Shown: positions 1 through 39,459 of the stretch, piece by piece
How positions within the stretch are numbered: the stretch's first letter is position 1
Layout: every line of letters starts with the position of its first letter
Origin: Candidatus Omnitrophota bacterium
GTDB taxonomy: Bacteria > Omnitrophota > Gorgyraeia > Gygaellales > Profunditerraquicolaceae
Direction of reading: 5' to 3'
Assembly (NCBI GenBank): GCA_016208765.1
Contig: JACQXK010000013.1
Span: 1 to 39,459, forward strand
Length of the DNA stretch: 39,459 bases
The notes under the pieces: model-generated
Seen by the model: the letters and a program-made list of their open reading frames with translations, nothing else
Databases searched by the model: none
What the model was told of the DNA's origin: nothing
Position numbers and translations under genes: made by a program

Positions 1-86
1 CATTGACTACGCCTTCGTCGTCGCGCCTTGCATACGGCCTAAACCCGGGCTTCCAATGTGCCCATTATTTATCGGAGGCTCAGTAA
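1..86. other. GC-rich leader before the glycan operon
   Basis: This stretch has no ORF. It is clearly richer in G and C than the genes that follow, with a run of CG-containing triplets around 16-30 and a short GGGC/GCCC inverted repeat near 47-63. The last part contains GGAGG at 74-78, the ribosome binding site of the first gene. It could be the end of a dispersed repeat or of an upstream gene cut by the window edge. I see no tRNA cloverleaf and no clear promoter. Confidence 0.4.
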
Positions 87-932
87 ATGGATTTATCTGT
101 AGTAATTGCATTTTACCGGGAAGACAAGGAAATTCTTTTTCAATGCCTTGAAGCTTTTAGGAAAAGTGCAGAAGGAATCAAATATGAGATAATCCTCATT
201 AATAACAGCATGCAGCCCCTTGGGCTACCTTCTGATTTGATTGTTATAAATAATGTTAATAATGTCGGTATTGCCAAGGCGAGGAATCAGGGAGTTGCTG
301 TTGCAAAGTCTCCGGTGATTCTTTTCTTAGAGCCGGATATTATTGTAAGTAATCTTTGTGTAAAGAAAATGTTTGATTTTCTGATGAGCCGTAAAGATAT
401 TTCTGCAGTTGCTCCGAAGCTTATTTTTCCGGATGGTTCAGTTCAGCATAATTTCAGGGATTTGCCTTCTATTTTTTATCCGATCTACGAGATATTTTCT
501 TTACCGGTGCGCAATTATAAAACCGAAGATGGATTTTATGATTTTCTTGGGTTGGGTTCATTGATGTTTAAGAAAGAAATTTGGGAGAGGGTTGGTGCGT
601 GTGATGAGCGTTTCATCTATGGGTTTGACGACACAGATTGGTGTAAGCGTGCAAAACAAAAAGGCTTAAAACTTTATTATTACCCGGAAGCAGAAGCAGT
701 CCATTTATTGCATAAGTCAGTTGTTGCTAGCGGAGGGAGGCAGGTTGATTTTTATCTCTGCGAAGTTATCTATTATGCTAAACATTATGGTTTTCTGGCT
801 GGCTTTTTACTTAAGGTTTTTATTATTCTATTTTCATTAGCAAGAATTTTGGTATTAACTTTTAAGCCGTCGCGCAGAGCAACTCGTCATTTACTTCTTA
901 AGCTAATAAAAAGGCTGGTATTTCTTAAATGA
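87..932 (+). CDS. Family 2 glycosyltransferase (WbbL-like)
   Basis: Predicted cytoplasmic, inverting GT-A enzyme that moves a sugar from a nucleotide-sugar donor to a growing surface glycan; WbbL relatives are rhamnosyltransferases, but donor and acceptor cannot be read here. The N-terminus has the GT2 nucleotide-binding start (MDLSVVIAFY) and NVGIAKARNQG around residue 60. LFLEPD near residue 80 stands where the metal-binding DxD or NPD motif lies. GFDDTDWCKRAKQKG near 180 matches the ED-type motif of WbbL-like enzymes. The C-terminal 40 residues are hydrophobic and basic, suggesting membrane association. The ATG at 87 is preceded by GGAGG at 74-78. The gene overlaps the next by ATGA and is the first visible member of the long glycan operon. 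Confidence 0.88.
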   Translation: MDLSVVIAFYREDKEILFQCLEAFRKSAEGIKYEIILINNSMQPLGLPSDLIVINNVNNVGIAKARNQGVAVAKSPVILFLEPDIIVSNLCVKKMFDFLMSRKDISAVAPKLIFPDGSVQHNFRDLPSIFYPIYEIFSLPVRNYKTEDGFYDFLGLGSLMFKKEIWERVGACDERFIYGFDDTDWCKRAKQKGLKLYYYPEAEAVHLLHKSVVASGGRQVDFYLCEVIYYAKHYGFLAGFLLKVFIILFSLARILVLTFKPSRRATRHLLLKLIKRLVFLK

Positions 933-2407
933 GAAATTTGATTTTATTCTTATGTGTACTTTTAGTATTTATTTTAATTTTCTTATCAATTCATGAGCTT
1001 TATCCTTTAGAAGGGGATGATGGCCGCTATCTTGTGGTAGCGCAGTCATTAAGCCTTGGAAAAGGTTTTACGTTGATAAATGCGCCACTTGAACCCCCGG
1101 ACACAAGAGTTATGCCGTTTTATACAGTATTGCTGGGGGGTTTAATAAAGATTTTTGGGGTTAATTTCTTTTTGTTCAGGGTGGTTTCTGCGTTTTTGGT
1201 TTCATTGGCTGCTTTATTCTTGTTCCTTACATATAAAAAACTTGATTTTGATATAAAGATTGGAATATTTTCATTGGTTTTGTTTTTCACTAATGTATAC
1301 ACTGTTTATTCGGGATGGCAGATTTTGACTGAGCCTATTTTTATTTTCTTGAGCGCGTTGTCTATTTATTTAATGCATCTATATTTGGAGAAGAAGAAAC
1401 CAGGTTTCTTTTGGGTAGTTTTTGTTAGTTCAGCCTGTTTTTTATGCAGGTATGTGGGGATATTTTTAATTATTCCTTTTGCGATTATTTTAGCTTGGAA
1501 GAGAGATTTTAAGAAGGCCGTAATTATTTCTGGAGTACCCTTTATATTATTTTGTCTGTGGAATATGCGTACTTTCCTTGTTTCTTCAGGGCCATTTTTT
1601 TATTCTGGAACATATTTTGAAGAGCTTCTGCATAAAGGTGATTATATATCTAACAAAGCAGGGTGGATAAACATTTTTGAACTTTTAAGAAGATCGGTAT
1701 ATTATTTTGTCGTTTATTTGCTTGATGTTGTTCCGGATTATATTATTTATCCTTTAAAATTTCTGGCTCCGTATTCATTGTTATGGCCGATAAAATTAGT
1801 CAGTGGCTTTGCGCTTTCTACTGTTACTTTGATCGGATTTATTTATTGTTTGTTGCGAAAGAATATTTTAATCTGCCTGTATTTCTTATTTTATCTGGCA
1901 ATAATTTTTATTCCTGCTTATGGAGTGAGGTATTTGGTAGTTGTAGGTTTTTTAGTTTATTTATTTCTTGCTTTAGGGTTGGTTAAGATTATAAAAAATA
2001 AGAAGGTGGTTAGTTTTGTGCTTGGGATCTTTTTATTTCTAAATTTGTGGGGTGATTTAAAAGAAAACTTATTTTATAAGAATGCCCCCGAATTAGAAAG
2101 TTATAAAAGGGCTCTTTTATGGGCAAAAGATAATCTTCCGGATGATGCATTAGTAATTGCAAAAAAGAGCTTTAGCGCTTGGTGGCTGGCTAAAAGAAAA
2201 ACATTGGATTATCCTGAAAATAGCGAGTTGGGTGTTTACCTGGGTAAAGGTAGTTATCTTGTCATGGATTCTCGGGATATACTCTCTAGAAGGGAAAGAG
2301 ATGTTTTCCTCAGGTCTTTTGTTTACGGGCATAAGAATTATTTTAAAGAAATCTATGTCGCCCCTGATGGATTAACAAAGATATTTAAGTATGAGCCAGA
2401 GGCGTAA
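929..2407 (+). CDS. Multi-spanning GT39-like glycosyltransferase
   Basis: A 492-residue inner-membrane protein with about ten hydrophobic segments. It resembles the ArnT/PMT (GT39, GT83) families, which transfer sugars from polyprenyl-phosphate donors on the outer face of the membrane. The first helix (residues 1-22) is followed by an extracytoplasmic loop with EGDDGRYLVVAQSL near residue 30; acidic residues at this place act in catalysis in this family. A soluble C-terminal part starts near residue 395. The start overlaps the upstream stop in an ATGA. A second protein of this kind closes the operon at 13336-14970. The sugar donor is unknown. Confidence 0.78.
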   Translation: MRNLILFLCVLLVFILIFLSIHELYPLEGDDGRYLVVAQSLSLGKGFTLINAPLEPPDTRVMPFYTVLLGGLIKIFGVNFFLFRVVSAFLVSLAALFLFLTYKKLDFDIKIGIFSLVLFFTNVYTVYSGWQILTEPIFIFLSALSIYLMHLYLEKKKPGFFWVVFVSSACFLCRYVGIFLIIPFAIILAWKRDFKKAVIISGVPFILFCLWNMRTFLVSSGPFFYSGTYFEELLHKGDYISNKAGWINIFELLRRSVYYFVVYLLDVVPDYIIYPLKFLAPYSLLWPIKLVSGFALSTVTLIGFIYCLLRKNILICLYFLFYLAIIFIPAYGVRYLVVVGFLVYLFLALGLVKIIKNKKVVSFVLGIFLFLNLWGDLKENLFYKNAPELESYKRALLWAKDNLPDDALVIAKKSFSAWWLAKRKTLDYPENSELGVYLGKGSYLVMDSRDILSRRERDVFLRSFVYGHKNYFKEIYVAPDGLTKIFKYEPEA

Positions 2408-2413
2408 ATCGTT

Positions 2414-3562
2414 ATGGAACTAAACAAGAAGATAAGAATTTTGGTTTTTGAGTCAGGGGGTTGGGGCGGTATAGCGCATTATGCCTATAATTTCTCAGAT
2501 GCGCTTTCTAAGACTGGACAAGCCGAGGTGGTACTTTTAACTGACAGGGAATATGAGCTTGAGCGTTTAAAGAGGAATTTTTCTTTGAGAAAGGAATCAA
2601 TACGCGCAAAGCCCTATATTTTAGCTGTTTTTAGAGTAATTAGAAGTATCCTGGTAATTAAGCCTGATGTAATTCATGTGCAGTCGTTAATTACTGCTCG
2701 TAAAGACTGGCTGTTTTTTATTATCGCTCGCCTGTTTAATTTAAAGATTATTTATACTGCGCATAACATTTTACCACATGAAGACTCTGAAAAACAAGCC
2801 AAGGGAATGAGGTTTGCCTTTTCCATGATTTATAAATATTCGCGGAAGATTATTGTGCATTCTCAGTATTCAAAAGATAGGTTGATTTTTATTTTTGGGG
2901 TACCAGAAGAGAAAATCTCTATTATTTATCATGGGGATTATTTGTTTATGCGTCAAAAAGAAATGACACAGAAAGAGGCGAGGAATATTTTGGGGATTGC
3001 TGAGGATAAGAAAGTAATCTTGCAATTTGGCGCAATCAGGGAATATAAAGGGCTTGATACCTTAATTTATGCTTTCAAAATATTTAGTCAACTCAATGAA
3101 AAAGCCCTGCTTCTTGTGGCTGGAAAGCCAATCAGGATCAGTATCTCTAATTACAAAAAATTCATCAAAGAGCTGGATTTGGGTGATAAAATTATCTTGA
3201 AAGATTATTATATTCCGTTTGAAGAGGTAGCGGTCTATTTTTTTGCAGCAGATATTGTTGTTTTGCCTTATACTGAAATAGACATGAGCGGCTCATTGCA
3301 ACTTGCGTATGCTTTTGGTAAGCCCGTGCTTGCATCAAGAAGCGGAAGTTTCCCGGAAATGGTGGAAGATGGCCGCAATGGTTATCTTTTTTCAAGCGGA
3401 GATACTGAAGGCTTAGCATGGTTGTTAGAGAAAGTTTTTTCTGATGAAGCGCTTTTAAAAACAATGGGAGCTCGTTCTCGGGAAATTGCTGATGAAAAAT
3501 TTAGTTGGAGCAGGATAGCCGTTAAAACATTGGAGCTTTATAAAACTGTTGATAGGGTTTAA
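2414..3562 (+). CDS. GT4 glycosyltransferase
   Basis: A 382-residue GT-B fold enzyme, predicted to act on the cytoplasmic face of the membrane. The N-terminal half carries a glycine-rich loop (GGWGGIAHYAYNFSDAL) and IIYTAHNILPHE near residue 115. The C-terminal half has ILQFGAIREYKGLDTLIYAF near 200 and GKPVLASRSGSFPEMVEDG near 300. In place of the usual E-x7-E donor-binding motif it has MSGSLQLAYAFGKPV, so the first glutamate is missing; this is seen in a subgroup of GT4-like proteins and may mean a different donor. It lies 6 nt after the previous gene and 3 nt before the next, so it should be co-transcribed. Confidence 0.85.
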   Translation: MELNKKIRILVFESGGWGGIAHYAYNFSDALSKTGQAEVVLLTDREYELERLKRNFSLRKESIRAKPYILAVFRVIRSILVIKPDVIHVQSLITARKDWLFFIIARLFNLKIIYTAHNILPHEDSEKQAKGMRFAFSMIYKYSRKIIVHSQYSKDRLIFIFGVPEEKISIIYHGDYLFMRQKEMTQKEARNILGIAEDKKVILQFGAIREYKGLDTLIYAFKIFSQLNEKALLLVAGKPIRISISNYKKFIKELDLGDKIILKDYYIPFEEVAVYFFAADIVVLPYTEIDMSGSLQLAYAFGKPVLASRSGSFPEMVEDGRNGYLFSSGDTEGLAWLLEKVFSDEALLKTMGARSREIADEKFSWSRIAVKTLELYKTVDRV

Positions 3563-3565
3563 ATT

Positions 3566-4696
3566 ATGAATATCTTATATTTATCAGATACCGGAGATAT
3601 TATAGGAGGCGGAGAGTTTAGCTTAATTGATTTGCTGAAGAGCTTAGACCGCAGTGAATTTAATCCTTGTGTGGTTATGCCTTTTGAGGGCAGTTTTTCT
3701 GAAATTGTTAAGAAATTGGGCGTTCCGGTTGAGATAGTTTCTCTTAAAAAAATAAAAAACCCGTTAAATATTTTTGCTTCAGTAGCCGCATTAAAACAGC
3801 TTTCTGGTACTATTAAGAAATACAAAATAGATTTAGTTCATTCTAACTCTACAGGAGGAATGGCTTTTTTAGGAAGCCTTGCTGCAAAGTTTAATAAAAC
3901 CCCTTTTGTTTGGCACGTTAGAACTATGGATTGCGGAGTTATTAATTTTGCGCAGGGTTTTTTGGCGACTAAGATTGTGGCAATTTCCAAAGCAACAAAG
4001 AAGAAGTTTTGGTGGTTGCCAAGTAGAAATAAAATTTTAGTAATTTACAACGGAGTGGATTTAAGAAAGTTCAATATTGAAGTTGATAGGTTGGGCATTA
4101 GAAAAAGCCTTGGTTGCGGCGATAATGAATTCTTGGTTGGAACAGTTGGCAGGTATCATGCTATAAAAGGTTATAAATTTTTTATTAAAGCAGCTGGTAT
4201 TGTTTTAAAAGTTATTCCAAGGGTAAAGTTCTTTGTTGTTGGGTTAGATTATGATGAAAATAATAAGATATTGGTTAATCTAAGAAAAAGTGCTAAAAGG
4301 TATAATTTAGAAGATAAAATTACTTTTTTAGATAAGAAAGAGAATACAGTAGAGGTAATTTCTTCGTTAGACGTGTTTGTTTTGCCTTCTTTAACAGAAT
4401 CTTTCGGCAGGGTCTTAGTGGAGGCAATGGCTGCAAAAAAGCCCATTGTTTCTTTTAATGTTGGTGGAGTTTCTGAGGTTATTGAAGATGGCAGGACGGG
4501 CATTTTGGTTAAGAGCAAAGATTATAAAATGCTTGCAGAGAAGATTATATTTTTGCTTCAAAATCCGGAAATGGCAAGATCAATGGGAGATGCGGGCAGA
4601 AGGCGTTGCGAGGAATTATTTGACCTAAATTTATGCGTTAAAATAATTCAGTCTTTATATAAGGAATTACGATATGAAAATAGGGATAGACATTAG
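3566..4696 (+). CDS. GT4 glycosyltransferase
   Basis: A 376-residue retaining GT-B glycosyltransferase. The N-terminal domain begins MNILYLSDTGDIIGGGEFSL, the typical glycine-rich loop next to the acceptor site. The C-terminal domain shows VGTVGRYHAIKGYKFFIKA near residue 190 and the complete E-x7-E motif in TESFGRVLVEAMAAKKP near 295, followed by GGVSEVIEDGRTGILV. These residues bind the nucleotide-sugar donor in GT4 enzymes. The gene starts 3 nt after its neighbour and its 3' end overlaps the next gene by 23 nt, consistent with translational coupling. Donor and linkage are unknown. Confidence 0.9.
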   Translation: MNILYLSDTGDIIGGGEFSLIDLLKSLDRSEFNPCVVMPFEGSFSEIVKKLGVPVEIVSLKKIKNPLNIFASVAALKQLSGTIKKYKIDLVHSNSTGGMAFLGSLAAKFNKTPFVWHVRTMDCGVINFAQGFLATKIVAISKATKKKFWWLPSRNKILVIYNGVDLRKFNIEVDRLGIRKSLGCGDNEFLVGTVGRYHAIKGYKFFIKAAGIVLKVIPRVKFFVVGLDYDENNKILVNLRKSAKRYNLEDKITFLDKKENTVEVISSLDVFVLPSLTESFGRVLVEAMAAKKPIVSFNVGGVSEVIEDGRTGILVKSKDYKMLAEKIIFLLQNPEMARSMGDAGRRRCEELFDLNLCVKIIQSLYKELRYENRDRH

Positions 4697-5759
4697 AGAG
4701 TTAAGAACAGATAGCCTTACTGGCACAGCGCGTATCTTGCGCACAGCTTTGCCGTTGCTGGCTAAAGATAACAGTAATCAGTATGTTCTTTTTGCGAATC
4801 AGTTTACTGATACAGCAAATCTTTTGGCTGCGAATATGAGGATAGTCCGTAGAAAAGAATTCTTTACTTTTTTCTATGATCAGTTTACTTTGCCGGTACT
4901 TTTAAAGAAAGAGAAAACAGATGTGTTTGTTTCTCCATATTTTAAGTGCCCGTTAATTAAGGTTTGCAGGTATGTAGTCTATATCCATGATTTACATTTT
5001 CTAAAACCAATCTTAAGGAAAGGCCTGGAAAAAATAAGGCCGTATTTAATATATTTAAAACTGATTTTAAAGGTAGCAGACAAGGTAATTACCGTTAGCA
5101 ATTTCTCTAAGAAAGAGATATTAAGAATTCTTAAGGCGCCGGTTGAAAAGATTGTAGTGATTTATAATCCTATAGGAGAAAATCTTTTAAGTTTTTTGCC
5201 GGATGAAAATAAAAAAGAAGAGGCCAGGATTAAGTATGGCCTTTTTGGTAAATATTTTCTTTATGTAGGGAATTTCTTTGCTCATAAGAATGTCCAGGGA
5301 TTAATTAAGGCTTATAAAATGCTTTCTAAGAAATTATTAGAGGATTACAATCTTGTTTTAGTTGGTAAAAAAGATGTTAATTTTAGGGGAATACAGGATT
5401 TAATTAATTCCCTTGGATTGCAAGAAAAAATTAAGGTAATAGATTTTGTTTGTGATGATGATATGCCTTATATTTATCATGGCGCAAGCTTATTTATTTA
5501 TCCGTCTTTTTATGAGGGATTTGGATATCCGCCATTAGAGGCATTGGCGTGTGGGGCAAGGGTAATTTCTTCTGATGCCACTTCTTTGCCGGAAGTATTA
5601 AGGGATAAGGTTGTTTATTTTAATCCGCAGTCTCCGGAATTTATTAAAAATGCAATCTTACAAGGCTTAGAGCAGCCTTTACCAAGGGCAGGAGAGTTAT
5701 TGAGTATTTATAAATCAGACAAATTTATAAAGGAGTTTATTCAGAATGTTAGTATTTGA
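4674..5759 (+). CDS. GT4 glycosyltransferase (mannosyltransferase-like)
   Basis: A 361-residue GT4 enzyme. The start MKIGIDIRELRTDSLTGTAR is typical of the mannosyl- and rhamnosyltransferase branch. VYIHDLHFLKP near residue 103 is the acceptor-side motif. YVGNFFAHKNVQGLIKAY near 200 and YEGFGYPPLEALACGARV near 280 give the donor-binding E-x7-E. The ATG at 4674 is preceded by AAGGA at 4661-4665 inside the upstream gene, so the 23-nt overlap looks real and not a start-site artefact. The next gene begins inside the last 14 nt of this one. Confidence 0.88.
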   Translation: MKIGIDIRELRTDSLTGTARILRTALPLLAKDNSNQYVLFANQFTDTANLLAANMRIVRRKEFFTFFYDQFTLPVLLKKEKTDVFVSPYFKCPLIKVCRYVVYIHDLHFLKPILRKGLEKIRPYLIYLKLILKVADKVITVSNFSKKEILRILKAPVEKIVVIYNPIGENLLSFLPDENKKEEARIKYGLFGKYFLYVGNFFAHKNVQGLIKAYKMLSKKLLEDYNLVLVGKKDVNFRGIQDLINSLGLQEKIKVIDFVCDDDMPYIYHGASLFIYPSFYEGFGYPPLEALACGARVISSDATSLPEVLRDKVVYFNPQSPEFIKNAILQGLEQPLPRAGELLSIYKSDKFIKEFIQNVSI

Positions 5760-6387
5760 AGTAATATTTGATAAAATTCGGTTAATTTTCCGTATTTTAC
5801 AGGGCGGGGCAGCTTCTTCTGGATTAATACCTGAGATTATACGTAAGAAGGCTTTGCGGATTTTAAAACATAGTAAAGGCAGGCTTCTTGATGTTGGCTG
5901 CGGAGAAGGATTATTTTTAAAGAATTGTGTTTTAAAGAAAGGCTTGCAATGTTTAGGGGTTGATTTAGTATTTTCCAGCTTGCAAGAAGCCAGAAACAGG
6001 CATCCGCTTATAAATAATTTGATTTTGGCAGACACTAGGTTCTTGCCTTTAAAGGATGATTCTTTGGATTGCGTGGTGATGTTGAATCTCTCAATTAACA
6101 TTGCTCATTATGTTGACTTATTGGTTATTTTTAGAGAGATTAAGCGGGTATTAAGAAGAGATGGAATGGTGGTTTTTGACTTTAGGGAAAGAAACAATTT
6201 TATTAATTACCTTCGGTTTAAATTTCTGCGTTTATATGACAGAAAGGTGCCTATAGTTAATACATACAGCATAGGTGACTTTAAAGATTTCTTTGAAGAT
6301 GAGCAGTTAGAGGTAGAGCAATTGTATTCCATATTCCTGGGGACAGCGAAGTTAGCGGTATTAGGGCGCAAGATAGAAAATGAATAA
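5746..6387 (+). CDS. SAM-dependent class I methyltransferase
   Basis: A 213-residue cytoplasmic methyltransferase of the Methyltransf_11/25 type. Motif I is LLDVGCGEGLFLKN near residue 45. An acidic residue at the end of strand 2 (LGVDLVF) would hold the ribose hydroxyls of S-adenosylmethionine. DSLDCVVMLNLSINIAHY near 104 and FREIKRVLRRDGMVVFDF near 127 are the later Rossmann elements. Within a glycan operon it may methylate a sugar, or cap the chain, but the substrate is inferred only from position. An AAGGAG at 5730-5735 precedes the ATG. It overlaps both neighbours by a few bases. Confidence 0.82.
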   Translation: MLVFEVIFDKIRLIFRILQGGAASSGLIPEIIRKKALRILKHSKGRLLDVGCGEGLFLKNCVLKKGLQCLGVDLVFSSLQEARNRHPLINNLILADTRFLPLKDDSLDCVVMLNLSINIAHYVDLLVIFREIKRVLRRDGMVVFDFRERNNFINYLRFKFLRLYDRKVPIVNTYSIGDFKDFFEDEQLEVEQLYSIFLGTAKLAVLGRKIENE

Positions 6388-7519
6388 GAGAGTTTTATTT
6401 ATAACTTATGATTTTCCTCCTGTTGCAAGCGGGATCTCTACTTATTTTAGCCATCTTTGGAAAGGGTTAAATGGGGTTGATGTGTTTATATTGGCTCCAA
6501 GATTGCAAAATGATGATGAAACTGACAGAAATTATTCGCACAAAGTTTTACGCTATCAAAAGTTTTTCGGTTTAAAGTTTTTGCGTGTTTTGGCTTTGAT
6601 TCCTCTTATTGCTCTCCAGATTAAAAAACACAAGATTGATACGATTTTCTGTGGAGTGCCGGTAAGCTTAGGTTTTTTAGGGCGGTTATTTAAGAATATT
6701 TTTGGTTTGCCTTACGCGGTCTTTTATTACGGTGGAGAGTTTGATAAATTTAAGAAGAATGTTTTTATTTTTAACATATTAAAACAAAATCTAAAACAGG
6801 CGGATGCAGTAATTACGATCAGTGATTTTACTACAAATGAAGTTCTTAAGTTTGATATTAAGCCTGAAAGAATAACTAAAATTACTCCTGGAATTGATAC
6901 AGATAAATTTAGGCCAGGGTTAGATATTTCAAAGTTAGAAAATAAATTTGGCTTGAAAGGGAAGGCCGTGCTTTTGACAGTTGCGCGTCTTGTTAAAAGA
7001 AAAGGCATTGATTCGGTGATTATGGCTTTACCTAAAGTTATTCAGCAAAATAAAAACATAAAATATCTTATTGTTGGTGTTGGTAGTGACGAAAAATATT
7101 TTAGGGATTTGGTAAGGGATAATAGGCTTAGCGAATATGTTGAATTTGTAGGCATGGTTTCAGATGGCGAGCTTCCTTTGTATTATAATGCCTGTGATAT
7201 TTTTGTGATGCCAAATAAAAAAACTTATGGGCGGGAAGTGCTTGAAGGTTTTGGTATTTCGTTTTTAGAGGCCTCAAGCTGCCAGAAGCCGGTTATCGGA
7301 GGATTGTCAGGCGGCTCTGCTGAAGCAGTAGTTGATGGAAAAACCGGATTGTTAATTGATTCAGAGAATATAGAGTTATTGGCGGAGTTGATTCTTAGGT
7401 TAATTAATAATCAAGCTTTCACAGATGAGTTAGCCAAAAACGCAAGGGTGCGCGCAGAGAAAGAGTTTAATTGGCGGCAAAGATCCGAGCAGTTAGGAAA
7501 AATAATATTTAATATATGA
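6380..7519 (+). CDS. GT4 glycosyltransferase
   Basis: A 379-residue GT-B enzyme. The N-terminus (FITYDFPPVASGISTYFSHL) is the glycine-containing loop of the PimB/PimA-like branch. AVLLTVARLVKRKGIDSVI near residue 195 and the full E-x7-E motif in LEGFGISFLEASSCQKPVIG near 290 identify the donor site. GGSAEAVVDGKTGLLID follows as in active family members. The gene overlaps the methyltransferase by 8 nt and the next gene by 4 nt. The sugar it adds cannot be told from sequence alone. Confidence 0.88.
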   Translation: MNKRVLFITYDFPPVASGISTYFSHLWKGLNGVDVFILAPRLQNDDETDRNYSHKVLRYQKFFGLKFLRVLALIPLIALQIKKHKIDTIFCGVPVSLGFLGRLFKNIFGLPYAVFYYGGEFDKFKKNVFIFNILKQNLKQADAVITISDFTTNEVLKFDIKPERITKITPGIDTDKFRPGLDISKLENKFGLKGKAVLLTVARLVKRKGIDSVIMALPKVIQQNKNIKYLIVGVGSDEKYFRDLVRDNRLSEYVEFVGMVSDGELPLYYNACDIFVMPNKKTYGREVLEGFGISFLEASSCQKPVIGGLSGGSAEAVVDGKTGLLIDSENIELLAELILRLINNQAFTDELAKNARVRAEKEFNWRQRSEQLGKIIFNI

Positions 7520-8676
7520 TTCCGTTTATTTCGCAAAGATTTTTCACTAAAGATTTTCTTAAATCATTCTTTGTAAAGGATATTGACGGTGAGCTAAAAC
7601 TAATCCTGGAAGAAAATTATGCCAATAAGGAAATTCTTTATACTAATTGTGCAAAGACTGCTTTATACGTGGTGTTAGCTGTTTTAAAGAAAAGGCTTGC
7701 TCGTAAGAAAGTAATCCTGCCAGCATATACTGATTCAGGGTTAATTGCTGTAATTAAAAAAGCAGGGTTAGTTCCTGTTTTATGCGACAACAGCCTCAAG
7801 GATTTTAATCTTGATTTGGATAAGGCTATAACCTTGTTAGATAATGATGTGTTAGCTGTAGTTTCGCCGTGTATGTTTGGTGTTCCGCAGGATTTAGAAG
7901 TATTTAATAAATTTTGTTTTGAACGCGGCATATATTTGATAGAAGATTTTGCGCAGGGTTTTGGCTCAATTTTTAGAAATAAATCCGTAGGTAACTGCGC
8001 GCCTTTTAGCTTTACAAGCCTTGCCCGCGGGAAAAATGTTTCTACTTATAGCGGAGGTGTGCTTTTTGCAGACAAGGAATTTGCCGTTGATATTCGGCAG
8101 GAGATTGATAAATTAGTCAAGCCGTGTTTATTTAATGATTTAAAAGAGTTTATTCTGTATATATTGGTTTGTATTTTAAGCCATCCTTTGATGTATTCTT
8201 TTATTGGGATATTTGCCTCTGGTTTTAAGAAGCAGAAGCCTGTTTTTAATTTTAAATTGGGCCAGTTGTCACAATTAAAGAAGCATTTATTGTATGCGAA
8301 TTTATTAAATTTGAATAAATTAGTTTTGCCAAAGATAAATCTCGGTAAACATCTTTACCTCCGGCTGAAAGATAAGACCAGCCAGATATTGATTCCTCAA
8401 ATTAGCGAAGAGATGGTGGTTTGTTATAATCGTTTTCCGGTAATTGTTAAAGATAAGGAAAAGCTATTTATTTATAAGGAAAAGTTAAATAGGTCTGGTA
8501 TTGAAGCAAGCTGTTTTTATGGAAAAGCCTTATTTGATTTTTATCCGGATTTAGTTCAGCAGCAGGATAGAGGCGAATTTATAAATACTAAAATACTGGC
8601 TGAGAATTTGTTAGTTTTCCCTGTAAATTGTTTCATGAATAAGAAAAACATTAGTAGCATACTAAATATATTATGA
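7516..8676 (+). CDS. DegT/DnrJ/EryC1/StrS-type PLP aminotransferase homologue
   Basis: A 386-residue fold-type I PLP protein of the family that makes amino sugars from keto sugars. TNCAKTALYVVLAVL near residue 43 corresponds to the phosphate-binding region. Glu143-Asp144 with Ala146-Gln147 (IEDFAQGFGS) match the EDxAQ motif whose Asp pairs with the pyridine nitrogen. Lys173 in SLARGKNVSTYSGG is the likely Schiff-base lysine; it lies a few residues later than in classical SFxxxK members, as in an outlying branch of the family. The usual histidine before FGxPxD is replaced (PCMFGVPQD). It probably provides an amino sugar for the glycan, though acceptor and sugar are unknown. ATGA overlaps occur at both ends. 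Confidence 0.75.
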   Translation: MIPFISQRFFTKDFLKSFFVKDIDGELKLILEENYANKEILYTNCAKTALYVVLAVLKKRLARKKVILPAYTDSGLIAVIKKAGLVPVLCDNSLKDFNLDLDKAITLLDNDVLAVVSPCMFGVPQDLEVFNKFCFERGIYLIEDFAQGFGSIFRNKSVGNCAPFSFTSLARGKNVSTYSGGVLFADKEFAVDIRQEIDKLVKPCLFNDLKEFILYILVCILSHPLMYSFIGIFASGFKKQKPVFNFKLGQLSQLKKHLLYANLLNLNKLVLPKINLGKHLYLRLKDKTSQILIPQISEEMVVCYNRFPVIVKDKEKLFIYKEKLNRSGIEASCFYGKALFDFYPDLVQQQDRGEFINTKILAENLLVFPVNCFMNKKNISSILNIL

Positions 8677-9836
8677 TTCCTTTAGCTAATTTAAAACGGA
8701 CATTAACAAAAGCGTTTGAGCAGCCGTTATATGCATTGAAGATGTTTTTTATCCGCGGTATTGATTATTTGTTTTATCGTTCTGGTAGCGGTCGGTCATT
8801 TCTTCCTGAGGCGGTTACTATTTTCTTGACCTATCTTTGTAATTTGCGTTGCAAGATGTGCGGGCAGTGGGGAGAGGAAGGTGCTTGCAGGGATTTTTCT
8901 AAAGAAGAAGTTTCAAGCCAGCTTGATTTTACGCAAATTAAAAAGTTTATTGATGAGGTTTGTTTTTACCGTCCGAGTATTACCTTGTTTGGCGGAGAGC
9001 CGCTTCTTTATAAAGATTTCAAGCAAACTTTCAGCTATATAAAACAAAAAAAACTACACTGTGTTTTGATTACCAATACTTCTATTTTAAAAGAATATGC
9101 TCCATTATTAGTTGAGCTGGGTTTGGATGAATTAAACATTTCTGTTGACGGCCCGCAGGAAATCCATGATCAAATCCGAGGTATTCCGGGTTTATTTAAG
9201 CAGATTGAAGAAAATATTGCTTATTTAAATCAATGTAAAGAAAGATTGAATAAGAAGAAGCCATTTATCCATATTGAATTTACTATTACTAAATTTAATG
9301 TTGATTATATGTTGGAAATGTTGGGCGTCGCAAGGCAGTTTAAGGCCACTAGCCTTAGTTTTCATCACTTGATTTTCTTGAGTAATAAGCTTTATGCTGA
9401 ACATGAGCAAGTTTTCTCAGGGATTTTTAATGCCTCTAGCCGTTGGTGGAAAGGATTTGTGCTTGAAGATAGCGGTATTGATACAACTAAATTAACCGAG
9501 AATATTAATAAGTTGCAAAAGATTAAAATAAAAGATTTGCAGATTGATGTTTATCCAAATATCAAGGGCTCAGAGATCAGCGATTACTATCATAATTTAT
9601 CATTTATTCCTTCTGGGTATAATAAAAGATGTCTCAGCCCTTGGTTTACTTGTTATATTTTTCCAGATGGCAGTGTCAGGCCTTGTTTAGATATGGAACA
9701 CAAGGCTGGAAATGTAAAAGATGAAAAGTTTCTTAAAATCTGGAACAGCCTGGAATTTATTAATTACCGCCGAGTGCTTAAACAGAAGAAGTTGTTTCCT
9801 GCTTGCGTGCGCTGTAGCGAGTTGTATCGTTATTGA
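8673..9836 (+). CDS. Radical SAM/SPASM domain protein
   Basis: A 387-residue iron-sulphur enzyme. The CX3CX2C cluster motif is Cys56, Cys60 and Cys63 (LCNLRCKMCGQWG), which binds the [4Fe-4S] cluster that cleaves S-adenosylmethionine. FGGEPLLYKDF near residue 108 is the GGEP motif and LNISVDGPQEIHDQIRG near 150 the next conserved element. The C-terminal SPASM region carries further cysteines (CLSPWFTCYIFPDGSVRPC and PACVRC), expected to hold auxiliary clusters. Such proteins modify peptides or carbohydrates; in this operon a sugar-directed reaction is plausible, but the substrate is not known. About 45 residues precede the core, including a hydrophobic stretch. It starts in an ATGA overlap. 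Confidence 0.85.
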   Translation: MIPLANLKRTLTKAFEQPLYALKMFFIRGIDYLFYRSGSGRSFLPEAVTIFLTYLCNLRCKMCGQWGEEGACRDFSKEEVSSQLDFTQIKKFIDEVCFYRPSITLFGGEPLLYKDFKQTFSYIKQKKLHCVLITNTSILKEYAPLLVELGLDELNISVDGPQEIHDQIRGIPGLFKQIEENIAYLNQCKERLNKKKPFIHIEFTITKFNVDYMLEMLGVARQFKATSLSFHHLIFLSNKLYAEHEQVFSGIFNASSRWWKGFVLEDSGIDTTKLTENINKLQKIKIKDLQIDVYPNIKGSEISDYYHNLSFIPSGYNKRCLSPWFTCYIFPDGSVRPCLDMEHKAGNVKDEKFLKIWNSLEFINYRRVLKQKKLFPACVRCSELYRY

Positions 9837-9844
9837 TATATAAT

Positions 9845-11011
9845 ATGAAAGATAGCCCAAGGATAAAAATTGTTTATATAATTACACGTCTTGAAAGAGG
9901 TGGTTCTCCAGATGTTGTGTTATCGTTATTTGAGCATTTGGATGAAAGGAGATTTGATAAATATCTTATTTATGGGCCTACCAGTAATTTCCCTCCCTGT
10001 TTTGATGCTATTAAGCAAGCTTATAAAGATAGAATAATTCTCCTCCCTTCGCTTGTGCGTAGCGTCAATCCTGTTAAAGATTGCGTCGCCTTTAATTTTC
10101 TATTAAACTTCTTTAAAAAACAAAAATTTCAGATTGTACATACCCATACCTCAAAAGCGGGCTTTATCGGCAGGATTGCTGCTAAGCTTTCCGGTACGCC
10201 CATAATCATTCATACTCCTCATGGCCATATTTTTTATGGTTATTTTAATCTTCTGATGAATAAGGCAATTATTTTTATAGAAAGGGCCCTCGCAAGGATT
10301 ACCGATAAGATTATCACGCTTACAGAGTCAGGAAAGGCTGACTATGTGCGTCTTAAGATTGCCCATGCCGATAAATTTGTTCCGATTTACTGCGGGATAA
10401 ATTTAGAAAAGTTTCTGAATGCGCAGATTGAAAGAAACTTATTGAAAGAAAGACTCGCCATAAAAGAAAAGTTTGTGGTAGGTACGGTTTCCCGGCTTGA
10501 CCCGGTAAAGGGCATGCAGTATTTTATAAACGCGGCTAATTTAATCAGTAAAAAATTGCCTGATGTATGATTTGTGATTGTCGGAGATGGAAAAGAGAAG
10601 AGCTTGATAAAGTTAGCACACACTCTTGGCATAAAAGACAAGATCTTATTCTTGGGATTTAGCGATAATGTTGAGCAGATTTTGCGTATATTTGATGTTT
10701 TTGTTTTAAGTTCTTTAAACGAGGGATTGGGCCGGGCAATCTTAGAGGCTATGGCTTCTGAGGTAGCAGTTGTTGCTACTAGCGTAGGAGGCATCCCAAG
10801 TATTATTAAGAATCAAGAGAACGGGATTTTGGCTGGTGCAAAGGATTTTAGGATGATTGCTGGCGCAGTTGTTAAGCTTTTGGAAAACGAAGATTTGCGA
10901 AAGGCAATTGTTAAAAATGCCCTAGCAGATGTTAAAGCTAAGTTTAAAGAAGAAAACATGCTTGAGAAGACATTTAAACTTTATGAGGAGTTAATCAGCC
11001 AAAAATTATGA
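9845..11011 (+). pseudogene. GT4 glycosyltransferase split by in-frame TGA
   Basis: The reading frame runs from ATG 9845 to a TGA at 10568-10570 and continues in the same frame to 11011. Without the TGA it would give a GT4 enzyme of about 388 residues, the normal length. The first part has the acceptor domain (IIHTPHGHIFYGYF) and the start of the donor domain (VVGTVSRLDPVKGMQYFINA). The second part has IVGDGKEK and the E-x7-E motif in NEGLGRAILEAMASE. The stop sits where relatives often have Arg before a hydrophobic strand (PDVRFxIVGDG), so a CGA to TGA change fits. A GTG two codons after the stop could restart translation, but no Shine-Dalgarno is seen. A TTG at 9833 could also be the start, but ATG 9845 is preferred. 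It is most likely a recent pseudogene, a strain variant or an assembly error. Confidence 0.75.
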
Positions 11012-12261
11012 AGTTATTTTTTCTTTTTGTTTTTCTAAGCCTTTTTGTCAATTGTTATGCCATTGAACCAGTTAAGGTTGCAATGGATGTGGAGAGTTCA
11101 GCTGGCGAAGGAGAAGTAAGTTTGGAGAATATTGCTAAGATTGCCCAAGGCTTGGGAATTGATGCTGTAATTATCGGAGAGCAATATTGCGCACGTTTTG
11201 AATATGGAATTGGCCCATTAAGGCGAATTTTTAGGAAAACTTATTTGGGTGATTCTGCTTGTAAATATGGGCTTGAAAGATACCTGCGTTTATTTGATGA
11301 AATTAACAAGAATTCAAAGGTTTTAATGATTGAGGGTTTTGAAACTACTCCTTATTATTGGTGGCGCGGATCATTTTTTAAGGGGGATCTGCAATTAGTT
11401 GACTGGCACAGGCAGTTTATTGTTACCGGGCTTGATTATAATGGTTATCGCGATCTCCCTGTAACATCTACAGGTAAGTCAAAATATTCTCCTTATGATG
11501 CAAAGAAATGGTTTGAGCCATATCAAGACTTTGTAGATTATGTGCGGCAAAGAGGAGGTTTGGTATTTTGGGCACATCCTGATGAAGGGCACAATGAGAA
11601 AATCCACGGCATTACCGTTAGTACCCAGCCTTATCCTGAGATGTTGAAGAAAGTAGATGGTTTTACTGGATTTGGTATTTTTTTTGGAGGCTACGAGGAA
11701 ACCGGAAAGCCTGAAGGGATTTGGGACCAAATGTTGGTTGAGTATTGCAATGGTAGAAGAAAATATCCAGTTTGGGCAATTGGGGAATTGGATTACTCCA
11801 GTAGTAAAGAGGTAGGAAGAATTGATGAAATGCTTAATTTTGTTTTTGCCGAACAAAAAACAAGAGAAGGCATCTTGTCAGCAATGAAAAAAGGCAGGTT
11901 ATATGTTTCATGGGAAATGCATCGTAAGGGCGTGTATCTGGAGGAATGGTCTTTGCAAGACGCTTCTACAAAAGAAAAAGTTTTTTCCGGGGGATTCCTT
12001 TCCTGCGGGGCTAAAGTGTATTTAATTATTAAGCTCAGATTAGAGAAAAATCCCGAATCTGCTCTAACAATAAATGTCTTGAAAAATGCGCAATTGTTTG
12101 ATATAAAAGAAATAACAGATATTAACTCAAAAGAAATTGAAATCAGGATTGAAGATAACCCGGAGCCGGGACAAAATAATTACTTTCGCATAGAGGTAAA
12201 ATACCGGGGAGCGCAGCTTATTACTAACCCGATTTTCTACAAATATGAAAATAAAAAATAA
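11008..12261 (+). CDS. Secreted PHP-domain-like protein
   Basis: A 417-residue protein with a signal peptide (about residues 1-18, hydrophobic LFFLFVFLSLFVNCYA) and a body that resembles the PHP metal-dependent hydrolase fold. The match rests on spacing: a first strand followed by SAGEGEVSLENIAKIAQGLG, then a strand near IDAVIIGEQY, then LVFWAHPDEG near residue 185, and IGELDYSSS near 262. The HxH and TDH positions of active PHP enzymes read DVE and GEQ here, so several metal ligands are absent. The last 110 residues look like a beta-rich domain. It may be a degenerate hydrolase or a binding protein exported with the glycan. It overlaps the split GT4 by ATGA and the response regulator by 17 nt. 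Confidence 0.6.
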   Translation: MKLFFLFVFLSLFVNCYAIEPVKVAMDVESSAGEGEVSLENIAKIAQGLGIDAVIIGEQYCARFEYGIGPLRRIFRKTYLGDSACKYGLERYLRLFDEINKNSKVLMIEGFETTPYYWWRGSFFKGDLQLVDWHRQFIVTGLDYNGYRDLPVTSTGKSKYSPYDAKKWFEPYQDFVDYVRQRGGLVFWAHPDEGHNEKIHGITVSTQPYPEMLKKVDGFTGFGIFFGGYEETGKPEGIWDQMLVEYCNGRRKYPVWAIGELDYSSSKEVGRIDEMLNFVFAEQKTREGILSAMKKGRLYVSWEMHRKGVYLEEWSLQDASTKEKVFSGGFLSCGAKVYLIIKLRLEKNPESALTINVLKNAQLFDIKEITDINSKEIEIRIEDNPEPGQNNYFRIEVKYRGAQLITNPIFYKYENKK

Positions 12262-12616
12262 AATTTTGATTGTTGACGATGAGACCGAGCTTACCGAGTT
12301 GTTGAAATTGAGATTTGGCGCCCTGGGTTATAAGATTTCTTCTGCTGCCGATGGAGAAGAAGCCCTTAATGCGGTTAAAACTGATAAACCTGATTTGATC
12401 CTTTTGGATATTATGCTTCCCAAGTTAGACGGCATATCGGTATTATTGAAATTAAAATCAGATCCTGCCTTTAAAGATATCCCGGTATTTATGCTTTCTG
12501 CTATTGCGCAAGATGAAGAAGTAAGGGTTGCGCTTAGTTTAGGAGCTATGGGATATATCAAAAAGCCGTTTGATAAAACTGAGCTTATTACAAAAGTGCA
12601 AGACGCTTTAAAGTAA
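12245..12616 (+). CDS. Single-domain response regulator (CheY-like receiver)
   Basis: A 123-residue protein that is only a receiver domain. Asp11-Asp12 form the acidic pocket, Asp55 (LLDIMLP) is the phosphorylation site, Ser85 is the switch hydroxyl, and Lys107 (KKPF) completes the active site. All key residues are present, so it should accept phosphate from a kinase, but there is no output domain. It overlaps the PHP-like gene and lies 7 nt before a degenerate HD-GYP protein, which may be its effector. No kinase is adjacent; the nearest is the hybrid kinase at 19460. Confidence 0.92.
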   Translation: MKIKNKILIVDDETELTELLKLRFGALGYKISSAADGEEALNAVKTDKPDLILLDIMLPKLDGISVLLKLKSDPAFKDIPVFMLSAIAQDEEVRVALSLGAMGYIKKPFDKTELITKVQDALK

Positions 12617-12623
12617 TATAAAA

Positions 12624-13361
12624 ATGGAACAATTCTATCGTACTATAAAAGACAGCTTAAGAAAGCTTGTTAGCCGCAAGGATCCTGCTTTATGGAAGGA
12701 TTTTTTTGTTGAGCTTTGTCAGGGGATAAACAAATTTTCTAATGAAGAAAGGTGCTTTCTTTTTACTCATAAATTAGAAAACTACGAAGAAGATTATCCA
12801 TTTTATCATCTTATAAATATTTCATTTCTTGGCACTCGCATTGCAAAGGAAATGGGTTTTAGCGAAGCGCGGCTGAAGAATTTGGTTGCTATGTGTTTGT
12901 TCCATGATAAGAATATTTTTGATGTCCCTGCTGAATTATCAGCATCTTTGTATGAATTTGACAAAGAATCGGATGATATTATAAAGGTAATTGATGTTTT
13001 TGATTCTATTATCAATCCTCCGCCTTATCGTAAGTTTGCCGTGCCATGGATGGCTTCAGAGGCCTTAAAAGATATTGTTGAGGCAAGAGGGGATATCTTT
13101 TCACCAAAAGTGGTTGAGACATTCTTTAAGACAGTAACTGTTTATCCGGTTGGAACATGGGTGCTATTGACTAACAACCTTATCGGCCAGGTCAAAAAGG
13201 TAAACCGTAATTTTATCTTGAGGCCGCAGATTGAAATCGTCGGGCACATGGAAGGATACAGTGTCCAGCCTTATGTGGTTGATTTGTCCAAAGAGCAGGT
13301 TCTAAATATAAAAGAAATTCTTTCCGAGAAAGAAGTTGAAGAAAAACTCCGGTTATGCTGA
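12624..13361 (+). CDS. Degenerate HD-GYP-like domain protein
   Basis: A 245-residue cytoplasmic protein. The middle aligns by eye with HD-GYP c-di-GMP phosphodiesterases: YHLINISFLGTRIAKEMGFS near residue 57, an HD pair in LFHDKNIFDVP near 92, then VIDVFDSIINPPPYRKF near 118, and YPVGTWVLLTNNLIGQV near 173 where HD-GYP proteins have YPVGT. The central part that should hold the HHExxxGxGYP signature is deleted, and HDIGK is altered to HDKN. Enzyme activity is therefore doubtful and a regulatory role is more likely. It directly follows a receiver-only regulator, so together they look like a split two-part HD-GYP response regulator. Confidence 0.65.
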   Translation: MEQFYRTIKDSLRKLVSRKDPALWKDFFVELCQGINKFSNEERCFLFTHKLENYEEDYPFYHLINISFLGTRIAKEMGFSEARLKNLVAMCLFHDKNIFDVPAELSASLYEFDKESDDIIKVIDVFDSIINPPPYRKFAVPWMASEALKDIVEARGDIFSPKVVETFFKTVTVYPVGTWVLLTNNLIGQVKKVNRNFILRPQIEIVGHMEGYSVQPYVVDLSKEQVLNIKEILSEKEVEEKLRLC

Positions 13362-14970
13362 CAAGGGAATTTTCCTTGTAATCTGCTTATATCTATTGCT
13401 GGTCGGCAGGCATTTCTTTGTTCCTATCAGCCCCGATGAAATATCTACATTTATTTCAAGCCTGAGAATCGCACAAGGCTTAAAACCATTCTTTTTTCAT
13501 TCTCCTCTCATATATTATTTTCTCTATATTTTCCAGAAAGCTATCCCGCTTGACCCTGTTTTATCCTCAAGGTTAATGATTGTGCTTGTGCAGTTTGTTA
13601 TGATCTTTCTTGTTTACCGTATAATGAAACTAACCGGCATGGCTAAGCTGTTTATTTATTTTATTCTTTTGTTTATGATCTCTCCACTCGGAGTTACCGG
13701 TGCGCTGGCAATAGATATAGATAATAGTTTATTGTGTGTCATGCTGTTGGCTTTTAGCTACTATTTAATTAAAATAATTGAGCAAAAAGATAAGCCTGGT
13801 ATTGATTATATCCTTTGTATTGTTTTTTTTGCGCTTTCTTTGTGGACAAAATTAACTACTCCGATATTTTTCTCCGGTGTATTTCTTTCGGTTATTCTTT
13901 GTAACAGATCCCTTCGCAATAGAATTCTAACTTTTACTAACCTTTTTATATTAGGCGGAGGATTATTTATTTTTAGTTTGTATCTTTTCAGCAAATTTTT
14001 TGATTGGAATTTTCTTGAGCCATTTTTAAATATCCTCGGTAGATTTAATAATTCTTTTGCCTCTCCTTTAAGCAGTCCGTTGGTTAATTTAACAAAAAAT
14101 GTTTTGTTCCTTGGGGTTTGGGCCTCGCCGTTTGCGTTATTGTTGCTTATTTTTGTAATTAAAAGGTCACTGGATAGTGATTTTCCGCCTTCTGTATATA
14201 TTTTTATTAGCTTTGTTTATTGTGCGGTTTTTTATCTTTGTTTTACTTTCGTGGCTTTTGGCTATCCTAAATATTCTTTTACTAGTTTAGTTTTCTTAAT
14301 TCTGTTTTTGCTGTATTTTTTGCAGGAAGAGCCTCTAAGAGAATATTTTACTTGGATTGCATTTTTAGTTTTTGTTTTCTTGCCTTTCGGTGACCCGATT
14401 TTAGATTTACGTTTTGGATTAAGAGATTGTTTTGCTCGTCAGAGTCATTGCAATTTGTTGTTATTTGCTATAAAGCCTACATTGTATTTGACTATTTTTT
14501 TGCTGCTTTATTTCTTGCTGAAATTTAAAACGAAAACTCAAAATACATTTTTATTGTCAATTTTCATCTCTATGATTTCTTATAATGTTAGCTTAAACAT
14601 TAATCAAATGTTTTCTATATATTCAACTAATTATTCGTATGGAGAAACAGGGTTGTATGAAGTAGCTAAATATATAAAGCCAAGGATTGATATTAATGAA
14701 AGCGTGATTGCGCCATTACATTTGGTATATTATCTTGGCCGAATGGATTTAAATGATTTTAATACTATTTACAACACTGATTGGGAAGATAAAGATAATT
14801 TCTTTAGGATGATTAGTAGCCACGCAAATAAATTTCTTGTTTTAAGCGTAGCCTCAAATTCTATTAAAACCTATGATTTATTAAAACAGGCTGATATAAA
14901 AGACTATTTAGAAGAGAATTTTATTTATCATAGAATTGGGTCATTTGATATTTGGCAGAGAAAACAATAA
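13336..14970 (+). CDS. Multi-spanning GT39-like membrane glycosyltransferase
   Basis: A 544-residue integral membrane protein with about eleven hydrophobic segments. The loop after the first helix has FVPISPDEISTFISSLRIAQG near residue 30, with the Asp-Glu pair expected for ArnT/PMT-type enzymes that use polyprenyl-phosphate sugars. A soluble tail of about 110 residues ends the protein. The start chosen is the TTG at 13336, giving a short basic N-terminus before the first helix. The ATG at 13355 is in another frame. The overlap with the previous gene is 26 nt. It is the last gene of the glycan operon; no GC-rich terminator follows it. Confidence 0.72.
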   Translation: MKKNSGYADKGIFLVICLYLLLVGRHFFVPISPDEISTFISSLRIAQGLKPFFFHSPLIYYFLYIFQKAIPLDPVLSSRLMIVLVQFVMIFLVYRIMKLTGMAKLFIYFILLFMISPLGVTGALAIDIDNSLLCVMLLAFSYYLIKIIEQKDKPGIDYILCIVFFALSLWTKLTTPIFFSGVFLSVILCNRSLRNRILTFTNLFILGGGLFIFSLYLFSKFFDWNFLEPFLNILGRFNNSFASPLSSPLVNLTKNVLFLGVWASPFALLLLIFVIKRSLDSDFPPSVYIFISFVYCAVFYLCFTFVAFGYPKYSFTSLVFLILFLLYFLQEEPLREYFTWIAFLVFVFLPFGDPILDLRFGLRDCFARQSHCNLLLFAIKPTLYLTIFLLLYFLLKFKTKTQNTFLLSIFISMISYNVSLNINQMFSIYSTNYSYGETGLYEVAKYIKPRIDINESVIAPLHLVYYLGRMDLNDFNTIYNTDWEDKDNFFRMISSHANKFLVLSVASNSIKTYDLLKQADIKDYLEENFIYHRIGSFDIWQRKQ

Positions 14971-14984
14971 ATTAATAAAAATTA

Positions 14985-15014
14985 TTGTATAAATACTTGA
15001 ATTTATTATATAAT
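14985..15014 (+). promoter_or_regulatory. Candidate sigma-70-type promoter
   Basis: TTGTAT at 14985-14990 and a perfect TATAAT at 15009-15014 are 18 bp apart. They lie after the end of the glycan operon and 25 bp before the small membrane protein at 15039. The -35 element is weak (three matches to TTGACA) in a very AT-rich stretch, so chance is possible. Confidence 0.45.
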
Positions 15015-15038
15015 ACGATAAAAGAAAGGAGGAGTAGA

Positions 15039-15227
15039 ATGAAGTCTCTTGCTTTGTTATTGGGTGTTGTAGGGGGGTTGATTTTTGTTTATGCCATCTT
15101 AGGTAGGTTCATTCATGGCCCTTCAGTCTTTGGGTATATTTTCCCTCTTGAGGCCAAAACAGCGGTTACGGGGGCAAATACTCTCATATTGCTGGCAATC
15201 TTTGTGGCGATCTTAGAGAAGAAATAA
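15039..15227 (+). CDS. Small two-helix membrane protein, unknown function
   Basis: A 62-residue protein with two predicted membrane helices (about residues 4-20 and 42-58) joined by a loop, ending in a lysine-rich tail. I do not recognise a family. An earlier in-frame ATG at 14985 exists, but the strong AAAGGAGG at 15026-15033, six bases from ATG 15039, decides for the shorter form. The earlier start would also lie inside the candidate promoter. It is followed 11 nt later by the apparent start of the outer-membrane barrel gene and may share its transcript. Confidence 0.7.
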   Translation: MKSLALLLGVVGGLIFVYAILGRFIHGPSVFGYIFPLEAKTAVTGANTLILLAIFVAILEKK

Positions 15228-15238
15228 TAAACCAGACG

Positions 15239-16837
15239 ATGGAATTTTTTCTGTCCAAGGTTTGTCTGAAATCCCGGCTTTTTTGTGGCTTATTTAAGCT
15301 GACAAAAGGCCGGGGTTTTTTTTGGGCTAAGAGATTTTTCCTGGCTTCATTTTTTATTCTGTTATTTTTTGGTTTTGCCAAAGCCCAAATGGAGGTTATG
15401 GAAAATGATGCATTGGTTTTTAGCCTAAGCCCTTATTTGAGGACTGACGCGGTAACGCTGAAAAATGTAGTCAGCCTTGACAGTAAGAATAAAGATGATA
15501 GCACCTCTTATTTAGGTATTGATTATAGCCTTGGGTTTGATTTAAAGCTTAAACAGCTTGATTCGGAGGCGTTTATTAAATTTGAAAGAAACGGGCCTTA
15601 TGATTATGATGCGCCGGTGGCAATTCACAATACTTTGGTGACCAGCGCCGGGCACATGGATCCTTATAGAGGTAAGGAATTGTTGCCGCAGGTAGAAGAG
15701 TTTTGGTATGACTTCCCTGTTTTAAAATCTAAGCTGAGGCTTAAAACCGGGCTTTTTACTTATTCAGTTGGTAATGGCATTGCTCTTAATGGCAGCTATG
15801 AAAATTATGCCGTAAGTCTTTATCATGAAACTGATAATTTTAAATGGCACTTTTATTATTGCCGCCCGGATTTGGCAAATAAAGACCTGGGGCCGCATAT
15901 CAAACAATTAAAACCGCAAGGTATTGATTATGAACATAGCAAGGCTAATTTTTATGCTATGGATTTTGATTTTGCTCTTGGCAAGAATTCTTTTCAACCA
16001 TACGTAGGAGTTTTGTATGATGCCACTGGTGACAAGCGTGTTAATTATTTTACTACTCCTACGCATAAAGATATGTTGGGGACTTTCGGCCTTTCTTATT
16101 CCGCAGAAATTGAGAAATTACTAATAAATCTTGAAGCTGCGCGCAATTTTGGCAAGGCAAAATCAAGTGATGAAGCTTTTAAGGATGTGGAGCATTGCGG
16201 TTATCTTCTTTATGCCCAGTTAAGTTATTTATTGGACAAGTTTGCCCCGCGGACGCGTTTTGTTTATGGTTCAGGGAATAAAGTAACCACAGAAATGGTG
16301 GATAATGGCGATTTAACATTAACCAGCGGTAGAAATCGGGCATTCTCTGTCTGTTCTCCTATGAACGTCAACCTTAATGACTCAATTTATCCGGATAATC
16401 CATTTACTCCGGTTTTAGCCATGGGTAATGGAAATGGTTTAAATTACGGAGTCAGCCGTCCAACAACGTTTAATGACCCAGTTTTGCTGGATAATATTAT
16501 GTTGTTTAGCCTTGGTTTTGACTATAATTTCACAAAAAAATTCAGTATGAGCTTGGACTGGTGGTATTTACGCAGCCAGCAGCGTGGAGTAGGGATATTG
16601 GATGGCGCAGCAATTCAATTATCGCGCGATCTGGGGAACGAAATAGATACAACTTTTAATTATGCTTTTAATGATCATGTTTCAGTGTCGTTATTATCTG
16701 CGGTGTTTTTCCCGGGTAAATATTATGAAGAGCGTAGAGATGATACGGATGGCAGTTTATTCAGCCCGTTTGTGCGCGGCGACGGTGAGGCGAATAATGC
16801 CTATCAGATTGAGGCAAGCCTGACTTTAAGTTTCTAA
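15239..16837 (+). CDS. Outer-membrane beta-barrel protein (porin-like)
   Basis: A protein of up to 532 residues with a hydrophobic signal segment (FFLASFFILLFFGFAKAQ, cleavage expected after AKA). The body has alternating amphipathic strands rich in Tyr, Asp and Asn, such as LRLKTGLFTYSVGNGI and KFSMSLDWWYLRSQQ. It ends in LSF, the C-terminal Phe recognised by the BAM machinery. The pattern resembles alginate-export or carbohydrate porins, without a firm family call. The start is problematic: ATG 15239 lacks a Shine-Dalgarno and would give an unusually long basic N-region, and a terminator-like hairpin lies inside that part. No other ATG, GTG or TTG in frame precedes the signal segment. It heads the sensory block. 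Confidence 0.72.
   Translation: MEFFLSKVCLKSRLFCGLFKLTKGRGFFWAKRFFLASFFILLFFGFAKAQMEVMENDALVFSLSPYLRTDAVTLKNVVSLDSKNKDDSTSYLGIDYSLGFDLKLKQLDSEAFIKFERNGPYDYDAPVAIHNTLVTSAGHMDPYRGKELLPQVEEFWYDFPVLKSKLRLKTGLFTYSVGNGIALNGSYENYAVSLYHETDNFKWHFYYCRPDLANKDLGPHIKQLKPQGIDYEHSKANFYAMDFDFALGKNSFQPYVGVLYDATGDKRVNYFTTPTHKDMLGTFGLSYSAEIEKLLINLEAARNFGKAKSSDEAFKDVEHCGYLLYAQLSYLLDKFAPRTRFVYGSGNKVTTEMVDNGDLTLTSGRNRAFSVCSPMNVNLNDSIYPDNPFTPVLAMGNGNGLNYGVSRPTTFNDPVLLDNIMLFSLGFDYNFTKKFSMSLDWWYLRSQQRGVGILDGAAIQLSRDLGNEIDTTFNYAFNDHVSVSLLSAVFFPGKYYEERRDDTDGSLFSPFVRGDGEANNAYQIEASLTLSF
15273..15323 (+). terminator. Terminator-like hairpin with T8 tract
   Basis: CCCGGC at 15273-15278 pairs perfectly with GCCGGG at 15309-15314. 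The stem continues through a T-rich/A-rich stretch (15279-15286 with 15302-15308, one bulge) and an inner GCTT/AAGC pair, followed by eight T at 15316-15323. This is the form of a Rho-independent terminator on the plus strand. It lies 46 nt after the small membrane gene and inside the apparent 5' end of the barrel gene, so it may act as a terminator or an attenuator. Confidence 0.65.
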
Positions 16838-16847
16838 GAAAGGAATA

Positions 16848-18350
16848 ATGAGGATACAAATAAAATTACTTATTATATTTTCCTTGCTTATTTTCCTGTT
16901 TAGTGTTGTGCTGGGTATACTTTTTACACTTGAAAGGTATCAGATAAACTTACTTTTTAAACAAGAGTTTACGCATGCTCAGGACTCGTTTAACAAAATA
17001 AAAGATTTGAAAGGCAAAGGGGTAGAAACATTTGCGGACAGCTGGACATATTGGGATGAGTTTGTAGATTTCTTGCAAACGAAGGATCAAAATTGGGCAA
17101 TTCAAAACATAGATGCGAGTTTGAAAACTTTTGATACGGATGTTGCTTGGGTTTATGATATAAAACCTGCTCTTGTTTATACAACGGTAATTTCGGAAGA
17201 TTTAAACGTTCTCAAGAATTTGGTTCTGCCCGAGGCCGTATTTTCCAAGCTTTTTGACGCCCGTTTTATGCATTTTTATATCAAGAGTTCCCTTGGTTTA
17301 TTAGAGGTGCGTGGAGCCACAATACATCCGACTGCTGATAGTGCAAGGAAAGGCCGGCCGCGAGGTTACTATTTTTGCGGCCGTATCATTGATAAGAAAT
17401 ATCTTAATGAGCTTGGTGATTTTATGGAAGGGCAAGTTGTTGTTTCTCCGGAGCCTTATAAGAATAAATTTAGTTTGAAAGAAAAAATAATTACGCTATC
17501 GTTACCTCTTAAGGGTTTTAATAATGAGATTTTGGCATATATGAACGTGCGGGTTGAGGCGAAGGCAATTGAAAGCTACTCTCGCGCAATGAAGCAGTTT
17601 GTTGTTATTTATGCGGTTTTTGTTATTATAACATTTATTATTCTTGTAGTTTATCTTTATCTCGCGGTAACTTTGCCATTAAGATTGATATCCCGGGCGT
17701 TGAGAGAAGATAACCCAGAATTTACAGCTTCTTTACAAAAAAGGCAGGATGAGTTTTCAGCTATAGCTAAGCTTATTCAAGTTTCTTTTAGGCAAAAAGA
17801 AGAGTTGGCAGAAGAAGTGGCGGTAAGGGAAAAAATTATGCATGATCTTAAAGAGGCGGAAAAACAGCTCAGATTTTCTGTTGATGAATGGAGTAAAACA
17901 TTTGATTCTATTAGTGACGCAGTTTTTATTCAGGATAAAGATTTTACTATTATAAAAGCGAACAAAGCCACCGCTCAGGTGCTTAAGCTTGACTTAAAGG
18001 ATATTATTGGAAAGAAATGCTATGAATTGCTCCATAAATCTGACCATCCATGGGAGGATTGCCCGATGGAGAAAACGCGCAAAGACCTTAAGGCGCATGT
18101 TAGTGAAATAAATGATCTAAGCATAGGCATGCCTCTATTAGTAACTACTTCCCCGATTTTTGATCAAGGGGGAAATTTTGTGGGAGTTGTACATGCTGCT
18201 AAGGATATTTCTGAAATGAAGAGTATCCAAGAAAAACTTGAGAAGAAAGTTAAGGATTTGGAAATATTTCAAAAGGTAGCAGTAGATAGGGAGCTCAAGA
18301 TGGTTGAACTAAAAAAGAGAATATCGCAATTAGAGGAGCATTCAAAGTAA
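16848..18350 (+). CDS. CHASE4-PAS sensor protein without output domain
   Basis: A 500-residue membrane sensor. Helix 1 is at residues 5-27 and helix 2 at 251-273. Between them is an extracytoplasmic CHASE4-type domain, recognised by DSWTYWDEFVDF at 64-75 and a following N-containing helix. After helix 2 come a weak HAMP-like linker and a coiled coil, then a PAS domain at about 345-455 with Cys391, His396 and Cys405 spaced as in the CYxxxH...CP subset of PAS domains. The protein ends in a coiled coil (455-500) where a kinase domain would normally follow. It may pass its signal to the kinase at 19460 by contact. ATG 16848 has AAGGA just upstream and lies 10 nt after the barrel gene. Confidence 0.8.
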   Translation: MRIQIKLLIIFSLLIFLFSVVLGILFTLERYQINLLFKQEFTHAQDSFNKIKDLKGKGVETFADSWTYWDEFVDFLQTKDQNWAIQNIDASLKTFDTDVAWVYDIKPALVYTTVISEDLNVLKNLVLPEAVFSKLFDARFMHFYIKSSLGLLEVRGATIHPTADSARKGRPRGYYFCGRIIDKKYLNELGDFMEGQVVVSPEPYKNKFSLKEKIITLSLPLKGFNNEILAYMNVRVEAKAIESYSRAMKQFVVIYAVFVIITFIILVVYLYLAVTLPLRLISRALREDNPEFTASLQKRQDEFSAIAKLIQVSFRQKEELAEEVAVREKIMHDLKEAEKQLRFSVDEWSKTFDSISDAVFIQDKDFTIIKANKATAQVLKLDLKDIIGKKCYELLHKSDHPWEDCPMEKTRKDLKAHVSEINDLSIGMPLLVTTSPIFDQGGNFVGVVHAAKDISEMKSIQEKLEKKVKDLEIFQKVAVDRELKMVELKKRISQLEEHSK

Positions 18351-18355
18351 TATTA

Positions 18356-19453
18356 ATGAAAAGAATATATATTTATCTTTGTGTTTTAGGTGGATTATTA
18401 GGGATGAATTTAATTTCTCCAGTTTTCTTAATGGCGCAGAACAAAAAGCAGGAAGCTGTGCTTAAGGTTTATAATTGGGAGGATTATTTTGATAAGGATG
18501 CTATCAAGGGATTTGAAGAAAAGACTGGGATTAAAGTGGATTTATCCACCTTTGATAATGAAGAAGAGATGTTTTCAGAAGTTCAGTCGCATTTAGAAGA
18601 TCATGATGTTATTATAGTTTCCAGCGATATCCTTAGCCAGATGATTGAAATGCGGCTGTTATCTGAGTTGGATTTATGGGATATTTCTAATTTTAAGAAT
18701 ATTAACCATCGTTTTATTAATCCTAAATATGATCCCGGCAATAAGCATTCCGTTCCATATATGTGGGGGATAACAGGTTTAGTGGTAAATCGTTCATTTA
18801 TCAAGGAAAATGTTGATAGCTGGCGTTCTCTTTGGGATGTAAAGTATAAAGGAAGGACAGCTTTATTAAGCGATATTGATGAAGTAATGAGTATCGGGTT
18901 GCTATCTGAAGGATATTCTTTTAATTCCACTGATCCTATGCAGCTGGATGCAGCTGCTGAAAAGCTTTTGTCCCAGACAAATTTAATTTCTGGATATTTT
19001 GATATTAAAACGGTAATTAAGAAAGTAGATGACGGCAAAGTTTGGCTTGCTCAAGCATACAACGGAGATGTGATGTTTGCTATGCAGGAAAATAAGAATT
19101 TGGAATTTGTTGTCCCAAAAGAAGGCGCTCCTTTTTGGGTTGATAATTTTGTTATTTCGCGTGATTCAAAGAATAAGAAGCAGGCTATTATGTTTATTAA
19201 TTATATGCTTGATCCGCAGGTGAGCGCAAAGAATGCTAATTATTTGTGGTATGCCAATTGTAACATGGCTGCGGCTGCTTTTACGAATAAAGAAATAATT
19301 AATAGCTCGGTGCTTTATCCGTCTGAAGTAACACTTCAAAAATGCAGTCTCTTTTTTCCTCAGGGCGGCGAGGAAAAGAGGGCGCAGAGGGTTAAAATAA
19401 TCAATAAATTGTGGTCCCAGTTACAGCTTAGAATAGGGCATCAGGATAAATAA
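18356..19453 (+). CDS. PotD/PotF-like polyamine-binding periplasmic protein
   Basis: A 365-residue substrate-binding protein with a signal peptide ending near residue 28 (LISPVFLMAQ). VYNWEDYFDKDAI at 38-50 is the polyamine-binding-protein start, with Trp41 and Tyr44 at ligand positions. Ser89-Ser90, the MWGITGLVVN motif at 136-145, AYNGD at 234-238 and FWVDNFV at 260-266 (Trp261, Asp263) are all kept. Binding of putrescine- or spermidine-like amines is thus likely. No permease or ATPase genes (potA, B, C) lie near; instead it is between two sensor proteins, 5 nt after one and 6 nt before the other. It probably serves signal detection, though a transporter elsewhere could use it. Confidence 0.85.
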   Translation: MKRIYIYLCVLGGLLGMNLISPVFLMAQNKKQEAVLKVYNWEDYFDKDAIKGFEEKTGIKVDLSTFDNEEEMFSEVQSHLEDHDVIIVSSDILSQMIEMRLLSELDLWDISNFKNINHRFINPKYDPGNKHSVPYMWGITGLVVNRSFIKENVDSWRSLWDVKYKGRTALLSDIDEVMSIGLLSEGYSFNSTDPMQLDAAAEKLLSQTNLISGYFDIKTVIKKVDDGKVWLAQAYNGDVMFAMQENKNLEFVVPKEGAPFWVDNFVISRDSKNKKQAIMFINYMLDPQVSAKNANYLWYANCNMAAAAFTNKEIINSSVLYPSEVTLQKCSLFFPQGGEEKRAQRVKIINKLWSQLQLRIGHQDK

Positions 19454-19459
19454 AATACT

Positions 19460-22174
19460 ATGAGATTCTTTAAATCGTTGGGTTTTAAAATTACGGTATA
19501 TTTTATACTCGTCGGGATAATCCCTTTTTTCCTGATTGCAGGGTTAGTGTATTTTAAGATCAGCGTAGATATAAGGGGTATGCTTGAGCGTCATATGGAT
19601 GCTTTGGTTTTACAGGTGGGTAACACCGTTGATCAGACTATTTCCAATGCGTACTGGTACATTGGGGCTTTAGCAGATAATCCTGTAATTAAATCAAAGG
19701 ATAAATCATTTAAAGAAAAACTTGAAGAAATCCAGAAGGTGCAAGATTTTTACAGGCTATTTGAAGATATAACTTTGCTTGATTCTAAGGGAGTAGTTTT
19801 AGCTTCTACGGCATATAATTACCGCGGGGAATTGCGATTTAAGCAATGGTTTCAGGAAGCTAAATCGGGAAAAACATTTATTTCCAATGTTTATGTGGTT
19901 ACAGCTCCTTTTAGGCTGGTTTTTACTGTTGCAAGCCCTATATTAGGTAAGGGCGGTTCTGTTGAAGGGGTAATTGCCGGACAGGTCAATATTGATGTCA
20001 TCCGTAATATAGCTGACAGCGTAAAGATTGGTAAAACCGGACGGATTTTAATTATTGACGGTTCTGGGAATTATTTAGTTTACCGGTTGGGAAATTTCTT
20101 GTTTGAGAAGATGTACCCTCTGCAAGGGCGCAAGGCTTTGCTTGACGCGCCAAAAGGTTTTGTTGAATATAGAAACCGCGAAGGCGTGGATAGAGTTTGT
20201 GTTTTTCGTTCCCTTGAAGGATATGGCGAATATAAGGGGCTTGGCTGGAAGATCGGCTTAGTTCAGGATAAGAAAGAAGCTTTTGCTATTCTTGCCAAAA
20301 CTAGCGAATATCTTGTTTTTGCGTTGATATTTGGCATGTGTGTTATTCTTGTGCTATTAGCAGTTTTTATTTACAGTTTATTGGTTCCAATCCGCACCTT
20401 ACTCAGAGAGACTGAAAGAGTCGCGCAGGGGGATTTAAGCGAGCGCCAGCTTGAGATTTCAGATGATGAAATCGGAGATTTAACTGAGTCCTTTAAGAAA
20501 ATGACTACTTCATTGAGGGGCTCAAGAGAGAAAATCTTGCAGACCAGTAAATACCTGAAATCGGTAATTTCCAACATGGCTGATTCTTTGGTGGTGCTTG
20601 ACCGGAAAGAAGCGGTAAATATGGTCAATCCCGCTTTCTTGAATCTTTTAAGTTATAAAGAAGAAGATATTATTGGCAGGCCATTTTCTTCGTTTGTTCT
20701 TGAGGAAGAATCTTTTTCAGCGCAAGGATTGTTTAAACGCTTGCTCAAAGAAGGAAGCATTTATAACTTGGAAATCAATTTTATTACAAAAAATAACCAG
20801 CATATTTCTGTCAGCCTTAATTTGTCTGTCTTGCGTGATACCCTCGGAAAATTAGTTTGTATAATTGCGATAGCCAGAGATATGCGTCAGATCAATGAGC
20901 TTTTTTCCAAAGAGAAAGAAGCCAGGATTAAGCTGCAGGTTTTCTCCGAAGGCCTGGAAAAGAAGGTGAATGAGCGCACGCAGGAATTGCTTACGTCTCA
21001 GGAAGCGACTTTAAATATCCTGGACGATCTGGAGAAGTCGCGCGCAGAGTTAGAGCAGTCTAATGCCGAATTAAGAAAACTTGATAAGTTAAAATCAGAT
21101 TTTGTCTCAACTGTTTCACATGAATTGCGCACTCCGTTATCCATCAGCAAAGAAGGTGTTTCTCTTATCTTAGACGGCGTGTTAGGGCAGGTAAATGTGG
21201 AACAGACGCGCGTACTTTCCATTGCCCGTGATAATATTGACCGCTTGGCGAGGATTATTGACGGGTTATTGGATATTTCTAAAATTGAAGCCGGCAAGAT
21301 TGAGCTAAAAAAGAGGCTTGTGGATATTGTGGCTGTGGCAAGGCAAATACTTTCTTCTTTTGAGTTGATTACAAAAGAAAAGGGGATTGAATTGAAATTA
21401 GAGACAACCCAGCCTGATGTAACTGTGTATGTTGACCCGGACAGGATAGTCCAGATATTGACAAATTTAGTAGGCAATGCCGTTAAATTTACAGATAAAG
21501 GTTATATTGAGATTGCCATAAGGCCAAAGGATGAGATTGTTGAGTGTTGTATTTCTGATACAGGTATTGGTATTGCCGAAGAAAACTTGCCGAAGGTCTT
21601 TGGGAAATTTGAGCAATTCGGGAGGGTTTCCGGCCCCGGAGCCAAAGGCACAGGGCTTGGGCTTGCAATTACCAAGGCTTTTGTTGAGATGCACAAGGGC
21701 AGGATTTGGGTGGAAAGCAAATTCGGGGAGGGGACGAAATTTATATTCACCCTGCCGCGTAAACCAATCAAGGCGATGTTCAGGGATTTTGTTTCCGACA
21801 ATATCAAAGACGCGATAAAAAGGCATAACAAGTTAACATTGATTACTGTTTCTATTCTTGATTTTGAGAAGATTAAGGAACAATTTAAACCTGAAGAATT
21901 AAGCAGTGTGCTTATAGATATGGAGCAGGTTTTGCGCACGAAGGTGCACTCTTCAAAGGATTTTGTTTTAAAAGATACCGGAGAGATTGCGGTGATCTTA
22001 GTTGATTGCGAGAAGACTGATGCCATAAATGTAAAAGAAAGGCTGCAACAGTCTTTGGATGAATTACTGTTTTCAAAAAATATTCATGAAAAGATTAAAT
22101 TAAGGCTGGGTTCTGCCACATATCCGGATGAAGCGGATAATGAAGAAGGCTTAATTCAGAAAGCGGAAAACTAA
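19460..22174 (+). CDS. Cache-HAMP-PAS histidine kinase fused to degenerate GGDEF domain
   Basis: A 904-residue inner-membrane kinase. Helices at about 11-32 and 284-308 enclose a dCache-type periplasmic domain. HAMP is at 305-355, PAS at 365-480, and a coiled coil follows to 545. The HisKA domain has the phospho-acceptor His554 in VSHELRTPLS. The ATPase domain has the N box (ILTNLVGNAVKF, from about 665), DTGIGI near 700 and GTGLGLAI near 730. After about residue 775 a further domain resembles GGDEF: a strand TLITVSILDFEKIKEQF, the GGDEF position reading DTGEIAVIL near 839, and LRLGSATYPDEAD near the end. Cyclase activity is unlikely without the motif. Two receiver genes follow at once and are probable phosphate acceptors. 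Confidence 0.88.
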   Translation: MRFFKSLGFKITVYFILVGIIPFFLIAGLVYFKISVDIRGMLERHMDALVLQVGNTVDQTISNAYWYIGALADNPVIKSKDKSFKEKLEEIQKVQDFYRLFEDITLLDSKGVVLASTAYNYRGELRFKQWFQEAKSGKTFISNVYVVTAPFRLVFTVASPILGKGGSVEGVIAGQVNIDVIRNIADSVKIGKTGRILIIDGSGNYLVYRLGNFLFEKMYPLQGRKALLDAPKGFVEYRNREGVDRVCVFRSLEGYGEYKGLGWKIGLVQDKKEAFAILAKTSEYLVFALIFGMCVILVLLAVFIYSLLVPIRTLLRETERVAQGDLSERQLEISDDEIGDLTESFKKMTTSLRGSREKILQTSKYLKSVISNMADSLVVLDRKEAVNMVNPAFLNLLSYKEEDIIGRPFSSFVLEEESFSAQGLFKRLLKEGSIYNLEINFITKNNQHISVSLNLSVLRDTLGKLVCIIAIARDMRQINELFSKEKEARIKLQVFSEGLEKKVNERTQELLTSQEATLNILDDLEKSRAELEQSNAELRKLDKLKSDFVSTVSHELRTPLSISKEGVSLILDGVLGQVNVEQTRVLSIARDNIDRLARIIDGLLDISKIEAGKIELKKRLVDIVAVARQILSSFELITKEKGIELKLETTQPDVTVYVDPDRIVQILTNLVGNAVKFTDKGYIEIAIRPKDEIVECCISDTGIGIAEENLPKVFGKFEQFGRVSGPGAKGTGLGLAITKAFVEMHKGRIWVESKFGEGTKFIFTLPRKPIKAMFRDFVSDNIKDAIKRHNKLTLITVSILDFEKIKEQFKPEELSSVLIDMEQVLRTKVHSSKDFVLKDTGEIAVILVDCEKTDAINVKERLQQSLDELLFSKNIHEKIKLRLGSATYPDEADNEEGLIQKAEN

Positions 22175-22196
22175 CAGGGAAGAAGGGGGTGCTGAA

Positions 22197-22568
22197 ATGG
22201 GAAAAAAGAAGATACTTTTAGTTGATGATGAGCCGGCTTTTGTTGATATGCTTAAACTGCGCCTTGAGAGCAATAATTATGATGTGGTTGTTGCTTATGA
22301 CGGGCAAGAGGGTTTAAAGAAGATAGAATTAGAAAATCCGGATTTGGTTATCCTGGATGTTCTGATGCCGAAATTAAACGGCTACGACTGCTGTAATATA
22401 ATCAAGAATAACCCAGAATTTAAAGATATCCCTGTGATATTCCTGACGGTAAAGGCAGGCGACGAAGATAATGCGCTGGTAAGAAAAGTTGGCGCGGATA
22501 ATTTTATTGTTAAGCCTTTTGACCCCCACAAATTGCTTTCCCGTATTAAAGATTTGATAAAAGAATAA
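22197..22568 (+). CDS. Single-domain response regulator
   Basis: A 123-residue receiver with Asp10-Asp11 in the acidic pocket, Asp54 (ILDVLMP) as phosphorylation site, a switch Thr in FLTVKAGDED and the conserved Lys in VKPFDP. There is no output domain. An AAGGGGG at 22182-22188 precedes the ATG. It is 22 nt after the hybrid kinase, so it is probably its direct partner. It is similar in type to the receiver at 12245 (shared FKDIPV segment), suggesting related roles. Confidence 0.92.
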   Translation: MGKKKILLVDDEPAFVDMLKLRLESNNYDVVVAYDGQEGLKKIELENPDLVILDVLMPKLNGYDCCNIIKNNPEFKDIPVIFLTVKAGDEDNALVRKVGADNFIVKPFDPHKLLSRIKDLIKE

Positions 22569-22612
22569 CATAATTAATTGACCAGCTTCGGTATTTAGAA
22601 AAAGGAGGGCCA

Positions 22613-22984
22613 GTGAGGGTTCTTGTTGCTGACGACGAGGAAGATGTTTTGCGGTTCACAAAGAATTTTCTTGAGAAAAAGGGGTTTACAGTTGACACTG
22701 CCTCAAATGGCAAAGAGGCAATTGAGCTTTTAGAACTGAAAGATTATGGAGTTGTTTTTTTGGATGAAAATATGCCTGAGTTAACCGGCCTTGAAGTGGT
22801 GGAGTATATGAAAAAGAACGGTTTTAATTCAAAGATCGTTTTAGTTACCGGATATACATCAATAAAAGAAGATTTAGCAAAATTAGTCGGGGTTGATGAG
22901 TATCTTCAAAAACCGATAGATTTGGAAAAGATTTTAAGCTTGGCTAATAAATATAATTTATCTTTTGAGAAAGAGAAGGCCTGA
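22613..22984 (+). CDS. Single-domain response regulator, GTG start
   Basis: A 123-residue receiver-only protein with Asp7-Asp8, phosphorylation site Asp51 (FLDENMP), switch Thr in VTGYTS and Lys in LQKPID. Its sequence differs clearly from the preceding receiver, so it is not a simple duplicate. The GTG at 22613 is chosen because AAAGGAGG (22600-22607) is correctly spaced and no ATG fits. It follows the other receiver by 44 nt and ends 2 nt from the convergent ispH gene. Confidence 0.9.
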   Translation: MRVLVADDEEDVLRFTKNFLEKKGFTVDTASNGKEAIELLELKDYGVVFLDENMPELTGLEVVEYMKKNGFNSKIVLVTGYTSIKEDLAKLVGVDEYLQKPIDLEKILSLANKYNLSFEKEKA

Positions 22985-22986
22985 AA

Positions 22987-23859
22987 TTAGCGAGAAAGGT
23001 ATTTGTAATTGCGGATATGATTGATAATTGCCTTAATAACCGGTTCAGGAGTTGATGCTCCCGCGGTAATTCCTACCGAACGGACATTTTTAAACCAACC
23101 TTTTTTAATTTCATTTTTTGAATCTATCCAGTAACTCTTTTTATTAAGCCTTTTGGAGATCTCAAATAGCCTTTTGGTGTTGGCGCTGTTTCTTGAGCCG
23201 ATAATAATCATCATCTCGTTATCAAGCGGCATCTTTTTGATTTCATCTTGTTTTATAGTTGTGGGCCGGCAGATCGTGTTGTAAAACTTTACATTTTTGA
23301 CTTTTGACCTGATTATTTTCATGGTTTCTTCAACTTTGTCAAGATTCTGAGTTGATTGGACCACTACGCAGGCTTTTTCAATTTTTGCGATATTGTCAAG
23401 CAGGGTATCTTCGGAGCCATCAATAATAATTGCCTTTTTCCCGAGCTGGCCGGCAATACCATGTACCTCGTCATGATTCTTGTCCCCGATAATGATTACT
23501 CTAAAGCCTTTTTTTTCGGCTGATTTGGCAATCTTATGGGTTTCTTTTACCATCGGGCAGGTTGCGTCAATGACTTTGTACCCGAGTTTCTTTGCTTTTA
23601 AAAGGGTTTTTTTACAGGTGCCGTGAGCGCGGATAATTAGCGTTTTTCCCTTCCCGCGGCCAAGGCGTTTGACCTTACGTATGCCTGATTTCGTGATAAG
23701 TTTTACAACCTCTTCATTGTGTACAATATCTCCGAGCATGCAGACACTTTTATCAAGTTTTGCGGTATCAAGGGCAATTTTAAGTGCCCGTTTTACACCA
23801 AAACAAAATCCAGCCGACTTTGCTAAATTGATTTGCATTTGTTTATTTTTAGGTTTCAT
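22987..23859 (-). CDS. ispH: 4-hydroxy-3-methylbut-2-enyl diphosphate reductase (IspH)
   Basis: Last enzyme of the MEP pathway, reducing HMBPP to IPP and DMAPP with a [4Fe-4S] cluster. With the start at 23859 the cluster cysteines are Cys19 (AGFCFGVKRA), Cys101 (DATCPMV) and Cys197 (NTICRPTTIKQ). Active-site histidines are His48 (VHNEEVV), His79 (RAHGT) and His129 (NHDEVHG). SRNSANTKRL and AGASTPEPVI are also typical. Alternative ATGs lie at 23919 and 23838; family members begin just before the first motif, so the start is either 23859 (AGG close upstream) or 23838. The AT-rich gap 23920-23994 separates it from the prenyl synthase on the same strand; I see no convincing promoter there. Confidence 0.95.
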   Translation of the reverse strand: MKPKNKQMQINLAKSAGFCFGVKRALKIALDTAKLDKSVCMLGDIVHNEEVVKLITKSGIRKVKRLGRGKGKTLIIRAHGTCKKTLLKAKKLGYKVIDATCPMVKETHKIAKSAEKKGFRVIIIGDKNHDEVHGIAGQLGKKAIIIDGSEDTLLDNIAKIEKACVVVQSTQNLDKVEETMKIIRSKVKNVKFYNTICRPTTIKQDEIKKMPLDNEMMIIIGSRNSANTKRLFEISKRLNKKSYWIDSKNEIKKGWFKNVRSVGITAGASTPEPVIKAIINHIRNYKYLSR

Positions 23860-23994
23860 CCTGAGCACTATTTTACAATAAAAATTGTTTAAACTAAACT
23901 TAAATTTGTAAAATAGCATTAAGCCGGATACAGTATTTCTGTAATGATTAAATATAAAGGGAAATGCCGTTATATTTGTATCGGAAGATAATCT

Positions 23995-25035
23995 TTAGAG
24001 GCCAAGCATTTTTTTTGAAAAATCAAACAGGATTTCTTTGTATTGAGAGCTTATTTTTAACGATTGGTTAATTGTTTTTGCCTTGTTAACCAGGGACGTA
24101 ATTTCATTTTTTGCATAATCAAGTGATCCTGACGAAGAGATAATTCTTCGTATTCTTAGTAGGTCTTGTTTGCTAACGCTGTTGCCGGAAAATATATCCT
24201 TTATAATTTTCTTATTTTTATATTCCGTGTGGTTGTAGGCGTACCAGATAAGGATAGTCTTTTTTGCCTCCTGAATATCGGTTATGTTTGACTTGCCGAT
24301 TTCTTTTTGTTCGCTAAAAGTCCCCAAGATATCATCTTGAATCTGGAATGCCCTTCCCAGATATATTCCGAACCGGTAAAGTTTTGAAATCTGATTTTTA
24401 TTTGCTCCTGCCAATGTTGCCCCCATCACAAGCGGGGTGGCAAAGGTATAGTTTGCTGTTTTCAGGTCGTAAATTTTATAGATGCCTTCTTGAGAAATTT
24501 TGTCAATACTTTCTGCTGCGTAAAGTAATTCTATAAATTCTCCGCTTCCGGTGTAAAAAGCTGCCTCAATAAGTTTTTTAAAAGCCGCCTCTTTATTGGC
24601 AGGATTTTCTTTTACCGCTAAAAAAGCATCCAGCGCCATTGCGTACATAACATCGCCGGCAATAATGCTAAGGTCCTGCCCGTTAAATTTTATATTTTTC
24701 TTGTTGCAAAGATATTTGTTAAACAACTCGTGCATGGAAGGTTTGCCTCTGCGGGTATCGGATTTGTCAATGATATCGTCGTGGACAAGCATGAAGTCGT
24801 GTAAAAGCTCAATTGCAATTGCGCTTCTATAGAGCCTGGGTGCGGTTTTCTTGCTGTAGCCAAGGTAGCCAATTACAAAAAGCGTGGGCCTGACGCGTTT
24901 TCCAGGGCGGGAAATAAATTCTTTAATGCTTTTGTATAATAGGCTGGAGATAGAGCTAAGCCGGTATAATTTATCTACATCCTGAATGTAGTAAAAAAGC
25001 TCTTGGTCAATTTTATTTTTTATTTTCAAAAACAT
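23995..25035 (-). CDS. Polyprenyl diphosphate synthase (FPP/GGPP type)
   Basis: A 346-residue trans-prenyltransferase that condenses IPP onto an allylic diphosphate. The substrate-binding GKRVRP is at 45-50. The first Asp-rich motif is Asp86, Asp87 and Asp90 (VHDDIIDKSDTRRG). The second motif is QIQDDILGTF at 231-240, where the third Asp of DDxxD is Gly, followed by an EIGKSNITDI segment; this form occurs in a GGPP-synthase branch. Product length cannot be fixed. It lies downstream of a shared 23-bp gap with the UbiA gene and upstream of ispH on the same strand, so isoprenoid supply and use are grouped. Confidence 0.9.
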   Translation of the reverse strand: MFLKIKNKIDQELFYYIQDVDKLYRLSSISSLLYKSIKEFISRPGKRVRPTLFVIGYLGYSKKTAPRLYRSAIAIELLHDFMLVHDDIIDKSDTRRGKPSMHELFNKYLCNKKNIKFNGQDLSIIAGDVMYAMALDAFLAVKENPANKEAAFKKLIEAAFYTGSGEFIELLYAAESIDKISQEGIYKIYDLKTANYTFATPLVMGATLAGANKNQISKLYRFGIYLGRAFQIQDDILGTFSEQKEIGKSNITDIQEAKKTILIWYAYNHTEYKNKKIIKDIFSGNSVSKQDLLRIRRIISSSGSLDYAKNEITSLVNKAKTINQSLKISSQYKEILFDFSKKMLGL

Positions 25036-25040
25036 AGCCG

Positions 25041-25052
25041 TATGTTAACATA
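25041..25052. promoter_or_regulatory. Perfect 12-bp palindrome between divergent genes
   Basis: TATGTTAACATA is a perfect palindrome placed in the middle of the 23-bp space between the start codons of the prenyl synthase (minus) and the UbiA gene (plus). A dimeric regulator could bind here and affect both genes. Chance is possible given the high AT content, and no regulator gene is adjacent. Confidence 0.4.
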
Positions 25053-25058
25053 TAGGAA

Positions 25059-25958
25059 ATGAGATTGCAAATTAAATATATCCCTCGCGCTTTTCGTCTG
25101 CCTTTTATTTGTGCAAGCGCCCTGCCTTTTATTTTCGGTTCATTAATTAACAAGGGTGCTTTTAACTTCTTGAACTTTTTACTTGGCCTATCTGCAGTTG
25201 TTGCTACGCATTTAAGTGCTAATTTGATCAATGATTATGCTGATGCAAAGTCAGGAGCTGATGCGCATGATAGAACGTTTTACGGGTTTTTCGGCGGCTC
25301 TAAACTGATTCAGGAAGGAAAAGTTTCTGAGAAAGCTTATCTGCAACTGGCGATTTTCTGTGCAGTAGCCGCAATTTTGTGCGTGATTATTTTATCTTTA
25401 TTATTGAGAAGCGTTTTTGTTATTGTAATCTATTCTATAGTTATTGTCTTAAGCTGGCAGTATTCGCAAAAGCCGTTGCGCTTTTCTTACCGTAGGTTAG
25501 GAGAAGTTTTTATATTTTTTCTTTTTGGGCCGGCGCTGGTAATGGGAGGATATTTTATCCAGGCAGGGATATTTCCCGAGTTAAAAAGCTTTATTTTGTC
25601 GGTACCATTTGGGTTATTTACAACAGCGATTTTGTTTGCCAATGAAGTTCCTGATTTTGCTACTGATATTAAATCGGGGAAATTTACATGGGTTAGCCTG
25701 ATTGGTGATAAGAATGCTTATTTGTTTTATCTGTTGTTAGAATCTTTGGCTTTTATTTGTATCGGATTATTTGTTGTTTTGGGTTATTTAAAATTGTCAG
25801 CATTTCTTTCATTAGTGTTTATCCTGCCAGTGATTAAAGCAGCCGGAATTTTAAGAAGATTTTTCTCAGATAAATCTAAACTTACTGAATCTTCCAAGTT
25901 AACCATTTCCGTGCAAACAGGAGTGAGTATTATTTTAATTTTAGGGATATGGCTATGA
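25059..25958 (+). CDS. UbiA-family prenyltransferase (MenA-like)
   Basis: A 299-residue inner-membrane protein with about eight helices. The first Asp-rich motif is NDYADAKSGAD at 58-68, which binds Mg and prenyl diphosphate. The second is NEVPDFATDIKSGK near residue 188. This arrangement fits the MenA branch, which attaches a polyprenyl chain to 1,4-dihydroxy-2-naphthoate; other UbiA members use different aromatic or lipid acceptors, so the name MenA is not assigned. It is divergent from a prenyl diphosphate synthase, its likely donor source, and overlaps by 10 nt the NDH-2-like gene. A short AGGA precedes ATG 25059. Confidence 0.85.
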   Translation: MRLQIKYIPRAFRLPFICASALPFIFGSLINKGAFNFLNFLLGLSAVVATHLSANLINDYADAKSGADAHDRTFYGFFGGSKLIQEGKVSEKAYLQLAIFCAVAAILCVIILSLLLRSVFVIVIYSIVIVLSWQYSQKPLRFSYRRLGEVFIFFLFGPALVMGGYFIQAGIFPELKSFILSVPFGLFTTAILFANEVPDFATDIKSGKFTWVSLIGDKNAYLFYLLLESLAFICIGLFVVLGYLKLSAFLSLVFILPVIKAAGILRRFFSDKSKLTESSKLTISVQTGVSIILILGIWL

Positions 25959-27076
25959 AAAAGATCATTATTATCGGAGGCGGGTTCGCTGGTATATCAG
26001 CCGCAAGGGCGCTTAGGAAATCTGGGAGGGGGCTTGATATAGTTTTAATAGACAAGAAGCAAACCTTTGATTTTCTGCCGCTCCTTCCTGATTGTATTGG
26101 CAGGGGGATTAATCCTGAGAATCTTGTTTGCAAGATTGATAGTATTTGCAGAAAATTGGAAATAAGTTTTGTAAATGAAGAAGTGCTTTCTGTTAATTTG
26201 GAGCAAAAGCAACTCCGCACAGAAGGCGTAAATCTAAGTTATGATTATTTAATTATTGCCAGCGGCAGAGAAACTAATTTCTACGGTAATGATAATATTA
26301 AAATAAACGCATATCCTTTAGATAATGCAGCTGACGCAAAAAGAATTGCGCTTGAGATCAAAAAGAATAATTTTGAGAATTACATTATCGCCGGAGGAGG
26401 ATATACAGGTATTGAGGTTGCAACAAACCTGAGACTGCTTCTTAATAAAGCAGGCAAGGCAGGGCAAATTGTGGTTGTTGAGCGCGCTCCAGGCATCCTT
26501 GGCCAGCTTCCGCAATGGATGAAGCTTTATGCTGGGGCTAATCTTGAAAAATTAAGAATTAAAGTTTATACGGGGAAATCTATTAACAAAATTGAAAACT
26601 CCAAGGTTTGGCTTTCTGATGGGGAAGAACTTAATAATTGTTTTGTTATTTGGACTGCAGGTGTTGAGACAAGCAGGTTTATTCAGGATTTAACAGTTGA
26701 AAAGAACCCGCAGGGAAGGATTAAAACCGATGCCTATTTAAGGTTGAATAAAGCTTGTTTTGCAGCCGGAGATGCGGCAAATTTCTCTTATAAGGATAAT
26801 TTTCTAAGAATGGCAGTGCAATTTTCCATTGCCGAGGGAGAATCTGCCGCTAAAAACATTATACGTAGCATTAAAGGAAAGAAACTGTGTCAATTTAAAC
26901 CTGTAGATTTAGGCTATATTATCCCGATGGCAAATAACCGTTCATGCGGAAAAGTTTTTGGTTTTAATGTTAGAGGAGTTATCCCGACTTTGCTGCATTT
27001 TATTATGTGTATTTATCGTTCATGTAGCTTAAAGAATAAGATTGGAATCTTGAGAAATTTAAGTAAAGGAGGATAG
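25949..27076 (+). CDS. NDH-2-like FAD-dependent pyridine nucleotide oxidoreductase
   Basis: A 375-residue two-dinucleotide-domain flavoprotein of the type II NADH dehydrogenase family. The FAD-binding motif is IIIGGGFAGISAARAL at the N-terminus. YLIIASGRETNF is near residue 97, the NAD-binding motif IIAGGGYTGIEVATNL near 146, and CFAAGDAAN near 270, the FAD-contacting Asp. The C-terminal region is hydrophobic and could anchor to the membrane, where such enzymes pass electrons to quinone. It is shorter than typical NDH-2 (about 400-430 residues). Coupled to a UbiA enzyme, it may reduce the prenylated product. A second in-frame ATG at 25955 is an alternative start. Confidence 0.83.
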   Translation: MAMKKIIIIGGGFAGISAARALRKSGRGLDIVLIDKKQTFDFLPLLPDCIGRGINPENLVCKIDSICRKLEISFVNEEVLSVNLEQKQLRTEGVNLSYDYLIIASGRETNFYGNDNIKINAYPLDNAADAKRIALEIKKNNFENYIIAGGGYTGIEVATNLRLLLNKAGKAGQIVVVERAPGILGQLPQWMKLYAGANLEKLRIKVYTGKSINKIENSKVWLSDGEELNNCFVIWTAGVETSRFIQDLTVEKNPQGRIKTDAYLRLNKACFAAGDAANFSYKDNFLRMAVQFSIAEGESAAKNIIRSIKGKKLCQFKPVDLGYIIPMANNRSCGKVFGFNVRGVIPTLLHFIMCIYRSCSLKNKIGILRNLSKGG

Positions 27077-27078
27077 AC

Positions 27079-27474
27079 ATGGCAGATTTGGCGGTTTTGA
27101 TCTTGCGAATTTGTATTGGCGTGGTATTTGTGGGGCATGGATTGCAGGCTGCTTTTGGATTTTTCGGCGGCCCTGGAATAGGCGGGTTTTCTAAGATGCT
27201 TGAGTCTTTGGGGTTTGCGCCAGCTTTATTTTGGGCGTATACTGGAGCTTATGTTGAATTAATAGGAGGGTTATTTATTATCTTGGGAATTTTCCCCAGA
27301 ATTGCTGCATTTCTTATTTTAATTTTTATGATTGTAGCTGCAGCGAAGGTGCATCTATCAAAAGGGTTTTTTCTTCAGAACGGAGGTTTTGAATATAATT
27401 TTGTTTTAGCCTGCGTTTGTATTGCGTTGATGCTCCTCGGCGGAGGGAAATTCAGTTTCTTTGATAAATTATAA
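27079..27474 (+). CDS. DoxX-family membrane protein
   Basis: A 131-residue protein with four membrane helices. LRICIGVVFVGHGLQAAFGF and GFSKMLESLGF followed by GAYVELIGGLFIILGIFPR are characteristic of DoxX. Family members are linked to redox membrane complexes and quinone-related processes, but a general reaction is not established. AAAGGAGG at 27065-27072 precedes ATG 27079, and the gene follows the NDH-2-like gene by only 2 nt, so a functional tie to that flavoprotein is plausible. Confidence 0.88.
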   Translation: MADLAVLILRICIGVVFVGHGLQAAFGFFGGPGIGGFSKMLESLGFAPALFWAYTGAYVELIGGLFIILGIFPRIAAFLILIFMIVAAAKVHLSKGFFLQNGGFEYNFVLACVCIALMLLGGGKFSFFDKL

Positions 27475-27482
27475 AAATAATC

Positions 27483-27510
27483 TTGACAAGATTTATATTT
27501 GTGTTACTTT
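27483..27510 (+). promoter_or_regulatory. Promoter of the nikR operon
   Basis: A perfect TTGACA at 27483-27488 is followed 16 bp later by TACTTT at 27505-27510, a weak -10. The -10 overlaps the left half of the NikR-type operator, which would let NikR block RNA polymerase. Confidence 0.55.
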
Positions 27511-27527
27511 ATTCACAATTGTAGCAC
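27501..27527. promoter_or_regulatory. Probable NikR operator
   Basis: GTGTTAC at 27501-27507 and GTAGCAC at 27521-27527 are inverted repeats with one mismatch and a 13-bp spacer. NikR tetramers bind widely spaced inverted half-sites, and half-sites of GTGTTAC type fit my recollection of predicted sites in several non-enteric bacteria. It sits over the -10 region upstream of nikR, consistent with nickel-dependent autorepression. Confidence 0.65.
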
Positions 27528-27545
27528 TGAGTAAAGGAGAAGCTT

Positions 27546-27962
27546 GTGTCGGCATTAGTAAGATTCGGAATGTCATTAGAGGAGGGCTTGCTTGATAAGT
27601 TTGACTTACGGCTTAGAGAGAAGAGCTATACTAATCGCTCTGAAGCAATCCGTGATTTAATCCGCGAGGATTTGGTAAAAAAAGAATGGCAAGGAGGAAA
27701 AGAAGTTACCGGTTCAATTACGCTTGTTTACGATCATCATAAGCGTCAGTTACTTAGTTATCTTATGGATATTCAGCATGATTTTTCCGGCAATATCATT
27801 TCTACGCAGCATATCCACTTGGACCATTCTAACTGTCTTGAAATTGTCGTAGTAAAGGGAAAGCCTTCAGACGTAGAGTTGCTTTTTGGAAAATTGAAAT
27901 CCGCAAAGGGGGTGAAACATGCCAGTGTTGCTATGAGTACTACGGGAAAAGAAGTAAGGTAA
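27546..27962 (+). CDS. nikR: Nickel-responsive regulator NikR
   Basis: A 138-residue ribbon-helix-helix/ACT-type metalloregulator. The N-terminal DNA-binding ribbon is VRFGMSLEEGLLDKFD, followed by YTNRSEAIRDLIRE at 28-41. The ligand set matches E. coli NikR with an offset of two: His78, His89, His91 and Cys97 (within QHIHLDHSNCLE). All four high-affinity nickel ligands are therefore kept. The start is GTG 27546, with AAAGGAG at 27533-27539. Downstream lie an outer-membrane protein and the CbiM/CbiN-like importer, the expected targets. An operator-like inverted repeat lies in its own promoter. Confidence 0.95.
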   Translation: MSALVRFGMSLEEGLLDKFDLRLREKSYTNRSEAIRDLIREDLVKKEWQGGKEVTGSITLVYDHHKRQLLSYLMDIQHDFSGNIISTQHIHLDHSNCLEIVVVKGKPSDVELLFGKLKSAKGVKHASVAMSTTGKEVR

Positions 27963-27978
27963 ATTTTTTTAACTTTGA

Positions 27979-28008
27979 GTAACACGAAAATGATATAAGT
28001 AACACGAG
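27979..28008 (+). repeat. Direct repeat of NikR-like half-sites
   Basis: AGTAACACGA occurs at 27979-27988 and again at 27999-28008, exactly 20 bp apart, or about two helical turns. Its core GTAACAC is the exact complement of the left half of the operator before nikR. The repeats lie just before the ribosome binding site of the outer-membrane gene. Their same-direction order is unusual for NikR. Confidence 0.5.
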
Positions 28009-28020
28009 AAGGAGAAAAAG

Positions 28021-28935
28021 ATGTCGTTTAGAATTATTTTATCTGTGGTAATAATTTTCCTGAGTTTAGTAAGAAATGTTTTTTGCAACGAAGAAGTTAA
28101 AAAAGAACAGGCTTGGAATCCTTATTCGGTGGGCCCGGTTACTGGATGGACGGCTCCTGTTTGCGAGAAGGGACAGCTGATTGCACAGCCGTTTTATTTT
28201 TATAATCATACCCGCGGCACATTTGATAGCGGGGGAAATTATAACGGCTTAGGCGGCGAGAATAGAAAGAATCAGATGGTTGAGCAGCTTTGTTTGCAGT
28301 ATGGGATCACTGATCGTTTGGAAATTAAGGCTCAGATGGCTTATCAGCAAAATCAACTTAAGCAGTATGGGCAAACGGCGTATTCCAAAGGGTTTGCGGA
28401 TAGTTATGCATTTTTGCGTTACTGTATGATTGAAGAATCGGGGTTTTTGCCGCATTTAAGTTTGATGTATCAATTAAGAATACCAACGGGTAAATTTCAG
28501 AAGGTTGACCCTGATAAATTAGGAACGGATTTGATGGGCAATGGTTCATATGATAACGGAGTAGGGGTAATCCTGACTAAGAAATTCAGGCCTTGGGTGA
28601 TTCATTTTGACGGAGTTTACAACGTTCCTTCGGTTGCAAAGGTTGATGGTATAAAGATTAAGAATTCCCCGTACCTGAATCTTGATTTCGCTGTTGAATA
28701 TTTTCTGCCAAAAGGATTTAATTTAATGTTAGAATTAAATGGATATCTGCAAGATGATAAGAGAGAAGCCGGAGTAAAGATAGAATCTAGTAATACTGAT
28801 TATTTAATTGTCTGCCCAGCGGTTGGGTGGTCAAACGAAAAAATACAAACGCTTTTGGCATATCAGCGCACTGTCGTTGGTATGAATACTGATGCAAATG
28901 ATTCAGTTGTGCTAACGTTCCTTTATTCTTTTTAA
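28021..28935 (+). CDS. Predicted outer-membrane beta-barrel protein in nickel operon
   Basis: A 304-residue protein with a signal peptide (about residues 1-22, FLSLVRNVFCNE at its end) and a body of amphipathic strands rich in aromatic residues. GPVTGWTAPVCEKGQLIAQPF near residue 37 and YGITDRLEIKAQMAY near 95 recall the Phenol_MetA_deg/transporter-like barrel family. LRIPTGKFQKVDPDKLGTD and a final YSF support a porin-type barrel. GAAGGAG precedes the ATG. The gene lies between nikR and cbiM, so a role in letting nickel or a nickel complex cross the outer membrane is a reasonable inference, not shown by any motif. The family has no agreed general substrate. Confidence 0.72.
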   Translation: MSFRIILSVVIIFLSLVRNVFCNEEVKKEQAWNPYSVGPVTGWTAPVCEKGQLIAQPFYFYNHTRGTFDSGGNYNGLGGENRKNQMVEQLCLQYGITDRLEIKAQMAYQQNQLKQYGQTAYSKGFADSYAFLRYCMIEESGFLPHLSLMYQLRIPTGKFQKVDPDKLGTDLMGNGSYDNGVGVILTKKFRPWVIHFDGVYNVPSVAKVDGIKIKNSPYLNLDFAVEYFLPKGFNLMLELNGYLQDDKREAGVKIESSNTDYLIVCPAVGWSNEKIQTLLAYQRTVVGMNTDANDSVVLTFLYSF

Positions 28936-28974
28936 TTTTATTGGTTAAGATTTATGTTAAAGAAAGGAAACCCT

Positions 28975-29664
28975 ATGCACATCCCTGATGGATATTTAGG
29001 CCCGGAGACAAGCGCTGCAACATACGCGATTATGCTGCCGGTTTGGGTAATTGCTTCAAAAATTGTAAGAAAAACGCTAAAGGCAAAACAAGTTCCTTTA
29101 CTGGCAATTGGAGCGGCATTCAGCTTTGTGATCATGATGTTGAATGTCCCTATCCCGGGGGGGACAACTGGCCATGCGGTTGGCGCTGTATTGGTGGCAA
29201 TATTACTTGGGCCATGGGCGGCATGTATTGCAATTACAGTTGCTTTAGTGGTGCAGGCGTTGTTGTTTGGAGACGGAGGGATTACTGCTATCGGAGCAAA
29301 TTGTTTTAACATGGCATTTGTTGAAGTATTTGCCGGTTATTATATTTATAGGCTTATAAGCGGGTCATCTTCTGTTACTTCAGGAAGAAGGGTATTTGCT
29401 GCAGGTGTTGCCGGTTATGTTGCTTTAAATATTGCAGCGCTATCTACGGCAGTTATGTTCGGGATCCAGCCGCTATTGCACAAAACAGTAAGCGGCCAGT
29501 TTTTGTATTGTCCGTACGGTTTAAATGTTGCTATCCCGGTGATGTTAGGAGAGCATTTGCTAATTTTTGGTTGGATAGAAGCTATTGTAACGGCTTTAGT
29601 CGTAAAATACCTGCAAAAACAGGATCCGGCCCTTCTTGGCACATCAGAGGAGATTGCAGTATGA
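28975..29664 (+). CDS. CbiM/NikM-type nickel or cobalt transporter substrate component
   Basis: A 229-residue membrane protein, the S component of an ECF-type metal importer. It begins MHIPDGYLGPETS: His2 and the N-terminal loop bind the metal in NikM/CbiM structures, which is why the start is set at ATG 28975, six bases after GAAAGGA, and not at the upstream ATG 28954. Later conserved parts are PIPGGTTGHAVGAVL near residue 62 and AITVALVVQALLFGDGGITAIGAN (split over residues 82-105) with the conserved FGDGG. About six helices follow. Nickel is preferred over cobalt because of the NikR context. It overlaps the next gene by ATGA. Confidence 0.92.
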   Translation: MHIPDGYLGPETSAATYAIMLPVWVIASKIVRKTLKAKQVPLLAIGAAFSFVIMMLNVPIPGGTTGHAVGAVLVAILLGPWAACIAITVALVVQALLFGDGGITAIGANCFNMAFVEVFAGYYIYRLISGSSSVTSGRRVFAAGVAGYVALNIAALSTAVMFGIQPLLHKTVSGQFLYCPYGLNVAIPVMLGEHLLIFGWIEAIVTALVVKYLQKQDPALLGTSEEIAV

Positions 29665-29993
29665 GAACGACGACAAAATTATGGTTTGGTGTAGTAATTT
29701 TGATACTTCTATCACCTTTAGGCTTGATCCTTCCCGAGCGTTTTAAGGCAAGCGATGCCTGGGGGGAGTGGGGAGCGGATTCGTTTAAAGAATTGGTCGG
29801 GTATATTCCTAGAGGATTAGAAAAATTATCAGGCCTTTGGAAAGCTCCTTTGCCGGATTATGCTTTTAAAGGCTGGGAAGAAAAAGGCCTGTTTGGTTTA
29901 AGCCTTGCTTATATTGTTTCGGCAGTAATCGGAATTGTTATAACAGTTGGTTTGGTTTTGTTAATTGGGATGATCTTGAGCAAGAAAAAGTGA
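29661..29993 (+). CDS. CbiN/NikN-like small transport component
   Basis: A 110-residue protein with a membrane helix at each end (about 6-25 and 83-106) and an extracytoplasmic middle. The middle has AWGEWGADSFKELVGYIPRG and WKAPLPDYAF, a segment also found in the C-terminal extensions of fused CbiM proteins. Such small partners help the CbiM protein load metal. It starts at ATG 29661 in an ATGA overlap with cbiM; longer in-frame extensions upstream would run within cbiM in another frame and are not credible. No CbiQ or CbiO follows directly; a CbiQ gene lies at 38464. Confidence 0.8.
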   Translation: MRTTTKLWFGVVILILLSPLGLILPERFKASDAWGEWGADSFKELVGYIPRGLEKLSGLWKAPLPDYAFKGWEEKGLFGLSLAYIVSAVIGIVITVGLVLLIGMILSKKK

Positions 29994-30012
29994 TTATCAT
30001 AAAAATATATCT

Positions 30013-30040
30013 ATTTTTTCAGGTGCCTATCTGATAAAAT
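30013..30040. repeat. AT-rich inverted repeat after the nickel operon
   Basis: ATTTTTTCAG at 30013-30022 and CTGATAAAAT at 30031-30040 form a 10-bp stem with one mismatch and an 8-nt loop, 20 bp after the CbiN-like gene. It could be a weak terminator, but the stem is low in GC and there is no clean T tract after it. The rest of the gap 29994-30154 holds a TATAAT at 30075-30080 without a good -35. Confidence 0.3.
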
Positions 30041-30154
30041 AATATACTAGTTAAGAAGGTTTTGTCAAATTAAGTATAATTAAAAAGATGTGCGATATGG
30101 CAAAAGGGGATAATTCCATCTTTTATTATGAAAATACGAAGAGGAGCCGGTAAT

Positions 30155-31372
30155 ATGAGGTCAATACATTTGGTGTTGTTTCTCGGATCACTCGCCTTTG
30201 CCGGGTGCGCTACGACTAATAGCGCTGCAACAGGGTCAAAAGGTCTTTCTTTGGTTGATTCCGGGTTCTCAACGGAAGTAAATAATTTCTTGGTCGCCCA
30301 GAGCACTGCAGGGAAAAAGGAGTTTTTTGTTAATACTGAGAAGGAAATTATCTATTACGCTGTATTCGGTGATTTTGATAACCTGAATCCTTTTCAGCCG
30401 AAGATATTCACTGTTGAGTGGATAGATCCAACCGGTAAGATATTCTTTAGCGATAAGGTATCCGCGGCCTGGGGCAATAATAAGCTTGTTTATTCAAAAT
30501 TAAGGATAAAAGACAGCCTTTCCAGCGAGAAGCTTGGGTTATGGAAAGCAAAATTTTACAGAAAAGGGGCATTGATTAACGAGGAATCATTTATGCTTGA
30601 GCCTCCCGGAGTCAGGGAAAACAGGCTTGCTGAATTAAAGCGCGTGCAGGAACAGGGGCAGGTTGCTAAAATACAGGAATCAATTGATTCTCAGAAGGGG
30701 CTCGTGGTGGAAGTAAATCTTCCTCAGGACATTACGAAGTTGGTAGAGGAGAATGATAAGCTTGTGGCGCTGCTTATTATGGTTGATAAAGGCGGGAACA
30801 AGATCTCAACTGGAAGTGGCTTTTTGGTCGCCCCGGGCGGGATTTTAGCGACTAATTATCATGTCATAGAAGGCGCTATGGGGGGAGTTGTAAAATTCCC
30901 GGGTGATCTGATTTATGTTATCCGCTCAGTTGAGGCGGTAGATCCTGAAAAGGACCTGGCTTTGATTAAAACCGATTGTCCCAATGAAAAATTTGTCGGC
31001 TTAGGCAACTCCGATATGATACAGGTTGGCGAAAAGGTCGTGGCTATCGGAAGCCCTCTGGCCCTGGCAAATTCGGTTTCAGACGGCATAGTGAGCGCGG
31101 TAAGGCAGAGGAAAGACGCTTCTTATAAATTGATACAAATTACAGCACCGATCTTTCACGGCAGCAGCGGCGGGCCGCTTTTTAATATTTCAGGCAAGGT
31201 TATTGGTATTACATCATCGGGGATAGAGGTGGGGCAGAACCTGAATTTTGCCGTGCCGGTTAATTACCTTAAAAACTTGATGAATAACCGCAATCCCGTG
31301 TCTTTGCCGTTTAATCAGGGTTTGATCAAAAAGTTTGAAGGCTACAGAGAGCTTAAGCATGAAGCCAAGTAG
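30155..31372 (+). CDS. Lipoprotein S1C-type serine protease (HtrA-like, no PDZ)
   Basis: A 405-residue exported protein. The N-terminus is a lipoprotein signal with Cys18 (SLAFAGCATT). An uncharacterised beta-rich domain covers about residues 35-150, followed by a short coiled or helical link. The trypsin-like domain (about 200-375) has the full triad: His236 (TNYHVIEG), Asp267 (EKDLALIK) and Ser338 (HGSSGGPLF). There is no PDZ domain, unlike DegP. It may act in envelope protein quality control. ATG 30155 is chosen over 30128 because GAGGAG at 30141-30146 and the lipobox distance fit. Its codons look somewhat richer in G and C than those of the glycan operon. It stands alone between two operons. 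Confidence 0.85.
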   Translation: MRSIHLVLFLGSLAFAGCATTNSAATGSKGLSLVDSGFSTEVNNFLVAQSTAGKKEFFVNTEKEIIYYAVFGDFDNLNPFQPKIFTVEWIDPTGKIFFSDKVSAAWGNNKLVYSKLRIKDSLSSEKLGLWKAKFYRKGALINEESFMLEPPGVRENRLAELKRVQEQGQVAKIQESIDSQKGLVVEVNLPQDITKLVEENDKLVALLIMVDKGGNKISTGSGFLVAPGGILATNYHVIEGAMGGVVKFPGDLIYVIRSVEAVDPEKDLALIKTDCPNEKFVGLGNSDMIQVGEKVVAIGSPLALANSVSDGIVSAVRQRKDASYKLIQITAPIFHGSSGGPLFNISGKVIGITSSGIEVGQNLNFAVPVNYLKNLMNNRNPVSLPFNQGLIKKFEGYRELKHEAK

Positions 31373-31431
31373 CCTGAATGGGTAAACCCTCCAATTATTT
31401 ACTTGATGTAGGTGGAAAGTGATTTTGATTA

Positions 31432-31460
31432 TGGACAAAATTGGAAAAATAGAGTATATT
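31432..31460 (+). promoter_or_regulatory. Promoter before hypA and the one-carbon operon
   Basis: TGGACA at 31432-31437 and TATATT at 31455-31460 are 17 bp apart, each matching the sigma-70 consensus in five of six positions. They lie 43 bp before the GTG start of hypA in the 130-bp gap after the protease gene. No terminator or NikR-like half-site was seen in the same gap. Confidence 0.6.
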
Positions 31461-31502
31461 GACATTTAAAAGTTATCTAAGGACGTTTCGGGGGCGAGTG
31501 AA

Positions 31503-31844
31503 GTGCATGATTTAATGTATGCCAACAAAATTATCTGTTTTCTTAAAGAAAAAGTTGCTTTGGAAGATAGAAAGAAGCGGATAGTGGTGAATGTTGTTTT
31601 GGGCCCATTCACGCATGTTACTATTGATAGTTTGAAGGCGGCATTTGATGCGGTTTTAGCCAATGAAGAACTTGGCAGAGTGGAGCTTTGTGTTAAGAAG
31701 AATGAAGTTAGTATTAAATGCAAGAAATGCGGATTTGTTACTAAGTCTGCACAGCCGGTTTTTTCCTGCTCAGCCTGTAAATGCCCCGATTTTGAGATTC
31801 TGAGCCCGGAAGAGTTTATAATCCAATCTTTTGAAATAAAATAA
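31503..31844 (+). CDS. hypA: HypA/HybF nickel metallochaperone
   Basis: A 113-residue protein that delivers nickel during hydrogenase or urease maturation. The N-terminus MHDLMYA matches the MHE motif, where His2 binds nickel; Glu3 is Asp here. The zinc site is Cys73, Cys76, Cys89 and Cys92 (IKCKKCGF and FSCSACKC). The GTG at 31503 must be the start because it places His directly after the initiator Met. GGGGGCGAG lies just before. No hydrogenase, hypB or urease gene is in the window; the target enzyme lies elsewhere. It precedes thyX by 24 nt, so it is the first gene of a mixed operon. Confidence 0.9.
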   Translation: MHDLMYANKIICFLKEKVALEDRKKRIVVNVVLGPFTHVTIDSLKAAFDAVLANEELGRVELCVKKNEVSIKCKKCGFVTKSAQPVFSCSACKCPDFEILSPEEFIIQSFEIK

Positions 31845-31868
31845 TTTAGGTGTCAGGAGAAAATTAAT

Positions 31869-32606
31869 ATGCCGTATTCTTCTTTAGATGTTCAGCTATT
31901 GGAAATGAGCCAAAACGCCGTAGCTTTGATATACGCTGCCTGCCGTCAGTGTTATTCTGAAAAGTTTGCCGGTGATATTTATCTTGAAGCAGGGAGCAAT
32001 CCGGAAAAAGAGGAGGAGTTTATCAGAAAAGTGGTTTCCTCCGGGCATGAAAGCCCTCTTGAGCATGTTAAATTTACTTTTGCTGTTCAGGGAGTTTCAA
32101 GGGCGCTTACCCATCAATTAGTCAGGCATCGCGTTGCTTCTTATTCTCAGCAGAGCCAGCGCTATGTGAAAGAAAAACAATTTGATTATATTATCCCGCC
32201 TTCATTTGATAAAAATCCCGAGGCAAAAAGAGAATTTGAAAAAATAATGCAAGAAATCCAGGTTAGTTACGATAAGTTGCTTGGGTATTTGTCACAGACA
32301 GGCATAACCGGAGAAGCGGCTAATCAAGATGCGCGTTTTGTCCTGCCCCAGGCAGTTGAGACAAAGATCGTAATTACAATGAATTGCCGCGAGCTTTTGC
32401 ATTTTTTTAAACATCGCTGTTGTACCCGGGCGCAGTGGGAGATTAGGCGGTTATCCGCTAAAATGCTTGAGATTTGTAAAGAGAAGCTTCCGTCGGTGTT
32501 TATTGGCGCAGGAGCTAAATGTGAATCCCTCGGATATTGCCCGGAGACGGAGAAATTTTCCTGCGGCAGGTATCCGGTAAAAGATAAAGTTATTAAAAAT
32601 AAATAA
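31869..32606 (+). CDS. thyX: Flavin-dependent thymidylate synthase (ThyX)
   Basis: A 245-residue enzyme that makes dTMP from dUMP with methylene-tetrahydrofolate as carbon source and FADH2 as reductant. The ThyX signature is complete: RHRVASYSQQSQRY at 86-99. GHESPLEHVKFTFAVQG at 59-75 binds FAD, and RELLHFFKHRCCTRAQWEIR near 175-194 belongs to the dUMP site. It replaces ThyA, saving tetrahydrofolate oxidation. AGGAG upstream of ATG 31869 sets the start. It lies 2 nt before gcvT, whose pathway produces its methylene donor. Confidence 0.96.
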   Translation: MPYSSLDVQLLEMSQNAVALIYAACRQCYSEKFAGDIYLEAGSNPEKEEEFIRKVVSSGHESPLEHVKFTFAVQGVSRALTHQLVRHRVASYSQQSQRYVKEKQFDYIIPPSFDKNPEAKREFEKIMQEIQVSYDKLLGYLSQTGITGEAANQDARFVLPQAVETKIVITMNCRELLHFFKHRCCTRAQWEIRRLSAKMLEICKEKLPSVFIGAGAKCESLGYCPETEKFSCGRYPVKDKVIKNK

Positions 32607-32608
32607 GC

Positions 32609-33700
32609 ATGAGCGTTGATACTGCTGAAATATTAAAAAAGACTCCTTTATATGATGCGCACGCAGCCTTGGGCGCAAAGATGGCTGGTTTTGGCGGTTG
32701 GTTGATGCCTATTCAGTATGAAGGAATCCTGGCGGAACATTTGTATACTCGTCAAACAGTCACTGTATTTGATATTTGCCATATGGGTGAGTTTTTGCTT
32801 GAGGCGGATCCTGTTTCAAGCGGGCTTAACCGTATTGTAACTCAAGATATTGTTAATATGCCAATTGGCTCCTGCCGTTATGGATTTATGCTGAATGAAT
32901 CTGCAGGGGTGATTGATGATCTTATTGTTTATCGCCTGAAAGAAAATTACTGGATGCTGGTGGTTAATGCAGCTACTATTTCCGGAGATGAAGAAAATAT
33001 CAGGAAGCATTTATCAGGGAGTTATGAATTGCATAATGTTTCAAGCACCCTTGGAAAACTTGATGTGCAAGGGCCGCGTTCTCAGGAAGTGCTGGCAAAT
33101 ATATTTGGCACTAAGATCAACGGCCTCAGATATTATAAATTTGGGGAATTTACATTTGAAAATGAAGCTTGTATAATAAGCTGTACCGGTTATACCGGAG
33201 AGCTCGGGTACGAAGTATATATCAAAAATGATTATGCGGTAAAGTTGTGGGGACTTTTGTTAAAAATAAATCTTGTTAAGCCTGCAGGCCTAGGCTGCCG
33301 GGATACTTTACGGCTTGAAATGGGTTACCCGCTTTACGGGCATGAACTTGACCAAAATCATACTCCTATTGCTGCCGGATTAGAAAAGTTTGTTGATTTT
33401 TCAAAAGATTTCATTGGGAAAACAGCCTTGCTTAAAGACCAGGAACAAGGCCCAAAAGAGCGTTTGGTTTGTTTTAAGGCTGATTCCCGCCGTGCTCCTC
33501 GGCATGGTTTTGGAATATATTCGCAGGCAAACCGCGTGGGTACAGTGACAAGCGGTTCTTTTTCTCCGAGCCTTGCTGTGGGAATTGGTATGGGGTATAT
33601 TTGCGGAGATTGTGAAATAGGGAAAAAACTTGTTGTTAAAGATTCCGGAGTAGAAATCCCGGTAACCATTGTAAAGAAACCGTTTTTATCAAAAAATTAA
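32609..33700 (+). CDS. gcvT: Glycine cleavage T protein (aminomethyltransferase)
   Basis: A 363-residue enzyme that moves the methylene group from aminomethyl-lipoyl-GcvH to tetrahydrofolate and releases ammonia. The N-terminus has TPLYDAHAALGAKMAGFGGW and the folate-binding part GEFLLEAD. VVNAATISGDEENI near residue 118 has the conserved Asp region. SCTGYTGELGYEVYI near 190 and LRLEMGYPLYGHEL near 240 are standard GcvT motifs. Length and domain order are normal. It is 2 nt after thyX and 13 nt before gcvH in the same operon. Confidence 0.95.
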   Translation: MSVDTAEILKKTPLYDAHAALGAKMAGFGGWLMPIQYEGILAEHLYTRQTVTVFDICHMGEFLLEADPVSSGLNRIVTQDIVNMPIGSCRYGFMLNESAGVIDDLIVYRLKENYWMLVVNAATISGDEENIRKHLSGSYELHNVSSTLGKLDVQGPRSQEVLANIFGTKINGLRYYKFGEFTFENEACIISCTGYTGELGYEVYIKNDYAVKLWGLLLKINLVKPAGLGCRDTLRLEMGYPLYGHELDQNHTPIAAGLEKFVDFSKDFIGKTALLKDQEQGPKERLVCFKADSRRAPRHGFGIYSQANRVGTVTSGSFSPSLAVGIGMGYICGDCEIGKKLVVKDSGVEIPVTIVKKPFLSKN

Positions 33701-33713
33701 TTCAGGAGGCAGT

Positions 33714-34115
33714 ATGAACATACCAAAAAATCTTTTTTATACCAAGGACCACGAGTGGGCGCGTGTTGAAGGAAAGGCTGCTTACATTGGCATTACTGAT
33801 TACGCGCAGTCGTCATTAGGCGATATTACTTTTGTGGGCTTGCCAAAAGAAAAAGAAGCAGTGAAACAGTCGGAGTATTGCGCGACCGTTGAATCAGTAA
33901 AAGCTGCTTCTGATGTTTACGCGCCTTTTTCAGGGACAGTGATTTCACTCAATAATGAATTAGTGACTCATCCGGAGTTGGTGAATCAGTCTCCTTATGA
34001 AAAAGGTTATTTTTTTGTGATCTCGCTTGGCGACGAGGTTGAAAAAAAGAATCTTATGGACGCTGATACTTATCAGCGTTATGTGGAAGGGCTCAACGGA
34101 GGCTCAGTAAAATGA
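33714..34115 (+). CDS. gcvH: Glycine cleavage H protein (lipoyl carrier)
   Basis: A 133-residue lipoyl-domain protein that carries the aminomethyl group between the P, T and L proteins. The lipoylated residue is Lys63 in VESVKAASD, and ADVYAPFSG-like SDVYAPFSGTV follows as expected. KDHEWARVEG at 11-20 is the normal N-terminal motif. AGGAGG at 33704-33709 precedes the ATG. The ligase and LipA encoded downstream are its probable lipoylation enzymes. It overlaps gcvPA by ATGA. Confidence 0.96.
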   Translation: MNIPKNLFYTKDHEWARVEGKAAYIGITDYAQSSLGDITFVGLPKEKEAVKQSEYCATVESVKAASDVYAPFSGTVISLNNELVTHPELVNQSPYEKGYFFVISLGDEVEKKNLMDADTYQRYVEGLNGGSVK

Positions 34116-35449
34116 GTTATACTCCTCATACACAGGAAGATATTAAACAGATGCTTCAGGCAATAGGAGTTTCCAATATAGAGGAACTTTTTAAGGATAT
34201 TCCTAAAGGCCTGCGTGCAAAATCGTTTAATCTGCCACATGGAAAATCGGAAATTGAAGTAACCAACCATTTAAAGGGGCTTTCCGAGAAAAACGCAGCA
34301 AATCTGATTAGTTTTGTGGGTGCGGGTTTTTATGACCACTTTATACCTGCAGCGTTAGATGCAATTGTTAACCGTCCTGAATTTTATACCGCTTACACTC
34401 CGTATCAGCCTGAATGCTCTCAAGGATGGCTGCAGTCAATTTATGAATATCAAACTGCTATTTGTGAATTAACCGGGCTTGATGTTTCAAATGCCTCTTT
34501 GTATGACGGAGGGACTGCTGTTTATGAAGCGGCAATGATGGCAATCAGGTTTACCGGGAGAAATAAAATTATTATGGATAGCGGGATGAGCCTTATTTAC
34601 CGCGCCATGCTTTATACGTATACATCAAATCTTTCTGTGGAATTTGTAGAGATACCTGTTGTGCACGGCCAGAGTTCGCGCGAGGAGCTTTTTAAGCATC
34701 TTGATGATAAAACCGCGGCGGTAATTCTGCAGAACCCGAATTTCTTCGGGGCAGTTGATGACCATAGCGACGTGGTTGAACGCGTGCATAAATACGGAGC
34801 GCTTGCTATTTCTTCGGTATATCCGGTATCTTTGGGTATGTTAAAATCTCCGGGTGAAATGAATTTTGATATTGCCACAGGCGAGGGCCAGAGCCTTGGA
34901 ATACCGCTTTCCTTCGGAGGGCCGTATCTGGGGTTTATGGCGGCAAAAAAAGAGCTGGTGCGCCAGATGCCCGGAAGAATTGTTGGAGAGACCGTTGATT
35001 CCGACGGTAAACGCGGGTTTGTGTTGACATTGCAGACGCGTGAGCAGCATATCCGCAGGGAAAAAGCGACTTCTAATATTTGTTCTAATGAAGCGCTTTG
35101 CGCTCTGCGGGCAGTGGTATTTCTTTCTCTGTTAGGAAGGTCCGGTATTAAGGAGATGGCTGAACGTAATTATCAAAAGGCCGAGTTTGCCAAAGAGGTT
35201 TTGTCTAAGATTAAGGGAGTGGAGGTAAAACGCAGCTCGCCTACATTTAATGAATTTACCGTTATGCTCCCCCGACGGGCAGATGATGTGGTTTATCGCA
35301 TGATTGATAGGGGATTTGCCTGCGGGTTTCCTCTGGGCAGATTTTATAAAGGAATGGATAATTATTTACTTATCGCTGTTACTGAGAAGCGCACAAAAGA
35401 AGAGATCTGCCGGTTAGCGGATAGTTTGGAGGCAGTGTTATGCAGTTAA
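34112..35449 (+). CDS. gcvPA: Glycine dehydrogenase (decarboxylating) subunit 1
   Basis: A 445-residue N-terminal half of the P protein, in the two-subunit form common in anaerobes and Gram-positives. It begins MSYTPHTQEDIKQMLQAIGV. FVGAGFYDHFIPAALD near residue 70, YTAYTPYQPECSQGWLQ near 93 and the DASLYDGGTA-like SNASLYDGGTAVYEA near 127 are typical. It adopts a PLP fold but the catalytic lysine is in the partner subunit. REQHIRREKATSNICSNEA near 310 completes the family pattern. It overlaps gcvPB by 10 nt, consistent with equal production of the two subunits. Confidence 0.96.
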   Translation: MSYTPHTQEDIKQMLQAIGVSNIEELFKDIPKGLRAKSFNLPHGKSEIEVTNHLKGLSEKNAANLISFVGAGFYDHFIPAALDAIVNRPEFYTAYTPYQPECSQGWLQSIYEYQTAICELTGLDVSNASLYDGGTAVYEAAMMAIRFTGRNKIIMDSGMSLIYRAMLYTYTSNLSVEFVEIPVVHGQSSREELFKHLDDKTAAVILQNPNFFGAVDDHSDVVERVHKYGALAISSVYPVSLGMLKSPGEMNFDIATGEGQSLGIPLSFGGPYLGFMAAKKELVRQMPGRIVGETVDSDGKRGFVLTLQTREQHIRREKATSNICSNEALCALRAVVFLSLLGRSGIKEMAERNYQKAEFAKEVLSKIKGVEVKRSSPTFNEFTVMLPRRADDVVYRMIDRGFACGFPLGRFYKGMDNYLLIAVTEKRTKEEICRLADSLEAVLCS

Positions 35450-36888
35450 TATTTGAAAAACATAAACAAGGCAGGCGCGGATTTTGTTTTCCGGGGCCGG
35501 ATGTCCCCTTGGCAAAACCGCTTGCTGCAAAATATTGCCGTAGCAAAGATACGCACATTGCCTCATTAAGCGAGCTTGATGTGGTAAGGCATTATACCAA
35601 CTTATCCCGCCTTAATTTTTCAGTAGACACAAATTTTTATCCGCTTGGTTCATGCACGATGAAATATAATCCTAAATTTACCGAGCGTATTGCCGCATTT
35701 GAAGGTTTTTCCAATCTGCATCCTTTGCTGCCGCAATTAGCCGGAGGCGGTATGCTTGCTCAGGGTTCCCTGGAAGTGCTGTATGAAACAGAAAAATTTC
35801 TTTCAGAGATTACCGGTATGAGTGCCTTTACTATGCAGCCATTGGCAGGGGCGCATGGGGAATTAACCGGAGTTATGCTTATTGCAGCGTACCACAAAAA
35901 TAATGGTTCACGCAGGAAATATGTTATTGTTCCGGATTCTTCTCATGGCACAAATCCGGCAAGTGCGGCAATTGCAGGTTATCAGGTTATTGTAATTCCG
36001 ACGGGCAAAGATGGCTATATGGATTTGGAGCAATATAAAAAACATCTGAATAATGATGTGGCTGCTGTAATGCTGACTTGTCCTGATACATTAGGAATTT
36101 TTAACCCGCACATAAAAGAAATTGCCGATATGGCTCATCAAGTTGGGGCGTTAATGTATTATGATGGGGCAAACCTTAATGCGCTTCTTGGAAAGGCGCG
36201 CCCGGGAGACCTGGGTTTTGATGTGGTGCATATTAATTTGCACAAAACATTTGGCACTCCGCATGGCGGAGGCGGGCCTGGAGCCGGGCCTGTGGGCGTA
36301 AGCGAAGCTTTGGTTGATTTTCTTCCTATTCCGAGAGTAGTGCGAAGAAGCGATGCTACTTATGCTCTTGAATATCATCGTCATAAATCAATAGGTTACA
36401 TCGCTCCTTTTTACGGCAACTTCGGAGTAATCCTAAAAGCCTATGCCTATATGCTTTGTTTAGGAAAAGACGGGCTTATTGAAGCTGCAGAGCTTGCGGT
36501 ATTAAATGCCAATTATTGCCAAGTTATGCTTAAGGATCATTATGACCTTGCTTTTGAAAAGAACTGTATGCATGAATGTGTTTTTTCTGCCGCACGCCAG
36601 GCAAAAAATGGGGTGCACGCGATAGATATTGCCAAATACCTGATTGACAAAGGGTATCATCCTCCGACGGTGTATTTCCCGCTTATTGTTAAGGAAGCGT
36701 TAATGATTGAACCGACTGAAACAGAGTCCAAGGAAACCATTGACGCTTTTATTGAGGTTATGATAGAAATTGCCGGCCTTGCCAAAGATGATCCAATTCG
36801 CGTAAAACAGGCTCCGCTTCATATGCCGATTAAACGCTTAGATGAGACAAAGGCAGCTCGCGAACCAAACCTGCGTTGGAAACCTTAG
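35440..36888 (+). CDS. gcvPB: Glycine dehydrogenase (decarboxylating) subunit 2
   Basis: A 482-residue PLP-binding half of the P protein that decarboxylates glycine and loads the aminomethyl group on GcvH. The PLP lysine is Lys269 in INLHKTFGTPHGGGGPG. FYPLGSCTMKYNPK at 67-80, LAGAHGELTGV near 135 and YYDGANLNALLG at 240-251 are family signatures. The start is inside the end of gcvPA, with GGAGGCAG a few bases before ATG 35440. The L protein (dihydrolipoamide dehydrogenase) is not in the window. Confidence 0.96.
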   Translation: MQLIFEKHKQGRRGFCFPGPDVPLAKPLAAKYCRSKDTHIASLSELDVVRHYTNLSRLNFSVDTNFYPLGSCTMKYNPKFTERIAAFEGFSNLHPLLPQLAGGGMLAQGSLEVLYETEKFLSEITGMSAFTMQPLAGAHGELTGVMLIAAYHKNNGSRRKYVIVPDSSHGTNPASAAIAGYQVIVIPTGKDGYMDLEQYKKHLNNDVAAVMLTCPDTLGIFNPHIKEIADMAHQVGALMYYDGANLNALLGKARPGDLGFDVVHINLHKTFGTPHGGGGPGAGPVGVSEALVDFLPIPRVVRRSDATYALEYHRHKSIGYIAPFYGNFGVILKAYAYMLCLGKDGLIEAAELAVLNANYCQVMLKDHYDLAFEKNCMHECVFSAARQAKNGVHAIDIAKYLIDKGYHPPTVYFPLIVKEALMIEPTETESKETIDAFIEVMIEIAGLAKDDPIRVKQAPLHMPIKRLDETKAAREPNLRWKP

Positions 36889-36904
36889 AAAGCAAAAATA
36901 TTAA

Positions 36905-37648
36905 ATGAAAGTATTCAGGCTTATCCGATCAAAGCCGGCAACAGCTGTTTATAACATGGCTTTGGATGAAAAGATATTTAATCAGTATCTTTTAGATGGT
37001 GTTCCTGTGCTGCGTGTGTATGGATGGTCGGCGCCATCTTTTACTTATGGGTTTTCACAGAAACCCCAAGAAGAGCTTGATTTGCCAGGATGTGCCAGAG
37101 CAGGGGTTGAGGTTGTAAAAAGAATGACAGGGGGCGGCATTCTTTTTCACCACGACGAGATAACGTATAGTTTTGTTTGTAGCAAACAGGATGTGGGGGA
37201 GGAACCGGGTGTTTTTGTTTCGTACCGACGGATTTGTGCATTTTTAATCAGGTTTTATAAGTCTCTTAGCCTTAAGGTTTCATTTGCAATTGAGTCAGAA
37301 AGTTTTAAGAGCAGGTCTTTGCCCCAGGCGCTTTGCAGCGCTTCAAACGAAAAATACGATATTATTATTAATGATAAAAAAATCGGAGGAAACGCCCAGA
37401 AAAGACGAAGGCAGGCCGTATTTCAACACGGAGCAATCCCCTGTAGTATTGACTGGGAGCTTGTGTCAAAATATATCCGTGTTTTTCCGAAAAATATGCC
37501 TGAAGAAATTACAACGCTTTCGCAAGAATTAGCGCATGTTCCTGATAAGGCTGTTTTGGAAGAAAAATTGATTGAGGCATTCGGCAATGAGTTTGGCGCG
37601 CGCTTCTTGGAGGAGGAAAAAGTTTATTGTGAAACCGGCGTGGCTTAA
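36905..37648 (+). CDS. Lipoate/octanoate-protein ligase or transferase (LplA/LipM family)
   Basis: A 247-residue member of the biotin/lipoate A/B ligase fold. VVKRMTGGGILFHHDEITYS near residue 73 is the RRxTGGGAVxH motif of lipoate enzymes, with Lys for the first Arg. The catalytic lysine region is DKKIGGNAQKRRRQAVFQHG near 157. The C-terminal accessory domain of E. coli LplA is absent, so it could be a LipM-type octanoyltransferase feeding LipA. Cofactor source (free lipoate or octanoyl-ACP) cannot be decided. It is 16 nt after gcvPB and overlaps lipA by 20 nt, pointing to lipoylation of GcvH. Confidence 0.88.
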   Translation: MKVFRLIRSKPATAVYNMALDEKIFNQYLLDGVPVLRVYGWSAPSFTYGFSQKPQEELDLPGCARAGVEVVKRMTGGGILFHHDEITYSFVCSKQDVGEEPGVFVSYRRICAFLIRFYKSLSLKVSFAIESESFKSRSLPQALCSASNEKYDIIINDKKIGGNAQKRRRQAVFQHGAIPCSIDWELVSKYIRVFPKNMPEEITTLSQELAHVPDKAVLEEKLIEAFGNEFGARFLEEEKVYCETGVA

Positions 37649-38486
37649 TAAGAAAATAGACCTCAGGGCATGTGCGCAGGTAAAACAGGTTTTACGGGAA
37701 TTACGGGTGGAAACTGTTTGCGAGCAGGCAATGTGCCCGAATATCGGGGAATGTTTTTCGCGAAACGAAGCAACTTTTTTGATTTTGGGCCGGCATTGCA
37801 CGCGAATGTGCAGTTTTTGTAATATTGAAAAAGGCAAGCCTTCTATAGTGGATTTTGATGAGCCGGAGCGTGTTGCTTGTGCGGTTGAGAAGTTTTCTTT
37901 AAAACACGTCGTGATTACCAGCGTTACTCGCGACGACCTTAAAGATGGCGGAGCGGGAATATTTGCGGAAACAGTTTTGCGTATCCGGAGTAAATCCGGT
38001 AATATAAAGATTGAGATTTTAATTCCTGATTTTCAGCTTTCCCTTGATGCTCTGGCTATTGTTGCGCAAGCTCCTGTGGATATCATCGCGCATAACGTGG
38101 AGACTGTTCCCTCGCTTTATAGTTTTGCGCGCCAGGGAGCTGATTATGCGCGCTCGCTTGATGTGTTGCGCCAAGTTAAAAAAATAGAGCCCGATCTAAA
38201 GACAAAGTCGGGGATCATGCTTGGCTTAGGAGAAAAGCAAGATGAGGTTATTGAGGTTTTGCAGGATTTACGTCTTGCAGGGTGTGATTTTGTAAGTATT
38301 GGCCAGTATCTTGCGCCAAGCGGCAGGCATTATCCTGTAAAAGAATATATTGAACCTGAAAGATTTTATTTTTATAAGGAGCAGGCAAAAGAAATTGGGT
38401 TTTTGCATGTTGAAAGCGGCGCCTATGTGCGCAGCTCGTATTTAGCAGGAGATTATTTAAAAGATGTTGATAAAAAGAAGCAATAA
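37629..38486 (+). CDS. lipA: Lipoyl synthase (LipA), GTG start
   Basis: A radical SAM enzyme that inserts two sulphur atoms into protein-bound octanoyl chains. From GTG 37629 it has 286 residues. The auxiliary cluster cysteines are Cys31, Cys36 and Cys42 (CEQAMCPNIGEC). The radical SAM cysteines are Cys57, Cys61 and Cys64 (CTRMCSFCN). VITSVTRDDLKDGGA and the C-terminal VRSSY, with the cluster-binding Ser, are present. GGAGGAGG at 37609-37616 precedes the GTG by 12 nt, and the start MKPAWLNKKI matches family N-termini; a longer form from 37572 is less likely. It overlaps the ligase gene and cbiQ at its two ends. Confidence 0.95.
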   Translation: MKPAWLNKKIDLRACAQVKQVLRELRVETVCEQAMCPNIGECFSRNEATFLILGRHCTRMCSFCNIEKGKPSIVDFDEPERVACAVEKFSLKHVVITSVTRDDLKDGGAGIFAETVLRIRSKSGNIKIEILIPDFQLSLDALAIVAQAPVDIIAHNVETVPSLYSFARQGADYARSLDVLRQVKKIEPDLKTKSGIMLGLGEKQDEVIEVLQDLRLAGCDFVSIGQYLAPSGRHYPVKEYIEPERFYFYKEQAKEIGFLHVESGAYVRSSYLAGDYLKDVDKKKQ

Positions 38487-39222
38487 TTTTCTTGAGCATT
38501 TTTTTGTCAGCGTGCTTTCTTTCTTGAAAGAATCCATGTTTACGCAGGAATACGCAGCTAAAAGAGGGTTTTTGCAAAAGATATATCCTGTATTCAGGGT
38601 TTTGATTTTTGTTAGTTTGCTTTTGGCGGCGATGTTTTCAAGGTCTTTGTATTTTTTGGCTGGCATGTATCTGGTTTGCCTGATGTTAGCAGTGTTTTCA
38701 TCAATTCAACTCGGGTTTTTCTTAAAACGCACCCTGTTTTTTATACCTTTATTTTGTCTTTTTATCGGGTTACCGGCTTTATTAAATATAGTTACTCCCG
38801 GCGAGCCGGTATTTAGCTTTAAGATATTTGCCTTTTCACTAAGCATTACAAAACAAGGCATAATAAGCGCTGGTTTTTTCTTTATGCGTGTTTTAGTCAG
38901 TGTGTCGTTATGCGTGCTTTTAGTTTTGACCACAAGGCACAATGTGTTGTTGAGGGTGCTGCGCGTATTTAGGGTGCCACAGGTTTTTGTGATGATATTG
39001 GGGATGTGTTATCGTTATGTGTATCTTTTTATTGAAATAATCCAGAATACCTATTTGGCGGTAAAAAGCAGGGTGGGAAGGCAGATGCATTACAAAAAAG
39101 GCCAGAGGGTTGTGGCGTGGAATATTGCAAGTTTATGGATAAGGTCATATGATTTGAGCCAGCAGGTTTATAGTGCAATGCTTAGCCGGGGATATACCGG
39201 TGAGCCAAAGACTTTGGAATGA
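38464..39222 (+). CDS. cbiQ: CbiQ/EcfT-type transmembrane component of metal ECF transporter
   Basis: A 252-residue membrane protein with about five helices. VMILGMCYRYVYLFIEIIQN near residue 175 and the coupling helices around SRVGRQ and SAMLSRGYTGE (near 240) are the EcfT motifs that contact the ATPases. The N-terminal 24 residues before a second in-frame ATG at 38536 are less conserved in type, so either start is possible; GGAG lies 12 nt before ATG 38464. It overlaps lipA by 23 nt, far from cbiM/cbiN at 28975-29993. The ATPase gene cbiO is not seen; it may lie beyond the window or elsewhere. Confidence 0.87.
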   Translation: MLIKRSNNFLEHFFVSVLSFLKESMFTQEYAAKRGFLQKIYPVFRVLIFVSLLLAAMFSRSLYFLAGMYLVCLMLAVFSSIQLGFFLKRTLFFIPLFCLFIGLPALLNIVTPGEPVFSFKIFAFSLSITKQGIISAGFFFMRVLVSVSLCVLLVLTTRHNVLLRVLRVFRVPQVFVMILGMCYRYVYLFIEIIQNTYLAVKSRVGRQMHYKKGQRVVAWNIASLWIRSYDLSQQVYSAMLSRGYTGEPKTLE

Positions 39223-39261
39223 TTAGTTGTAATTAAAGTTTTGTTCTTTTTGAATTTCACA

Positions 39262-39418
39262 GGTGACAAGGCATATTTCTCGCAGCACCGCTTGATTTTC
39301 CCCAGCGTGGAAAATCTTCGCTCGGGCGAAAGCTCTTGCTCTCGCAGACTATGTAATAGCGGGCGAACCATGCCCGCAAGAGCTTTCTAACGTGCTGCTT
39401 AAAACATGCCTTGTCACC
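39262..39418. repeat. 157-bp nested palindromic element
   Basis: The ends are perfect 13-bp inverted repeats: GGTGACAAGGCAT at 39262-39274 and its complement at 39406-39418. A second 7-bp pair follows inside (GCAGCAC at 39282-39288, GTGCTGC at 39392-39398). Inside that are an 8-bp hairpin (39294-39301 with 39309-39316), a 12-bp pair (GAAAGCTCTTGC at 39328-39339 with 39376-39387) and a 6-bp hairpin (39359-39364 with 39372-39377). The last two overlap slightly and are alternatives. No ORF fills the gap 39223-39459, and no clear target-site duplication flanks the ends. It could be a non-autonomous mobile element, a dispersed intergenic repeat or a structured RNA. Confidence 0.7.
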
Positions 39419-39459
39419 CAATTATCTAAAGCAAGAAAAGTTTCTGTGAGCACACAATC

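Follow-up and report, generated by a model that had tools for sequence, protein, structure and literature searches.

The branched palindrome at positions 39262-39418 of the window (the whole stretch of DNA analysed, 39,459 nucleotides) probably marks the end of a non-autonomous mobile DNA that belongs to a family found in the Omnitrophota and is moved in trans by a predicted enzyme encoded elsewhere. Multiple copies of the element have been inserted into intergenic sites that were formerly empty, and copies that lie close together form facing doublets, some of them empty and others with genes between their members. We infer that the ends are recognized by shape, moved in trans, and able to ferry genes as a unit. 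Overall, the element is best placed with the small non-autonomous mobile DNAs, as a variant form of these, and it might represent a distinct class. A broader proposal, which we advance only tentatively, is that a phylum-wide class of transposable DNA exists with shape-recognized branched ends, facing pairs, and an enzyme supplied in trans, and that it is able to carry toxin-antitoxin and defence genes into chromosomal hot spots, the malQ-tilS interval among them.

In the proposed mechanism, each end is a branched palindrome of 160-200 bp. Its long outer stem leads to a hairpin on one side and to a second arm that carries its own hairpin, and short conserved linkers join these stems. The predicted enzyme, encoded elsewhere, may read the folded DNA (as a single-stranded hairpin or a cruciform) together with the linkers, and could mobilize a single end, an empty pair (about 350-450 bp), or a pair that encloses genes. 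The window copy would be one such end, accompanied by the first 35 bases of a likely partner. If this is correct, a mostly uncultured phylum has its own cargo-carrying mobile DNA, and an enzyme is predicted whose target is the fold of the DNA instead of one set sequence. The compensatory changes among the copies would then offer a natural series for testing recognition by shape, and the element could serve as a marker in searches for defence genes and other accessory genes at hot spots of insertion.

The branched palindrome and its copies

The element follows cbiQ (38464-39222, plus strand; match to the CbiQ family PF02361, E 1.4e-29) at a distance of 40 bases. It is bounded by perfect 13-bp ends, GGTGACAAGGCAT (39262-39274) and ATGCCTTGTCACC (39406-39418), which form the outer helix P1 and lie within longer arms of 27 nt that are 85% complementary (39262-39288 and 39392-39418). 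These arms also include helix P1b, in which GCAGCAC (39282-39288) pairs with GTGCTGC (39392-39398). Further inside are hairpin P2 (39294-39301 with 39309-39316, 8 of 8 positions paired) and helix P3 (39328-39339 with 39376-39387, 12 of 12 paired), the latter enclosing hairpin P4 (TCGC at 39342-39345 with GCGA at 39363-39366). All arms are given on the plus strand, and each of these helices is supported both by the inverted repeat itself and by the alignment of copies; the count reaches five once P1b and P4, which were read directly from the sequence, are added. When folded as single-stranded DNA, positions 39256-39424 yield -42.7 kcal/mol, compared with -21.0 +/- 3.2 for 200 dinucleotide shuffles (z -6.73), none of which was as good. 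No ORF of at least 100 aa covers the palindrome (39262-39418), and a search for a terminator-like site, which bears on the suggested effect on the 3′ end of the long operon, found none. Thus, the original prediction of a nested palindrome with 13-bp perfect ends, five inverted pairs including several inner stems, no ORF, and a location directly after cbiQ is confirmed in each respect. Directly upstream of cbiQ, at 36905-38486, the gene for a lipoate ligase-like protein (PF21948) and a radical SAM gene overlap, and the latter weakly matches lipoyl synthase.

A BLAST search of the element's own genome (G000) revealed about 14 related copies. The covariance model R1, which was built from 29 sequences taken from this genome and its relatives, identifies 21 copies there and matches the whole window element (39256-39424, plus strand, model positions 1-169) with 184.2 bits (E 3.8e-53). 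Matches to R1 are present in 23 of 40 genomes comprising the own genome and relatives, and in at least 123 of 285 genomes of the phylum, a lower bound given that the survey scored at most 9 candidates per genome. Omnitrophica WOR_2 bacterium RBG_13_41_10 carries 12 copies. The nucleotide search that had been proposed along with the original prediction therefore reveals a multi-copy element rather than a single copy.

Genomic context was evaluated for 71 copies, mostly the best match per genome. ORFs are located on both sides of 64 of these, with the two genes arranged in tandem in 56 cases, divergently in 7, and convergently in 1, and two copies seemingly lie inside longer frames that are perhaps spurious. 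The Pfam families most commonly encountered among the neighbours are housekeeping families. Plasmid and phage collections contain no match to the element, and a pattern search of viral contigs also produced none, a weak negative given how strict the patterns were (one of them carried an extra spacer base). Among genomes, this last pattern had two matches, one of which, in a member of the Cellvibrionales (L106), contains no element as judged by R1 and was treated as a chance occurrence. A literature search that took in few subscription papers returned no description of the element.

Conservation of pairing

Compensatory changes, which the original prediction had suggested examining, are abundant among the copies. 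The element thus has neither the single copy nor the lack of covariation that would have pointed to chance or to the decay of an old element. RNAalifold assigns 37 pairs to the alignment, and 27 of these exhibit changes on both sides with pairing kept. Both partners have changed in five of eight pairs of P1 (alignment helix 1), seven of eight of P2 (helix 4), six of seven of P3 (helix 6), and three of four of P4 (helix 7), and P1b corresponds to helix 2. Covariation is no weaker in the inner helices than in the outer helix, whose sequence varies among copies while its pairing is maintained. Pairing is observed in 95.4% of 1068 cells; column shuffling lowers this to 76.5%, and sliding the partners by 1-3 columns lowers it to 33-45%. 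Because the structure comes from the same sequences, it has an advantage over the slid versions, but the number of cells with double changes (201 versus 55 in shuffles) is far beyond what this bias can explain. The unpaired linkers are also conserved, with many columns at 90% or above across genera, and GCTC occurs 3.3 times per copy versus 1.9 times in shuffles. The 5′ ends of the elements are variable.

Strong covariation and a multi-branched fold also favour a structured RNA, either a small RNA or a cis-regulator, that has spread as a repeat and whose fold is preserved by the compensatory changes. Furthermore, copies between tandem genes run in the direction of the genes more often than against it (38 versus 18, p 0.010), which likewise speaks for an RNA. 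However, functional RNAs tolerate G.U pairs more readily than A.C mismatches, and the element exhibits no such preference. G.T and A.C combinations are rare and nearly equal in number, at 16 and 14 of 1068 cells, and they amount to 36 and 30 of 3184 cells in a larger set of 87 sequences (retained from 105 after four antisense hits and duplicates were left out). The reverse strand, folded anew, gave 37 and 23 of 1269 cells, a ratio of 1.6. By comparison, 30 RNase P RNAs drawn from these genomes, aligned and folded in the same way, contain G.U in 158 (9.4%) and A.C in 35 (2.1%) of 1685 cells; tRNAs, of which only 6 were found, were left out as a control. The wobble ratio is thus 1.1-1.2 for the element strand versus 4.5-5.7 for RNase P RNA, and the Fisher p values (0.0014 with the smaller set, 2.7e-5 with the larger one) are optimistic, since related sequences are counted repeatedly.

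This near-equal rarity, so unlike the pattern of RNase P RNA, indicates that pairing seems to be maintained in DNA and not in RNA, either by selection on folded DNA or through mutation in which one arm serves as the template for the other. In addition, Rfam has no match over the window at gathering level and nothing relevant at E up to 10 in six loci, and related species have empty sites where the element is absent (see below). A structured RNA, which the original prediction had listed among its options, is left unsupported by these results and is very unlikely.

Template switching between arms could by itself keep the palindromes perfect in the absence of selection, and the repeats would in that case serve as sites of homologous recombination at which genes are exchanged. 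Such a process would account for the equal rarity of G.T and A.C, and recombination could produce facing pairs and hot spots. Yet the conserved unpaired linkers require selection or recent spread, the empty sites reflect insertion rather than exchange alone, and the partners in facing pairs are no more alike than non-partners. For these reasons, an explanation by template switching and recombination is highly improbable, and movement of the element as DNA is preferred.

Insertion sites and facing pairs

Mobility of the element is evident from comparisons among related genomes. The place occupied by the G000 copy at C35:69111-69280 is empty in the related genome G001, and the occupied site is flanked on both sides by AAGTAATATTATA, a 13-bp duplication. 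A copy in G001 (C35) is missing from G000, where the empty site is clean, and has no clear duplication; a third comparison is too diverged to judge. In genus g12, copy L226 (carried by G178 and also by G109) is missing in five relatives, L232 is missing in relatives, and L235 and the L225 pair are each missing in one. The corresponding sites for L231 are harder to interpret, and divergence of the intergenic sequence makes the precise ends difficult to place. Several copies are common to G000 and G001, including the one at the window's own site, and in G001 the site after cbiQ (L124, C26:44465-44820) contains a damaged copy, joined to a fragment of a second repeat (see below), as well as another facing copy. 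The upstream flanks of several closely similar copies (L004, L005, and G001 C1:24492-24660) contain what appears to be the 5′ part of another element, which suggests that element has inserted into element.

Bacterial MITEs such as Correia/NEMIS, ERIC, and RUP are described as sequences of about 100-200 bp that encode no protein, are highly base-paired and mostly intergenic, and mostly share set inverted repeats at their termini, along with TA ends and duplicated target sites (PMC2229807). The element resembles them in being short, noncoding, multi-copy, intergenic, and highly base-paired. It might therefore be an ordinary MITE derived from a DDE insertion sequence, with inner palindromes that are incidental, and the single 13-bp target duplication fits this explanation. 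In contrast to MITEs, the terminal arms are conserved in their pairing and not in their sequence, and covariation is as strong in the inner helices as in the outer one. Target duplications are also not general, as only 1 of 106 units (those remaining after incomplete flanks or repeated left flanks were dropped) has a convincing one, and there is otherwise no excess over shuffled flanks. An ordinary MITE is thus an unlikely explanation. The original prediction of a small non-autonomous transposon or chromosomal intergenic repeat is supported by the many copies, the empty sites, and the intergenic locations, but the ends are not terminal repeats of fixed sequence, and in many cases two such elements face each other to make up the larger unit.

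The orientation of neighbouring copies was tallied for 113 copies in nine genomes that were partly chosen for their pairs (113 of 122 rows, with the nine weakest left out). Every one of the 11 neighbour pairs closer than 150 bp is in the facing orientation. Of 11 pairs separated by 150-4000 bp, 6 are facing, 4 have the same direction, and 1 is divergent, a weak excess of facing (p 0.034), and beyond 4 kb there is no facing bias (9 of 33). Among the matches listed for 40 relatives, which were not chosen for pairs, close pairs counted by eye face each other in seven of seven cases. An empty facing pair spans about 350-450 bp. Recent inverted duplication was considered as a source of these pairs and rejected, given that partners are 73-90% identical and the median for non-partners is 79%.

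In G000 and G001, another palindromic repeat, about 190 bp long, lies behind several copies, either immediately adjacent or at most about 122 bases away, and a third kind of palindrome follows several copies in genus g12. Both differ in sequence from the element, and their position and orientation suggest that they are partner ends of other subtypes. The window, which is a whole contig that ends at 39459, contains the first 35 bases of the second repeat at 39425-39459 (putatively on the minus strand, facing the element), and the same 35 bases open the full repeat elsewhere in G000 and in G001. This segment is probably the start of the partner end, cut by the end of the contig. A break inside a second multi-copy palindrome is also the probable cause of the interrupted assembly, such that mobile DNA of this type would account for the break of this contig and perhaps of others. 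Occurrences of the second repeat away from the element in G000 (C121:1146-1182, C10:48669-48700, C10:27893-27923, and C35:145460-145487) raise the possibility that it may spread on its own.

Genes between facing ends and comparison with known systems

In some facing pairs, the two members enclose 0.8-3.2 kb of accessory genes, with conserved genes on either side whose names were read from translations. In G007, the genes enclosed by one pair, which lies between aroK and dprA, encode a BamE-like lipoprotein and an AbiGi protein. Those enclosed by another encode a PIN protein and a protein of 786 aa that weakly matches an ATPase, and this pair is flanked by a methylenetetrahydrofolate reductase-like gene on one side and an AAA ATPase gene on the other. 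A pair in G245 contains genes for two proteins that lack a Pfam match, and a pair in G146 that adjoins ruvB contains a gene for a trypsin-like protein. Brackets can also arise by chance, as illustrated by a pair in G011 that surrounds the core gene cysS (a name likewise read from its translation).

Most telling is the interval that separates malQ from a tilS-like PP-loop gene (names again read from translations, with Pfam support for malQ in the own genome). In the own genome, malQ is followed by the element, the second palindrome, and the tilS-like gene. The same interval in G203 holds the element, an HTH gene, and a facing element before the tilS-like orthologue (68.5% identity), and in G320 three genes, the last of which encodes a DUF5131 protein, separate the element from a facing element. 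One element and a TauE gene are located there in G245, and a DUF6036 nucleotidyltransferase gene and a second gene, with no element detected by R1, are present in G143, a case that speaks against the favoured explanation. Comparison across genomes thus indicates that accessory genes come and go in this interval, twice exactly between facing ends. The malQ-tilS loci L002, L163, L320, L312, and L322 contain accessory genes that differ by species, with or without the element.

REPINs, or BIMEs, are closest to the element in layout. They are inverted doublets of REP units that are intergenic, high in copy number, non-autonomous, and moved by TnpAREP/RAYT (PMC3116915, PMC8266576), and each REP unit is a palindrome of 20-50 nt with a conserved tetranucleotide foot, mostly GTAG (PMC8266576). 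The elements could similarly be facing doublets moved on single-stranded DNA by a Y1 (HUH) REP-associated transposase, with single elements as their remnants. REPINs are known as inverted doublets with compensatory changes (PMC3116915), and the element shares with them its intergenic placement, high copy number, inverted doublets with short spacers, hairpins with compensatory changes, and non-autonomy. Y1 genes are also present in 31 of 40 relatives.

The size, foot motif, and Y1 linkage of REPINs nevertheless do not fit. Units of the element are 160-200 bp and branched, they have no conserved GTAG foot, and some pairs have genes between them. Over 40 genomes, Y1 genes and element copies are uncorrelated (Spearman -0.02, p 0.91), and four genomes with 6-21 copies each (G001, G011, G020, and G026) have no Y1 match. 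Among the matches listed, inspection by eye found no Y1 gene within 5 kb of a copy, and the five Y1 loci of the own genome (L071-L075) contain no match to R1. A Y1 transposase, searched for in the own genome and 40 relatives, was consequently rejected as the mobilizer, as its presence did not track copy number, and a REPIN-type origin is unlikely. Among 141 ORFs neighbouring the copies, the commonest 25 of 184 families include no transposase, which, like the lack of tracking by Y1 genes, also counts against the favoured mobile-DNA explanation.

A non-autonomous mobile DNA with branched ends, as favoured here, also invites comparison with other systems. In layout, the branched terminal repeats of parvoviruses may be an analogue of the element, in that branched, inverted palindromes are located at both ends of genes. 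Unlike those repeats, the element is not known to be associated with a replication protein or virus, and the phage and viral collections contained no match to it. Integron attC sites are also folded DNA sites in which structure is kept over sequence, and they follow each cassette in the same direction. The element is like attC in its folded DNA, its retention of structure over sequence, and its adjoining toxin-antitoxin genes, but unlike attC, close copies of the element face each other. In G103 (L168, 1153-4050), a case that goes against gene exchange between facing ends, two elements in the same direction surround antitoxin, YafQ-like, and ORF6N genes. Genes for 105-aa and 97-aa HTH-like proteins come next at this locus and look like another toxin-antitoxin pair, an arrangement that resembles a cassette array.
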